Below, piece by piece: positions 1-55,420 of a stretch of DNA of 55,420 bases. The stretch is taken from contig NZ_LWQU01000119.1 of NCBI RefSeq assembly GCF_001650635.1, forward strand, positions 1 through 55,420, given 5' to 3'. Source of the DNA: Magnetospirillum moscoviense. Lineage in GTDB: Bacteria; Pseudomonadota; Alphaproteobacteria; Rhodospirillales; Magnetospirillaceae. Below the pieces are notes generated by a model. The model was not told the DNA's origin and made no database searches. It saw only the letters and a list, made by a program, of their open reading frames with translations. Both the position numbers and the translations under genes were made by a program. How positions within the stretch are numbered: position 1 is the first letter of the stretch; each line of letters opens with the position of its first letter.

Positions 1-69
1 AGGGGGGCATGATGGATGAGTCATTCCATCTTGAATCACGCTCACGCCCGCCTGTCCAGGCTATGTTAA

Positions 70-750
70 CGCCTATGCCTCATCCCCCCAGCCCCCCCGC
101 CGCCCCTGGTCGCCGCCCCCAATATCGGCTATTGGGCGCGAACCTGGGAGGACGCCACACCGCCGGCCGGCGCCACCCTGGGCATCGCCTTCAGCGGCTG
201 GCCCGATCCCACCCGGGCGCTGGCCGATAGCGCCGCCGTGGTCGATGATCTGGTGGGAACGAAGTATCTCAGCCTGGGCGGCGGCAAAGACACCGGCCAC
301 ATCACCGCAGCCTCGCTGCAAGCGACCAATGCGGCCATCGCTGCCGGCAGCTTTTCCGGCTACCAGGGCCTCGCCTATGACATCGAGGAAGGTGACGGCG
401 GCCTGGCGGCCCTGTTCGCGCAATCCTTCGCCGCCGCCAAGGCTGCCGGCCTGAAGGTGCTGGTCACCGTCAGCCATTCGGCGCCCTATGGCATTCCCGA
501 TGCCGCCCAATTGATGGCCGGCTTCTTCCAGGACGGCAATATCGACTTCCTGTCGCCGCAGCTTTACACCAACGGCACCGAAGCCACCAACGATTGGGAG
601 ACCACTGCCGGCGTGACCTGGCAAAGCTATGCCACGGCCAAGGCGGCGGTGATCCCCAGCATCGTCACCGCCTCGCTTTATACCGACGCGCAGACGGCCT
701 TGGCCCAGGCCGGAGTTACCACCCAGGGCTACGTCGTCTGGAACTGCTGA
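70..750 (+). CDS. GH18/chitinase-like domain protein, 5' end out of frame
   Basis: The frame ending at 750 is open back to a TAA at 67-69 and reads as a glycoside hydrolase 18-like barrel: it opens with NIGYWARTW at 121, has a strand ending YLSLGGG, and a YDIEEGDG segment near 373-395 at the place of the GH18 catalytic DxxDxDxE strand, keeping the final D-x-E. No ATG, GTG or TTG lies in this frame before GTG 238, and starting there would remove the first barrel strand. A start with a good ribosome site (AGGGGGG at 1-7, ATG 12) exists in another frame; losing one C from the C7 tract at 92-98 would join it to this frame. So it is a frameshifted gene, a slippage-controlled gene, or a read error. 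Catalytic activity is uncertain because only part of the motif is present. Confidence 0.6.
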   Translation, partial: RLCLIPPAPPPPLVAAPNIGYWARTWEDATPPAGATLGIAFSGWPDPTRALADSAAVVDDLVGTKYLSLGGGKDTGHITAASLQATNAAIAAGSFSGYQGLAYDIEEGDGGLAALFAQSFAAAKAAGLKVLVTVSHSAPYGIPDAAQLMAGFFQDGNIDFLSPQLYTNGTEATNDWETTAGVTWQSYATAKAAVIPSIVTASLYTDAQTALAQAGVTTQGYVVWNC

Positions 751-830
751 AACTCGCCTTGCACGTCCCAGTTTCCCCGCCTCGTTTCATGCGCTAGACT
801 CGAGGTCGGGGAAGAAAGGGAGCCGCCGGC

Positions 831-3443
831 ATGGCCAGCATCGTCACCATCGAGATCGAACCGGGAATCATCTGGCTGGCGGTCCCCGATGCCGATCTGC
901 GCATCCTGTGCGGATGCCCGGCCGATTCGGTCAAGCACCTGATGCGGCGCGGCCTGATCCGGCCGATCAATGTCGGCGGCGTGATGTGCGAGACCGGCCC
1001 CAACGCCATCTTGCTGTCGGACGTCATGGTCCAGAACGGCGAGGTGTGCAACCTGGCCGAATTCCCCGTCCTGCAGATGTTCTATCGCCAGGGCCTGCTG
1101 CTGCCCGGCCACCCCAACAATTCGGGGGCCAAGCCGATCCTGATCGGCCGGCGCGAGCAGGTCGAAGCGCAGATGCAATACATCTATCGCGGCAATTACG
1201 GCCTGATTTCCGACCTGGAGCTGATGGAGGCCGGCGTGCCCGCCGACCAGGCCCGCGAGATGATGCGCCTGAAGCTGAAGTTCGCCTTCGGCCGCATCCA
1301 GCATCCGCGCGAATTGCTGAACGGCCTGATCCTCGGCGACCGCCCGATGGAGATCAAGAATGGCGTCACCATCCGCCGCGTCACCTTAAACGTCTTCGAG
1401 GTGAGCTATGGCGATGAGACCGCCACGATCGATCTGAACCTTGCTCCGCACCGCAGCCACGATTGCCCCTATCCGCTGGGCAGCTTCCAGTTCCGCCGCG
1501 ACTATTTCGCCGTGGTCCATCTGGGTGAGGGCGATGGCTGGGACATCCGCCGCCCCAGCATGGGATCGGTGGTGGTGTTCCAGGGCCGGGTCTACCTGGT
1601 CGATGCCGGGCCGAACCTGGATCACAGCCTGACCGCCCTGGGCATCGGCATCAACGAGATCGAGGGTATCTTCCACACCCACGGCCATGACGACCATTTC
1701 GCCGGCCTGACCTCGCTGATGCAGGCCGATCACCGCATCAAGTATTTCGCCGTGCCGATGGTGCGCCATTCGGTGGCGAAGAAGCTGTCGGCGCTGCTGT
1801 CCATCGAGGAAAGCGAGTTCCACGAATATTTCGATGTCCACGATCTGGTGCTGGGGCAGTGGAACGACATCGACGGCATGGATGTCAAGCCGCTGTTCTC
1901 GCCGCATCCGGTCGAGAACACCATCTTCCAGTTTCGCGCCATGGGGGCCGGCGGCCTGAGGACCTATGCCCATTACGCCGACCTGGTCAGCCTGTCGGTG
2001 CTGAAGGGCTTCGTCACCGACGACGAAACCAAGCCCGGCCTGTCGCAGGCGGCCTTCGACCAGGTGGTCGCCAATTACCACGAACCGGCCGACATCAAGA
2101 AGGTCGATATCGGCGGCGGCCTGATCCACGGCGTCGCCACCGACTTCATCGCCGACACGTCGGGCAAGATCTTGCTGGCCCACACCGCCCAGGCCCTGAC
2201 GCCGGAACAAAAGCGCATCGGCTCGGGCGCCAGTTTCGGCACCGTCGATGTGCTGATCTCGGCGCACCGCGACTTCCTGGGCCGCACCGCCTTCAAGCTG
2301 CTGACCGCCTATTTCCCGCAGGTCAACCCCGACCACATCGAGGCCATCCTGAACGGCCCGATGCGCATGTTCAATCCCGAGACCATCATCTACAAGAGCG
2401 CCCAGCCGCAGGATTGCATCTATCTGCTGCTGACCGGCCAGGTCGAGATGCTGGACGAGGACGGCGAGGCCCGCGCCGCCCTGTCGGCCGGCGCCCTTCT
2501 GGGCGAGATGACCGGCCTGCACGGCCTGCCGGCGGCCGAAACCTGCCGCGCCGTCAGCTTCGTCCAGGTCCTGGAAATCCCCTGCGACGTCTACACCACC
2601 TTCGTCCTGCGCCACCAATTGTTCAGCGGCATTTCCACCCTGATGGAGGGCCGCGAGTTCCTGTCGCGCACCTGGCTGCTGGGCGGCGTGGTCTCGACCG
2701 GCACCTTGAACGCCCTGACCAAATCGATGCGGCGCCGGGTCTACGAGGCCGGCAGCTTCATCGACCACAACGAGCGCGCGGTCGGCCTGATCCGCTCGGG
2801 CCGGGTCAGCCGCGTGCTGGGCGGCGAGGTGATCGAGACCCTGGGCGAGGGCGAGTTCTTCGGCGAGGAGGCCGCCGTGTTCGACGCCCCCGGCATCGCC
2901 CGCCTGCGCACCGAGGAACCGACCGAGATCCATTCGATCCCCGCCAACCTGTTGGGCGCCATCCCCAACGTCCGCTGGAAATTGTTCGAGACCTTCGAAC
3001 GGCGCAACCGCCAGGAATCGTCGGTGTCGCAGGCCGGCCGCACCGTGCTGGCCTGGAACGACGAATACAGCATCAACATCCAGCAAATCGACGCCCAGCA
3101 CCGCCGGCTGTTCGCCACCGCCAACCACCTGTTGGACGCGGTCGAAAGCGAACGCAGCCGGGAAGAGGTCGCCGCCGCGCTGGACTTCCTGATCACCTAC
3201 ACCAAGTATCACTTCGCCGAGGAAGAAGCCCTGATGCAGCGCTACGGCTATGGCGACACGCCGGAACACAAGCAGCGCCACGTCAAGCTGACGAAACAAG
3301 TCCTGGAACTGGAGGAGCGGATCGCGCGCGAGCCGGTCCAGGCCGTCGAAGTCCTGGAGTTCCTGCACGATTGGATCGTGACCCACATCCTGATCGAGGA
3401 TCGTAAATATGCGGCGGCGTTGAACGCCGCTGGCGTCTATTGA
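831..3443 (+). CDS. Metallo-beta-lactamase/cNMP-binding/haemerythrin fusion protein
   Basis: An 870-residue cytoplasmic multidomain protein. Residues 1-200 are unrecognised. A metallo-beta-lactamase fold follows, with metal motif HTHGHDDH at 282-289 (H284-x-H286-x-D288-H289). Two cyclic-nucleotide-binding-like domains come next, at about 505-610 and 635-730, each with a GEM or GEE turn. From about 740 to the end is a bacteriohaemerythrin domain: W-N-D-E-Y start, H-x-x-x-F (QHRRLF), YHFAEEE and a late HDW...H, the residues that hold the di-iron O2 site. The family knowledge suggests an O2- or redox-gated MBL enzyme or sensor; the substrate cannot be read. The start ATG 831 follows GGGAG. It stands alone, with no operon partner overlapping it. 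Confidence 0.88.
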   Translation: MASIVTIEIEPGIIWLAVPDADLRILCGCPADSVKHLMRRGLIRPINVGGVMCETGPNAILLSDVMVQNGEVCNLAEFPVLQMFYRQGLLLPGHPNNSGAKPILIGRREQVEAQMQYIYRGNYGLISDLELMEAGVPADQAREMMRLKLKFAFGRIQHPRELLNGLILGDRPMEIKNGVTIRRVTLNVFEVSYGDETATIDLNLAPHRSHDCPYPLGSFQFRRDYFAVVHLGEGDGWDIRRPSMGSVVVFQGRVYLVDAGPNLDHSLTALGIGINEIEGIFHTHGHDDHFAGLTSLMQADHRIKYFAVPMVRHSVAKKLSALLSIEESEFHEYFDVHDLVLGQWNDIDGMDVKPLFSPHPVENTIFQFRAMGAGGLRTYAHYADLVSLSVLKGFVTDDETKPGLSQAAFDQVVANYHEPADIKKVDIGGGLIHGVATDFIADTSGKILLAHTAQALTPEQKRIGSGASFGTVDVLISAHRDFLGRTAFKLLTAYFPQVNPDHIEAILNGPMRMFNPETIIYKSAQPQDCIYLLLTGQVEMLDEDGEARAALSAGALLGEMTGLHGLPAAETCRAVSFVQVLEIPCDVYTTFVLRHQLFSGISTLMEGREFLSRTWLLGGVVSTGTLNALTKSMRRRVYEAGSFIDHNERAVGLIRSGRVSRVLGGEVIETLGEGEFFGEEAAVFDAPGIARLRTEEPTEIHSIPANLLGAIPNVRWKLFETFERRNRQESSVSQAGRTVLAWNDEYSINIQQIDAQHRRLFATANHLLDAVESERSREEVAAALDFLITYTKYHFAEEEALMQRYGYGDTPEHKQRHVKLTKQVLELEERIAREPVQAVEVLEFLHDWIVTHILIEDRKYAAALNAAGVY

Positions 3444-3460
3444 GGTTCATTCATTGAATT

Positions 3461-3512
3461 GTGTGGTGTTTCCGAAATCCGCATGATGACGTGAGCTTTG
3501 GAATCACCACAC
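3461..3512. repeat. 8-bp inverted repeat between two genes
   Basis: GTGTGGTG at 3461-3468 is matched by CACCACAC at 3505-3512, with 36 bases between. It lies after the fusion gene and just before GTG 3528. It could be a weak terminator or a protein site; no T-run follows. Confidence 0.3.
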
Positions 3513-3527
3513 CAGGCGGGGGCGGAC

Positions 3528-4082
3528 GTGAGCGGTATTGACGTCTATGTGCTGAACGCCAACACGGCGTTCTCGATCGAAGTGTTCAAGATCATCGGCC
3601 CGCATGTGCCGCGTGGGAAATGGCCGATCAACGCGCTTCACGTCCCGTTCACGCCGTCGGCTGACGGGCTTTACCTGATCGGCAAGTTCAAGGACCTGCC
3701 AGCCCCCTATGCCGGCTATGCCGCCCAACTGGTGGCCCAGGCCGGCACCAAGCTGGTGCTGAAATCGCCGGCCGCCTGGCGAGCGGCCCGGATGGTCAAG
3801 GCCAAGCGCTGGCGCGACGCCTGCATGTTCGCCGCCGTGCCGGCGCTGTTCGCCATCCCGTTGTTCGGCGCGCTGTCCAAGGCGGCGTTGCTGCCGGCCG
3901 GCGCGCTGTTCGTCGCCAATCTGGTGGCGCTGATCCTGACCCAGTTGGCCCTGACCAAGGCCCGCACCGATCTGGTCAACACCCGCTTCGTCGCCGACAT
4001 CCCGGTCCCGGGCCTGCGCCTGGGCGGCGTGATCAACAAGGAAGAGCCGGCGCCCACGCTGAACATGAACGACGAGGTGTAA
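3528..4082 (+). CDS. Small membrane protein of unknown function
   Basis: I do not recognise the family. The product is 184 residues from GTG 3528, which follows a purine-rich GGGGGCGGA; a TTG at 3498 would add ten residues but has no better ribosome site. The first 85 residues look soluble with mixed strand and helix. A basic stretch around residues 85-100 (RMVKAKRWRD) is followed by two hydrophobic segments, about 103-122 and 125-145, so the protein is probably anchored with the N-terminal domain in the cytoplasm. It is downstream of the haemerythrin fusion in the same direction, but an 84-base gap makes a shared transcript only possible. Confidence 0.6.
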   Translation: MSGIDVYVLNANTAFSIEVFKIIGPHVPRGKWPINALHVPFTPSADGLYLIGKFKDLPAPYAGYAAQLVAQAGTKLVLKSPAAWRAARMVKAKRWRDACMFAAVPALFAIPLFGALSKAALLPAGALFVANLVALILTQLALTKARTDLVNTRFVADIPVPGLRLGGVINKEEPAPTLNMNDEV

Positions 4083-4121
4083 GCCCCGTCTTTCGCCGCC
4101 CAAACCCGCCATGCGAAGGCA

Positions 4122-4358
4122 TCACGGCCGCTCGCCCAGCCGGGCCTTGGCCGCTTCCCATTCCTTGTGCATGACCTTGGCGCCGCGGCTGTTGTGATCG
4201 CGCATATGCTCGCGGTAACGACGGTCGTAATAGCCGTTGACCCCGACCATGCGGGCGGCGCGGTCCCAGGCGATGCGCAGGCATTCAAGCTTGAGCCGGC
4301 AGGGTTCGCCGCAATGGTCGTGTCCTTCGGTCGGCGCACCGCAGATTTTACAGGTCAT
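4122..4358 (-). CDS. Small zinc-ribbon-like protein
   Basis: A 78-residue protein beginning MTCKICGAPT. Cysteines at 3, 6, 16 and 20, with histidines at 13 and 15, make a compact zinc-binding knuckle; the rest is basic and probably helical (WDRAARMVG, RRYREHMRDH). The start ATG 4358 is preceded by GGAG about eight bases upstream. It is divergent from rubrerythrin, sharing the 111-base gap 4359-4469. Small Cys4 proteins of this kind are often hypothetical; a nucleic-acid or protein-contact role is inference only. A much longer frame covering it runs antisense to rubrerythrin and is not credible. Confidence 0.65.
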   Translation of the reverse strand: MTCKICGAPTEGHDHCGEPCRLKLECLRIAWDRAARMVGVNGYYDRRYREHMRDHNSRGAKVMHKEWEAAKARLGERP

Positions 4359-4469
4359 GGCTCTCGTCTCCGCATCGGGTCGGACAGCATAGCGCGTCGG
4401 CGATCCATGTTCACCAAGCGGGACGCCTGGGGTAGGATCGCCCGGCAATCCACCGACCAAGGCAATCCC

Positions 4470-4970
4470 ATGACCACCAATGACAACCTGGCCCAGGCCT
4501 TCGCTGGCGAAAGCCAAGCCAACCGCAAGTATCTGGCCTTCGCCGAGGCCGCGGCCAAGGACGGCCTGCCCGAAATCGCCAAGCTGTTCCGCGCGGTAGC
4601 GGCGGCCGAGACCATCCACGCCCACGCCCATCTGCGCGCCATGGGCGGCATCAAGGCCACCGCCGAGAACCTGCGCGAGGCCATTTCCGGCGAAAAGCAC
4701 GAGTTCGAGGAGATGTATCCGGGCTTCATCGCCACCGCCGAGGCCGAAGGCGCGCGCGCCGCCATGGTGTCCATGCGCAACGCCATGGAGGTCGAGATGA
4801 TCCATCACGGTCTGTTCGAGGCGGCGCTGGCGGCGGTGGAAGCCGGCCGCGACCTGCCCGAGGCGGCCATCCATGTCTGCGGCATCTGCGGCCACACCGA
4901 GATCGGCGACGCCCCCGAAAAGTGCCCGGTCTGTGGCGCCAAGGCCGGCAAGTACGCCGAAATCGCCTGA
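4470..4970 (+). CDS. Rubrerythrin
   Basis: A cytoplasmic peroxide-reducing protein that passes electrons from a rubredoxin-like Fe(Cys)4 centre to a di-iron ferritin-like centre. The 166-residue product has the ferritin-like four-helix domain at about 1-130, with the carboxylate/histidine helix motifs (AGESQANRKY, AAAETIHAHAH, E-x-x-H pattern), then a short C-terminal rubredoxin-like ribbon with cysteines 137, 140, 152 and 155. Length and order match the classical family. ATG 4470 is chosen because the family begins close to this residue; the AAGG upstream is only a weak ribosome site. Such proteins are typical of microaerobic or anaerobic bacteria. Confidence 0.93.
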   Translation: MTTNDNLAQAFAGESQANRKYLAFAEAAAKDGLPEIAKLFRAVAAAETIHAHAHLRAMGGIKATAENLREAISGEKHEFEEMYPGFIATAEAEGARAAMVSMRNAMEVEMIHHGLFEAALAAVEAGRDLPEAAIHVCGICGHTEIGDAPEKCPVCGAKAGKYAEIA

Positions 4971-4981
4971 CCCGATCACGG

Positions 4982-5053
4982 CCAGCGGGGCATGGGCATG
5001 CCGGGGGGGGGGCACGCCGGGGGGACACCCCCGACAATTCCCGGCCCCGCTGG
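4982..5053. repeat. Inverted repeat and G10 tract after rubrerythrin
   Basis: CCAGCGGGGC at 4982-4991 is perfectly matched by GCCCCGCTGG at 5044-5053. Between them is a run of ten G at 5003-5012 and a second GGGGGG/CCCCC pairing. It probably folds as a terminator for rubrerythrin, although no T-run follows. The rest of 4971-5122 holds only the ribosome site of the next gene. Confidence 0.4.
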
Positions 5054-5122
5054 TTAAATCCCGTTCACTTACGCGGCCGATTCGCATAACATTCCCGATT
5101 ATTCATATTCGGGGAGGTTGGC

Positions 5123-6880
5123 CTGACCGAGGTCAATGCGGAGCGGCTACGCCGTTCCATCGCGCTCTATTCGGCCGTGGTGATGACCGCCATCTGCCTG
5201 GTGGTCGCCGGTGCCAGCGTCGGACCTCTGGCCCTGACGCTTCGGGCTGGCAGCTACGCCTCGCTCAGCCACGTCGTCGAGCTGAAGGTGATGGCGGCCG
5301 AGGAATTCCTGTCGCGCGGGCGCATGCTGGCGCAGCAGGTCACCAGCCGCACCGTCATCCGCGACAAACTGGTCGACTTTCACGAGGGCCGCATGACCCG
5401 CGAGGCCCTGGCGGACTTCACCCGGGACAAGCTGCAAGATTCGCTGGGTCTGTCGACCGAGTTGCAAGGGATCGCCCGGCTGGACGCCCAAAACCAGTTG
5501 GTGGTAGCGGTCGGCAAGGCTTTCACCTGGCCGCGCGGCGCGGTTCCCGCCGCCGATAGCCGCGGGCCGACCTTGTCGCCTCCGGAGATGATCGACGGCG
5601 TGCCGCATCTGGTGGTGGGCGCCCCCTTGTTCAGCCGGGCCGGCGAGCGCATCGGCTCGGACCTGCTGCTGATCAACGCCCAGCGCCTGCTGAACATCCT
5701 GCGCGACGGCCAAAGCCTGGGCGATACCGGGGACATCGCCATCCTCGGCAGGCAGCAGCCGCCCCGCGTGCTGATCCCCTTCGGACAAAGCCCGATCCAG
5801 CCGGGCATGAGCCTGCCCGAGGACGATCCGGTCTCGCGCGCCGCCGCCACCGCCGTCACCGGCGCCTCGCCCGCCGTCGATTCCACCGGCGACCCGATCC
5901 TGGTGTCGGCCGCGCTCCCCAGCGCCGAGTGGGTGATGGTGATGCGCACCAGCGCCGCCCAGGCCACCGCCTCGGTCGATCGGCTGGTGCTGGTGGTGAC
6001 GCTGTCGGCCCTGTTGCTGGCGCTGTTCGGAGTGGTCGGCCTGATGCTGGTGCTGCGGCCGCTGACCGGCAGCATGATCGTGCACACCAACGACATGCGC
6101 CAGCAGATCGAGGTGCTGGAGCGAACCAAGGCCGAATTGCAGGAGCGGACCCACCAACTGGCGCAATCCAACACCGACCTGGAACAGTTCGCCTATGTCG
6201 CCTCGCACGATCTGCAGACACCGTTGCGCAACATCGTCGGCTACACCCAGTTGCTGGAGCGGCGCTACAAGGGACAGATTGACAAGGACGCCGACGACTT
6301 CATCACCTTCATCGTCGATAATTCCAAGCAGATGTCGCGGCTGATCAACGATTTGCTGGAATATTCGCGCGTCACCAGCCAGGCCAAGCCGCTTCTGCCG
6401 GTGTCGGCCCGCGCTGCGGTGGACATGGCGCTCAGGCATCTTCGCACCGACATCGAAAAGACCGGCGCGACCATCCATGTCGGCGAATTGCCGCGGGTGA
6501 TCGCCGACCAGACCCGGCTGGTCAGCCTGTTCCAGAACCTGCTCGGCAACGCCATCAAGTATCGCAGCGCCGACCGCCCGGTGAAGATCGACGTGACCGC
6601 CGCGCCCATCAGCCCAACCCACTGGTGCTTCTCGGTCGCCGACAACGGCATCGGCATCCCGCCCCAGTACCATGACAAGATCTTCGAGATCTTCCAGCGT
6701 CTCGACCCGACCGCCAAGGCCGAAGGCACCGGCATCGGCCTGACCTTGTGCCGGCGCATCGTCACCCGCTTCGGCGGCAGCATCTGGGTCGATTCCCAAC
6801 CCGGCGAGGGCTCGACCTTTCATTTCACCCTGCGCGATGCGGGATCGATCAGCGGGGATCGCCCACCTTCAGCAGAGTGA
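5123..6880 (+). CDS. Membrane sensor histidine kinase (orphan, paralogue 1)
   Basis: A two-component kinase of 585 residues. An N-terminal membrane segment (about 17-38), a periplasmic cache-like sensor, and a second membrane segment (about 288-310) lead to a short coiled coil, a HisKA helix pair with phospho-acceptor H362 in ASHDLQTPLRN, and a HATPase_c domain with N box, DNGIGIP and GTGIGL motifs. The start is unusual: the frame has no ATG, GTG or TTG after the stop at 5087-5089 until GTG 5177, which would cut off the basic residues before the first membrane helix, whereas CTG 5123 sits five bases after a strong GGGGAGG. No response regulator is adjacent. Its end overlaps the convergent kinase gene by 32 bases. 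Confidence 0.88.
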   Translation: MTEVNAERLRRSIALYSAVVMTAICLVVAGASVGPLALTLRAGSYASLSHVVELKVMAAEEFLSRGRMLAQQVTSRTVIRDKLVDFHEGRMTREALADFTRDKLQDSLGLSTELQGIARLDAQNQLVVAVGKAFTWPRGAVPAADSRGPTLSPPEMIDGVPHLVVGAPLFSRAGERIGSDLLLINAQRLLNILRDGQSLGDTGDIAILGRQQPPRVLIPFGQSPIQPGMSLPEDDPVSRAAATAVTGASPAVDSTGDPILVSAALPSAEWVMVMRTSAAQATASVDRLVLVVTLSALLLALFGVVGLMLVLRPLTGSMIVHTNDMRQQIEVLERTKAELQERTHQLAQSNTDLEQFAYVASHDLQTPLRNIVGYTQLLERRYKGQIDKDADDFITFIVDNSKQMSRLINDLLEYSRVTSQAKPLLPVSARAAVDMALRHLRTDIEKTGATIHVGELPRVIADQTRLVSLFQNLLGNAIKYRSADRPVKIDVTAAPISPTHWCFSVADNGIGIPPQYHDKIFEIFQRLDPTAKAEGTGIGLTLCRRIVTRFGGSIWVDSQPGEGSTFHFTLRDAGSISGDRPPSAE

Positions 6881-8630
6881 ACCAGAAGGTGCTGCCCTGG
6901 CCGGGAATCGAGTCCACGCCGATCGTGCCGCCGAACCGGGTCACCAGGCGCTGGCACAGGGCCAGGCCGATGCCGGTGCCATCGACGTCGCCGGACGGCG
7001 ACAGACGCTGGAACAGCTCGAAGATCTTGCCGAAATACTGGCTTTCGATCCCGATCCCGTTATCGGCGACCATGAATATCCAGTGAGAGGCCGAATGGTC
7101 GCCGACCGAAATACGCACCACCGGCGGGCGGCCAGCCGCGCGATACTTGATGGCGTTGCCGATCAGGTTCTGGAACAGGCTGACCAATTGTGGCTCGTCG
7201 GCCAGGACCTCGGGCAACGGCGCCAGCTCGACCTGGCCGCCGGCCTCGGCGATGACCAGTTGCAGGTCGGCCAGCGCCAGGGCGGCCGCCTGATGCGCCG
7301 ATACCGGCACCAGCGGGCGGCCCTGGCTGGTGATGCGCGAATAGGACAGCAGGTCGTTGATCAGCCGCGACATATGCTTGGCGCCATCGACGATGAAATC
7401 GATGAACTGGTCGGCGTCCTGGTCCAGCCGGCCCTTGTAGCGCCGCTCCAGCAACTGGCTGTAGCTGGCGATATTGCGCAGCGGCGTCTGCAGATCGTGC
7501 GAGGCGACATAGGCGAAGCGTTCCAGTTCGGCGTTGGATTGGCGCAAGGCTTCTTCGCGCTCGCTCATGCGCCGACGCTGGTCCTCGCGAACCTCGATCA
7601 TCGCGTTGAATTCGCGGGCGACCTCGACCAGTTCGCGCGGCCCCGCAAGGGTGGCCCGCAGCGCCACGTCGCCGTGCTTGATGCCGGCGGCGACCTGGGC
7701 CAGCTTGCGCATCGGCGAACTGATCCGATGCCCGATCCTGGCCGCCAGCGCCAGCACCAGCACCAACACCACGATGCCGATTCCTGCGTTGATCAGGCCA
7801 CTGCGGATGGCGCCTTGGTACAGGGTGTGCTTGGGCATGCCGACGAAGACGTGCCAATCGGCCTCGGTCAAACTCTCGACGAAATAGACCCGCTCGATTC
7901 CATCGACGCCGGTCTCGGTGAATTCACGCTCGCCGGCCATCATGCGCCGCGAGGCCGACATATGGGCCAGGTTCTTGCCGACCCAATTCTCGGGATCGAT
8001 GTTTCGCCAGATCAAAGTGCTCTGGTCATCGAGGATGCCGACGGTGACGTATTCCCCCAGGTCGGCCTGGGAGACGCTGGGCCGATAGGCCGCCAGGTCG
8101 ATGGGAAAGCCCAGATAGCCGCTGATATCGCCCCGCTCGCCCCGTATCGGCGAGATCAGCACCGACACCCAGCGGCCGGTGATCGGCCCCAGGAAGGGCC
8201 GGCCGACGACGAAATCCTGGCTGGCCTGGGCCCGCTGGAACCATGCGGCCTTGGCGACATTGACCGGCTTGCCGCCCGGCTGTGCCACCGCCGAGCAGAC
8301 CGCGAGCCCGGTCGGATCGATCACCGTGGCATTGGCGAAGACCGGGAAGACGGCGTGGAAATCGTTCAGGAAATCGTCGCAATGCCCCAGGGCGGCGGTG
8401 CGGATCATCGGACGCAGCGCGATCCGCGCCAGGGCCTCGCGGTTGGTACGGATGATCCGATCGGTGTCGGACGCGGTGATCTTGGCCAGGTTGCGCGCCG
8501 TCGATTTCGCCAGGGCGACGCTGGTGGCCGCGCTGGAATAGATCGCGTAGGCCAGCAGCGCAAAAAGCGGGATGGTGGCTGCCGTCAACAATACGAGCAA
8601 TTCAGCTCTGATGCTGCGAGTCTCGACCAC
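6849..8630 (-). CDS. Membrane sensor histidine kinase with dCache and HAMP (paralogue 2)
   Basis: A 593-residue kinase. Membrane helix about 10-32, a periplasmic double-cache sensor to about 280, a second membrane helix near 285-305, a HAMP domain, coiled coil, HisKA with H378 in ASHDLQTPLRN, then HATPase_c with DNGIGIE and GTGIGL. The start lies in tandem GTG codons at 8633 and 8630; GGGAGGAA is immediately upstream, and 8630 has the better spacing. It is convergent with paralogue 1 (overlap 6849-6880) and divergent from paralogue 3. The kinase cores of all three are strikingly alike while the sensors differ, pointing to duplication and sensor replacement. Confidence 0.9.
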   Translation of the reverse strand: MVETRSIRAELLVLLTAATIPLFALLAYAIYSSAATSVALAKSTARNLAKITASDTDRIIRTNREALARIALRPMIRTAALGHCDDFLNDFHAVFPVFANATVIDPTGLAVCSAVAQPGGKPVNVAKAAWFQRAQASQDFVVGRPFLGPITGRWVSVLISPIRGERGDISGYLGFPIDLAAYRPSVSQADLGEYVTVGILDDQSTLIWRNIDPENWVGKNLAHMSASRRMMAGEREFTETGVDGIERVYFVESLTEADWHVFVGMPKHTLYQGAIRSGLINAGIGIVVLVLVLALAARIGHRISSPMRKLAQVAAGIKHGDVALRATLAGPRELVEVAREFNAMIEVREDQRRRMSEREEALRQSNAELERFAYVASHDLQTPLRNIASYSQLLERRYKGRLDQDADQFIDFIVDGAKHMSRLINDLLSYSRITSQGRPLVPVSAHQAAALALADLQLVIAEAGGQVELAPLPEVLADEPQLVSLFQNLIGNAIKYRAAGRPPVVRISVGDHSASHWIFMVADNGIGIESQYFGKIFELFQRLSPSGDVDGTGIGLALCQRLVTRFGGTIGVDSIPGQGSTFWFTLLKVGDPR

Positions 8631-8652
8631 CACTTCCTCCCAATGCCGGAAA

Positions 8653-8684
8653 AATATAAACCCTTCGGCTAGGCCTGCCTAGCC
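8653..8684 (-). promoter_or_regulatory. Palindrome at the promoter between two kinase genes
   Basis: GGCTAGGC (8667-8674) and GCCTAGCC (8677-8684) are perfect arms with a 2-base centre. On the minus strand a TATATT (8658-8653) follows eight bases later and fits a -10 box for the kinase starting at 8630; no -35 match is seen where the palindrome lies. This suggests a factor-dependent promoter. Basis: sequence for the repeat, inference for the role. Confidence 0.45.
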
Positions 8685-8760
8685 TAACCCCGGAAAAGGT
8701 CCGGACCGCGTCGGCACCCTGTTCTCCTCGATCCCGGCTTCGGGTATTGTGACATCGAAG

Positions 8761-10467
8761 ATGCAGGGAACCATGCGGGGGGTGCTGTTGAACGCCTTGC
8801 GATTCGTGGCAACGAAATGGCCGATCGTCGCCCTCTTGGTGTTCGTCAACCTGTCGGTCCTGGCGTTGATCTGGGTGTCACTCGACAATAGCCGTCGCCA
8901 ACACCAGGATCGGGCCGAGATCACCTCTCGCAACACCAACCGCCTGGTCGCGCAAAGCATCGCCGGCGACATCGACCGCATCGACCTGGCCCTGCTGACC
9001 ACCATCGACGAGATCGGACGCTTGCGGCAGGCCTCGCCGAAGCTGGAGCCCGGCACCCTGACCCCGTTTCTGACCCGTCTGCAGGGACGCCTGCCCATGG
9101 CCGACAGCGTCCGGCTGGCCGGCCCCGACGGCGTGGTCATCGATGGTTCGGGCGGTGTGCCGGCCGGCATCAACATCGTGGATCGCGACTATTTCGCGAA
9201 GTTGCGCGACAAGGCCGCCACCGGGCTGGTGATTTCCCAGCCGATTCTGGGGCGGGTGAGCAACAAATGGGTGCTGATCTTCGCGCGGCGGGTCGACCTT
9301 GCCGATGGCGGCTTCGGTGGAATCGTCTTCGCACCGGTCACCATCGACTGGTTCGAGCAGAAGTTCAACGGCCTCGAGGTCGGCGTCGGCGGGACGGTGG
9401 TGATGCGCGGCGACGCCAGCCGCGACTTCGATCTGCTGGCGCGGGTCCCCCATGCCGGCTATGTCGGCCAGACCAAGGTGTCCGATACCTTCCGCGCCCG
9501 CATCACCGCCAAGCCCGAGGGCGACACCTACCAGGCGGCGGCCGGAGCCGACGGCATTCACCGGACCTTCTCGTACCGGCCGATCGCCAACTACCCGCTG
9601 ATCACCCTTGTCGGCTTGGCGACCGAGGATTACGTCGGGGAGTGGCGCAAGGAAGCGGCCAAGCTGGCCGGCCTGGCCGGCGCCTTCCTGCTGGTCACCG
9701 TCTTTAGCGGCATCGGGCTACTTCGGACCTGGCGCACCCTTGAGCGGCGGACCGAGGAACTGGCCAGGTCCAACGCCGACCTGGAACAGTTCGCCTATGT
9801 CGCCAGCCACGATCTGCAATCACCGCTGCGCAACATCAGTGGCTATGCCCAATTGCTGGCCCGGCGCTACAAGGGCCGGCTGGACGAGGATGCCGACGAG
9901 TTCATCGATTATATCGTCGGCGGCGCCCAGCACATGTCGGCGATGATCCCCGACCTGTTGAATTACGCCCGAGCCTCGACCGCGCCGCAGGTCCTGTCCG
10001 AGGTCAAGCTGGACGATATCCTGCAATCGGTGCAGACCAACCTTGGCTCGACCATCGCCGCCGCCGGGGCCGAAATCACCGTCGGCCCGCTGCCGACCGT
10101 CAGGGCCGAGCCGCGCCAGGTCGAAAGCCTGTTCCAGAACCTGATCGAGAACGCCCTGACCTATCACCCCCCCGACCGGAAGGCGCGGATATCCATCACC
10201 GCCGAGCCCGGGTCGACCGGCATGTGGCGTTTCGCCGTGGCCGATAACGGCATCGGCATCGAGTCGCAATATTTCGACAAGATCTTCGGGGTGTTCCAGC
10301 GACTGGAGCCGAACCGCTTTCCCGGCGGCACCGGCATCGGGCTGGCCTTGTGCCGGCGCATCGTCACCCGTTTCGGCGGAACCATCTGGGTCGAATCCAA
10401 GCCCGATATCGGCACCACCTTCTTCTTCACCTTGCAAGACGCCAAGGTGGAAGAGCAAAAGGACTGA
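8761..10467 (+). CDS. Membrane sensor histidine kinase with dCache (paralogue 3)
   Basis: A 568-residue kinase from ATG 8761; GTG 8749 and ATG 8773 are also possible, the last with AGGGA upstream. The N-terminal membrane helix (FVATKWPIVALLVFVNL region) leads to a periplasmic cache sensor with a DRDYF motif typical of dCache_1, a second membrane helix near residues 305-325, HisKA with H350 in ASHDLQSPLRN, and HATPase_c with DNGIGIE and GTGIGL. No HAMP domain is evident, unlike paralogue 2. No cognate regulator is encoded next to it; the closest receivers are more than 10 kb away. Confidence 0.9.
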   Translation: MQGTMRGVLLNALRFVATKWPIVALLVFVNLSVLALIWVSLDNSRRQHQDRAEITSRNTNRLVAQSIAGDIDRIDLALLTTIDEIGRLRQASPKLEPGTLTPFLTRLQGRLPMADSVRLAGPDGVVIDGSGGVPAGINIVDRDYFAKLRDKAATGLVISQPILGRVSNKWVLIFARRVDLADGGFGGIVFAPVTIDWFEQKFNGLEVGVGGTVVMRGDASRDFDLLARVPHAGYVGQTKVSDTFRARITAKPEGDTYQAAAGADGIHRTFSYRPIANYPLITLVGLATEDYVGEWRKEAAKLAGLAGAFLLVTVFSGIGLLRTWRTLERRTEELARSNADLEQFAYVASHDLQSPLRNISGYAQLLARRYKGRLDEDADEFIDYIVGGAQHMSAMIPDLLNYARASTAPQVLSEVKLDDILQSVQTNLGSTIAAAGAEITVGPLPTVRAEPRQVESLFQNLIENALTYHPPDRKARISITAEPGSTGMWRFAVADNGIGIESQYFDKIFGVFQRLEPNRFPGGTGIGLALCRRIVTRFGGTIWVESKPDIGTTFFFTLQDAKVEEQKD

Positions 10468-10468
10468 G

Positions 10469-10507
10469 CCCCCCCGGACGCCGGTTGGTCCGGTTGGTCC
10501 GGGGGGG
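10469..10507. terminator. Bidirectional hairpin between convergent genes
   Basis: C7GGAC at 10469-10479 pairs perfectly with GTCCG7 at 10497-10507 (11 bp). The 17-base loop lies within two tandem copies of CCGGTTGGT (10481-10498). It sits exactly between the end of the kinase gene and the end of the phage scaffold gene, so a terminator is the simplest reading although there is no T-run. Confidence 0.6.
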
Positions 10508-10515
10508 CGGCAGCC

Positions 10516-11244
10516 CTATTCGCCGTACAGACGGCGAAAGCCCGCCGAGACCTTCTCGATGAAGGCCGGGTCCTTCTTCTTCCAATAGCGCGGGTCCTGC
10601 AGCATGCGCTTCAGCTCATCCTCGTCGGGCTGGTCATCGCGGCCGGCCGGCAGCGCCCCCAGGCCCGGCTCGCCCGAGGCCATCATGTGGCGCATGGCGA
10701 TGATGCCGTCGGCCGAGCAGGACAGGGTCTGGTAGACCTCGGGCGGCAGGTTGGCCTGGCCCCAGGCCGCCAGCTGGCGGGCGGTTTCGGTCCATTTGGC
10801 GTCGCCGCCGAAATGCTCGCGCAGGCGGCTCAGATGGCTGCTGGCCTGGTGCTCGCCGGCCATGTGCTCGAAGGTCGGAATCACCCGCTCGTGCGCCAGA
10901 TCATAGACCAGCTGCGCCTGGGCAGGGGTGAAGCCGGCCTGGTGCAGGCGACGATTGACCTCGGGGTCGCTTTCCAGCATCGGGTGCCGGCACTCGATGC
11001 AATAATCCTCGGGCTTGTCCGGCACGCCGGCGGCGCGATGGAACGCCCGGATCTCCTCCTCGCCGGCCTGCTCGCCGGGCACGCGGACCGTGCCGCCCAG
11101 ACGGCGCTCCAGTTCCTGATAGGCTTTCAACAGGGCCTCGACCCGCACCGCGCCGGTTTCGGGGTCACGGAACTTGTCGGGAACCGATTGCGGACGGACG
11201 GTCGCCTCGCCCGGGCCGGGTTCCAGGGAATCTTCGTAATACAT
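10516..11244 (-). CDS. Phage capsid scaffolding/assembly protein
   Basis: A 242-residue acidic protein with a proline-rich start, a helical middle and a short basic end, the usual layout of scaffolds of T7-like or BPP-1-like phages. Visible landmarks are PDKFRDPETG near residue 22, a LLKAYQELERRLG helix, a VPDKPEDYCIE segment and a C-terminal DELKRMLQDPRYW. It would guide procapsid assembly inside the host. It follows the Bbp19-like gene with a 21-base gap. The capsid gene expected after it is absent. The family assignment rests on these features together with synteny. Confidence 0.72.
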   Translation of the reverse strand: MYYEDSLEPGPGEATVRPQSVPDKFRDPETGAVRVEALLKAYQELERRLGGTVRVPGEQAGEEEIRAFHRAAGVPDKPEDYCIECRHPMLESDPEVNRRLHQAGFTPAQAQLVYDLAHERVIPTFEHMAGEHQASSHLSRLREHFGGDAKWTETARQLAAWGQANLPPEVYQTLSCSADGIIAMRHMMASGEPGLGALPAGRDDQPDEDELKRMLQDPRYWKKKDPAFIEKVSAGFRRLYGE

Positions 11245-11265
11245 GACATGTCTCCTTTCGTGGTT

Positions 11266-11538
11266 TCACAGGCCGGGTTCGTGACGTCCGCGTTCAATCA
11301 GGTTCAGAATGTGCGCCACCAGCTGGCGCTGCCCCTCCAGGCAGCGCAATTGCGCTTCGCTGGCATCGGCGCCCAGGCAACGGTCCAGGGTCAGCGCCTT
11401 CAGATGATCCAGCGCCACCGCCCCGTCCGGGCCGGCGAAGGCCCGGGTGAAGGCGCGGGCGACGGCGTGGCGGTCCGCCTCGTCGGGCGGGGGCGGCGGC
11501 GGGGCGAACCAGCCCCAGCCGGGTTCGGACTTAGGCAT
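11266..11538 (-). CDS. Bbp19-family phage protein
   Basis: A 90-residue protein with a proline run near the N terminus, then FTRAFAGPDGAVALDHLK, TLDRCLGADAS and a closing LEGQRQLVAHILNLIERGR. This spacing is that of the small Bbp19-like structural proteins encoded between portal and scaffold in podoviruses; their exact role is not established. Its first eight bases overlap the end of the portal gene, so translation is probably coupled. Confidence 0.75.
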   Translation of the reverse strand: MPKSEPGWGWFAPPPPPPDEADRHAVARAFTRAFAGPDGAVALDHLKALTLDRCLGADASEAQLRCLEGQRQLVAHILNLIERGRHEPGL

Positions 11539-13057
11539 GGCTCACCTCGTTGGCGGGAACCGCCATCTCGGGGGCAAGATCGGCGCGGGTGATCAACTCG
11601 GCCGGCACGTTGAAGGCTCGGCCCAGCCAACGGGCGGCGGCGGCGGCATCGACCGCCTGCATGCCCGCCGGCCCCAACTGGGCCAGCGAGCCCAGCCAGG
11701 TCAGCATGTTGCGGGCATCGCGTTGGGCCTGGCTTTGCGCCAAGGGCGAGCGGTACTGCAAATCGACGGTGTGGCCATCGATCAGCAGGGGCGGAATCTC
11801 GCCGCGCCGGCGCAGGATGTGGACGGCACGCATGATCAACGGCGTCAGCAGCTCGCTTTGCAGGCGGCCAAAGGTGGCGCCCAGCAGCCTGGCCATCTCG
11901 GCGGAACGCTCCATGACCTCGGTGGCGGTCATGCCGGGCGCGTTGGGCTGGCCCAGCTTATCGACCAGCAGGGCATGGCGGATGCGGCCCCGCATGTCAT
12001 CGAGCACCAGTTGCGAGATGTCGAAACGGCCGGGCGCTTCCAGGGGCTGCAACCCGGCCGATCCCACCGCCTTGGGGATGATGGTGCCGGGCACCAGCTT
12101 GATGTTGGCCGGGTTCAGCACGCCGTCATCGTCGGCCTGCCAAATGCCGGTCACCGCGATGGTGGCGTTCTTCAGCACCAGCTCGACGACCTTGTTGGCG
12201 GTCTTGATGTCGGGCAGCGCCTTCATCACCGGCGAACGGCCATAGATTTCGCCGGGCGCCTTCAACCAGCGGAAATTGATGAAGGGGCTGTTGCCGAAGC
12301 GGCCCTGGGCCAGCAAAGGCTCGTCGGCGCCGTCTTGTTCCAGCACGGCGGCATAATCGTAGGTGCCGGCCGGATTGGGAATCACCGCCTCGACCACCGC
12401 GAACCTGGCCTCGGGGTCGTCCTTGGCCTGGCGGGTCAGGTTGTCCGGCACCGAATAGCCGGGAAAGCGCGCCCCGATCTGGGCCAGGGTCAGCTCGGAA
12501 CGACGCCAGGTGGCATCCAGTCGTCCGGTGGGGCCTTCCTCCAGCACCGCCTGGGCCAGCGGCACGGCGGTAAAGCGAAAGGCCGACGGCTCACCCGGGG
12601 CCGCCTCCTCGAACAGCAAACAGGCGGTGCCGCCGGTGACGACGTCCAGATAGCATTGGTGCATCTCGACGGCGAAGTTCGAGCGGTCGAAATGGCCCTG
12701 CAGCGCGGAGCCGACACGGTCCAGCACCTGGGCCGCCTGTTCGGCTTCGGCGGCGTCGAGCGAGGCGCCGGCGGTCAGGCCGAACCATTGCGCCCACGGC
12801 GGCGTCAGTTCCGACAGCAAGCTGGCGGCCAACTGATCGACGGCGTCCGGGGCGGTGCCGTCGAACAACCGGTCGCCGCGCTTCTCGCCGGGATTGGTCG
12901 CCTGCATGGCGCCATCACGCAGCGGCAGCGCATAGTCATAGCATTCCTGCCAATGCGCCTCCCAGGTCGAGCGGCGTTCCTTGGCCTTGCGATACCGGGC
13001 CAGCAACGCGCGGGCGTCGTCGTCCGGATCGACCAACGGTACGATGGGTGCGGTCAT
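11531..13057 (-). CDS. Phage portal (head-tail connector) protein
   Basis: A 508-residue protein of the T7 gp8-like head-tail connector family, the dodecameric ring at the portal vertex through which DNA enters the capsid. Landmarks: a basic N-terminal helix with RRSTWEAHWQECYDYALP, a GDRLFDGTAPDAVDQLAASL segment typical of the family, a central strand-rich domain, LGQPNAPGMTATEV, and a C-terminal crown-like helical part. Full family length and no internal stop. It precedes and overlaps the Bbp19-like gene. This is the firmest phage marker in the region. Confidence 0.9.
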   Translation of the reverse strand: MTAPIVPLVDPDDDARALLARYRKAKERRSTWEAHWQECYDYALPLRDGAMQATNPGEKRGDRLFDGTAPDAVDQLAASLLSELTPPWAQWFGLTAGASLDAAEAEQAAQVLDRVGSALQGHFDRSNFAVEMHQCYLDVVTGGTACLLFEEAAPGEPSAFRFTAVPLAQAVLEEGPTGRLDATWRRSELTLAQIGARFPGYSVPDNLTRQAKDDPEARFAVVEAVIPNPAGTYDYAAVLEQDGADEPLLAQGRFGNSPFINFRWLKAPGEIYGRSPVMKALPDIKTANKVVELVLKNATIAVTGIWQADDDGVLNPANIKLVPGTIIPKAVGSAGLQPLEAPGRFDISQLVLDDMRGRIRHALLVDKLGQPNAPGMTATEVMERSAEMARLLGATFGRLQSELLTPLIMRAVHILRRRGEIPPLLIDGHTVDLQYRSPLAQSQAQRDARNMLTWLGSLAQLGPAGMQAVDAAAAARWLGRAFNVPAELITRADLAPEMAVPANEVSHA

Positions 13058-13058
13058 G

Positions 13059-13262
13059 TCATTCCCCCAACAGACTTTTGCCCTGCCCGGCGACCGGGGT
13101 CAGGATTCCCCGTTCGTCGCCGGCGACCATGCCGGCACGACCGCGCCGATTGCGGGCGATGGAATCTTGCCGGGCCTTGCGAGCCTCGACCTCGGGATCA
13201 ATCGTCGCCGGCATCGGCGGCGGAGCCGGCGGCTCGGGCGAGCCACCTAGGAAACCACCCAT
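13059..13262 (-). CDS. Small phage-associated protein, unknown
   Basis: A 67-residue proline-rich protein (MGGFLGGSPEPPAPPP start) with a basic middle (EARKARQDSIARNRR) and a glycine-rich end. It lies one base upstream of the portal gene and its start overlaps the end of the 176-aa gene, so it belongs to the same transcript. GGAGG upstream of ATG 13262 supports translation. Short proteins of this look occur next to portals in related prophages; no function can be given. Confidence 0.6.
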   Translation of the reverse strand: MGGFLGGSPEPPAPPPMPATIDPEVEARKARQDSIARNRRGRAGMVAGDERGILTPVAGQGKSLLGE

Positions 13263-13777
13263 GGGAACCTCCTATGCTGAATGGTCTTGTTTTGTTCTTT
13301 TTGCTGTCGCAAAAATTCCGCTGCCCGGCTTCGGGCGACGGGTGAAATCCGGTCTTTCCGGACACCACGCTTTTGGATATATGCCAAAGGCGGGTTAAAA
13401 TCAAGGCTAATCTTCCTATGGCGGGAAATATGCTTATATAATTGCCATGGCGTGAGAATGTCACCGGCGTTAATTCCCAGGACGCGCTTGACCTCTTCAA
13501 CGCAAGAGTATGGTCTCCACGGCATTGCTACTCCATTAGGGTCATGCATTCTGGCTGAAACAACCTGAAAGTTGTGTCGCTCATACCATCGACGTAGCTC
13601 GTCGGCGCTGGCCGCCGGGACGATCGCCACCCGGGTCCGATCGGACAAGGGATCGATCACCACCCAGCCCCCCGCACCCTCGACGGCGACAAAGCAATGG
13701 CGAAATCCCGGCCGCAGCAATCTCAGCCACCACAACCCGGCGCCATCGCCGAAGAACACCAAGGCCCGGGCGGTCAC
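13247..13777 (-). CDS. Phage-associated protein, possible permuted papain-fold hydrolase
   Basis: A 176-residue protein from GTG 13777; a longer upstream extension overlaps another gene and is rejected. A strand GFRHCFVAVEG carrying a histidine is followed by WVVIDPLSD and, about 60 residues later, PYSCVEEVKRVLGI with a cysteine at a helix start. Histidine before cysteine in this setting resembles permuted NlpC/P60 enzymes, but this is a guess from pattern. The 3' half (13270-13570) is clearly richer in A+T than its neighbours, suggesting a foreign or fused end. The start overlaps the 121-aa gene by four bases. Confidence 0.6.
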   Translation of the reverse strand: MTARALVFFGDGAGLWWLRLLRPGFRHCFVAVEGAGGWVVIDPLSDRTRVAIVPAASADELRRWYERHNFQVVSARMHDPNGVAMPWRPYSCVEEVKRVLGINAGDILTPWQLYKHISRHRKISLDFNPPLAYIQKRGVRKDRISPVARSRAAEFLRQQKEQNKTIQHRRFPWVVS

Positions 13778-14139
13778 GCCACGATCCCCCGCTGACGCAG
13801 ATCGACATCCAGGTAATCCAGCGCCTCGGCCCACAGCACGGCCTGCCCCGCGCCGTCGCCGGCCCGGGGATCGGGCGGGCACTGGCTGGCCGCGAAACGG
13901 CCCAGAACGCGAAGATGCCTGCCGCCAATCCGCCGCAGACGATAAAGCCGTTGCACCGCCCGATAGATGTCGTCGGGATCGCACGGCCTGGCGACATCGC
14001 CCTGCCCCGCCTGCAACCGCGCCCCCACGGCCCGGGCCAACTGGCACGCGCCGAACCACATCCAGGCCTCCTCGGCACTGCCGAAAGGTTGTCCATCCGC
14101 CTGCCCGAGCGGGCGCGGCACGTAGCGCAATCGCGTCAT
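13774..14139 (-). CDS. Phage-associated protein of unknown function
   Basis: A 121-residue protein beginning MTRLRYVPRP from ATG 14139, which has GAGGGAAAG just upstream; ATG 14163 would add eight residues without a good ribosome site. It contains EEAWMWFGACQLARAVGARL and an AVLWAEALDYLDVDLRQRG end, mostly helical and soluble. It is the first gene of the minus-strand phage block, followed by a four-base GTGA overlap into the 176-aa gene. I do not recognise the family. Confidence 0.6.
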   Translation of the reverse strand: MTRLRYVPRPLGQADGQPFGSAEEAWMWFGACQLARAVGARLQAGQGDVARPCDPDDIYRAVQRLYRLRRIGGRHLRVLGRFAASQCPPDPRAGDGAGQAVLWAEALDYLDVDLRQRGIVA

Positions 14140-14234
14140 CTTTCCCTCAATCGACGAGAACATTCGATGAACTCTTATGGCGCGCGCAGCGGATTAGAGT
14201 CAAGATGTTTTAGGTTTTTTTTCCTGCTGCAGGA

Positions 14235-14249
14235 TCGCACGATTTGCGA
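14235..14249. promoter_or_regulatory. Possible repressor operator
   Basis: TCGCA (14235-14239) and TGCGA (14245-14249) form a short dyad with a 5-base centre, 12 bases before the S24 repressor ATG and facing the divergent phage block. An operator for autoregulation is plausible but the arms are short. Confidence 0.25.
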
Positions 14250-14261
14250 GACCATCTTCCC

Positions 14262-14897
14262 ATGTTGAAGCACGCCGATATCTGGGCGGCCATTGATGCC
14301 CTGGCCCGCGACAATGGGTTGACCGCGTCAGCCCTGGCCCGACGGGCTGGGCTTGACCCGACCACGTTCAACAAAAGCAAGCGCATCACCCGCGAGGGCA
14401 AACCCCGCTGGCCATCGACCGAAAGCGTTTCCAAGGCCCTTGAGGCCACGGGCGCCACCCTGGGCGACCTGGTCACCTATATCGAGGGCGGCAACCGGCA
14501 GCCGCGCCCGACCGCCACGGTGCCGCTGATCGGCTTCGCCCAGGCCGGCGACCGCGGCTTCTTCGACGATGCCGGCTATCCGGTCGGCGGCGGCTGGGAC
14601 GAGATCCCGTTCCCCGAGATCGGCGACGCCCACGCCTATGCTCTGGAAGTCTCGGGCGACAGCATGGAACCGCTGTACCGGGCCGGCGACACCATCATCG
14701 TTTCGCCCGGCGCCTCGGTCCGACGCGGCGACCGCGTCGTCGTGCGCACCACTGCCGGCGAGGTGATGGCCAAGGAATTGCTGCGCCAGACCGCCAAGCG
14801 CATCGAGCTGGCCTCGATCAATCCCGCCCATCCCGGCCGCAGCCTCGCCACCGAGGAGGTGGCATGGATGGCCCGCATCCTGTGGGCCAGCCAATGA
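14262..14897 (+). CDS. S24-family (CI/LexA-like) transcriptional repressor
   Basis: A 211-residue two-domain repressor. An N-terminal helix-turn-helix (about 1-75) contains TASALARRAGLDPTTFNKSK and STESVSKALEATG; the C-terminal S24 domain carries the Ala95-Gly96 cleavage-site pair in FAQAGDRG, nucleophile Ser134 in SGDSMEPLY and general-base Lys171 in VMAKEL. All parts of the autocleavage machinery are therefore present, so RecA-stimulated self-cleavage after DNA damage is expected. ATG 14262 is preferred to TTG 14244. It is divergent from the phage genes it probably controls and is followed by a gene behind an SOS box. Confidence 0.88.
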   Translation: MLKHADIWAAIDALARDNGLTASALARRAGLDPTTFNKSKRITREGKPRWPSTESVSKALEATGATLGDLVTYIEGGNRQPRPTATVPLIGFAQAGDRGFFDDAGYPVGGGWDEIPFPEIGDAHAYALEVSGDSMEPLYRAGDTIIVSPGASVRRGDRVVVRTTAGEVMAKELLRQTAKRIELASINPAHPGRSLATEEVAWMARILWASQ

Positions 14898-14934
14898 ACT
14901 GACCGCCCTGTCGGCCTTCGCCCGCACCTTCGGC

Positions 14935-14963
14935 TTGACTTTTTTGTTCACTTATTGTTCTAT
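14935..14963 (+). promoter_or_regulatory. SOS promoter: LexA box within a near-consensus sigma70 promoter
   Basis: TTGACT at 14935-14940 and TTCTAT at 14958-14963 are 17 bases apart. GTTC at 14946-14949 and GTTC at 14957-14960 are seven bases apart, exactly the alphaproteobacterial LexA box GTTC-N7-GTTC, lying in the spacer and the -10 box. The predicted transcription start, about seven bases after the -10 box, falls on the ATG at 14970. Confidence 0.78.
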
Positions 14964-14969
14964 CGCAGC

Positions 14970-15233
14970 ATGGATTGCCTCGCGCTTGAACGCCGTTACG
15001 ACAGCCCCATTCCCGCCGCCGACCCGGCCGCCCCGCCACCGCCACCGGTGGCCCTGCTGGTGCGCCTGCTGCGCGAGGGACGGGAACGGCTGGGCCGGCG
15101 GCGGCTGACCCTGCCGCCCGGCCACCCCCGCCTGGAGATGGCGGCGGCCGACATCGGCGCCTATCGTCATGGCTTGGTACGCGTCCTGCCGACCGGCCCG
15201 GCGGCTGGTGTCCTGCCCCCGAAACTCGCATAG
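14970..15233 (+). CDS. Small SOS-controlled protein, probably leaderless mRNA
   Basis: An 87-residue protein starting MDCLALERRY, with a run of prolines at 25-29, an arginine-rich helix (LLVRLLREGRERLGRRR) and no membrane segment or known domain. Its start coincides with the transcription start predicted from the promoter at 14935-14963, and no ribosome site precedes it, so translation is probably leaderless. A TTG at 14955 in frame would lie inside the LexA box and is rejected. Small SOS-induced proteins in other alphaproteobacteria (SidA, DidA in Caulobacter) block cell division, but no similarity is visible here, so the function is unknown. Confidence 0.65.
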   Translation: MDCLALERRYDSPIPAADPAAPPPPPVALLVRLLREGRERLGRRRLTLPPGHPRLEMAAADIGAYRHGLVRVLPTGPAAGVLPPKLA

Positions 15234-15281
15234 CGAATTACGGGGATAAGCAGGCCACCAACTTTTTGAATTGGGCCGCGG

Positions 15282-17354
15282 TCAGGCGGCGTCGTCGGTG
15301 GCGGCGCAGACCCGGTTGCGGCCGGCGCGTTTGCCGCGATAGGCGGCGCGATCGGCGGCGTCGATGAAATCGTCGAGCGCCAGCAATTCGTCGCGATCCA
15401 TCGACGACACCCCGAAGGTACCGGTGACCGAAATAGGCTCGGCAATTCCGGGGGCCAAAATCTTGCGGTCGGCCACGGCGCCGCGCAGGCTTTCCGCCAC
15501 GGTCAGCGCCCCTTCCATATCGGTTTCGGGCAGCAGCACGACGAATTCCTCGCCGCCGAAGCGCGACACCAGATCGGTCGCCCGCACCGATCCCTGCAGA
15601 ACCTCGGCGGTTTCCTTCAGCACCAGATCGCCGACCACATGGCCGAAGGTGTCGTTGATCGTCTTGAAATGGTCGAGATCGATGACCAGAAGCGACATCG
15701 GCTTGCCCGACCGCACCAGGCGGTCGCATTCGATATCGAAGCGCTGGGTGAACTTGGTCCGGTTGGCCAGGCCGGTCAGGGCGTCATGCAGCGCCGATTG
15801 CTCCAGCCGCTCGACCAGGGTCTTGATCTTCAGGTCCTGATGGTGCTTTTCGGTGATGTCGGTGGCGACGCCCCGGAAACCGCCATCGACGCCATAGCCC
15901 GACAGTTCCAGCCAGGCCAGACGCCCACCCTTGCAGCGAAACGGCGCCACCGCCTTCTCGCCCGGGGCCAGGTCGCCGGCCAGCCAGCCCATCACCACCG
16001 GGCGCGCCGCCGGCTCGACGAATTCCAAGAGCGAGCGGCCGTCGATCTCGCCCATTTCGTAGCCCAGCACCCGTTCGATTCCCGAGGCGAACCGGAAACG
16101 GGCGTCGCCGTCCAGTTCGAATACCGCGATCACCGAGCGCGAGATGATCTCGTCCATCAGGGCCAGCGTGCGTTCCAACTGCTGCGCCGAGGCGCGGATG
16201 TCGGTGATGTCGGTATAGGTGGTGACGAAGCCGCCATCGCTCATCGGCCGGCCGAACACCTCGATGATCCGCCCGGTCGGCAAGACCCGCTCGAACCGAT
16301 GTTGCGACGGGTTGCGGGCCAGCTCGACCCGCTGGCGGACATGGTCCTCGGGATCGCCGGGGCCGTAATCGCCGCGTTCGGCGACGAAGCGGATGGCGTC
16401 GGCATAGGGCACCACCTCGCCGGGCGGCATCACCGTGGCGGGAATGTCCAGCAGGCGGGCGAAGGCCTGGTTCCACACCACGATGTCGAGCGCCGGGTCG
16501 ACCACCGTCACCCCTTGCGGCAAATGCTCGATCACCGAATGCAGATGAACGCGGACCCGTTCCGATTCCGCCATCGCCGCCTGCAGCGCCTCCTCGGCCC
16601 GTTTGCGGGCGGTGACGTCGGTATAGATGGTGACGAAGCCGCCGCCCGGCAGCGGCGCGCCGCGGATTTCCAAGGTGGTGCCGTCGGTGCGTCGGCGCTC
16701 AAACACATGGGGTTCGGGATTGCTGGCCTGGCGCAGCCGCTCGGCGACCAGGGCATCGACGTCGCCGGGGCCGTATTCGCCCCGCTCGGCATTGTAGCGC
16801 AGCAAGGTTTCCAACGACGGCAGGCCACCGTCGAACAGGCTGTCGGGAAAGCCCAGCAAGGCCTGCAGCTTGGCATTGCAGGCCCGCATCTCCAGATCCG
16901 GCCCGAACAAGGTGACGGCGCCCGGCATGTTCTCGATGATGGTGCGCAGCGCGATGCGCGAGCCGATGTCGCGCACGGTGACCAGCAGGCGCGGGCCGGC
17001 CCGCGACAGCGCCACCTCGACCGGCAACGATCCTTGCCCGTCACCCCGCAAAAGATGGATGACGCCGTTGGCGTCGCGCCGCAGGACGGAAACGTCGTCG
17101 GTGCCGGCCAGGAAGATGGCGATCGTCTGGTCCAGCCCCGGTCGATCCTGCTCGCGGATCAAGCTCAGAAACACCCGGCCGCGCGGATCGTCGCCAATCA
17201 GGCGGCAGGCCGCCCGGTTGGCCACCGCGACGGTACCGTCGGCATCGACGCCGATCATCGCCGCCGACGAGTTCTCGAAGGCCAGCCGGTGGAACGACAG
17301 GGCCGCGTCACCGCCTTCGCCCTGCTGTTCCGGTTTCGGCTTGCCCTGGTCCAT
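15282..17354 (-). CDS. PAS-domain diguanylate cyclase
   Basis: A 690-residue soluble protein with four PAS-like units (about 25-140, 145-260, 285-395, 405-510), two ending in the GGGFVTIYTDVT or DGGFVTTYTDIT pattern of PAS_7, followed by a GGDEF domain. The signature is GGEEF at about 599-603, with the I-site RATD five residues upstream, so it is expected to be an active cyclase with product inhibition, making c-di-GMP from two GTP. No membrane segment: a cytoplasmic redox, light or ligand sensor is likely. It is a single gene, ATG 17354, pointing away from the aspartate aminotransferase terminator. Confidence 0.93.
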   Translation of the reverse strand: MDQGKPKPEQQGEGGDAALSFHRLAFENSSAAMIGVDADGTVAVANRAACRLIGDDPRGRVFLSLIREQDRPGLDQTIAIFLAGTDDVSVLRRDANGVIHLLRGDGQGSLPVEVALSRAGPRLLVTVRDIGSRIALRTIIENMPGAVTLFGPDLEMRACNAKLQALLGFPDSLFDGGLPSLETLLRYNAERGEYGPGDVDALVAERLRQASNPEPHVFERRRTDGTTLEIRGAPLPGGGFVTIYTDVTARKRAEEALQAAMAESERVRVHLHSVIEHLPQGVTVVDPALDIVVWNQAFARLLDIPATVMPPGEVVPYADAIRFVAERGDYGPGDPEDHVRQRVELARNPSQHRFERVLPTGRIIEVFGRPMSDGGFVTTYTDITDIRASAQQLERTLALMDEIISRSVIAVFELDGDARFRFASGIERVLGYEMGEIDGRSLLEFVEPAARPVVMGWLAGDLAPGEKAVAPFRCKGGRLAWLELSGYGVDGGFRGVATDITEKHHQDLKIKTLVERLEQSALHDALTGLANRTKFTQRFDIECDRLVRSGKPMSLLVIDLDHFKTINDTFGHVVGDLVLKETAEVLQGSVRATDLVSRFGGEEFVVLLPETDMEGALTVAESLRGAVADRKILAPGIAEPISVTGTFGVSSMDRDELLALDDFIDAADRAAYRGKRAGRNRVCAATDDAA

Positions 17355-17441
17355 TGATGACGCGCCCGAATTGAATCAAGGGTTGATCATCAACCGACGG
17401 CGCCCGATTTCAAAGGACAATTTCTCCAGCACCCGCCCATG

Positions 17442-17470
17442 AAAAAGGGGCGCCCGGCGGGGCGCCCCTT
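17442..17470 (-). terminator. Rho-independent terminator of aspartate aminotransferase gene
   Basis: AAGGGGCGCC (17445-17454) pairs perfectly with GGCGCCCCTT (17461-17470) around a 6-base loop; on the minus strand the hairpin ends in TTTTT. It lies 19 bases after the stop codon of the gene. Confidence 0.88.
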
Positions 17471-17488
17471 GGTCGCGACGGCTGGGTT

Positions 17489-19422
<1,934 letters not shown>

Positions 19423-19586
19423 GATTGACCATCATCGTGAGTATTTTCCATTATTCGATCTTTTTTAGGTTGTATGCAAGCACAGATGAAAGCCTGAATG
19501 TTCGCCCTCGATGATCAGACCAACCGCACAGGTCGTATGACCCCCATGCGGTTTGGTTGCCCGCACGACCCAACCGACTCATTTTG

Positions 19587-19615
19587 TTGACGAACAGCAC
19601 AAGCGCGCGTATGTT
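19587..19615 (+). promoter_or_regulatory. sigma70-type promoter of the phasin gene
   Basis: TTGACG (19587-19592), a 17-base spacer and TATGTT (19610-19615). The predicted start near 19622 gives a leader of about 36 bases with GGAG before ATG 19658. The rest of 19423-19586 is comparatively AT-rich and shows no other element I can defend. Confidence 0.65.
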
Positions 19616-19657
19616 TCGCTGCACCGCAACATACCCCCCGCAGGTTGGAGACGTGTC

Positions 19658-20098
19658 ATGGCCAGCAAGCAGCAGCCCGAGCAGTTGTTCGATTTCGACA
19701 TCACCAAGTACATGGGTGACTTCAAGGTCCCCGGCGTTGACGTTGAGACCCTCGTGAGCAGCCAGCGCCGCAACATCGAGGCCCTGACCCAGGCCAACCG
19801 TCTGGCTTATGAGGGCCTGCAGGCCGTTCTGAAGCGTCAGGCCGAGATCCTGCGCCAGACCATGGACGAAGTGTCCCAGGCGACCAAGGACATCGCCGAG
19901 CCGGGCGCTCCGCAGGACAAGGCCGCCAAGCAGACCGAGTTGGCCAAGGACGCCTTCGAGCGTTCGCTGTCCAACATGCGCGAACTGGCCGAGATGATCG
20001 CCAAGGCCAACAACGAGGCGTTCGACCTGTTGAACAAGCGCTTCACCCAGAACATGGACGAGATCCGCGAAGCCTTCGTGAAGAGCGCGAAGAAGTAA
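19658..20098 (+). CDS. phaP: Phasin (PHB granule protein, Mms16/ApdA size class)
   Basis: A 146-residue, about 16-kDa, helical phasin that coats polyhydroxybutyrate granules. Landmarks: FDFDITKYMGDFKVPGVDVE, SSQRRNIEALTQANRLAYEG (the phasin_2 hallmark), a long amphipathic helix to the C terminus with ELAEMIAKANNEAFDLLNKR. The size and order fit the Magnetospirillum Mms16/ApdA protein, first reported on magnetosomes and later shown to be a phasin. The start ATG 19658 follows GGAG; an upstream in-frame extension to 19553 crosses the promoter and is rejected. A terminator follows. The next gene, convergent, encodes a ParA-like ATPase. Confidence 0.88.
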   Translation: MASKQQPEQLFDFDITKYMGDFKVPGVDVETLVSSQRRNIEALTQANRLAYEGLQAVLKRQAEILRQTMDEVSQATKDIAEPGAPQDKAAKQTELAKDAFERSLSNMRELAEMIAKANNEAFDLLNKRFTQNMDEIREAFVKSAKK

Positions 20099-20125
20099 GC
20101 TTCGTCGCCGATCCGGCAAACGCGA

Positions 20126-20156
20126 CGGCCGCATCCCCTGGGGGTGCGGCCGTTTT
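20126..20156 (+). terminator. Rho-independent terminator of the phasin gene
   Basis: CGGCCGCA at 20126-20133 pairs with TGCGGCCG at 20145-20152, extended inward by a G-U and C-G pairs, then TTTT. It lies between convergent genes and may serve both. Confidence 0.8.
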
Positions 20157-20169
20157 CGTGTCGCGAGCC

Positions 20170-20790
20170 CTACTTCTCGACCAGCCGCAGCAGCGGCGCC
20201 CATTCGGCGGCATAATCGCGCGAGCGGCGGTCGGGGGCTTCCAGCACGGTCTGGCCCAGCGCCGCCAGGTTGGGATAGATCTGGCTGTCGCGCAGCCGGG
20301 CCACCACAGGAAATCCCAGTTGGGCGAAGAAGCCGTCCAGATGGTCGGACACCTTGGTCCCCAATCGCAGGCGGTTGCCGACGATGGCGACCACCCGCTT
20401 GTTCTTGCGCACCGCCTTGACCTCGGCCAGACGCTTGAGGAAATGAGCGGTGGCATCCTCGTCGAAGGCGCCGGGCAGCACCGGCACCACCACGATGTCC
20501 GAGATGTCGATCAGATCCTCGACATCCTTGTGGTGCATCGCCGCCGGCGCGTCGATGACCAGACGTTCCAGCCCCTTGGCCGGCTTGCCGACATCCTTGG
20601 ACCAGTCCAGCCCCTCGATGGACGGTGTGCGCTCGCCCCGGCGCCGCAGCCAGTTCAGCGCCGAACGCTGCCGGTCGCAATCGCCGATGGCGGTGCGCAA
20701 ACCGGCCAGGGCGAAGGAAGCCGCCAGATGGGTGGCGATGGTGGTCTTGCCGCAGCCGCCCTTGATGTTACCCACCAGCACCGTCAGCAT
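20170..20790 (-). CDS. ParA/MinD-family ATPase
   Basis: A 206-residue deviant Walker ATPase. The P-loop KGGCGKTT sits at about 10-17 with the signature first lysine, the A' box is GDCDRQRSA at about 36-44, and Walker B is VIDAPA near 78. At about 206 residues it is the short ParA type that segregates plasmids or positions protein clusters and granules, not the long chromosomal type. No parB or parS is adjacent. Convergent with the phasin gene across a shared terminator; a role in PHB granule positioning is inference from that neighbour only. The receiver-cNMP gene lies 24 bases upstream on the same strand. Confidence 0.88.
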   Translation of the reverse strand: MLTVLVGNIKGGCGKTTIATHLAASFALAGLRTAIGDCDRQRSALNWLRRRGERTPSIEGLDWSKDVGKPAKGLERLVIDAPAAMHHKDVEDLIDISDIVVVPVLPGAFDEDATAHFLKRLAEVKAVRKNKRVVAIVGNRLRLGTKVSDHLDGFFAQLGFPVVARLRDSQIYPNLAALGQTVLEAPDRRSRDYAAEWAPLLRLVEK

Positions 20791-20814
20791 GACCGCCCCC
20801 TTTGTGTGATGCGG

Positions 20815-21795
20815 TCAGCCGCCGCGCTTGTGCTTGAGACGGGCGCGGGCCTCGACCAATTCGCGTCCCATTTTGCGAATGTCGTGCAGCAGCGTCTCGA
20901 CCACCAGGATGACCAGGTCCGGGGTGCGATTCAACTGCGCCTTCAAGGTCGCCTTGGGCAGGACCAGGCAGACGGTGGGAGCAGCCGCCTCGGCCGAGGC
21001 CATGCGCGGCTCGTCATCGATCAGGGCCATCTCGCCGAACACACCCGAAGCGCCCAGTTCGCCCAACGCCACCTTCTGGCCATCGACATCCTTGAAGATG
21101 ATGACCCGGCCGGATTCGATGACATAGGCCTCGTTGCCGGCTTCGCCCTCGGAAAAGATGACCTCGCCGGCGGCGAAACGGCGGCGCGAGGTCTTTTCCG
21201 AAGCGCCGGGCGCCGCCGACTGCCCCTGCGCCACCGCCTGACGGATGGTCTGCTGCGCCACCCCCGGCGGCAAGGCGATCAAGGGCGGCGGCTTGGGCAG
21301 GGGCGGATTGCGGCGGCGGTTGCCGCCGTCCGGCATGTCGCGCTCGACCGAGCGGCGGCACGGGCCGGTATAAGAGGCGACATCGACGAACGGGCGCGGA
21401 TTGATCAGCGCGTTGCGGATGCGCCGGAACATCGAATCGGCCGACACCGGCTTGACCAGGAATTCGTTGACCCCGGCGTTCCTGGCATCCATCACCTTTT
21501 CCATCTCGGCAAAGCCCGACACCATGATGATCGGCGTCGTCTTGCACGACGGCACATGACCCTCGCGGATGAAACGGGTCAGCATGACGCCGTCCATCGG
21601 GTCCATGTCGTGATCGACCAGCATCAGATCGACCTTGTTGTCGGCCAGGATCTGCAGCGCCGTCGGGCCATCGCCGGCCTCGAGGATCGTGCGCACGCCG
21701 AAGGATTGCAGCGCCGACTTCATGAACGAGCGCGCGTACCGGCTGTCGTCGATCACCATGACGGTCAGGGGGGAAAGGTCGATATCGACAATCAT
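20815..21795 (-). CDS. Response regulator with C-terminal cNMP-binding-like domain
   Basis: A 326-residue protein. The receiver domain (about 8-130) has acidic D16/D17, phospho-acceptor D61 in LMLVDHDMDPMDG and the conserved lysine in FLVKPV. A proline-rich linker (about 150-180) leads to a cyclic-nucleotide-binding-like domain (about 200-300) with GEVIFSEGE and FGEMALID; no helix-turn-helix follows, so it is not a Crp-type regulator. The output is probably protein contact. The start is ATG 21795 or TTG 21804; GGAGG is 13 or 3 bases upstream, respectively. It probably forms a transcript with the ParA-like gene downstream. Confidence 0.88.
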   Translation of the reverse strand: MIVDIDLSPLTVMVIDDSRYARSFMKSALQSFGVRTILEAGDGPTALQILADNKVDLMLVDHDMDPMDGVMLTRFIREGHVPSCKTTPIIMVSGFAEMEKVMDARNAGVNEFLVKPVSADSMFRRIRNALINPRPFVDVASYTGPCRRSVERDMPDGGNRRRNPPLPKPPPLIALPPGVAQQTIRQAVAQGQSAAPGASEKTSRRRFAAGEVIFSEGEAGNEAYVIESGRVIIFKDVDGQKVALGELGASGVFGEMALIDDEPRMASAEAAAPTVCLVLPKATLKAQLNRTPDLVILVVETLLHDIRKMGRELVEARARLKHKRGG

Positions 21796-21885
21796 CGCTG
21801 GCAAAAACCTCCGCCCTTCATTTCTAGCCCATCAGCCCCCTGCTCTCCAAGAGAGACCTAAGGCTGGCCCCCTGGGAGCTGTGGC

Positions 21886-21899
21886 TTGACGGCGGTCAA
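21886..21899 (+). promoter_or_regulatory. FNR/FixK-type site upstream of ubiT
   Basis: TTGAC-GGCG-GTCAA is a perfect dyad of the FNR family. Placed at -41.5 it predicts a start near 21934 and a -10 box at CATGAT (21922-21927), with ATG 21955 following. The position fits classical activation under low oxygen and matches the anaerobic role of the operon. Confidence 0.72.
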
Positions 21900-21954
21900 T
21901 GAGGGGGGCTATGACCGTCCCCATGATCGCCCATCCGACGGAAGGACCAGGGAC

Positions 21955-22647
21955 ATGATGGCCAGCGACATGATGGAAGGGCAGTACCGGCCGGGTGCCA
22001 AGCCGATGACCCCGCCCTTCTCGCCCGTGCTGCTGCTGGGGCTGGCCCTGAAGCCGCTTCGCCCCGCCCTGCTGCAGCCGCTGTTCGACGCCATGCTGCG
22101 GGTGGTGCGCCGCCAGCACCCCGACATCCTGGAACGGCTGGAAGCCTATGGCGACCGCGTCGTCTGCATCGACCCCATCGACCTGCCCTTCGCCATCTTG
22201 CTGGAACCCAATCCGGCCGAGCCGCGCCTGACCGTGCGCCGCTTCGTCGATGCCGATGAAGTGCACGCCACCATCCGCGGCCCGCTGGAGACCCTGATCG
22301 CCCTGGCCGAGGGCAAGGTCGACGGCGACGCCTTGTTCTTCTCGCGCCAATTGGTCATCGAGGGCGATACCGAGGTGGTGGTGGCGCTGAGAAATGCCAT
22401 CGACGGCGCCGGCATCGATCTGATCGCCGACCTGACCAGCGCGCTCGGCCCGTTCGCCAACCCGGCGCGGCGCCTGGCCGACGCCGCCCTGGAAGCCGCC
22501 CATTCGGTCCGCTCGGGCATCGAGACACTGCGCCAGTCGCTGATTGCCCCGGCGGTTCAGGGTGCTGCGTCCCGCGACGCTCGCATCGCTGAGTTGGAAG
22601 CCGAGGTCAAGGCCTTGCGCAAGGCGTCGCGGCGGGGCCACGCCTGA
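21955..22647 (+). CDS. ubiT: UbiT, SCP2-domain lipid carrier for O2-independent ubiquinone synthesis
   Basis: UbiT holds ubiquinone precursors during the anaerobic hydroxylation steps, acting with UbiU and UbiV in the cytoplasm. The 230-residue product from ATG 21955 (AAGGA upstream) has an N-terminal hydrophobic helix (PVLLLGLALKPLRPALLQPLF), a SCP2-type sterol-carrier fold (about 45-160: LDPI..., LTVRRFVDADEVHATIRGPLETLIALAEG, RQLVIEGDTEVV) and a C-terminal coiled coil. The gene is immediately upstream of ubiU with a one-base stop/start overlap. ATG 21958 or 21973 are alternative starts. The extended frame back to TTG 21886 would translate the FNR site and is rejected. Confidence 0.9.
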   Translation: MMASDMMEGQYRPGAKPMTPPFSPVLLLGLALKPLRPALLQPLFDAMLRVVRRQHPDILERLEAYGDRVVCIDPIDLPFAILLEPNPAEPRLTVRRFVDADEVHATIRGPLETLIALAEGKVDGDALFFSRQLVIEGDTEVVVALRNAIDGAGIDLIADLTSALGPFANPARRLADAALEAAHSVRSGIETLRQSLIAPAVQGAASRDARIAELEAEVKALRKASRRGHA

Positions 22648-23645
22648 TGACCGAGTTGGTTCGCCCCGAGCTGGTTTGCCCGGCCGGCACCCCGGCCGCG
22701 CTGAAAAGCGCCGTCGAAGCCGGCGCCGATTGCGTCTATGTCGGTTTTCGCGACGAGACCAACGCGCGGAACTTCCCCGGCCTGAATTTCAGCCGCAAGG
22801 AACTGGAGGAAGGCATCGCGCTTGCCCATGACCACGGCGCCAAGGTGCTGGTGGCCATCAACACCTTCCCGCGCGCCGGCCGCCCGGACTTGTGGCACCA
22901 GGCGGTGGCCGATTCGGCACGGCTGAAGGCCGATGCGGTGATCCTGGCCGATATCGGCCTGTTGGCCCACGCCGCCCACCACCACCCCGATCTGCGCCTG
23001 CACCTGTCGGTCCAGGCGGCGGCGTCCAACCCCGATTCGATCCGCTTCTACGCCGAACGCTTCGGGGTGAAAAGGGTGGTGCTGCCGCGCGTCTTGACCG
23101 TGCAGGAAATCGCCACCGTCAACGCCGCCATCGCCCCGGTCGAAACCGAGGTGTTCGTGTTCGGCGGCCTGTGCGTGATGGCGGAAGGCCGCTGCGCCCT
23201 GTCGTCCTATGCCACCGGCCAGTCGCCCAACATGAACGGCGTCTGCTCGCCGGCCAGCCACGTCCGCTACGAGGAACGAGCCGGCGGCATCACCTCGCAA
23301 CTGGCCGGCTTCACCATCAACAAGTTCGGCGAAGGCGAGCCGGCCGGCTATCCGACCCTGTGCAAGGGCCGCTTCATCGCCAACGGCAAGACCAGCTACC
23401 TGTTCGAGGAACCGACCTCGCTCAACACCCTGGCCATGCTGCCCGAGTTGATCAAGGCCGGAATCACCGCCTTCAAGATCGAGGGCCGCCAGCGCGGCCG
23501 CGCCTATGTCGCCGCGGTGGTCCAGGCCTTCCGCCAGGGCGTCGATGCGGTCATGGCCGGACGGCCCATGCCCGACATCGACCTTGACCGCATCACCGAG
23601 GGCGGCCGCCAGACCACCGGCGCCTACGAGAGGACCTGGCGTTGA
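22647..23645 (+). CDS. ubiU: UbiU, peptidase-U32-family hydroxylation protein
   Basis: With UbiV it forms a complex that hydroxylates ubiquinone intermediates without O2 (prephenate supplies the oxygen in Escherichia coli). The 332-residue TIM-barrel-like protein starts ELVCPAGTPAALKSAVEAGAD and carries the four cysteines of its [4Fe-4S] cluster at 176, 183, 200 and 239 (FGGLC, EGRC, NGVC, TLC). Length is that of E. coli UbiU. ATG 22647 overlaps the ubiT stop by one base, and the end overlaps ubiV by four, so the three are translationally coupled. Confidence 0.94.
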   Translation: MTELVRPELVCPAGTPAALKSAVEAGADCVYVGFRDETNARNFPGLNFSRKELEEGIALAHDHGAKVLVAINTFPRAGRPDLWHQAVADSARLKADAVILADIGLLAHAAHHHPDLRLHLSVQAAASNPDSIRFYAERFGVKRVVLPRVLTVQEIATVNAAIAPVETEVFVFGGLCVMAEGRCALSSYATGQSPNMNGVCSPASHVRYEERAGGITSQLAGFTINKFGEGEPAGYPTLCKGRFIANGKTSYLFEEPTSLNTLAMLPELIKAGITAFKIEGRQRGRAYVAAVVQAFRQGVDAVMAGRPMPDIDLDRITEGGRQTTGAYERTWR

Positions 23646-24550
23646 CCCATCCCGCCAAACTGACCCTGGGTCCTGTTCTGTTCAACTGGCGCCCCGAAGC
23701 CTTTCGCGACTTCTATTTCCGCATCGCCGACGAAGCGTGCGTCGATACCGTCTGCGTCGGCGAGGTGGTGTGTTCGAAGCGCACGCCGTTCCTGGCCCCG
23801 GTCCTGCCCGAGGTGATCGAGCGCCTGACCAGCGCCGGCAAAGAGGTGGTGCTGTCGTCGCTGGCCCTGATCATGACCGAGCGCGAGGCGAACGAGGCCC
23901 GCCAGTTGGCCACCGCCGATGCCGGCTTCCTGGTCGAGGCCAACGACATCTCGGTCGCCTCGATGCTGGCCGGCCGGCCGTTCGTCGCCGGGCCGCTGTT
24001 GAACATCTACAACGAGGGCACCCTGGCCGCTCTGGAAGAGCTGGGCGCGGTGCGCACCTGCCTCCCGGCCGAACTGCCGGCCGACATCCTGGTCACCCTG
24101 GCCGGGGCCGCCAAGGGCGAGATCGAAATCCAGGCCTTCGGCCGGCTGCCGCTGGCCATTTCCGCCCGCTGCTACCATGCGCGCTCGCGCAACCTGGCCA
24201 AGGATGGCTGCCAGTACGTCTGCGCCGAAGACCCCGACGGCATGGCCGTCGATACCCTGGACGACGAGCCGTTCCTGGCGGTCAACGGCACCCAGACCAT
24301 GTCGTACCATTACCTGGACCTGCTGCACGAACTGCCGGCCTTGCGAGCCCGCGGCATCAACCGGTTCCGCCTGTGGCCACAGAATGTCGACATGGTCGCG
24401 GTGGCCGCCCTGTACCGCGCCGTGCTGGACGGCGCCGTCGAACCGGCCGATGCCGCCGACCAATTGGCCGCCTTGTGCCCACGGGCGGAATTCTCGAACG
24501 GCTATGTCCATGGTCGGGAAGGGCATCTGTTCGTCGAGGCCGACCTGTAG
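23642..24550 (+). CDS. ubiV: UbiV, partner of UbiU in O2-independent ubiquinone synthesis
   Basis: A 302-residue U32-family protein. The presumed cluster cysteines C38, C177, C190 and C194 follow the spacing of E. coli UbiV (C39, C180, C193, C197), each shifted by one to three residues. Start is TTG 23642, within the ubiU stop (TTGA overlap), with AGGA eight bases upstream; no ATG lies near. Motifs include LGPVLFNW and the NRFRLWPQ segment. The complete ubiTUV set plus the FNR-type site means quinone synthesis should continue during anaerobic respiration. Confidence 0.93.
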   Translation: MTHPAKLTLGPVLFNWRPEAFRDFYFRIADEACVDTVCVGEVVCSKRTPFLAPVLPEVIERLTSAGKEVVLSSLALIMTEREANEARQLATADAGFLVEANDISVASMLAGRPFVAGPLLNIYNEGTLAALEELGAVRTCLPAELPADILVTLAGAAKGEIEIQAFGRLPLAISARCYHARSRNLAKDGCQYVCAEDPDGMAVDTLDDEPFLAVNGTQTMSYHYLDLLHELPALRARGINRFRLWPQNVDMVAVAALYRAVLDGAVEPADAADQLAALCPRAEFSNGYVHGREGHLFVEADL

Positions 24551-24653
24551 GCCTCTTGTCCGCGACACGCGGCCCCGGCATACTAGCGCCGACCAGTGAC
24601 CGGCTTGGGGGCCGGCCGGCGGGATGCGCGTGGGTGATCGGGGACTTTCAGGT

Positions 24654-25688
24654 ATGGCAGCGGCGGACGAAGCGAATACAGCGAATCCGGCAAAATCGCA
24701 GGGTGGCGATGACAACGCCATCAAGTTCGAGCACAAGTTCTTCGCCTCGTTCGAAGAGCTGTACTTCCGACTGACCGACACCGGCGAAGCGGCGGTCGTG
24801 CTGAAGATGGCCGGCAACGAGGCGATCCTGGCCTTCGACGGCATCAAACGCGAGTTCGGCCTGACCGAGGATTCCGCCGACGGTCGCCTGCTGAACAAGA
24901 TCGCCGAGGGCCTGCAATATGTGCGCGGCTTGAAGCCCGGCGACGTGCTGCCCAAGGAAGTCACTACCCGCGAGGCGTCGTGGGAGCCGACCGACCGCCA
25001 CCGCCGCATCGCCCGCCAGCGCCTGACCATGCAGTTGGTGACCTGGCTGACCGGCGACGAACACATCTTCACCTCGCCCGAGGAACTGGCGCAGGTCGCC
25101 GAGGACCCGCAGGTCAAGAAGAACATCAACCTGGCCTTCGCCGAAGCGGCCGAGGAACTGGGCCTGGGCCGCGACCGCCGCGAAGAGGTGGTCACCTACA
25201 TCGAGACCCTGGCCAAGGAGTTGGCCTATATCGAGGCCGAACGCGACGTCTTCACCGAAATCAAGAAGATCGACGACAAGGTCCAGGGCCTGCGTCGCCT
25301 CTACGGCTCGGATCGCGGCATGATCGAGACGGTCGATCAGGTCGCCCGCCTGTGCCAGCGCGCCTTGAAGGTATTCCAGGAGAATTTCGACCAGATCGAC
25401 GCCCAGACCGGCGAGATCCTGGCCATGCTGAAGAACATCGACAACCAGACCGACTATATCCGCTCGGCCCGCGACGAACTGCACCGCCGCATGATCCCGT
25501 GGGAGGATTACTTCCCGGTGTGGAAGTCGGTCTATGTCGTCAAGTCGGACGAGAACGTCTTGCGCATCCGCGACCTGTACCAGTTCCTGGCGCCGCGTTT
25601 CATGCAGGTCAACGAATGGGTGCTGGTGACCAAGCGCGGCTTCGATCAGGCCAAGAAAAAGCCGCTGGGCGGCGTGCTGCGCTGGTAG
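24654..25688 (+). CDS. Conserved-looking soluble protein of unknown function
   Basis: A 344-residue protein I do not recognise. After a low-complexity first 20 residues there is a compact domain FEHKFFASFEELYFRLTDTGEA, then a basic patch (TDRHRRIARQRLTM), a long helical middle with coiled-coil character (EAAEELGLGRDRREEVVTYIETLAKELAYIEAERDVF) and a C-terminal WEDYFPVWKSVYVVKSDEN. No signal peptide or membrane segment. ATG 24654 follows GGGGA by nine bases; ATG 24624 is possible. Codon use and third-position GC match its neighbours, so it is resident DNA. It is followed by a perfect-arm hairpin. Confidence 0.65.
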   Translation: MAAADEANTANPAKSQGGDDNAIKFEHKFFASFEELYFRLTDTGEAAVVLKMAGNEAILAFDGIKREFGLTEDSADGRLLNKIAEGLQYVRGLKPGDVLPKEVTTREASWEPTDRHRRIARQRLTMQLVTWLTGDEHIFTSPEELAQVAEDPQVKKNINLAFAEAAEELGLGRDRREEVVTYIETLAKELAYIEAERDVFTEIKKIDDKVQGLRRLYGSDRGMIETVDQVARLCQRALKVFQENFDQIDAQTGEILAMLKNIDNQTDYIRSARDELHRRMIPWEDYFPVWKSVYVVKSDENVLRIRDLYQFLAPRFMQVNEWVLVTKRGFDQAKKKPLGGVLRW

Positions 25689-25696
25689 CTCATACA

Positions 25697-25721
25697 AAAT
25701 CCGAATGGGTCATTCGGATTT
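25697..25721. terminator. Bidirectional terminator
   Basis: AAATCCGAAT (25697-25706) and ATTCGGATTT (25712-25721) are perfect arms around a 5-base loop, lying between convergent genes that end at 25688 and 25726; the minus strand continues in TTTT. Confidence 0.8.
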
Positions 25722-25725
25722 GGGA

Positions 25726-26097
25726 TTACTCCTCGGCGCAATAGCGGGCCACTTCGTCCAGCAGCTTGCGGATCGAGATCGGCTTGGTGATCACCTGGTC
25801 GAACCCTTCCTTCATGAAGGCCGCCACCGATTCCGGATCGGCGAAGGCGGTCACCGCCAGCACCGGCACCGCGGCGGTGCGGTCGTCCGCCTTCAACTGC
25901 TTCAAAAGATCGACGCCCGACTGCCGGGGCAGCTGGATATCCATCAAGATCAGCTTGGCGCCCGAATTGGCGGTCATCTCGACCAGCCCGTCGCCGTCTT
26001 GCGACTTGACGGTGCCGTAGCCGGCGATGGTCAGCGCCTGCTCCAGCAACTTCATGTTCATGGCATTGTCTTCGACGATCACCACCGTCCCGGTCAT
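25726..26097 (-). CDS. Single-domain response regulator (DivK-like)
   Basis: A 123-residue stand-alone receiver: VIVEDNAMNMKLLEQAL at the start, phospho-acceptor aspartate in LILMDIQLPRQSG, a serine/threonine switch in LAVTAF and lysine in ITKPIS. The NAMNMKLL motif and length are shared with DivK/CheY-like proteins. It begins 10 bases after the stop of the receiver/GGDEF/EAL gene with GGAG in the gap, so the two are one operon and it probably relays phosphate to or from that pathway. True DivK orthology is not proven. Confidence 0.88.
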   Translation of the reverse strand: MTGTVVIVEDNAMNMKLLEQALTIAGYGTVKSQDGDGLVEMTANSGAKLILMDIQLPRQSGVDLLKQLKADDRTAAVPVLAVTAFADPESVAAFMKEGFDQVITKPISIRKLLDEVARYCAEE

Positions 26098-26107
26098 GGC
26101 CCCACTC

Positions 26108-29100
26108 CTATGATTTTCCGGCGATGGCCGTTGTACCGTTGAAAGAACGCGCGAAAGCCACAAAGTCCGCCGCCGGCACTGGCCGGCCAATCAGGTAGCC
26201 CTGAATCTCGTCGCAGCCGTGCCGGGCCAGCAAGGCGGCCTGGGACTCGGTCTCGACACCCTCGGCGATGGTCGACAGCGAAAGGGAATGGGCCAACGAG
26301 ATGATGGCGTTGGCGATCACCCGCCCGTCCTCGTCATGGTCGAGGTCGCGCACGAAGGCGCGGTCGATCTTGACGGTGTTGACCGGGAAACGCTTGAGAT
26401 AGGCCAGCGACGAATAGCCGGTGCCGAAATCGTCGATCGACAGCGACACCCCCAGGTCGGCCAATTGCCGCAACAACCGCAGCGTCGATTCGCCGTCGGC
26501 CATCAGCATGCTTTCGGTCAGTTCCAGGTCGAGCTGGCGCGGATTGATGCCGGAATCGGCGATGACGCCGGCCACGGTGTCGGCCAGATCGGCCTCGTGG
26601 AACTGGCGCCCCGAGATGTTGACCCCCAGGCGCAAGGGCGGCAGCTCCTGCTTATCCCACGAGCGCAATTCGGCGCAGGCGCTTTCCAGCACCCAGCGGC
26701 CCATCTCGACGATCAGGCCGGTCTGTTCGGCGACGGGAATGAACTTGTCGGGGCCGATGATCCCCAATTCGGGGTGACGCCAGCGAATCAGCGCCTCGGC
26801 ACCGACCAGGCGCATCTCCTTCAGCTTGACCTGGGGCTGGTAGAACAGCTCGAACTGGCCGACCTTCAGGGCGTCGCGCAAGCTGCGTTCCAGGGTCATG
26901 CGCTCGCTGACCGCGAAGCTCATGGCGGCGTCGAAGAAGCCCAGCCGCTCGTCCGGACGCTTCTTGACCTGGTGCAGCGCCATTTCGGCGTTGCGCAGCA
27001 GTTCCAGCGCCTCGTCGCCGTCGCGCGGAAACACCGAGATGCCGATATCCACCGGCAGGCTGATCTCGTGGCCCTGCAGCAGGAACGGCTCGAGCAGCGC
27101 ATCCTGGACGGTGCCGGTGATGCGGGTGGCGTCGGCCAATCCATCCAGGCCGGAAACCACCACGGCGAATTCGTCGCCGGCCAGCCGCGCCGCGGTGCCC
27201 TGCAACCCGCCGACCACTTGCGACAGCCGCCGCGCGGTTTCGCGCAGGACGGCGTTGCCGATCTCGTGCCCCATGGAATCGTTGACGGTGGTGAAGCCGT
27301 CCAGGTCGATGGTCATCACCACCACATGGTGGCCGCTGGTGCGGGCCAGGCCCAAGGCCTGGCCGAGACGATCGATCAAGAGCGTGCGGTTGGGCAAATC
27401 GGTCAGCGGATCGTGGTTGGCCAGATAGGCCACGCGCTGCGCCAATTGCTTGTTCTCGGTCAGATCGCGGATGGTGCCGGTGAACAGGCGGCGATTATCC
27501 AGGCGCAGTTCCGACACCGCCAGATGGATCGGGAATAGCGAGCCGTCCTTGCGCCGGCCCAAAACCTCGGTGCCCACGGCCATGTTGCCCTGTCCGTGCA
27601 GATAGACCCGAAAATCGGCCGATTCGGGCATCAGAACCGCGACATTGGCGCCGATCAGTTCCGCCAGCGACGAGCCGAAGATCCGTTCCACCGACAAATT
27701 GGCGCTGACGATGATGCCGTCCTCGTCGATGGTCAGGATGCCGTCCAGGACGGTGTCCATGATGGCGCGGATGCGGTGTTCACGGGCCGCGACCGCCCGC
27801 ATCGCCGCCGTCACCTCGGTGGTGTCGCGCCCGACCACCAGGGCGGCGGTCTGGCCGTCCCGCTTCAAGGGCACCGCGTTCAGTTCGACGTCGCGGGTGC
27901 GGCCGGCGAAGGTGGTGATCTTGACCGGAACCGGATGATCCTCGTTGAACAAGGCCTCGATGCCGGTCGCCAGCACGCCGCGAAAATCGGGGTGGACGAA
28001 ATCGATGAATTCCTTGCCCTCGCACGCCGATTCCGAGGGGGCCCGCAGCATGCCCAGGCCGGCCGCGTTGATGCGCTCGATGACGCCATCGACGCAGACG
28101 CAGATCAGGTCGGGCGACAGCTCGACCAGGTCGCGGTACGAGGCCTGATCCTTCAACAAGGCGGTTTCCAGCATCGACAGATCGGTGATGCGGTCCAGCT
28201 GCTTCAGGATCTGCGAGCCGGAATTCAAGATGCTGTCGGCATAGTCGCGATAGCCCGAGGGCTGGATCTGCCCCAGCATCTCGGAATGGATCATCTCGGC
28301 GAAGCCGATGACGTCGTTCAGGGGCGTGCGGATGTCGCGGCTCATGCGCGCCATGAACTCGGTCTTCGACCGGTTGGCCAACTGGGCCTCTTCCTTGGCC
28401 TCGGCCAGGACTTCCGCCGCGTTGCGCTCGCTGGTGATGTCACGCAGGAAAAAAGCGCAGCGGCGGTCGTCGGGCGAGCCCACCGCCAGGAACCGGCCGG
28501 CGAACCAGCGCGGGCCGTCACTATCCTCGAACTCGATGGTGCGCCCGGCCGCCAGGGCCTGGGCGAAGAAATCGCGGCGCCGCTCGACCAGGGCCTTCGG
28601 CATCAAGGTGAAGACGTCCTGGCCTTCCAGCTCGTCGGGCCGGCGCCCCAGGGTCTCGGCGGCCTGGGCGTTGACGGTGATGACCACGCCGTTCGCATCC
28701 AGAAGTGCTGCGAAATCATGGCTGGCATCCAGCAGGGCCTGGGTGGTGTGGTGCGACAGTTCCAGCGCCTTTTGCGCCTGCTGGCGTTCGACCGCGTGGC
28801 GGATGACGCGGGGCAGCAATTCCAGGCCGGCCAGCGACTTGACCACGTAATCCTGGGCGCCGGCGCGGATGGCGTCTTGCGCCACCCGTTCGTCGTCCAG
28901 GCTGGTCAGCACCACCAGGGCGGTGTCGGGCGCCACCGCCTTGAGCCGGATCACCGATTCCAACCCCGAGGCGTCGGGCAGGCCCAGGTCGGCCAGGATG
29001 CAGATATAGTCCGGCAATGGCGCCAGCGCCGCGCCCTCGGCCAAGGTGGCACGGCAATCGGCACGCCACGGCACCATCGCCTCGGCGAGTTTTATCTCGA

Positions 29101-29167
29101 TGAGGCGCTGGTCTCCGGGATTGTCCTCGATGACGAGGAGACGCGTGGCGGCGGTGGCGACTGTCAT
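26108..29167 (-). CDS. Receiver-PAS-pseudoHisKA-PAS-PAS-GGDEF-EAL regulator of c-di-GMP
   Basis: A 1019-residue soluble protein. Receiver domain about 5-130 (LLVIEDNPGD), PAS about 145-250, a helix pair resembling HisKA at 265-325 where the phospho-acceptor histidine is replaced by R277 (MSRDIRTPLN), then PAS units about 330-440 and 450-570, GGDEF about 580-740 with signature AGDEF at 663-667, and EAL from about 755 with EALIRW at 791 and intact DDFGTGYSSL, KIDRAF and AEGVE motifs. The phosphodiesterase half looks active; the cyclase half has A for G and may be weak or regulatory. Start ATG 29167; ATG 29188 is an alternative. It heads an operon with the small receiver. Confidence 0.9.
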   Translation of the reverse strand: MTVATAATRLLVIEDNPGDQRLIEIKLAEAMVPWRADCRATLAEGAALAPLPDYICILADLGLPDASGLESVIRLKAVAPDTALVVLTSLDDERVAQDAIRAGAQDYVVKSLAGLELLPRVIRHAVERQQAQKALELSHHTTQALLDASHDFAALLDANGVVITVNAQAAETLGRRPDELEGQDVFTLMPKALVERRRDFFAQALAAGRTIEFEDSDGPRWFAGRFLAVGSPDDRRCAFFLRDITSERNAAEVLAEAKEEAQLANRSKTEFMARMSRDIRTPLNDVIGFAEMIHSEMLGQIQPSGYRDYADSILNSGSQILKQLDRITDLSMLETALLKDQASYRDLVELSPDLICVCVDGVIERINAAGLGMLRAPSESACEGKEFIDFVHPDFRGVLATGIEALFNEDHPVPVKITTFAGRTRDVELNAVPLKRDGQTAALVVGRDTTEVTAAMRAVAAREHRIRAIMDTVLDGILTIDEDGIIVSANLSVERIFGSSLAELIGANVAVLMPESADFRVYLHGQGNMAVGTEVLGRRKDGSLFPIHLAVSELRLDNRRLFTGTIRDLTENKQLAQRVAYLANHDPLTDLPNRTLLIDRLGQALGLARTSGHHVVVMTIDLDGFTTVNDSMGHEIGNAVLRETARRLSQVVGGLQGTAARLAGDEFAVVVSGLDGLADATRITGTVQDALLEPFLLQGHEISLPVDIGISVFPRDGDEALELLRNAEMALHQVKKRPDERLGFFDAAMSFAVSERMTLERSLRDALKVGQFELFYQPQVKLKEMRLVGAEALIRWRHPELGIIGPDKFIPVAEQTGLIVEMGRWVLESACAELRSWDKQELPPLRLGVNISGRQFHEADLADTVAGVIADSGINPRQLDLELTESMLMADGESTLRLLRQLADLGVSLSIDDFGTGYSSLAYLKRFPVNTVKIDRAFVRDLDHDEDGRVIANAIISLAHSLSLSTIAEGVETESQAALLARHGCDEIQGYLIGRPVPAADFVAFARSFNGTTAIAGKS

Positions 29168-29231
29168 GACCTTGGCAAGATGCAGCATCCTCAAGCCGAT
29201 GTAAACGGATGCTAACGATCTTGAGACGGTC

Positions 29232-30473
29232 CTAAAGCAGCAGACCGACGATACCTCCGGTCAAGCACGAGGCGAGAGTACCGGAAATTACCGATCGACC
29301 GCCCAGGGCGACGATCTCGTCGCGACGTTCGGGCGCCATCGCCGACAGCCCGGCGATCATGATCCCCAGCGAGCCGAAATTGGCGAATCCGCACAATCCG
29401 TAGGTCATGATGATGCGCGAGCGCACCGACAGCGCCTCGGGCGGCAGCCGGGCCAGGTCGAGATAGGCCAACAATTCGTTCAGCACCGTCTTGGTGCCCA
29501 TCAGGGCCCCGGCCGTGACCATCTCGGACGCCGGAATGCCCATCAGCCAAACGATCGGCGCCATCAGCCAGCCCATCATCCGCTGCAGCGTCAAGGGCTG
29601 GCCGCCCCAATCGGGCAACAACGACAGCGCGCCGTTGGCCAGCGACACCAGGGCCACCAGCACGATCAGCATGGCGATGACGTTGATCAGCAATTGCACG
29701 CCGTCGGCCGTGCCCTTGACCACCGCGTCCATCGAACCGCCATAGGCCGCCGGGGTCTCGCCGCCACCGGTGCGGGAATCGTCGGGGATCATGATCTTGG
29801 CCACCATCACCGCCGCCGGCACGCTGATCAGCGAGGCGGTCAGCAGGTGGCCGACCGGATCGGGCACCACGCCGGCCAGGAAGGTGGCGTACAGCACCAT
29901 CACCGTGCCGGCGATGGTGGCCATGCCGCCGGTCATCACCACGAACAGCTCGCCCCGCGACAGCACGGAAATATAGGGACGGATCAGCAAGGGGGCCTCG
30001 ACCATGCCGACGAAGGCGTTGGCCGCCGACGACACCCCGACCGCACCGCCCAGCCCCATGGCCCGCTCCAGCGCCCAGCTCATCGCCTTGACCACCACCG
30101 GCAGGATGCGCCAGTGATACAGCAGGGCCGACAGCGCGCTCATGATCAGAACCAGCGGCAAGGCCTGGAAGGCCAGCACGAAGGACGAGGCCGGGTCGGC
30201 CACCGCATAGGGCGCGGCGCCGCCGCCGATATAGCCGAACACGAAGGAGGTGCCGGCCCGGGTCGCGGCCTGCAAGGAATCGACGATGCGGTTGAGGCCC
30301 AGGAACAGGCCTTGCGCCGCCGGCACTTTCAGCAGCAAGGCGGCGATCAGGAACTGCGCGGCCAGGCCGGCCGCCGCGACGCGCCACGACACGCGGCGGC
30401 GGTCTTCCGACATCAGCCAGGCCAGGCCGACCAGTCCGATCAGGCCGACGAGCCCCTGCGCCAACGCGGCCAT
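29232..30473 (-). CDS. NupC-type concentrative nucleoside transporter
   Basis: A 413-residue inner-membrane protein of the CNT family that imports nucleosides with protons or sodium ions. The family marks are AAGTSFVFGYIGGG, SSAANAFVGMVEAPLLIRPY, MTGGMATIAGTVMVLY, a long central loop, and GLCGFANFGSLGI near the end, spread over about ten membrane helices. Complete family length. It starts one base after the stop of the unknown gene upstream (TGACATG), so both are co-translated. Cation and substrate preference cannot be read from the sequence. Confidence 0.92.
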   Translation of the reverse strand: MAALAQGLVGLIGLVGLAWLMSEDRRRVSWRVAAAGLAAQFLIAALLLKVPAAQGLFLGLNRIVDSLQAATRAGTSFVFGYIGGGAAPYAVADPASSFVLAFQALPLVLIMSALSALLYHWRILPVVVKAMSWALERAMGLGGAVGVSSAANAFVGMVEAPLLIRPYISVLSRGELFVVMTGGMATIAGTVMVLYATFLAGVVPDPVGHLLTASLISVPAAVMVAKIMIPDDSRTGGGETPAAYGGSMDAVVKGTADGVQLLINVIAMLIVLVALVSLANGALSLLPDWGGQPLTLQRMMGWLMAPIVWLMGIPASEMVTAGALMGTKTVLNELLAYLDLARLPPEALSVRSRIIMTYGLCGFANFGSLGIMIAGLSAMAPERRDEIVALGGRSVISGTLASCLTGGIVGLLL

Positions 30474-30474
30474 G

Positions 30475-31584
30475 TCAATGGTGCGGCTGCTTGGCCAGCC
30501 ACTCGTTGATGGTGGGGACCATGGCCTTGAAGGTCAGCGAGAAGGACGCCATCAGCTTGTCCTTCTCCTGGTTCATGTGCAGCATGTTATCGACCACCTT
30601 GCGCAGGATGTCCTTCGAGAAGTTGGGATTGCCGACCACCATCGGCAGCTTGTTGCCCAACGCCGAGCGCATCGAGGTCACCAGCACTTCCAGCTTGTCG
30701 ATGTTCAACCGCTCGAGGTCTTCCAGATTCTCGGCGGCGATCCAGCACAAGACATCGCCGAAGATCTTGGCCGAGCTCTTGTCCAACGCCGCCACCACGT
30801 TGAAGAACGCCTTGTCGCGGGCGAAGAAATCCCAGGCGCTGTCACCCAGAAGCTTGCGATAGAAATCGTACATGTCGCGGTTCCACACCGCGACGCCGGC
30901 GATGGCCTGGGGCCGGTGCACCAGGATATCGACGAAATCCTCGCCGGCGGCGGCCCGGACCTTCTTCAGCATTTCCGGCGGGAACTGACCGACGGCGGCG
31001 ATCGCCTCGACCGTCCGCAGCGCCAGGACGTCCTCGCCCAGCTCCATGATCTGCGGATAGGAAAGGTGCTGGCGATAGGCCGACAGCAGCGGCAATTGCC
31101 AGCCGAAGGCGATGTAATTGGCCAGATGGCGCAGCTTGCGCTCTTCCACCGGATCGTGGCCCATGCGGGTGACCTCGACCTGCTCGGTCTTGGTGATCAG
31201 GCCGAACAGCGCCTTCTTGGTCACCGTCTCGGTCACGACCTGCTCGGTCTTCTCGGACTCGAACATCTTCTTGGCGCAGGTGCGGACCAGCAATTGCTGG
31301 ATCTGGTTCAGGCTGACGCCGCAGACCAGCGCCTGGGACTCGTCGCGCACCGGCTTGCCGTCCGCCGCCTTGACCACCACGTCGCAGACGGCCCGGTTGG
31401 CGATGAAGGCGGTGATGAAGGCATCCAGCGCCTCGGGGCTGGCGATCAGCATCTGATAGGTCAGCTGGCCATCGACCACGCCGGCCCGCTGCAAAAGGGC
31501 CAACACCGCTTTCAGGCCTTCGATGATGGCCTTTTTGGTGTCGGCGTCGATGTCGATCGGCGGCGGAAGGGTTGCGCTGGACAT
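30475..31584 (-). CDS. Unknown cytoplasmic protein co-transcribed with NupC-type gene
   Basis: A 369-residue protein from ATG 31584. The first 130 residues are helical (DADTKKAIIEGLKAVLALLQRAG) with C77, C87 and C102-like cysteines too scattered for a metal site; the rest has RKLRHLANYIAFGWQLPLLSAYR and a C-terminal KDILRKVVDNMLHMNQEKDK helix. No known domain, signal peptide or membrane segment. The one-base gap to the transporter gene means coupled translation, but whether the two products work together is unknown. Codon use is that of the neighbours. Confidence 0.65.
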   Translation of the reverse strand: MSSATLPPPIDIDADTKKAIIEGLKAVLALLQRAGVVDGQLTYQMLIASPEALDAFITAFIANRAVCDVVVKAADGKPVRDESQALVCGVSLNQIQQLLVRTCAKKMFESEKTEQVVTETVTKKALFGLITKTEQVEVTRMGHDPVEERKLRHLANYIAFGWQLPLLSAYRQHLSYPQIMELGEDVLALRTVEAIAAVGQFPPEMLKKVRAAAGEDFVDILVHRPQAIAGVAVWNRDMYDFYRKLLGDSAWDFFARDKAFFNVVAALDKSSAKIFGDVLCWIAAENLEDLERLNIDKLEVLVTSMRSALGNKLPMVVGNPNFSKDILRKVVDNMLHMNQEKDKLMASFSLTFKAMVPTINEWLAKQPHH

Positions 31585-31622
31585 GGTACCCCTGCAGGCG
31601 GGCGGAAATGCACAGGGAAGGT

Positions 31623-32570
31623 TTAAACCGTCCCGTCGGGCAAGGCAACTGTGGCCAACCGCACCCAGGTCAGTTCGTGCTTGTTGTGGGAGAGGTGCAT
31701 CACCGCCGAACCGGGGATGGCGGCGAAGGCGGCGGCCATGGCATGGTCGGTTTCGCCCTGGAACTTGATGGTGCAGACGAAATTCTTGACCGTGCCGGCG
31801 GCGATGAAACGCTCTATCAGGCGCAGCAGCCGCTCGGGATAGCAGATGACGTCGGAAAACAGCCAATCGACCGGCCCCAGATCGGCCGGGGTCAGACCGA
31901 AGGCGCTTTCCTTGCGGACCATCACGCCCTCCATCGCCTCGATCCTGGGATCGAGCGGCGCCTTGTCGACGCTGATCACCCTGGCCCCCAGTCCGGCCAG
32001 CACCCAGGTCCAGCCGCCCGGGCAGGCGCCCAGATCGACGCACAATTCGCCGGGGGCGGGGCGGACACCCAGCCGGGTGAACACATCCCATAGCTTGAGA
32101 TAGGCGCGGTTGGGCGGATTGACCCGGTCCTCGACGAAATTCAGCTCGCCGTTGGGGAAGGCACTGGAGCAATGGCCGGCGGCCAGCAAGGTCGACTCGT
32201 CGAGCAAGGTGAACGAACCAAGCGGCGCGGTGGGGGCCGGCTGGCCGAAGGTGATCGGCTTGGCCGACACCTTGGGCAGCTTTTCCACCATCAAGGCGGT
32301 GCGGCGGTGCAGGGTCGGCGCATAGGGCCACCAATTGCGCTGGATGGCGCGCAACGCCTTGGCGCCCTCGCCGATCGAGGCGATGGGAATGATGCGGGCA
32401 TCGTGCCAGATATTGGCCGCCCAGGCGGCGGCGATTGCCGGCCCCTCGGTCAGGACAAGCCGGCCATGCCGGCGCGAGACGGCGGCACCGGCCAGTTCCT
32501 GGTCCAGGTCGGCCTCGAAGCCTTCGGCGGCGAGATAGGCGGTCAGTTGGGTCACGGGTGCGGGTATCAC
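31623..32570 (-). CDS. RlmM-like SAM-dependent RNA 2'-O-methyltransferase
   Basis: A 315-residue protein with the FtsJ/RrmJ-type Rossmann domain from about 170: SAM-binding VDLGACPGGWTWVL, ISVDKAPL, SDVICYPER and CTIKFQG, which supply the aspartate and lysine of the K-D-K-E catalytic set. An N-terminal THUMP-like part (about 1-160) fits RlmM, which methylates C2498 of 23S rRNA; the family assignment is firm, the exact nucleotide is inferred. Start GTG 32570. It lies 38 bases upstream of the unknown gene at 31584 on the same strand. Confidence 0.85.
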   Translation of the reverse strand: MIPAPVTQLTAYLAAEGFEADLDQELAGAAVSRRHGRLVLTEGPAIAAAWAANIWHDARIIPIASIGEGAKALRAIQRNWWPYAPTLHRRTALMVEKLPKVSAKPITFGQPAPTAPLGSFTLLDESTLLAAGHCSSAFPNGELNFVEDRVNPPNRAYLKLWDVFTRLGVRPAPGELCVDLGACPGGWTWVLAGLGARVISVDKAPLDPRIEAMEGVMVRKESAFGLTPADLGPVDWLFSDVICYPERLLRLIERFIAAGTVKNFVCTIKFQGETDHAMAAAFAAIPGSAVMHLSHNKHELTWVRLATVALPDGTV

Positions 32571-32639
32571 TTGGCAAGCGGACGAAGACGCCCCTTAAGA
32601 AGCACAGCGGACCCGACGCTGTACACGGCTTTTCGCCGC

Positions 32640-33143
32640 TCAGCCCGATCGGCCGACCGGCAGCGGATAAACCACCCGTGGCGGCAAGCGATGGATCGCC
32701 AGAGCCAGCAGCACCAGGGCCACGGTGCCGGCCAACACCGGAGTCAACAGGAAGTCCCAGCCGGGATGAGCCATCATCACCACGATCGGGTCGGCCCCGG
32801 CCGGCGGATGGGTCAGGCGCGCCATTCCCAGAATGCCGATCACCAGCCCCACCGCCAACGCCATAGTCCAAAAGCTGTTGGGCAGCCAGGCATCCAGCAG
32901 CAGGGCCAGGGTGGTGGCGATCAGATGGCCGCCGATCAGATTGGCCGGCTGCGACAGCGGGTTGTCCGGCATGCCGAACAACAGGACCGCCGACGCTCCC
33001 AGCGGCGCCACCAGCAGCGGCAGGCCGCTCCACTCCCCCAGCATCGCCACCATGCCGACACCGATCAGGCCGCCAAGCGCGGCCTTGATCCAGGTGCGCG
33101 GGTGGACCGGCTCTTGATGGCGATGGACGAAACGGCGGGGCAT
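32640..33143 (-). CDS. HPP-family integral membrane protein
   Basis: A 167-residue inner-membrane protein with four or five helices. Family marks: LGGLIGVG, PLGASAVLLFGMPDNPLSQPANLIGGH and LTHPPAGADP, the last containing the HPP motif for which the family is named. Homologues in cyanobacteria and plants have been tied to nitrite transport; the bacterial role is not settled. Start ATG 33143 is chosen since GTG 33200 would translate the palindromic operator. An open reading of the upstream 57 bases gives a charged, non-membrane extension. Confidence 0.85.
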   Translation of the reverse strand: MPRRFVHRHQEPVHPRTWIKAALGGLIGVGMVAMLGEWSGLPLLVAPLGASAVLLFGMPDNPLSQPANLIGGHLIATTLALLLDAWLPNSFWTMALAVGLVIGILGMARLTHPPAGADPIVVMMAHPGWDFLLTPVLAGTVALVLLALAIHRLPPRVVYPLPVGRSG

Positions 33144-33166
33144 GGCGGCGGACTCCGGCGGCGCTT

Positions 33167-33190
33167 GAATATCACGATGTAGTGATATTC
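33167..33190. promoter_or_regulatory. Perfect palindromic operator upstream of HPP gene
   Basis: GAATATCAC (33167-33175) and GTGATATTC (33182-33190) are perfect 9-bp arms with a 6-base centre, 24 bases upstream of ATG 33143 and AT-rich in a GC-rich genome. This is the look of a dimeric repressor or activator site. The regulator is not in the neighbourhood. Confidence 0.65.
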
Positions 33191-33213
33191 GGCCAGTCAC
33201 GCCTTGACGCTGG

Positions 33214-33660
33214 TCACCCCTCGTTCGCCGCCTCTTCCCGGCGGCGGAACTGGGTCATGCCGACCTCGTCCAGGAAGATCTGTTCCTTACGGTCGGCTTC
33301 TTCCCGCTCCAGCTTCTCGCGGTTGGCCTGGGTGACCTCGTAGGTCTTGAGTTGACGGTAAGCCTCGGCCAAATCGTCGCGTGCCGCCTCGATCTGGGCC
33401 CGCACGTTCATCAGGGCGCGGTCCTGCTCGTTCCTGTGATCGCGCCAGGCGCGGTGATAGGCCCCATACAGATAGCCGACCCCGGTGGCGTCGGCGGCGG
33501 CAATCTTTTGTTCCTCGATCAGGCGGTGCTCGGCATGATCGATGTCGGCCAGGATCTGGTCTTCTGCGGTCTGCAGGCTGGTCAGCACCCGACGCTTTTC
33601 ATCGACATTGAACTTCGACAGTCGGATCAGGGTCTTGATGCCCTTGGCGTTCCTGGCCAT
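33214..33660 (-). CDS. fliJ: FliJ-like flagellar export chaperone
   Basis: A 148-residue, highly charged, almost entirely helical protein (long coiled coil from KFNVDEKRRVLTSLQTAEDQI to EQIFLDEVG). FliJ is the stalk of the type III flagellar export ATPase and helps escort rod and hook substrates. Its length and its position three bases after fliI are what identify it, as the sequence itself is poorly conserved. Both genes run on the minus strand, divergent from ctrA. Confidence 0.85.
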   Translation of the reverse strand: MARNAKGIKTLIRLSKFNVDEKRRVLTSLQTAEDQILADIDHAEHRLIEEQKIAAADATGVGYLYGAYHRAWRDHRNEQDRALMNVRAQIEAARDDLAEAYRQLKTYEVTQANREKLEREEADRKEQIFLDEVGMTQFRRREEAANEG

Positions 33661-33663
33661 GGA

Positions 33664-35016
33664 CTAGCGCCCCCCCATCCCGTCGCCGTCGAACGGCATG
33701 CCCAGGATGTTGGCCAGCATGGCGTAGCATTGCTGCAGCGAATTGGCCTCGGTCTTCTTCTGGCCCAGGAAGGCCTCGAGTTGCGGGTAATAATGGATGG
33801 CCTCGTCCACCGCCGGGTCGGTGCCGCGCCGATAGGCGCCCAGGCGGATCAGCTCGGCCATGTCCTCGTAGGTGGCCATCAGCCGCCGGGCCTTGCTGAC
33901 CAGAGCGTTTTCCTGCTCGTTGTTGCAGGCCGGCATGGTTCGAGACACCGAGCGCAGCACGTTGACCGCCGGATAGCGGCCGCGATCGGCGATGGCGCGG
34001 TCCAGCACGACGTGGCCGTCCAGAATGCCGCGCACCGCGTCGGAAATCGGCTCGTTATGGTCGTCGCCATCGACCAGCACGGTGAACAGGCCGGTGATCG
34101 AGCCCTTGGCGGTGCCGGGGCCGGCCCGCTCGAGCAGGCGCGGCAATTCGGCGAACACCGTGGGCGTATAGCCCTTCGAGGCCGGCGGCTCGCCCGCCGA
34201 CAGGGAAATCTCGCGCTGGGCCATGGCGAAGCGGGTGACCGAATCCATCATGCACAAGACGTCCTTGCCCTGATCGCGGAAATATTCCGCCACCGCCAAC
34301 GTCACATAGGCGGCCTGGCGGCGCATCAGCGGGCTTTCGTCCGAGGTGGACACCACCATCACGGCCTTCTTCATGCCCTCGGGACCCAGATCGTCCTCGA
34401 TGAATTCGCGCGCCTCGCGGCCACGTTCGCCGATCAGCCCGATCACCGCGACGTCGCAGCTGGTATTCTTGGTCATCATCGACAGGATCGAGCTTTTGCC
34501 GACGCCGGAACCGGCGAAGATGCCCATGCGCTGGCCGCGGCACATGGTCAGGAAGGTGTTGACCGAGCGCCCCCCCAGATCGACCTTGCCGGCGACCCGC
34601 TGGCGCGAATGGGCCGAGGGCGGTCGGGCGCGGATGGGAAAGGCCTCGTCGCCGACCGGCAACGGCCCCAGCCCATCCACCGGCTGGGCAAAGGCGTTGA
34701 TCACCCGGCCCAGCCAATGGGGCTCGGGATAGATCACCGGCTCGGAATCCTGGACCTCGGTGCGGCAGCCCAGGCCGACACCGTCGATGGCCACGAACGG
34801 CATCAACAGGGCGCGCCCCGAGCGGAACCCCACCACCTCGCACGGCACGCGGCGGCCATCGCGGGCGATGACATGGCAGCGGTCGCCGACCGATATCTGG
34901 CGCTGCACGCCGCCGGCCTCGATCAGCATGCCCTGCACCGCCGCCACCCGGCCATAGACCTGGATGCCGGTGACGCGCTCGATGTCGGTGACCACGTTTC
35001 GGACGAGAAATTTCAT
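33664..35016 (-). CDS. fliI: FliI flagellar export ATPase
   Basis: A 450-residue ATPase of the flagellar type III export apparatus at the inner face of the membrane. P-loop GSGVGKSS at 169-176, catalytic-region GLIGERGREAREFIED, Walker B VLCMMDSVTRFAMAQRE and the DGDDHNEPI/D motif of the FliI/YscN family. Length normal. ATG 35016 is preferred; a longer frame to 35049 has no better ribosome site. Forms an operon with fliJ and shares a 112-base divergent region with ctrA, a CtrA-controlled flagellar layout known in the alphaproteobacteria. Confidence 0.95.
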   Translation of the reverse strand: MKFLVRNVVTDIERVTGIQVYGRVAAVQGMLIEAGGVQRQISVGDRCHVIARDGRRVPCEVVGFRSGRALLMPFVAIDGVGLGCRTEVQDSEPVIYPEPHWLGRVINAFAQPVDGLGPLPVGDEAFPIRARPPSAHSRQRVAGKVDLGGRSVNTFLTMCRGQRMGIFAGSGVGKSSILSMMTKNTSCDVAVIGLIGERGREAREFIEDDLGPEGMKKAVMVVSTSDESPLMRRQAAYVTLAVAEYFRDQGKDVLCMMDSVTRFAMAQREISLSAGEPPASKGYTPTVFAELPRLLERAGPGTAKGSITGLFTVLVDGDDHNEPISDAVRGILDGHVVLDRAIADRGRYPAVNVLRSVSRTMPACNNEQENALVSKARRLMATYEDMAELIRLGAYRRGTDPAVDEAIHYYPQLEAFLGQKKTEANSLQQCYAMLANILGMPFDGDGMGGR

Positions 35017-35042
35017 CGTTTGGAGCGAATCTTGATAAGAGG

Positions 35043-35072
35043 TTAACAACAGCCGCCGGAAATGGTTAATAT
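35043..35072 (+). promoter_or_regulatory. Promoter candidate of ctrA with TTAA half-sites
   Basis: TTAACA (35043-35048), an 18-base spacer and TAATAT (35067-35072). TTAA occurs at both boxes (35043 and 35066), 23 bases apart, which is not the TTAA-N7-TTAA of full CtrA sites. The leader then runs to ATG 35129 with AGGGA upstream. Confidence 0.45.
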
Positions 35073-35128
35073 ACGCCCGCGAAGGTTACCACATCCTCAA
35101 TGGACCCCGCCGAACAGGGATTGCCACG

Positions 35129-35857
35129 ATGCGCGTGTTGGTGGTCGAAGACGACCGGATGATGACCCAGTTGATCGAGACGATGCTGAAGGCCGAAGGC
35201 ATGGTGGTCGATTCCACCGCGCTGGGCGAGGACGGGCTGGAAATCGGCAAGCTCTACGATTACGACATCATCTTGCTGGATCTGATGCTGCCCGACATGG
35301 ACGGCTACGAGGTGCTGCGCCGACTCAGGTCATCGCGCATCGAGACGCCGGTGCTGATCCTGTCGGGGCTGACCGAGCCGGACAAGAAGATCAAGGGCCT
35401 GGGCTTCGGCGCCGACGATTACCTGACCAAGCCGTTCGACAAGGGCGAATTGGTGGCCCGCATCCAGGCCATCGTGCGCCGCTCGAAGGGCCACGCCCAG
35501 TCGGTGATCAAGACCGGCAAGCTGGCGGTCAACCTGGATCAGCGCACGGTGGATTCCGAAGGCGAGCCCCTGCACCTGACCGCCAAGGAATACGGCATCC
35601 TGGAACTGTTGAGCTTGCGCAAGGGCCAGACCCTGACCAAAGAGCAATTCCTGAACCACCTGTATGGCGGCATCGACGAGCCCGAATTGAAGATCATCGA
35701 CGTCTTCATCTGCAAGCTCAGAAAGAAGTTGTCCACCGCCACCGGCGGCGACAACTATATCGAGACGGTGTGGGGGCGCGGCTACGTGTTGCGCGACCCG
35801 GAAACCGTCCCCGCCAAGACCACACTGGGCCGCCCGGAACCCTCGTCCGCCCATTGA
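35129..35857 (+). CDS. ctrA: Cell-cycle and motility regulator CtrA
   Basis: OmpR-type response regulator, 242 residues. Receiver with phospho-acceptor D51 in [11 protein letters not shown] and lysine in LTKPFDK; then a winged-helix DNA-binding domain. Stretches such as [31 protein letters not shown] and [20 protein letters not shown] are the nearly invariant CtrA sequence. In Caulobacter it controls the cell cycle; in magnetospirilla and relatives it governs mainly motility, which fits fliI-fliJ next door. The tail is RPEPSSAH and lacks the C-terminal Ala-Ala that marks Caulobacter CtrA for ClpXP. Upstream kinase CckA is not in the window. Confidence 0.97.
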
Positions 35858-35960
35858 CGGCGGCGGTTTCCGTCTCCAAATGGACGCTTGACGCTGCGGA
35901 CGCGAAGGCGTTTGCTGGTCAGCACAGCGCGGTGCCGCCCCCCACTTGTCAAGGAATCCC

Positions 35961-37328
35961 ATGTCCGCACCGGCCAAACCCAGCGGCGAGCCGATCACGT
36001 CGAAGCGTCAGTTGGTTGAGTACATCGAATCGGGCTGCAAGCCGGCCGAGGCCTGGCGCATCGGCACCGAGCACGAGAAGTTCGGCTTCACCATGGACGA
36101 TTTGCGCCCGCTGGCCTATGAGGGCGAGCGTGGTATCCGCGCCATGCTGGAAGGCCTGTCGCGCTTCGGCTGGCGCCCGGTGCTGGAAAACGGCACCCTG
36201 ATCGCCCTGATCGACGATACCGGCTCGTCGGTGACGCTGGAACCGGGCGGGCAGCTGGAATTGTCGGGCGCGCCGTTGGAAACCATCCATCAGACCTGCG
36301 TCGAGACCTATACCCACCTGAAGCAGGTCAAGGACGTCGCCGCCCCCTTGGATATCGGCTTCCTGGGCGTCGGCTTCCAGCCGAAATGGCGCCGCGAGGA
36401 CACGCCCTGGATGCCCAAGGGCCGCTATCGCATCATGCGCGACTACATGCCCAAGCGCGGATCGAAGGGGCTGGATATGATGCTGAGGACCTGCACCGTG
36501 CAGGTCAACCTGGATTTCGCCTCGGAAGCCGACATGGTGCGCAAGTTCCAGGTCTCGCTGGCGCTGCAGCCGTTGGCCACCGCGCTGTTCGCCAGTTCGC
36601 CCTTCATCGAGGGCAAGCCGTCGGGCCTGCTGTCGACCCGCTCCGACGTGTGGACCGACACCGATCCCGACCGTTGCGGCATGCTGCCTTTCGTGTTCGA
36701 GCCGGGCTTCGGCTTCGAACGCTATGTCGATTACATGCTGGATGTGCCGATGTATTTCGTCTATCGCGACGGCCAGTACATCGACGCCTCGGGCCAGTCG
36801 TTCAGGGATTTCATGAATGGCCGCCTGCCGGCCCTGCCCGGCCAGGTCCCGACCATCGGCGATTGGATGGACCATCTGACCACCGCCTTCCCGGAAGTGC
36901 GTCTGAAGAAATATCTGGAAATGCGGGGTGCCGACAGCGGTCCGTGGCGGCGCATCTGCGCCCTGCCGGCCCTGTGGGTCGGCCTGCTTTACGACACCGC
37001 CGCCCTGGATGGCGCCTGGGATCTGGTCAAGGATTGGTCGATCGAGGAACGCGAAAGCTTGCGCACCGCCGTCCCGCGCGAGGGATTGTCCGCCCGCGTC
37101 GGCGGCCGCAGCCTGGAAGAGATCGGGGAAGACGTGCTGGACCTGGCGGCGATCGGCCTGAAGAACCGTGCCCGCCTCTCGGAATCGGGCCGTGACGAAA
37201 GCATCTATCTCGAGCCGCTGATGGCCATCTTGCAATCGGGCCGGACGCCGGCCGAGGAGATGCTGGAAGCCTTTAACGGCCGCTGGCAGGGGAGCGTCGA
37301 CCCCTTGTTTGCCGAGTATGCGTACTAA
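35961..37328 (+). CDS. gshA: Glutamate-cysteine ligase (plant/alphaproteobacterial type)
   Basis: First enzyme of glutathione synthesis: joins L-glutamate and L-cysteine with ATP in the cytoplasm. The 455-residue product has the GCS2-family landmarks WRIGTEHEKFGF, LENGTLIALIDDTGSSVTLEPGGQLELSGAP, MLRTCTVQVNLDF and ALFASSPFIEGKPSG. Size agrees with the plant-like enzymes of the alphaproteobacteria, distinct from E. coli GshA. ATG 35961 has AAGGA six bases upstream. The chorismate mutase gene follows 12 bases later and probably shares its transcript. Confidence 0.93.
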   Translation: MSAPAKPSGEPITSKRQLVEYIESGCKPAEAWRIGTEHEKFGFTMDDLRPLAYEGERGIRAMLEGLSRFGWRPVLENGTLIALIDDTGSSVTLEPGGQLELSGAPLETIHQTCVETYTHLKQVKDVAAPLDIGFLGVGFQPKWRREDTPWMPKGRYRIMRDYMPKRGSKGLDMMLRTCTVQVNLDFASEADMVRKFQVSLALQPLATALFASSPFIEGKPSGLLSTRSDVWTDTDPDRCGMLPFVFEPGFGFERYVDYMLDVPMYFVYRDGQYIDASGQSFRDFMNGRLPALPGQVPTIGDWMDHLTTAFPEVRLKKYLEMRGADSGPWRRICALPALWVGLLYDTAALDGAWDLVKDWSIEERESLRTAVPREGLSARVGGRSLEEIGEDVLDLAAIGLKNRARLSESGRDESIYLEPLMAILQSGRTPAEEMLEAFNGRWQGSVDPLFAEYAY

Positions 37329-37340
37329 GGAGAGCTAGAA

Positions 37341-37637
37341 ATGGCCCACTGCAAGGACCTGAACGACGTCCGCGCCCATATCGACCGCCTGGATCGCCAG
37401 ATCGTGCCGCTGCTGGCCGAGCGCGCCACCTATGTCGCCCAGGCCCCCAACTTCAAGGCGACCAAGCATCAGGTGGTCGATCGCGACCGCATCGAGGAGG
37501 TGATCTCGAAGGTCCGCCATCTGGCCAACGAAGAAGGCTGCGATCCGACGCTGATCGAGAACATCTACCGCGCCATGATCGACGCCTACATCGTCTTCGA
37601 GGCCAAAGTCTTCCTGGACGTCCACCCCGAGAAATAG
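37341..37637 (+). CDS. AroQ-type chorismate mutase, PchB-like
   Basis: A 98-residue helical enzyme of the AroQ fold. NDVRAHIDRLDRQIVPLLAER with the family arginine, YVAQAPNFKATK with a lysine, and DRDRIEEVI make the active site; the order and spacing resemble PchB, the isochorismate-pyruvate lyase with chorismate mutase side activity. No salicylate or siderophore genes are adjacent, so plain chorismate mutase is the likelier role, giving prephenate for phenylalanine and tyrosine (prephenate is also the oxygen donor for UbiUV). A strong AAGGAG precedes ATG 37341. Confidence 0.82.
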   Translation: MAHCKDLNDVRAHIDRLDRQIVPLLAERATYVAQAPNFKATKHQVVDRDRIEEVISKVRHLANEEGCDPTLIENIYRAMIDAYIVFEAKVFLDVHPEK

Positions 37638-37659
37638 GCCCAGGGCGCGGATGCCCCCG

Positions 37660-38664
37660 TTAAGGCGTCATCCCCGCATCGAAATAATAGCTGGAAGCGC
37701 CGCCATGCAGCTGGATGCCCATGCGGGCGATCGCCTTGGCGTCCAGCTTGATCAGGCGGCCGCGGCTGTTGGCCTCGGCCAGCAGCTTCTGGGTCGATGG
37801 CTGCCACAGCGCCTTGGTGATGTCGTAGATCAGGGCGTCGGGCTGCTCGGCGCCGGTGACCAGGGCGACGCCGACATCCAGTGTCAGGTTGGCGTCGTGG
37901 ACGCCTTCGTACAAGGCGGCCGGGATGCTGCCGACCTGGAAGAACGGCATCTGGGACAGGATCTTCTCGGCCTCGGGGCCCGAGATCGGCACCAGGTCGA
38001 TGGCAGTGGTCTTGGCCAACTCGGCGACGGTCGGGACCGGATAGGCATCGACCACCAGCATGGCGTCCAACTGGCCGTTCGCCATGGCATCGGCCGCCGG
38101 GCCGGGCTTCAGGAACGACAGCTTGACCTGATTCTCGACCACGCCATAGGCGGTCAACAGCATGCGGCCATGCACCAGCGACCCGGAATCCTTTTCGCCG
38201 AACGACACCCGCTTGCCCTTGAGGTCGCGCACGTTTTTGATCTTGGCATCCTTGCGGGCGACCAGGTGCATGCTTTCCGGATACAGCATGGCGATGCCGC
38301 GCAGGTTCTGCACCGCACCCTTGGCCTTGTAGATGCCCGAGCCGTGATAGGCCCAATAGGCGATATCGGCCTGGACCAGGGCGGCATCCAGCCGCTTGGC
38401 GCCGATGGCCTCGACATTGGCGATCGAGCCACCGGTCGACTTGGCCACCGCCACCATGCCCGGCACGCCGCAGCTGCCGCCCTTCTCGCACTCGCGCGAA
38501 CCCGGCGGGTTCGACAGCGCGTTGGCGATCAGGCCGCCGATGGGAAAGCGCGTCTCGCCGGTCGGACCGGTTCCCAACTGAAAGAATCGAATGTCGGCCG
38601 CCTGGGCGACAGAGACAAGAAACGTCGCCACCAGGGCGAAAGCAATCAGTCGGGCGCGGGTCAC
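37660..38664 (-). CDS. TAXI-family TRAP transporter solute-binding protein (orphan)
   Basis: A 334-residue periplasmic protein with a Sec signal peptide (LIAFALVATFLVSVAQA, cleaved about residue 22). FQLGTGPTGETRFPIGGLIANAL, NVEAIGAKRLDAALVQADIAYWAYHG and GSSYYF-like segments are those of the TAXI family, whose members bind dicarboxylates or amino acids for TRAP transporters. No TRAP permease gene lies beside it, so it may serve a distant permease or act as a sensor. GTG 38664 follows GGAGG by nine bases; earlier in-frame starts lack a ribosome site. Confidence 0.88.
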   Translation of the reverse strand: MTRARLIAFALVATFLVSVAQAADIRFFQLGTGPTGETRFPIGGLIANALSNPPGSRECEKGGSCGVPGMVAVAKSTGGSIANVEAIGAKRLDAALVQADIAYWAYHGSGIYKAKGAVQNLRGIAMLYPESMHLVARKDAKIKNVRDLKGKRVSFGEKDSGSLVHGRMLLTAYGVVENQVKLSFLKPGPAADAMANGQLDAMLVVDAYPVPTVAELAKTTAIDLVPISGPEAEKILSQMPFFQVGSIPAALYEGVHDANLTLDVGVALVTGAEQPDALIYDITKALWQPSTQKLLAEANSRGRLIKLDAKAIARMGIQLHGGASSYYFDAGMTP

Positions 38665-38825
38665 GGGAAGGGTCCTCCGGTTCGGGCGGGGTGACGCTGG
38701 CCCCAATATACCGCGTCACATTAAAATGTCCTTATATAATCGCGGTAATTTCGCAGTTTCCCACGATCACTTTTCACGGCAATATGGCCGCGCAACCGGC
38801 TTCGGGCCACGAGATCGATGGATGG

Positions 38826-38875
38826 TGCACTGACTTGTTCAATGGGTCAGTGTGCTTTTTGAACAAGTCAGTGCA
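38826..38875 (+). promoter_or_regulatory. Perfect 17-bp inverted repeat ending three bases before the ribosome site
   Basis: Arms 38826-38842 (TGCACTGACTTGTTCAA) and 38859-38875 are exact complements with a 16-base loop, itself containing another partial copy (GTCAGTG). The Shine-Dalgarno AGGGG begins at 38878 and ATG is 38887. Either a leader hairpin that controls translation or a large protein-binding dyad. The rest of 38665-38825 shows no clear promoter. Confidence 0.7.
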
Positions 38876-38886
38876 ACAGGGGTTCG

Positions 38887-39909
38887 ATGGACGAAGAGCT
38901 TAGTGCGATAGCCGACAGCGACATGGATTCCATGTTCGTGTTGCCGCTGTCGATCATTCCGTTGCAGACGCCGGCTTTGCAAAGCGCCAAGCTGATCAAG
39001 AACGTGCGCCTGAAGAGCGTGATCGAAATCTTCCAAGACGCCCAGACCGGGTCGGGCCAGGTCGATATCGATAGCCTGCCGCGCATGTTCAATTGGCCGG
39101 ATATCGAACTGCATCCCGATCACGCCGTCTTGCGTCGATTGGCGTTGCTGCCCAGCTACGACGTCTATTCGCTGCGCATTTCCTTGCGCGAGCACGGCAT
39201 TCCGGTGAACGATTATTCCGCCCTGAAGCTGTCGCCGGACAAGGCCGCCGAGCTGACCAAGTACATGATGATGTTCACCCGGCCGCTGCTGAAGCTGATC
39301 TATGCCGACGAGGCGGTGAACGTCAATACCTACGAGGATTTGCTGCAGCTGTTCCGCGACCCCGACGTGCGCAAGGCTCGCCAGCGGCTGGAACAGATGG
39401 CCTCCAGCCTGAACATCGATATCTTCGAGGTGCCGCGCTTCCTGGAAGATTACGGCGACACCTTCCTGTCGCTGTCCTATTTCCGCCACTGCCTGGACCG
39501 GCTGGAACCCTATTTCACCGCCTGCGTCGAATCGATGAAGCCGATCCGCACCCATTTCCAGCTCAGGCAGGATGCCGGTCTGATGAAGACCTGCGACACC
39601 ATCGAGGACACCATCAACAACATGTCGGCGGCCATCACCGGCCGCCTGGAAGTGTTCGAGACGCGCACCCGCGAGATGTGGGGCAACCTGAACCAGGAAG
39701 AGTTCCGCCAGGTCAAGACGCTGATCGAGCGCTATCACGTCACCATCGGATCGGTGCTGTGCGGCCTGACGGTGAAGATGAATTCCTTCGCCCGCATGTT
39801 CCCGCGCCCCAACATGGGCGGCCCGGTCAAACGCGCCGACTTCATGGCCTCGGAAATGATCCAGGGCATCGGCCAGATCCGCCAGGCGGAAAAAACCTTC
39901 GCGATATGA
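38887..39909 (+). CDS. Unknown soluble protein with structured 5' leader
   Basis: A 340-residue protein with no family I know. N-terminal region acidic; then LKSVIEIFQDAQTGSG, an INRLALLPSYD-type helix, a long helical middle (LEQMASSLNIDIFEVPRFLEDYG; YFRHCLDRLEPYFTACVESM) and a C-terminal EFRQVKTLIERYHVTIG. No signal peptide or membrane helix. Start ATG 38887 with AGGGG four bases upstream. The large perfect repeat just before it suggests tight control. It ends 4 bases before the convergent hyfI-like gene. Codon use is normal for the window. Confidence 0.7.
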   Translation: MDEELSAIADSDMDSMFVLPLSIIPLQTPALQSAKLIKNVRLKSVIEIFQDAQTGSGQVDIDSLPRMFNWPDIELHPDHAVLRRLALLPSYDVYSLRISLREHGIPVNDYSALKLSPDKAAELTKYMMMFTRPLLKLIYADEAVNVNTYEDLLQLFRDPDVRKARQRLEQMASSLNIDIFEVPRFLEDYGDTFLSLSYFRHCLDRLEPYFTACVESMKPIRTHFQLRQDAGLMKTCDTIEDTINNMSAAITGRLEVFETRTREMWGNLNQEEFRQVKTLIERYHVTIGSVLCGLTVKMNSFARMFPRPNMGGPVKRADFMASEMIQGIGQIRQAEKTFAI

Positions 39910-39913
39910 TCCC

Positions 39914-40456
39914 CTACCTTCCGTCCACCCGCTGCAGCAAGGCCAGCAAGCCGGACAGCAGCGCGGTCGGTGTCGGCGGACAGCCGGGGATGTGCAGGTC
40001 GACCGGCACGATGGCCGACACCCCGCCCGCCACCGCATAGGAACCGGCAAAGCAGCCGCCGTCACGCCCGCAATCGCCCATCGCCACCACCCAGCGCGGG
40101 TTGGGCGTGGCGTCATAGGTGCGGCGCAGGGCTTCGGCCATGTTCCAGGCGACCGGACCGGTGACCAGCAAAACGTCGGCATGGCGCGGACTGGCGACGA
40201 AGCGAATGCCGAAGCGTTCCAGGTCGTAAACCGGATTGTTGACGGCGTGGATTTCCAGCTCGCAGCCATTGCAGCTGCCGGCATCGACGGCGCGGATCGC
40301 CAGGCTGCGGCCCAGGCGGGCGCGCGACAGATCGCCCAGGCTATCGCCCAGTTCCATCAGCCCGGCCGGATCGGGATCGGGCGCGCCCTTCATGGTCAGC
40401 GGCCCGCGCAGCAGGTGGCGGGCGATGATGCGGGCGATCGGCGGAATCAGCGGCAT
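39914..40456 (-). CDS. HyfI/NuoB-like [4Fe-4S] subunit of an Ehr-type complex
   Basis: A 180-residue NuoB-family protein carrying a [4Fe-4S] cluster next to the large subunit. Cysteines 62 and 65 (SCNGCELE), 129 (MGDCGR) and 159 (IPGCPPTP) have the right spacing; an additional C135 is present. The cluster is complete, unlike the NiFe site of its partner. Length and motif order match small subunits of group 4 hydrogenases. Start one base after the stop of the large-subunit gene; last gene of the six-gene operon. Confidence 0.9.
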   Translation of the reverse strand: MPLIPPIARIIARHLLRGPLTMKGAPDPDPAGLMELGDSLGDLSRARLGRSLAIRAVDAGSCNGCELEIHAVNNPVYDLERFGIRFVASPRHADVLLVTGPVAWNMAEALRRTYDATPNPRWVVAMGDCGRDGGCFAGSYAVAGGVSAIVPVDLHIPGCPPTPTALLSGLLALLQRVDGR

Positions 40457-40457
40457 G

Positions 40458-41978
40458 TCACGAATCCTGGCCCGAATAGGAACAATTGAACGACTTGTTG
40501 CACAACGGGAAGTCGGCGACGATGTTGCCCTCGATGGCGGCTTCCAGCAGCGGCCATTGGAACCAGGACGGATCGTGGGCATGCAGCCGCACGATCTTGC
40601 CGGCTTCCGACACCCGCACCCACACCACCACGTCGCCGCGGAAGCTTTCGACCACCGCCACCCCCTCGCCGGCACCGCGAAGGGCCACCGGCGTCGCGAT
40701 CGGGCCGGGCTGCATGGCGGCCAGGATCTGCTCGATCAGGGACAACGAGGCCTTGATCTCCTCGGCGCGGATCATCAGGCGGGCATGGACGTCGCCGTCG
40801 CTCATCACCGGCACGGTGAAGGTCAGGTCTTCGTACGGCGGATAGCCGGGATTGCGCCGGGCATCCTGGCCGCGCGACGAGGCGCGCCCGACGAAGCCGC
40901 CGGCGGCGAAACGATGCGCCAGCGCGCCGGACAGGAAGCCGGTCCCGGTGGTGCGGTCCAACAGAGACGGCGTCTCGTCGTAAAGCTGCATGGCGCGGTG
41001 GAAGCCCTTCTTCACCGCATGCCGGGCGTGGTGCAGGATGGAAGGGCCATCGTCGGGCAGGTCGCGGGCGACGCCGCCGGGGATGATCTGGTCCATCAGC
41101 AGGCGATGGCCGAAACAGGCGGCGTTGGCCCGCAGCACCGTCTCGCGCAGCGCGCCCAGATGGGACAGCATGATCGAGAAGGCGGCGTCGTTGCAGATGG
41201 CGCCGATGTCGAACAGATGGTTGGCGATGCGCTCGCACTCGGCCATCAAGGCCCGCAGCCATACCGCGCGCGGCGGCGGCTCCAGCCCCAGGGCCGCCTC
41301 GACGGCGCGGGCGAAGGCCAGCGAATAGGCCACGGTGGCATCGCCCGAGACGCGGGCCACGATGCGGCCGGCATCATGAAGCGGCTTGCCGGCGGTCAGG
41401 CCGGCGATGCCCTTGTGGACATAACCCAGCCGCTGTTCCAGCCGCACCACCGTCTCGCCCTGGCAATGGAAGCGGAAATGGCCGGGCTCGATCACGCCGG
41501 CATGGACCGGGCCGACCGGGATCTGGTGCAGGCCGTCGCCTTCGGCGGTGTGGAAGCGATAAGTGGTGGCCTTGGCCTCGGCCTCGCGCGGCTTGCCCAG
41601 CGGGTGCTTGACGCCCCAGCGGCCATGTTCCAGCCACGGGCGCTGGTCCTCCAGCCCCTCGGGCACCAGGCCCCACAGGTCGCGGATGGCCCGCTCCAGC
41701 CGGATCGCCGATGGTCGCGCCTGGCCCAGGGCGAAGAACTTGCCGTCGGGGCAAGGATGCGACGCCACCGCGATGGCGCCTGAATCCTCGCCGCGCAGCA
41801 GGACGTGCACCTCGGCCGGCTCGCCCCATTCGGCCATGATTTCCCAGTTGGACACCGTCATCTGCTCGGCCAGCTTGCGCCAGGTGCGGGCATCCAGCTG
41901 GAAGCGCGGCCAGGGCTTGTGGCCCGCCACCTCGCGGCCGGCAGACAGAAACTCCATCAAGGTGATGTTGCCCATCAT
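40458..41978 (-). CDS. HyfG-like large subunit without NiFe cysteines
   Basis: A 506-residue fusion of a NuoC-like N-terminal part (about 1-130) and a NuoD/hydrogenase large-subunit part. The hydrogenase signatures are missing: the place of R-x-C-G-x-C is ARVSGDATVAYS at about 208-219, and the C-terminal D-P-C-x-x-C is replaced by CNKSFNCSYSGQD at 493-505. It therefore cannot bind NiFe in the known way and belongs with the energy-converting-hydrogenase-related (Ehr) or complex-I-like group. Quinone, ferredoxin or another partner is unknown. ATG 41978 or 41975; seven-base gap to the gene before. Confidence 0.88.
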   Translation of the reverse strand: MMGNITLMEFLSAGREVAGHKPWPRFQLDARTWRKLAEQMTVSNWEIMAEWGEPAEVHVLLRGEDSGAIAVASHPCPDGKFFALGQARPSAIRLERAIRDLWGLVPEGLEDQRPWLEHGRWGVKHPLGKPREAEAKATTYRFHTAEGDGLHQIPVGPVHAGVIEPGHFRFHCQGETVVRLEQRLGYVHKGIAGLTAGKPLHDAGRIVARVSGDATVAYSLAFARAVEAALGLEPPPRAVWLRALMAECERIANHLFDIGAICNDAAFSIMLSHLGALRETVLRANAACFGHRLLMDQIIPGGVARDLPDDGPSILHHARHAVKKGFHRAMQLYDETPSLLDRTTGTGFLSGALAHRFAAGGFVGRASSRGQDARRNPGYPPYEDLTFTVPVMSDGDVHARLMIRAEEIKASLSLIEQILAAMQPGPIATPVALRGAGEGVAVVESFRGDVVVWVRVSEAGKIVRLHAHDPSWFQWPLLEAAIEGNIVADFPLCNKSFNCSYSGQDS

Positions 41979-41985
41979 CGCGCGG

Positions 41986-43479
41986 TCATCCCAGCAATTT
42001 GGCCACGGCTTCGAACCACGCCACCAGGGGCGCCGGCAGCCACAGACCGGCGATCACCACCAGCGACATATGCAGCCACAAGGGCACCGTGGCCATCATG
42101 GTTCCCAGCCAGTTGCCGCCGCCATGGGCGCGGCGGTTGGGCGGCGGCGGCGGCCCGAACGCCATGCCCTGCAGGCGCGACACCAGGGCGCCGAAGGCCA
42201 GCAGCAGCCCGACCACCAGCGGCAGCGCCAGCAGCGGCTGCTTCGAGAAGGCCGAGGTGACGACCAGGAACTCGCTCATGAACACCCCCATCGGCGGCAG
42301 CCCGGCGATGGCCAGCACGGCGATGACGAAGCCCCAACCCAGCACCGGGTGGCTGGCGGTCAGACCGCGAATGTCGGCGATGCGCTTGGTGCCGGCATTC
42401 TGGGTGATGATGCCCACCGCGAAGAAGATCGCCGACTTGGTCAGGCTGTGCATGGTCATGTGCATCAGGCCGGCGAAGTTGGCCACCGCGCCGCCCAGCC
42501 CGAAGGCGAAGGTGATGACGCCCATATGCTCGATCGAGGAATAGGCGAACAGCCGCTTGATGTCGCCGCGCCGGTACAGCATGAAGCCCGACAGGAACAG
42601 GCTGGACAGTCCCATCATGATCATCAGCGGGCCAGGCGCCAGCGTCTCGGGATTGGTCGAGATCAGCATCTTGAAGCGAAGCAGCGCGTAAAGGGCGACG
42701 TTCAGCAGCAGCCCCGACAGCACCGCCGAGATCGGGGTCGGGCCTTCTGCGTGGGCGTCGGGCAGCCAGGCGTGCAAGGGGGCCAGACCGACCTTGGTGC
42801 CATACCCCACCAGCAGGAACACGAAGGCCAGGTTCAACAGGTCGGGGTGGAAGCCGGCCGCCTTGGTGATCAGCAGGGTCCAGGCCATGGCGTCGGCGCC
42901 GTCGCCCATCACCGGCTGGGCCGCCAGATAGACCAAGGTGGTGCCGAACAGCGCCAGGCCGATGCCGACCGAGCACAAGATGAAATATTTCCACGCAGCC
43001 TCGATGGCTTCGCGCGTGCGGTACAGGCTGACCATCAAGACGGTGGTCAGGGTCGCCGCCTCGATCGCTACCCACATCACGCCGATATTGTTGGCGACCA
43101 AGGCCAGCAGCATGGTGAACAAGAAGGCCTGATACATCGCGTGATAGAAACGCAGATGCATGTCCGACAGGTGCTTGGCCCGTGATTCCCGGCTGATATA
43201 GGCGGCCGAGAAGATCGACGTGGTGAAGCCGACGAAGGCGGTCAGCGCCACCAGATAGACGTTGAAATCGTCGATGAACAGCAATCGGGTCGGCTCGGGG
43301 CGGTGCTGGAACAGCACCAAGGACGACAGGAACGTCGCCCCCGACACCGCCACGTTCAGCCAGGTCGCCAGCCGCCAGCCCGGCAGGACGGCCAGAAAGC
43401 CGGCGGCCCCCAGCGGAATGGCCAGGATCCACAAGATCGGGTTGGCGGCGCCGGCCTGCATGGCCGCTGTCACGCTCAT
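41986..43479 (-). CDS. HyfF-like proton-pumping antiporter subunit
   Basis: A 497-residue integral membrane protein of the NuoL/M/N-Mrp family, about 14 helices. Marks: WVAIEAATLTTVLMVSLYRT, LLITKAAGFHPDLLNLAF, GYGTKVGLAPLHAWLPDAHAEGPTPISAVLSG (channel lysines and histidines), SLTKSAIFFAVG. The pattern H-A-E-G-P-T-P is the usual one in HyfF/NuoN-like subunits. Start ATG 43479 lies in a four-base ATGA overlap with the gene upstream. It should translocate H+ or Na+ in step with the soluble arm. Confidence 0.9.
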   Translation of the reverse strand: MSVTAAMQAGAANPILWILAIPLGAAGFLAVLPGWRLATWLNVAVSGATFLSSLVLFQHRPEPTRLLFIDDFNVYLVALTAFVGFTTSIFSAAYISRESRAKHLSDMHLRFYHAMYQAFLFTMLLALVANNIGVMWVAIEAATLTTVLMVSLYRTREAIEAAWKYFILCSVGIGLALFGTTLVYLAAQPVMGDGADAMAWTLLITKAAGFHPDLLNLAFVFLLVGYGTKVGLAPLHAWLPDAHAEGPTPISAVLSGLLLNVALYALLRFKMLISTNPETLAPGPLMIMMGLSSLFLSGFMLYRRGDIKRLFAYSSIEHMGVITFAFGLGGAVANFAGLMHMTMHSLTKSAIFFAVGIITQNAGTKRIADIRGLTASHPVLGWGFVIAVLAIAGLPPMGVFMSEFLVVTSAFSKQPLLALPLVVGLLLAFGALVSRLQGMAFGPPPPPNRRAHGGGNWLGTMMATVPLWLHMSLVVIAGLWLPAPLVAWFEAVAKLLG

Positions 43480-44141
43480 TGCCGGTCCCCCCGATAGGTT
43501 TCCAGGAAATGCAGATCCAGGCTGTCGAAGCGCTCGCGGATGCGGAAGAAGAAGATGCCGAACACCGTCATCGCCACCAGCACCGAGAAGGCAATCGAGA
43601 TTTCCACCACCAGCGGCATGCCCTTGGCCGAGACGGCGGCCAGGATCAGCCCGTTTTCCAGGGCCATGAAGCCGACCACCTGGGTCACGGCATTCCGGCG
43701 GGTGATCATCATCAGCATGCCCAGCAGCACGACCGACATGGCGATGGACAGCGATTCGCGGGTCAGCGCCGCGGCCTTGGCGGTGACCGGCAGCACCAGC
43801 ATGATCGCCAGCGCCACCAGGGCGACGCCGACGATCATGGTCCAGCCGATCGACAAGGCGGTTTCCACCGTGCGGTGAATCCCTAAGCGCTCGACCAGCC
43901 AATGCAGGGCGATCGGCACGGCGATGGCCTTGAAGATCAGGGCGATGGCGGCGGTGGCGTAAAGATGCGGCGCGTTCTGGACATGGGCCTGCCAGGCGGC
44001 GGCGGCCGCCAGGGCCAGGGCCTGGAAGGCGAAGGTGTTCAAAACGGCGAACAGCCGGCGCTGGTACAGCATGCCGAACCCGGCCATCAGCACGGTGGCA
44101 CCGATCAGGTGGGCAAGGTCATAGGAGAACTGCTGCAGCAT
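43476..44141 (-). CDS. HyfE-like membrane subunit
   Basis: A 221-residue membrane protein with six or seven helices, similar in plan to NuoK-fused HyfE proteins: VETALSIGWTMIVG, SIAMSVVLLGMLMMITRRNAVTQVVGFMALENGL (the NuoK-like carboxylate helix) and VLVAMTVFGIFFFRI. The start overlaps the stop of the hyfC-like gene by one base; its end overlaps the hyfF-like gene by four. The full set of overlaps in this operon is one of the tightest in the window. Confidence 0.88.
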   Translation of the reverse strand: MLQQFSYDLAHLIGATVLMAGFGMLYQRRLFAVLNTFAFQALALAAAAAWQAHVQNAPHLYATAAIALIFKAIAVPIALHWLVERLGIHRTVETALSIGWTMIVGVALVALAIMLVLPVTAKAAALTRESLSIAMSVVLLGMLMMITRRNAVTQVVGFMALENGLILAAVSAKGMPLVVEISIAFSVLVAMTVFGIFFFRIRERFDSLDLHFLETYRGDRQ

Positions 44142-45088
44142 CAGACAGCCTCCGACACGTAAAGGAAGATGGTGGCAAGAAGTCCCAGCAGCAGGGCGCC
44201 GCCCAGGAAGTCGGAATAGCGAAACACCCGCATCTTGGCGATCACCGTCTCGAACCAGGCCAAGGCGGTGGCCAGGATGAACAGCTTGGCGGCGAAGGCG
44301 GCCATGCCGACCAGAATACCCGGCAGCCCGGCCCCGGGCATGGCCATGCCCCACGGCGCGAACAGGCAGGCGATCAACGCCATGAACAAGGTCAGCCGCA
44401 CCATCTGCGCCGCCTCGATCATCGCCAGGTGGCGGCCGGAATATTCCAGCACCATCGCCTCGTGCACCATGGTCAGCTCCAGGTGGGTGGCGGGATTGTC
44501 GATGGGGATGCGGCCGTTCTCGGCGATGGCCACCATCAGCATGGCGGCCAGCGCCAGGCCCAGGCTGACCTCGATGCCGACATTGCCGCCCAGCACGAAC
44601 ACGACGATCTGCGCCGGCTGGGTGGTGCCGGCCACCAGCGACAACGAAAAGGTCACCATCAGCATGGCCGGCTCGGCCAGCGAGGCGATCATCATCTCGC
44701 GGCTGGCGCCCAGGCCGCCGAAGGCGGTGCCGACATCCATGCCGGCCAGCGCGGTCCAGAAGCGGCCGATGGCCAGCAACGCCACCAGGGCGATCAGGTC
44801 GGCGGCCGGGGCCAGGAAGATGTTGGTGGTGAAGGTCGGCACGATGCACGCGGCCAGCCACACCGAGGCGAAGGTGATGTAGGGCGCGGCGCGGAATATC
44901 CACGAGGCCGAATGGGCCACCACCGCTTCCTTTTGCAGCAGGCGATAGAAATCGCGGTAGGGCTGCCAGGGCGGCGCGCCGCGCCTGCCGTTCAGGCGCG
45001 CCTTGACCCAGCGCACCCAGCCGGTGACCAGCGGCGCCGTCGCCAGCACCAGCACGATCTGCACGATTTGCCAGACCACCGCCGTCAT
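44141..45088 (-). CDS. HyfC-like (NuoH-family) membrane anchor subunit
   Basis: A 315-residue NuoH-family protein that links the soluble module to the antiporter subunits. Eight membrane helices; signature parts are PPWQPYRDFYRLLQKE, ALAGMDVGTAFGGLGASREM, ENGRIPIDNPATHLELTMVHEAM, the last with the conserved acidic residues lining the quinone-chamber-like region. ATG 45088 overlaps the hyfB-like stop (TCATGA). Longer frame to 45241 would run through the hyfB-like gene and is rejected. Confidence 0.92.
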   Translation of the reverse strand: MTAVVWQIVQIVLVLATAPLVTGWVRWVKARLNGRRGAPPWQPYRDFYRLLQKEAVVAHSASWIFRAAPYITFASVWLAACIVPTFTTNIFLAPAADLIALVALLAIGRFWTALAGMDVGTAFGGLGASREMMIASLAEPAMLMVTFSLSLVAGTTQPAQIVVFVLGGNVGIEVSLGLALAAMLMVAIAENGRIPIDNPATHLELTMVHEAMVLEYSGRHLAMIEAAQMVRLTLFMALIACLFAPWGMAMPGAGLPGILVGMAAFAAKLFILATALAWFETVIAKMRVFRYSDFLGGALLLGLLATIFLYVSEAV

Positions 45089-47091
45089 GATTGCTGCCTC
45101 ACCGCGACCACCAGAAGCATGAAGACCAGGGTGCAGAACATCATCAGCAGGTAGCCGCGCACCGTCAGGTATTGCAGCCGGTTGACCAGGTCGGCCGCCC
45201 AGTTGACGATGCCGCCGATACGGCCATAGACGCCGTCCCACACCGGGTCGATCATCGACACCGTATGGCGCGCGGGCGAATCGTCGCCGGGCGGCGGCAT
45301 CACCACGCTCTCACGCGCGCGGAACACGGTGCCGCCAAACACCCGGCGGATCGGCTGGGCGAAGGACGGGCCGGTATATTGGGTCTGGGGAATGTCTTCC
45401 CGGTGGCCGCAATCCCAGGCATCGGCGCGACGCACCGCCTCGGTGCCGAAACGATGGACCAGCAAGATCACCGCCCCGAACAGCGCCAGCCCGACCATCA
45501 CCAGCACCGTGCCGGAATAGGACCCGCGATTGGACGAAACCGGGCTGAGCCACGGCCAGCCCAGATCGGCCGACACCTTGAACGACACCCCGGTCAGGGG
45601 CTGCACCACGTGGGACAGCGCGTCGGTGACGGTGACCGGGATGACGCCCAGCACCACGCAGGCGCCGGCCAGCACCACCAGGCTGGCGCGCATGCCGAAG
45701 GTGACCTCGCCTGCCTGGCGGGCGGCGTCGGTGCGCGGCCGGCCCAGAAAGGCGATTCCGTAGGCCCGCACGAAACAGGCGGCGGCCAGGGCGGCGGCCA
45801 GGGCCAGCAAGGCGCCGACCACCGGCACGCCGAATTTCATCGCCCAATGGGGCAGGCCCGGCCCCTTGAACAGGGTCTGCAGGATCAGCCATTCCGACAC
45901 GAAGCCGTTCAGGGGCGGCAGGCTGGAGGCGGCGGCAGCGCCGACCAGAAAGGCCGCGCCCGTCACCGGCAGCCGGTTCAGCAATCCGCCCAGCTGACTG
46001 ATCGAGCGCTTGCCGGTGGCGGTGATCACCGCGCCGGCCCCCAGGAACAGCAGGCTTTTGAACACCGAGTGATTGACGATGTGGTAAAGCCCGGCGACCA
46101 AGGCCAGGGCGGCCAGCAGATTCTCGCCATCGGCCTTGAAGGCGATGGCCAGGCCCAGACCGATCACCACCACGCCGACATTCTCGACGGTGGAATAGGC
46201 CAACAGCGTCTTGATGTCGTCTTGCATCACCGCATACAGCACGCCCATGACGGCGGTGATGCCGCCGACCACCATCATCGCCGCGCCCCACTGCCAGCCG
46301 ACATCGCCATGCAGGTCGAACAGGATGCGGATCAGTCCGTACAGGGCGACCTTGGTCATGACGCCGCTCATCAGCGCCGAGACATGGCTGGGCGCCGCCG
46401 GATGGGCCAATGGCAGCCACACATGCAACGGCACCAGCCCGGCCTTCGAGCCGGTGCCCAACAGGGTCAGCAGCACCACCAGGAAGCCGGTCACGCCCGA
46501 CAGATCCTTGAGCCGCATGGCGGCGAAGGTATAGTCGCCGCCCGCCCCGGCCATCAGGCCCAGCGCCGGCAACAGGCAGAAGGTGCCGAACACCGCCATC
46601 ATCAGATAGACCGCGGCGGCCCGGCGATTGTCGGGCTTTTCATGGTCGGCCAGCACCATCAGCCACGAGGCCAGCGACATGAATTCCCACGCCACCAGGA
46701 AGACGAAGGCGTCGTCGGCCACCAGCACGGTGTTCATGCCGAATAGGAACAAGGGATAGAACGGCGTGACCCGGCGGCGTTCATGCAGATGCTCGGAATA
46801 GCCGATGGCATAGGCCGAGGCGATCGCGCCCGAGAAATTGATCACCAGCAGGAACAGGGCCGACAGATTGTCGATGCGAAAATGCGCCTTCAGCCACGGC
46901 AGGCCGAACGGAAGCACCAGGTTGGGCGCGCCCCACACCCCGCCCAGATGTTCCAGCCCGCCGGAAAACAGCGAGACGCAGGCGATGAAACAACCGGCAT
47001 AGGCCACCGCGTGCGCCCGCTCCCACCGCCCAAAGGCGATGATGAACAGCGACAGCAACGGCAAGGACAGCAAGGCGCTGGCGATCAGCAT
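45085..47091 (-). CDS. HyfB-like antiporter subunit, first gene of Ehr-type operon
   Basis: A 668-residue NuoL/HyfB-family subunit with about sixteen membrane helices: LVAWEFMSLASWLMVLADHEK, TGSKAGLVPLHVWLPLAHPAAPSHVSALMSG, LAYSTVENVGVVVIG, HIVNHSVFKSLLFLGAGAV (the broken-helix lysine and histidine). A long C-terminal extension with ARESVVMPPPGDDS and a final membrane helix fits HyfB. The window's 47092-47257 upstream holds a candidate TATAAG on the minus strand near 47187 but no FNR-type dyad. No hyfA/hyfH ferredoxin or hyfD gene is present. Confidence 0.92.
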   Translation of the reverse strand: MLIASALLSLPLLSLFIIAFGRWERAHAVAYAGCFIACVSLFSGGLEHLGGVWGAPNLVLPFGLPWLKAHFRIDNLSALFLLVINFSGAIASAYAIGYSEHLHERRRVTPFYPLFLFGMNTVLVADDAFVFLVAWEFMSLASWLMVLADHEKPDNRRAAAVYLMMAVFGTFCLLPALGLMAGAGGDYTFAAMRLKDLSGVTGFLVVLLTLLGTGSKAGLVPLHVWLPLAHPAAPSHVSALMSGVMTKVALYGLIRILFDLHGDVGWQWGAAMMVVGGITAVMGVLYAVMQDDIKTLLAYSTVENVGVVVIGLGLAIAFKADGENLLAALALVAGLYHIVNHSVFKSLLFLGAGAVITATGKRSISQLGGLLNRLPVTGAAFLVGAAAASSLPPLNGFVSEWLILQTLFKGPGLPHWAMKFGVPVVGALLALAAALAAACFVRAYGIAFLGRPRTDAARQAGEVTFGMRASLVVLAGACVVLGVIPVTVTDALSHVVQPLTGVSFKVSADLGWPWLSPVSSNRGSYSGTVLVMVGLALFGAVILLVHRFGTEAVRRADAWDCGHREDIPQTQYTGPSFAQPIRRVFGGTVFRARESVVMPPPGDDSPARHTVSMIDPVWDGVYGRIGGIVNWAADLVNRLQYLTVRGYLLMMFCTLVFMLLVVAVRQQS

Positions 47092-47257
47092 GACAGCCCG
47101 CCCCCCGCCCGGCCGCGACCGGATGGTTGCTTCATCTCCAAAGTGTCCTCCGCCCCCTGAACAGGGTTTTTGGCCGGCCCGCTTATACGGCTTGTTATTA
47201 TCGCGGGCGGTCGGGAATCATACCATGCGACCACCAAATCACAAGGCGGTGGAGCCC

Positions 47258-47941
47258 TTAATAACCACACAATGTGTGGGGGCCGATATCCAGATGCAGA
47301 TGGTCCTGGTGCAAGCGGTCATGGTTGGGGGTCAGCACCACATTGAACGTCGAGCACGACCCCCGCGCCACCTCGTGCAGGAAGGCCGACTTGGTGCCGG
47401 CCCCGCGCCAGTCCTTCTTGACCGAGATCGGGGTGCCGTCGGCCAGCTCGAAGCCGACGATGTCGATGGCTTGGCCCTTGGCATGCTCGGACAGCCGGCC
47501 GCCCTTCGACGCCGTCGAGCCGGCGGCGGCCAAGGTGGTGCCGTTTCTGCGCATGCGGCAATCATAGGTGCCGGCATGCAGGATCTTCCTGACCGGCTGG
47601 CCGAAGCGGGCCAGGGCCGCCTGCTGGATGATCTGCTGCTCGAATTGCGCCACCGTGCGGGCCAATGAACAGGTCATCACACTGGGGCGGTTGAACTGGG
47701 CGCCGGAAGCGCTGACACTGACCGGATTGGCGATGCCGCACCCCTGCTCGGGGTCGCCGAAGGCCTGAACCGGCTGATAGGCCACCTGCAGCGCCGCCAG
47801 GTCCCGCAGGCAGGCGGCGTCAGGATCGACCAATGGCGGCTGGGCCGGCGGGCCGAAGACGAAGGCCGAGGGCGCCGGACCACGGGCGCAGGCCGACAAG
47901 GCCAGCAGCAAACACAGCACGGCAAGGGCGCGGTACGGCAC
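47258..47941 (-). CDS. Extensin-like C-terminal domain lipoprotein
   Basis: A 227-residue exported lipoprotein from GTG 47941 (AGGGGGG upstream); signal peptide ending in lipobox LSAC. The mature part is the ExtensinC domain: CLRDLAALQVAYQPVQ, cysteine pairs (GCG, MTCSL, YDCRM, GSCST), a SEHAKGQAIDIVGF motif and NHDRLHQDHLHLDIG. The H-x(6)-D and D-H-x-H pattern is that of the M15-like zinc peptidases, so an envelope peptidoglycan role is probable, though most members are uncharacterised. A longer start at 48004 would lengthen the signal region unnaturally. Confidence 0.87.
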   Translation of the reverse strand: MPYRALAVLCLLLALSACARGPAPSAFVFGPPAQPPLVDPDAACLRDLAALQVAYQPVQAFGDPEQGCGIANPVSVSASGAQFNRPSVMTCSLARTVAQFEQQIIQQAALARFGQPVRKILHAGTYDCRMRRNGTTLAAAGSTASKGGRLSEHAKGQAIDIVGFELADGTPISVKKDWRGAGTKSAFLHEVARGSCSTFNVVLTPNHDRLHQDHLHLDIGPHTLCGY

Positions 47942-48239
47942 GACGGGTGACCCCCCTGTTTTCCAGACACTGCGACTATAGTGTTTCACGGTCTGCAATG
48001 ACAAGAAAAATGAATAAGGTCAGCGCATTGGATGGCTATCCTTAACCTATTATTAAAGGCCGATAGTCTCGTTCCGGTACCATTTTGCGGAAAGCCCAGG
48101 CTTCGGTCGGCCGGCGCCACCATCAATTCCGCCATTTTATGGCAGCATAGCTGTCCTTTGGCGAAGAATCTTCTGGAATTCGGCAGCCTTCCTGCCGTAA
48201 AAGATTCGTCCGATCATTCCCTTTCCAAGGTCCGTTGCC

Positions 48240-49694
48240 ATGGCTCGCAAGATGCTGCAATTCACCCGCCTGGATCCCTGCCAGCCCGCCAAGCGCCCGG
48301 CGGCCGAGCGGCGCGGCGACTTTGGCGAGATCAGCCGCGCCTTCGAACCCGAGCGGGCCGCCGACCAGGCCTCGCGCTGCGAGCAATGCGGCATCCCGTT
48401 CTGTCAAATCCGCTGTCCGCTGGGCAACAACATCCCCGACTGGCTGATGCTGTCGGCCACCGGCCGGATGGAAGAGGCCTACCAGATGGCCGCCTCGACC
48501 AATTCCTTCCCCGAGATTTGCGGCCGCATCTGCCCGCAGGACCGCCTGTGCGAGGGCCATTGCGTCCTGGAACAGTCCAGGCATGGCGGCGTGACCATCG
48601 GCGCCATCGAAAAGCACATCACCGAAACCGCCTTCGCCGAGGGCTGGGTCGAGCCGGTGGTGCCGCCGCGCGAACTGGCCGCCTCGGTCGGCATCGTCGG
48701 TGGCGGGCCGGGCGGCCTGGCGGCGGCGGAAGCGCTGCGCCGGATCGGCTATCAGGTCACCGTCTATGACCGCCACGACCGCATGGGCGGCCTTCTGATC
48801 TATGGCATCCCCGGCTTCAAGCTGGAAAAGAGCGTGGTCGAGCGCCGCACCAAGCTGCTGGCGCAAGGCGGCGTCACCCTGGTCGCCGGCACCGAGATCG
48901 GCCGCGATCTGTCCTTCGCCGACCTGCGCGAGCGCCACGACGCCGTCCTGATCGCCACCGGGGTCTATCGCGCCAGGGGCCTGGATTGCGAAGGCGCCAA
49001 GCTGGCGGGAATCCATGCCGCGCTGGATTATCTGATCCGGTCCAACCGCGCCGATCTGGGCGACACCGGGCTTGACCCCGCGCTGGACGCCAAGGGCAAG
49101 AACGTCGTGGTGATCGGCGGCGGCGACACCGCCATGGATTGCGTGCGCACCGCCATCCGCCAGGGTGCGCGCTCGGTCAAGTGCCTGTATCGCCGCGACC
49201 GCGCCAACATGCCCGGCAGCCAGCGCGAGGTGGCCCACGCCGAGGAGGAAGGCGTCGAGTTCGTGTGGATGGCCGCGCCCGAGATGGTGCTGGGCGAGAC
49301 CAAGGTGACGGCCGTGCGCGCGCACCGCATGCATCTGGGCATGCCCGATTCGTCGGGCCGGCGCAGCCCGCAGGTGATCGAGGGCTCGGGCTTCGACCTG
49401 CCGGCCGACATGGTCATCTCGGCCCTGGGCTTCGAGCCCGAGGACGTGCCGGCTCTGTTCGGCGAGCCCAGGCTGGAGACCACCCGCTGGGGCACCCTGA
49501 CAGTGGACGACCGCCTGATGACCAGCCTGGACGGCGTGTTCGCCGCCGGCGACATCGTGCGCGGCGCCTCGCTGGTGGTGTGGGCGATCAAGGACGGCCG
49601 CGACGCGGCGGCCGCCATCGATTCCCACATCAAGGCCAAGCCCAGGGACAAGACCAAGGACAAGGTCAAGACCAAGCCCAAGGCGGCCCAGTAA
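48240..49694 (+). CDS. gltD: Glutamate synthase small subunit GltD
   Basis: NADPH-dependent beta subunit of glutamate synthase, which passes electrons from NADPH to GltB. The 484-residue protein has the N-terminal cysteine set C47, C50, C55, C59 (RCEQCGIPFCQIRC) and a second (CGRICPQDRLCEGHC), the FAD dinucleotide fold (GGGPGGLAAAEALRR) and the NADPH fold (VVVIGGGDTAMDC). The last 20 residues are a lysine-rich tail. Start ATG 48240. Upstream 47942-48239 carries a CGGCAG-N5-CTGCCG dyad at 48181-48197 but no clear sigma54 or NtrC site. It precedes gltB by 43 bases. Confidence 0.95.
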   Translation: MARKMLQFTRLDPCQPAKRPAAERRGDFGEISRAFEPERAADQASRCEQCGIPFCQIRCPLGNNIPDWLMLSATGRMEEAYQMAASTNSFPEICGRICPQDRLCEGHCVLEQSRHGGVTIGAIEKHITETAFAEGWVEPVVPPRELAASVGIVGGGPGGLAAAEALRRIGYQVTVYDRHDRMGGLLIYGIPGFKLEKSVVERRTKLLAQGGVTLVAGTEIGRDLSFADLRERHDAVLIATGVYRARGLDCEGAKLAGIHAALDYLIRSNRADLGDTGLDPALDAKGKNVVVIGGGDTAMDCVRTAIRQGARSVKCLYRRDRANMPGSQREVAHAEEEGVEFVWMAAPEMVLGETKVTAVRAHRMHLGMPDSSGRRSPQVIEGSGFDLPADMVISALGFEPEDVPALFGEPRLETTRWGTLTVDDRLMTSLDGVFAAGDIVRGASLVVWAIKDGRDAAAAIDSHIKAKPRDKTKDKVKTKPKAAQ

Positions 49695-49737
49695 CCCATT
49701 CGACCCTTCCGGGACCATCCCGACCGTGGAGCCTGTC

Positions 49738-52700
49738 ATGAGCGAGCAATTCGCAGCCCTGTACCTGAAGAACGCCGCCATCCTGGACGCGGCCGGCATC
49801 GACACCATGCCGCACGACGCCTGCGGCGTCGGCCTGGTCGCCACCTTGGACGGCAAGCCCCGGCGCGACGTGGTGGTCGCCGGCATCGAGGCCCTGAAGG
49901 TGCTGTTCCATCGCGGCGCCGTCGATGCCGACGGCAAGACCGGCGACGGCGCCGGCATCCATGTCGAGCTGCCGCAGGACTTCTTCAAGGAACATATCCG
50001 CCACACCGGCCACGAGCCGGTGCCGGGCCGGCTGGGCGTCGGCATGATCTTCCTGCCCAAGGCCGACCTGGGCGCGCAGGAACGCTGCCGCTGCATCGTC
50101 GAGGCCGAGATCTTGAATTTCGGCTATGCCATCTATGGCTGGCGCCAGGTGCCGGTCGACGTTTCGATCATCGGCGAGATGGCCAACGCCACCCGCCCCG
50201 AGATCGAGCAGATCATGATCGCCAACACCCTTGGCACGCCGGAAGAGCGGTTCGAGACCGACCTTTATATCCTGCGCCGGCGCATCGAGAAGCTGGTGCT
50301 GGCCGAGCACATCACCGACTTCTATATCTGTTCGCTGTCGGGCCGCTCGATCATCTACAAGGGCATGTTCCTGGCCGAGCAGCTGACCAGCTTCTATCCC
50401 GACCTCTTGGACGAGCGCTTCGTGTCGCGCTTCGCCATCTATCACCAGCGCTATTCCACCAACACCTTCCCGACCTGGCGCCTGGCCCAGCCGTTCCGCA
50501 TGCTGGCCCATAACGGCGAGATCAACACCCTGTCGGGCAACCTGAACTGGATGAAGGCGCACGAGCCGCGCATGGGGCACGAAGCCTTCGGCGACCACAT
50601 GGAGGACATCAAGCCGGTGATCCAGGCCGGCGGCTCGGACTCGGCCGCGCTCGACAACGTGTTCGAGGTGATGGTCCGCGCCGGGCGCACGGCGCCGATG
50701 GTCAAGCAGATGCTGGTGCCGGAATCCTTGGGCTCGAACGCCCTGATGCCCGATTCCCACCGCCATTTCTTCGGCTATTGCAACGCCGTCATCGAGCCGT
50801 GGGACGGCCCGGCGGCCATCTGCGCCACCGACGGCCGTTGGGTCATCGCCGGCATGGACAGGAACGGCCTGCGTCCGATGCGCGTCACCATCACCACGGA
50901 CGGGCTGTTGATCGTCGGCTCCGAGACCGGCATGGTCAAGGTGGCGGAATCCGACATCATCGAGAAGGGCCGGGTCGGACCGGGCCAGACCATCGCCGTC
51001 GATCTGGAGCAGGGCCGGCTGTACCGCGACGGCGAATTGAAGGACTGGCTGTCGTCGTTGAAGCCCTATGGCGAGTGGACCAAGCGCATCACCGAGCTGG
51101 ACAGCCTGGTCAAGAGCGCCGCCAACGAGCCGGCCGAGCTGTCGACCGAGGAATTGCGCCGCCGCCAGCTGGCCTATGGCCTGACCATGGAAGACATGGA
51201 GCTGATCTTGCAGCCGATGGTCGAGGAGGCCAAGGAAGCGGTCGGCTCGATGGGCGACGACACGCCGCTGGCGGTGCTGTCCGACCAGTACCGGGGCCTG
51301 CACCATTTCTTCAAGCAGAACTTCAGCCAGGTCACCAACCCGCCGATCGATTCCCTTCGCGAGTCCCGGGTGATGAGCCTGCGGACCCGGCTGGGCAATC
51401 TGGGCAACATCCTGGACGAGCATGAAAGCCAGTGCGACGTGCTGGCGCTCAACAGCCCGGTCCTGTCCACCGCCGAGTTCGAGGCCATGCGCCGCCACAT
51501 GGGAGCCGCCGCCGCCGAGATCGACTGCACCTTCGATCCATCCGCCGGCGAGCATGCCCTGAAGGACGCGCTCAACCGTATCCGCCGCGAGGCGGAAGAG
51601 GCGGTGCGCGCCGGCTGCACCCACCTGATCCTGTCCGACAAGAGCGTCGATTCCTGCCGCGCCCCGGTGCCGATGATCCTGGCCGCCGGGGGCGTGCATT
51701 CCCATCTGGTGCGCGAGCGCCTGCGCACCTGGACCAGCCTGAACGTCCGCTCGGGCGAGGCGCTGGACGTCCATTACTTCGCCGTGCTGGTCGGAATCGG
51801 CGCCACCACCGTCAACGCCTATCTGGCCCAGGAAGCCATCGCCGATCGCTGGCGCCGCGGCCTGTTCCCCGGGCTCACGCTGGAAGAATGCGTGCGCAAC
51901 TACAAGAAGGCCATCGACCAGGGTCTGCTGAAGATCATGTCGAAGATGGGCATCTCGGTGATCTCGTCCTATCGCGGCGGCTGCAACTTCGAGGCCATCG
52001 GCCTGTCGCGCTCGCTGGTGGCCGAGTTCTTCCCCGGCATGACCAGCCGCATTTCCGGCATCGGCCTGAACGGCATCGCCAAGAAGACCACCCGCCAGCA
52101 TGCCGCCGGCTTCGCCACCGCCTCGGCGGTGCTGCCGGTCGGCGGCTTCTACCGCGTGCGGCGCGGCCAAGAGGCCCACGCCTTCGACGGCACGCTGATC
52201 CATCTGCTGCAGACGGCGGTGTCGACCGATTCCTACACCACCTACAAGAAGTATTCCGACGGCGTGCGCCGGCTGGTGCCCATCACCATCCGCGACCTGC
52301 TGGACTTCCAGCCCAATGCGGCGGCGATCCCGATCGACGAGGTGGAATCCATCACCGAGATCAGAAAGCGCTTCCTGACGCCGGGCATGAGCCTGGGGGC
52401 GCTGTCGGCGGAAGCCCACGGCACCTTGAACATCGCCATGAACCGTATCGGCGCCAAGTCGGTATCGGGCGAGGGCGGCGAGGACCGCGAGCGTTATCGT
52501 CCGCGCCCCAACGGCGACAACGCCAACTCGGCCATCAAGCAGATCGCCTCGGGCCGATTCGGCGTCACCGCCGAGTACCTGAACATGTGCCGCGAGATCG
52601 AGATCAAGGTCGCCCAGGGCGCCAAGCCCGGCGAGGGCGGCCAGCTGCCCGGCTTCAAGGTGACGGTGGAAATCGCCAAGCTTCGCCACGCCACCCCCGG

Positions 52701-54249
52701 GGTCATGCTGATCAGCCCGCCGCCGCACCACGACATCTATTCCATCGAAGACCTGGCCCAGCTGATCTATGACCTGAAGCAGATCAACCCCGACGCCCGG
52801 GTGACGGTCAAGCTGGTGAGCCGCTCCGGCATCGGCACCGTCGCCGCCGGCGTCGCCAAGGCCAAGGCCGACACCATCCTGATTTCCGGCAATGTCGGCG
52901 GCACCGGCGCCAGCCCCCAGACCTCGATCAAGTTCGCCGGCCTGCCGTGGGAACTGGGCCTGTCGGAAGCGCACCAATTGCTGACGCTGAACCGCCTGCG
53001 CCACCGGGTCAAGCTGCGCACCGATGGCGGCCTGAAGACCGGCCGCGACATCGTCATCGCCGCCATGCTGGGCGCCGAGGAATTCGGCATCGGCACCACC
53101 AGCCTGGTGGCGCTGGGCTGCATCATGGTGCGCCAGTGCCATTCCAACACCTGCCCGGTCGGCGTCTGCACCCAGGACCCCGAACTGCGCGCCCGCTTCA
53201 CCGGGTCGCCCGAGAAGGTGGTCAATTTGTTCACCTTCATCGCCGAGGAAGTGCGCGAAATTCTGGCCAGCCTGGGCGCCCGCTCGCTGAACGAGATCGT
53301 CGGCCGCACCGACCTGCTGCGCCAGGTCAGCCGTGGCGCCGCCCACCTGGACGATCTGGACTTGAACCCGCTCTTGGCCCAGGCTGATGCCGGCGGCTTC
53401 GCGCGGCACTGCACCCAGGAGGAGAGGAACGAGGTGCCCGAGACCCTGGACGCCCAGATGATCCAGGACGCCCGCCCGGCCCTGGAAGACGGCGAGAAGA
53501 TGCAGCTGGCCTATAATGTCAGAAACGTCCAACGCGCCATCGGCACCAAGCTGTCCCACAAGATCACCCGGAAGTACGGCATGACCGGCCTTAATCCCGG
53601 CCACATCACCGTGCGCCTGCGCGGCTCGTGCGGGCAAAGCCTGGGCGCCTTCGCGGTCCAGGGCCTGAAGCTCGAGGTGTTCGGCGATTCCAACGACTAT
53701 GTCGGCAAGGGCCTGTCGGGCGGCACCATCGTCGTGCGCCCGTCGGTGTCGTCGAACCTGGCCTCGAACCTCAACACCATCATCGGCAACACCTGCCTGT
53801 ACGGGGCGACGGCCGGCAAGCTGTTCGCCGCCGGCCAGGCCGGCGAGCGCTTCGCCGTCCGGAATTCCGGGGCGATCACCGTGATCGAGGGCTGCGGATC
53901 CAACGGCTGCGAATACATGACCGGCGGTACCGCGGTGATCCTGGGGCCGGTGGGGGCCAACTTCGCCGCCGGCATGACCGGCGGCATGGCCTTCGTCTAT
54001 GACGGCGACAACACCTTCCGCAACCGGGTCAACCCGGAAAGCGTGGTGTGGCAGAAGGTTCAGACCAGCCATTGGCTGGGCGTGCTGGAAGGATTGCTGC
54101 GCGAGCACGCCCTCGAGACCCAGTCCAAGTGGGCCGAGGAATTGCTGGCCGATTGGGACCGCGAATCCGCCCGCTTCGTCCAGGTGATCCCGAAGGAGAT
54201 GCTGACCCGGCTGGATCATCCGGTGACCGCGGCGGCCGCCGCCGAATAA
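49738..54249 (+). CDS. gltB: Glutamate synthase large subunit GltB
   Basis: A 1503-residue enzyme: N-terminal class II glutamine amidotransferase with nucleophile C29 (DACGVGLVAT) exposed after removal of a short propeptide; a central domain (about 430-780); the FMN/[3Fe-4S] synthase domain with cluster motif CIMVRQCHSNTCPVGVC near residue 1127; and the C-terminal beta-helix (GxxG repeats such as NTCLYGATAGKLFAAG). Releases ammonia from glutamine and adds it to 2-oxoglutarate to give two glutamates. ATG 49738 follows GGAG; GTG 49726 is a less likely start. Same operon as gltD. Confidence 0.97.
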   Translation: MSEQFAALYLKNAAILDAAGIDTMPHDACGVGLVATLDGKPRRDVVVAGIEALKVLFHRGAVDADGKTGDGAGIHVELPQDFFKEHIRHTGHEPVPGRLGVGMIFLPKADLGAQERCRCIVEAEILNFGYAIYGWRQVPVDVSIIGEMANATRPEIEQIMIANTLGTPEERFETDLYILRRRIEKLVLAEHITDFYICSLSGRSIIYKGMFLAEQLTSFYPDLLDERFVSRFAIYHQRYSTNTFPTWRLAQPFRMLAHNGEINTLSGNLNWMKAHEPRMGHEAFGDHMEDIKPVIQAGGSDSAALDNVFEVMVRAGRTAPMVKQMLVPESLGSNALMPDSHRHFFGYCNAVIEPWDGPAAICATDGRWVIAGMDRNGLRPMRVTITTDGLLIVGSETGMVKVAESDIIEKGRVGPGQTIAVDLEQGRLYRDGELKDWLSSLKPYGEWTKRITELDSLVKSAANEPAELSTEELRRRQLAYGLTMEDMELILQPMVEEAKEAVGSMGDDTPLAVLSDQYRGLHHFFKQNFSQVTNPPIDSLRESRVMSLRTRLGNLGNILDEHESQCDVLALNSPVLSTAEFEAMRRHMGAAAAEIDCTFDPSAGEHALKDALNRIRREAEEAVRAGCTHLILSDKSVDSCRAPVPMILAAGGVHSHLVRERLRTWTSLNVRSGEALDVHYFAVLVGIGATTVNAYLAQEAIADRWRRGLFPGLTLEECVRNYKKAIDQGLLKIMSKMGISVISSYRGGCNFEAIGLSRSLVAEFFPGMTSRISGIGLNGIAKKTTRQHAAGFATASAVLPVGGFYRVRRGQEAHAFDGTLIHLLQTAVSTDSYTTYKKYSDGVRRLVPITIRDLLDFQPNAAAIPIDEVESITEIRKRFLTPGMSLGALSAEAHGTLNIAMNRIGAKSVSGEGGEDRERYRPRPNGDNANSAIKQIASGRFGVTAEYLNMCREIEIKVAQGAKPGEGGQLPGFKVTVEIAKLRHATPGVMLISPPPHHDIYSIEDLAQLIYDLKQINPDARVTVKLVSRSGIGTVAAGVAKAKADTILISGNVGGTGASPQTSIKFAGLPWELGLSEAHQLLTLNRLRHRVKLRTDGGLKTGRDIVIAAMLGAEEFGIGTTSLVALGCIMVRQCHSNTCPVGVCTQDPELRARFTGSPEKVVNLFTFIAEEVREILASLGARSLNEIVGRTDLLRQVSRGAAHLDDLDLNPLLAQADAGGFARHCTQEERNEVPETLDAQMIQDARPALEDGEKMQLAYNVRNVQRAIGTKLSHKITRKYGMTGLNPGHITVRLRGSCGQSLGAFAVQGLKLEVFGDSNDYVGKGLSGGTIVVRPSVSSNLASNLNTIIGNTCLYGATAGKLFAAGQAGERFAVRNSGAITVIEGCGSNGCEYMTGGTAVILGPVGANFAAGMTGGMAFVYDGDNTFRNRVNPESVVWQKVQTSHWLGVLEGLLREHALETQSKWAEELLADWDRESARFVQVIPKEMLTRLDHPVTAAAAAE

Positions 54250-54266
54250 TCCCTTCCAGTTCGCCG

Positions 54267-54292
54267 ACGGCGCGGCCCTGGGGTCGCGCCGT
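54267..54292 (+). terminator. Terminator-like hairpin after gltB
   Basis: ACGGCGCG (54267-54274) and CGCGCCGT (54285-54292) pair perfectly, with a G-U and two C-G pairs further in and loop CTGG. No T-run follows. Confidence 0.5.
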
Positions 54293-54302
54293 TGCGCACA
54301 AC

Positions 54303-54332
54303 TTGAAATCCTTCGAGAACATACGCTACACT
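54303..54332 (+). promoter_or_regulatory. Promoter candidate for the gene at 54392
   Basis: TTGAAA (54303-54308), 18-base spacer, TACACT (54327-54332); predicted start near 54339. Confidence 0.45.
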
Positions 54333-54391
54333 GTAAGTTCCTGAAAAGGATGTTCTTCAGCGTCCAAAGGACGCGTTCTTGGGGTTTGCTC

Positions 54392-54943
54392 ATGGGAATC
54401 GGCAGAATCGCCTCGTTCCTGAGTTCGTTGTCTCCCGCATCCGAGTCCGCTGCGGCGCTATCTTCGGCTGATCGGGAGCTTCCGGAATCCTTGCGCCAGA
54501 CCGAAGCCTCGATGGCCCAGCAGGACCACGAGCGCCAGCGTCAGGGCGCCGGTCCCGCCGATATCGTCCAGCAATTGCAGACCATGATCGCCGCCGTGCG
54601 GACCCTGGCCGACAGCGCCGTCCAGCAAGGCGCCGCCCTGCCGGTGTCGCAGACCGGGGCGCAGTTGCGCAACGCCGTCAGCGGTCTGGGGCACCTGTTG
54701 TCGGCGCTGGACCCGCAGACCCTGGCCATGGTCCAGACCCAGGTGCGGGAAGCGGGCAAGGCGGTCGATGCCGTCGAGGCCGGATTGACCGGTACCAAGG
54801 AATCGGCCGAGCAGGTGTTTCGCACCATGTCGGCCGACCGGGCCGAGGCGGCCAAGGCCATCAGCGATCGCTTCCAGGCCGAGATGCAAGACGCCGTCAG
54901 CCGCGTGCGCGGCGCGGTATCGATCGTCGCCCTTCCGCAATAG
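54392..54943 (+). CDS. Unknown helical protein with chemoreceptor-like coiled coil
   Basis: A 183-residue protein of unknown function. Ser/Ala-rich first 30 residues, then an unbroken helical stretch with heptad repeats (TMIAAVRTLADSAVQQGAAL; VREAGKAVDAVEAGLTGTKESAEQVF; DRAEAAKAISDRFQAEM). This is the look of a coiled-coil or phasin-like scaffold; no domain is recognised. ATG 54392 is chosen: ATG 54350 follows AAAGG with no spacing. A GCGGAA/TTCCGC dyad (54969-54987) follows the stop and may end transcription. Confidence 0.6.
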   Translation: MGIGRIASFLSSLSPASESAAALSSADRELPESLRQTEASMAQQDHERQRQGAGPADIVQQLQTMIAAVRTLADSAVQQGAALPVSQTGAQLRNAVSGLGHLLSALDPQTLAMVQTQVREAGKAVDAVEAGLTGTKESAEQVFRTMSADRAEAAKAISDRFQAEMQDAVSRVRGAVSIVALPQ

Positions 54944-54999
54944 CTCAATCGGCCGGGCCTGACAGGCTGCGGAATAGCTCGTTCCGCCTTCCATTCCAG

Positions 55000-55103
55000 C
55001 GTCACCCCCGCGCAGGCGGGGTCCATGTTGGGGCGAAATGAACATCTTGCCACAAGATATTGAGTGGCTGCGGCATGGATTCCCGCTTTCGCGGGAATGA
55101 CGG
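55000..55103. repeat. REP-like repeat pair in opposite orientation
   Basis: A 28-base unit at 55000-55027 (CGTCACCCCCGCGCAGGCGG...) and its inverted variant at 55074-55103, whose reverse complement begins CCGTCATTCCCGCGAAAGCG, share the framework CGTCA-C-CCGCG-GCGGG-TCCATG and each fold back on a GC-rich core. Similar dispersed palindromes are common between genes of proteobacteria. A 46-base spacer separates the units. An open frame beginning with MAAAWIPAFAGM is the usual artefact of such repeats. Confidence 0.65.
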
Positions 55104-55164
55104 GAGTTTTTCCGCAGCCTGTTCTCATGTTCGCTGTCAATGGATTTGGTCAGGCGTTTCCGCC

Positions 55165-55420
55165 CTGGATGCGCCCAGGCGCTAGATTTCGGTGCGGTGC
55201 CCACGGCAGGAGGCGGGGCCAAAGACGACGGTTGAGCAAGCTCTCATACGCGGGTTGGATACCGCATGACCGTGTTTTCGTCTTGGGGCTGCCTCGGTCT
55301 AAAGGGCGAGCGTCGGCAATGCCGGCTCATAACAGGGCACGAGGATTGAACGAAACCGCTGGCGCGGTATTGGAGCCTGATGTGACGTCGAAGGCTCCCG
55401 TCTGACAGGGTTGGTTTCCC
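55165..55420 (+). ncRNA. Highly structured RNA, possible 5' part of a group II intron (truncated by window)
   Basis: No convincing protein frame, but a series of nested hairpins: GCGCC/GGCGC (55171-55182); AAGACGA (55222-55228) with TCGTCTT (55278-55284) enclosing ACGGT/ACCGT and GCGG/CCGC; GAGC-CGGC with GCCG-GCTC (55308-55328); ACCGC/GCGGT (55355-55368); GGAGCC (55372-55377) with GGCTCC (55393-55398) around a 15-base loop. A TCTAAAG before the 55308 hairpin, GAACGAAACC, and the last stem with a TGATGTGACG loop recall the domain I region carrying EBS1 in Ll.LtrB-like group II introns. The reverse transcriptase gene, if any, would lie beyond the window. Confidence 0.4.

What the first reader, a model, noticed from the sequence alone, without database searches (positions are those of the whole stretch)
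14935..15233. Small unknown gene under a textbook SOS promoter with a probably leaderless start
The LexA box GTTC-N7-GTTC (14946-14960) is inside the spacer and -10 of a TTGACT-N17-TTCTAT promoter, so LexA would cover the polymerase site. The start predicted from the -10 box is the A of the ATG at 14970. The 87-residue product has no known domain and sits directly downstream of an S24 repressor with full autocleavage residues. A new SOS effector, perhaps a division inhibitor or a phage-linked toxin, is a reasonable inference.
Basis: partly seen in the sequence, partly recalled or inferred. Interest (0 to 1): 0.78.

Follow-up and report, generated by a model that had tools for sequence, protein, structure and literature searches.

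The report
SOS-switched partner of phage-type repressors
A small, unnamed bacterial gene looks switched on by DNA damage and, in many relatives, sits right behind a self-cutting phage-type repressor, so it is probably a helper that works with that repressor on a set of tamed virus genes rather than a free-standing toxin.

Summary
The box alone is unremarkable (3 in the window against 1.1 expected; 92 genome-wide against 98 for a control), but comparison supports it: all 13 genus genomes have the gene with an exact GTTC-N7-GTTC in its promoter, and in 14 of 15 sequences the first ATG lies 9-13 nt behind the box without a Shine-Dalgarno tetramer. dN/dS is 0.17-0.53 in the 22 closest pairs. SOS control and a leaderless start are good inferences; no expression data exist. 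'Division inhibitor or toxin' has no positive support. Relatives with a RYDGPIP-like N-terminal motif have an S24 repressor gene upstream in 16 of 21 order-level loci read and, as noted beforehand, in 9 of 13 class-level loci. Some promoters lacking the LexA box carry a motif from the S24 gene's own promoter, hinting at an exchange of two RecA-cleavable repressors. The repressor faces a LexA-boxed podovirus head operon whose portal is found in 138 of 314 genomes of the order. Best mechanism: SOS-induced S24 partner, perhaps an antirepressor; moderate confidence.

The parts
14935..14940 (+). -35 TTGACT of the small-gene promoter
   Evidence: sequence; at 17-nt spacing relatives have TTG in 9, TGG in 4 and TCG in 2 of 15, read
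14946..14960 (+). LexA box GTTCACTTATTGTTC
   Evidence: exact box in 13 of 13 genus genomes and 2 of 2 IMG/VR contigs
14958..14963 (+). -10 TTCTAT, overlapping the second GTTC
   Evidence: sequence; TCTANN in 10 of 15, TCTAAT in 5 of 15, read
14970..15233 (+). 87-codon gene for a basic, soluble-looking protein with N-terminal ERRYDSPIP (RYDGPIP family), probably leaderless
14262..14897 (+). S24/HTH phage-type repressor with Ala-Gly site, Ser and Lys (a TTG at 14244 is an alternative start)
   Evidence: Pfam S24 4.5e-22, HTH_26, PHROG 4; residues; match at E 1e-40 in 184 of 314 genomes of the order
14212..14230 (+). conserved S24-promoter motif (AGGTnTATnTTCCTGnTGC), candidate S24 operator
   Evidence: S24 upstream regions; operator role inferred
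14158..14172 (-). second LexA box GTTCATCGAATGTTC, in front of the divergent operon
   Evidence: exact in 11 of 12 genus genomes tested, one mismatch in the twelfth (G006), at -101 to -105 from the S24 ATG; exact in 15 of 39 distant genomes parsed of 40
13774..14139 (-). first gene of the divergent operon, 121 aa, no family
   Evidence: ORF; like frames in the relatives read
13247..13777 (-). second gene of the divergent operon (WWLRLLRPGFRHCFV...SCVE.VKR), overlapping the first
   Evidence: ORF; like frames in relatives
11531..13057 (-). podovirus portal (head-to-tail connecting protein)
   Evidence: PF12236 1.3e-155; match at E 1e-120 in 138 of 314 genomes of the order
11266..11538 (-). Bbp19-like phage protein
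   Evidence: PF25181 4.5e-14
10516..11244 (-). capsid assembly (scaffold) protein, T7 type
   Evidence: PF05396 1.8e-15

Best explanation
The 87-aa protein is the SOS-induced partner of the S24 repressor encoded just upstream, part of the control circuit of a domesticated podovirus-like gene set. Supported by comparison: the gene is real, its promoter has an embedded LexA-type box throughout the genus, the ATG sits where the transcript should start, relatives accompany S24 repressors of different sequence groups, and the S24 gene faces a conserved LexA-boxed phage head operon. Inferred: DNA damage activates RecA, LexA self-cleaves, and the leaderless promoter opens. The protein then binds S24, perhaps through its conserved N-terminal RYDGPIP segment, and lowers S24's hold on DNA (antirepressor) or promotes its cleavage, so that S24-held promoters open together with LexA-held ones. 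Where the gene is instead under an S24-type operator, the same protein would give positive feedback. Estimates: SOS control 0.85; functional partner of S24 repressors 0.55; antirepressor in the strict sense 0.35.
For: Box and leaderless geometry in the genus. lexA of the same genome has a GAAC-N7-GAAC box in its own upstream region. The small gene keeps an exact box where it lies on another contig than S24 (G006, G063, G069); a class-level relative without S24 beside it, G509, also has one. S24 gene upstream in 16 of 21 order-level loci read and in 9 of 13 class-level loci, as noted before reading them. 10 of 10 scanned upstream proteins of other sequence groups are Peptidase_S24 above Pfam's cut-off, while the window's genome has only 3 S24 genes. 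S24-promoter motif at p<0.05 in 8 of 16 small-gene promoters listed without a LexA box against 3 of 24 with one (Fisher p 0.014, or 0.009 with G066 set right). Precedent: LexA-controlled small antirepressors of Gifsy prophages (PMC3121763, abstract and one section seen).
Against: No binding, expression or structural data; structure prediction was off. S24 keeps its autocleavage residues (49 of 55 aligned, my count), so an antirepressor is not strictly needed, unlike for the non-cleaved Gifsy repressors. Most distant genomes with an S24 ortholog show no recognisable small gene behind it (motif in 3 of 39 parsed), and 3 of 17 sister-genus genomes have S24 and portal but no small gene found. G021 has the gene away from S24 and without a box. 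Phage repressor neighbourhoods hold many kinds of small genes, so adjacency is only suggestive; the order-level loci were 21 that I chose of 36 non-core rows. The motif test used mononucleotide shuffles and related sequences, its cut-off was set after the run, and G066 is wrongly listed there as lacking a box.
Confidence: 0.5

Rival explanations
1. Cro-like second regulator or operator-binding co-repressor: the strongly basic protein binds DNA and competes with or assists S24 at the divergent promoters.
For: pI 9.8 or more in 27 of 28 members; position beside the repressor; S24-promoter-like motif at some small-gene promoters.
Against: No HTH or other DNA-binding family hit for the window's protein; high pI is common for arginine-rich proteins of GC-rich genomes (general knowledge).
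Confidence: 0.18
2. Part of the phage-like particle programme itself (assembly, DNA packaging or release) that is merely switched on together with the head operon.
For: LexA boxes on both operons; in G241 the relative directly follows a gene related to one lying between capsid and tail genes in G010.
Against: Also found behind S24 repressors of other sequence groups, where I did not test for head genes; no PHROG match for the window's protein; no hit in 50,697 phage records.
Confidence: 0.17
3. SOS-induced cell-division inhibitor or toxin.
For: LexA-type control, small size, gene absent from some close genomes.
Against: No family match; no membrane helix; association with repressor genes.
Confidence: 0.1
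4. Chance box in front of a spurious frame.
For: The box is not enriched in the window or the genome; -10 is weak.
Against: 13 of 13 genus conservation with diverged spacers and purifying selection.
Confidence: 0.03

Closest known systems
LexA-controlled antirepressors of Gifsy prophages (GftA, GfoA, GfhA; PMC3121763)
   Same: Small protein under direct LexA control tied to a phage-type repressor; one relative (FsoA) is under its own phage repressor instead, as some relatives here may be (abstract seen).
   Different: [quoted passage not shown] here S24 keeps autocleavage residues and the gene is adjacent. I did not compare the sequences.
SidA and DidA, Caulobacter division inhibitors
   Same: Damage-induced division inhibitors of an alphaproteobacterium; SidA is SOS-induced, and Caulobacter LexA uses the same GTTC-N7-GTTC box type (passages of PMC12700426). 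DidA is SOS-independent (abstract start of PMC4211646 in a search listing).
   Different: Membrane proteins (recalled); the present family has no membrane helix and is tied to S24 genes.
Phage CI/S24 repressors and their neighbours
   Same: S24/HTH repressor divergent from a phage operon.
   Different: Matched in 184 of 314 genomes of the order, with LexA boxes in the divergent promoter of many, and next to head genes rather than an early replication region.
Gene transfer agents (RcGTA, BaGTA; PMC9662315, passages seen)
   Same: Phage head genes kept for long times; some Bartonella particles were reported with short tails.
   Different: Podovirus-type portal and capsid (PF12236, PF19821); no particle or DNA transfer known to me. 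In that paper the words 'rhodospirillales', 'lexa' and 'SOS' have 0 hits and 'podovir' one, in a reference title.

Membership tests
LexA-regulated SOS gene (alphaproteobacterial) | GTTC-N7-GTTC overlapping the promoter, conserved in relatives | tested here: met
LexA-regulated SOS gene (alphaproteobacterial) | RecA/LexA-dependent induction by DNA damage | not testable with these tools
   no expression data
Leaderless mRNA | start codon at the transcript 5' end, no SD | tested here: inconclusive
   geometry fits in 14 of 15 sequences, no SD tetramer in 15 of 15; 5' end unmapped
LexA-controlled antirepressor (Gifsy type) | binds the cognate repressor and releases it from DNA | not testable with these tools
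   only gene association
LexA-controlled antirepressor (Gifsy type) | cognate repressor not inactivated by cleavage | tested here: not met
   S24 has Ala-Gly, Ser and Lys in 49 of 55 aligned orthologs including the window's; cleavage itself not tested
SidA/DidA-type division inhibitor | single membrane helix (recalled) | tested here: not met
   maximum 19-residue hydropathy 0.93 or lower in 28 of 28
Gene transfer agent (for the neighbouring operon) | phage structural genes kept over long times, one strong match per genome | tested here: met
   portal in 138 of 314 genomes, one match in all but G002 and G010; S24 in 184 of 314, one match in all but G010 and G083; capsid match in 41 of 41 chosen genomes, partial in G012, G018 and G071 and double in four. 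No tree was made, so vertical descent is inferred from identity and place
Gene transfer agent (for the neighbouring operon) | no own integration/replication genes | not tested
   none recognised in the stretches read, no systematic search
Gene transfer agent (for the neighbouring operon) | packages and transfers host DNA | not testable with these tools
   needs particles

The most novel reading that the evidence does not exclude
An order-wide, SOS-controlled, podovirus-derived gene transfer agent exists in Rhodospirillales. It is governed by two RecA-cleavable repressors, LexA and a resident S24 protein, which have exchanged control of the same promoters during evolution. The RYDGPIP family is a previously unnamed class of S24-repressor partners that couples them across Alphaproteobacteria.
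Probability: 0.3. Interest if true: 0.85.

Novelty: new variant of a known kind. Interest (0 to 1): 0.64.

Why it matters
If right, a nameless small-protein family becomes a testable class of repressor partners; the order gains a candidate DNA-damage-induced phage-derived particle system different from the siphovirus-like RcGTA; and the LexA/S24 exchange at one promoter would be a natural example of rewiring that keeps the SOS output while swapping the repressor. The start codon held at a fixed distance from a LexA-covered -10 also offers a simple SOS reporter for this genus.

Tried and rejected
Box counts in window and genome gave no enrichment. The consensus promoter scan found nothing. Solved structures: only weak hits for the family (best E 0.029, RNF168) and none for S24 at E 0.001. 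Phage records: no hit for the small protein; for S24 43 records, all under 60% identity. Pfam/PHROG/NCBIfam: nothing for the window's small protein; single scattered hits among 27 members. Rfam: nothing in the window at gathering thresholds. Whether the small gene generally follows the orthologous S24 in distant families was tested and mostly is not the case (0 of 40 with a strict motif, 13 of the 40 S24 genes not parsed; 3 of 39 with a looser motif and parser). Literature: the rows listed by eight searches showed nothing that describes this gene pair or a podovirus-type gene transfer agent in Rhodospirillales; most papers were seen only as listings, and several searches listed only the top rows. 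Mitomycin-C-induced particles in Azospirillum, ~10 kb in A. lipoferum and B510, are reported and set beside RcGTA-like genes in PMC3899980 (passages).

Rows dropped or misjudged: of 36 non-core rows I read the neighbours of 21, chosen before reading; a 22nd, G111, was fetched but I hold it a false hit and did not read its neighbours; 14 were not fetched. G592 and G496 (no motif) stay in the 13 although I hold them false. G193 could not be parsed; G073 dropped out; G146 and G040 were not parsed; G064's upstream region is cut by a contig end; G009's S24 is cut by a contig end; G074's contig ends 104 bases behind S24, so only the whole-genome searches speak for the gene's absence there. In one search, G005 was not parsed and G180 and G218 had no motif core; G066 is listed as lacking a box although one search shows an exact one. 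G489's S24 frame was shown only.

Full report
What is there. At 14935-14963 lies TTGACT-N17-TTCTAT with GTTCACTTATTGTTC (14946-14960) across spacer and -10, an ATG at 14970 and an 87-codon frame to 15233. Taken alone, neither box nor promoter is convincing: 3 exact boxes in the window against 1.10 expected, with 12 of 100 shuffles reaching 3; 92 in the genome against 98 for the pattern read backwards; no match in the promoter scan, because the -10 lacks A at position 2.

Conservation of gene, box and start. A first protein search hit 12 of 61 genomes; a 12-member profile hit 30 of 55 genomes of the family, among them 13 of 13 of the window's genus and 14 of 17 of a sister genus. In all 13 genus genomes an exact GTTC-N7-GTTC lies in front of the gene. 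With two IMG/VR contigs added, the eight box positions are invariant in 15 of 15 while the seven-base spacer has 13 different sequences. The first in-frame ATG follows the box by 9-13 nt in 14 of 15; in G006 it is at 2 nt, with a second in-frame ATG at 11 nt as I read the sequence. None of four SD-like tetramers occurs between box and ATG in 15 of 15. The distance from ATG to the conserved ERRYDGP motif varies from 18 to 39 nt, so the start seems tied to the promoter, not to the protein. In the sister genus leaders are longer and often carry an SD-like tetramer. The frame evolves as a protein: dN/dS 0.17-0.53 in the 22 closest pairs, pN<pS in 225 of 231 pairs (22 of 23 sequences parsed). lexA of the same genome carries a box of the same type upstream, and GTTC-N7-GTTC is the published Caulobacter LexA motif (PMC12700426, passages).

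The protein. The 28 aligned members are 82-111 aa, with pI 9.8 or more in 27 and no membrane helix. They share a nearly invariant ERR[YHWF]DGP[IV]P near the N terminus and a conserved YR towards the end. No family library knows the window's protein, no phage record holds it, and solved structures give only weak hits.

Company. Immediately upstream is an S24/HTH repressor. Ala-Gly, Ser and Lys are present in 40 of 41 parsed (a strict pattern) and in 49 of 55 aligned orthologs (my count). The ortholog is matched in 184 of 314 genomes of the order. Of the 55, six lost one or more of these residues; all six are among the 18 whose genomes show no portal match, none among the 37 with one (my tally; Fisher p 0.0006; assemblies are incomplete). 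Distant relatives of the small gene appear in 62 of 317 genomes of the order at E 0.01, many of them weak. Of 36 non-core rows there I read 21 neighbourhoods: 16 have an S24 gene directly upstream, five do not (G054, G235, G241, G223, G188). One of the 16 is a second locus of genus genome G010. Before reading the class-level hits I noted that they should also adjoin S24 genes: 9 of 13 have one upstream on the same strand. In G368 it is 346 nt away, G318 lacks the N-terminal motif, and in several others the motif is loosened. G509 and G448 have no S24 directly upstream, and G592 and G496 show no motif. Ten upstream proteins of other sequence groups were scanned and 10 of 10 are Peptidase_S24 above the cut-off; six of them are order-level cases that the ortholog search did not match or matched elsewhere in the genome, four are class-level and judged different by eye. 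The window's genome has only 3 S24 genes in all, so this neighbourhood is hardly chance. It is, however, compatible with several roles.

Two repressors, one promoter. The small gene keeps an exact LexA box where it lies on another contig than S24 (G006, G063, G069), and the class-level G509 has one without S24; G021 is a counter-example, apart from S24 and without a box. Of 13 testable sister-genus genomes, 9 have an exact box, one has a mismatch and 3 have none. A weight matrix built from the S24 gene's own promoter finds a site (p<0.05 against mononucleotide shuffles) in 8 of 16 small-gene promoters listed without a box and 3 of 24 with one (Fisher 0.014; 0.009 after moving G066, which does have a box). 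In family f2 no box is found at either promoter, while by eye the ATG still lies just behind a -10. I read this as exchange of one SOS-cleavable repressor for another, with the SOS output kept. The test is small, its cut-off was set afterwards, the sequences are related, and the operator itself is inferred.

The phage side. Opposite the S24 gene runs an operon with a second LexA box (14158-14172): exact in 11 of 12 genus genomes tested, one mismatch in G006, always 101-105 nt from the S24 ATG. An exact box lies 103-118 nt upstream of S24 in 15 of 39 distant genomes, where simple arithmetic gives 0.4% each (relatedness ignored). The operon encodes two unknown proteins, a podovirus portal, a Bbp19-like protein and a T7-type scaffold. 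The portal is matched at E 1e-120 in 138 of 314 genomes of the order. The capsid gene lies in the same cluster in G003 and G010 and has a match in 41 of 41 genomes chosen for the test, only a 73-residue piece in G018. In the window's genome it is on another contig, 1.4 kb from a further exact box. In G029 frames that I take for tail genes and a terminase follow the capsid; three tail-like proteins of G003 had no Pfam match and the terminase match is weak and under the cut-off, so those names rest on resemblance. This looks like a domesticated podovirus gene set, perhaps a gene transfer agent. No particle is known to me, no tree was made, and integration or replication genes were not searched for systematically.

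How it most likely works. SOS induction removes LexA and probably S24. The small gene is then expressed, and its product most likely acts on the S24 protein. A LexA-controlled small antirepressor has a firm precedent in the Gifsy prophages (PMC3121763, abstract and one section), but there the repressors are not cleaved, which differs from this case. Against a strict antirepressor speak the intact autocleavage residues, the absence of a recognisable small gene behind most distant S24 orthologs (3 of 39) and its absence from G072, G074 and G075 (in G072 and G075 the place behind S24 holds another sequence, in G074 the contig ends). A division inhibitor or toxin is possible but has no positive evidence beyond LexA-type control.

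Verdict. The interpretation should move from 'new SOS effector, perhaps a division inhibitor or toxin' to 'SOS-induced partner of S24 repressors in a domesticated phage circuit', with the biochemical role open.

Noticed in passing
10516-14163 (-), with G000:C10:4464-6702: Widely conserved podovirus-like head operon (portal matched in 138 of 314 genomes of the order) with LexA boxes in its promoter; the capsid gene is on a separate contig in the window's genome. A candidate podovirus-derived gene transfer agent.
   Followed up: partly
L171:2447 (reverse orientation) and L170:4464-4478: An exact LexA box beside the capsid locus is followed in G007, by eye, by about 90 bases and a terminator-like hairpin with no obvious gene; possibly a short SOS-induced RNA. 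No Rfam match at gathering thresholds.
   Followed up: no
G000:C136:2817-9014: A second, diverged podovirus portal (40% identity) and capsid (81%) in the same genome, with two overlapping LexA-type boxes at C136:2817-2842; perhaps a true prophage.
   Followed up: no
14244-14262 and loci: The bases just before the S24 ATG (GAC.AT.TTCCC) are conserved across families even where, by eye, an in-frame stop precedes them, so they may be a leader element rather than coding.
   Followed up: no
13283-13297 (+): One-mismatch box where relatives (L016:11920, L114:3435, L115:3435) have a third exact LexA box inside the divergent operon.
   Followed up: no
S24 orthologs of G014, G016, G019, G026, G050, G254: Loss of a cleavage or catalytic residue of S24 is seen in 6 of 18 aligned proteins from genomes without a portal match and in 0 of 37 with one (my tally; Fisher p 0.0006), as if autocleavage is kept only together with the phage genes.
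   Followed up: partly
L124:1187-1726 (G241): A RYDGPIP relative directly follows a protein related to one lying between capsid and tail genes of the podovirus module.
   Followed up: partly
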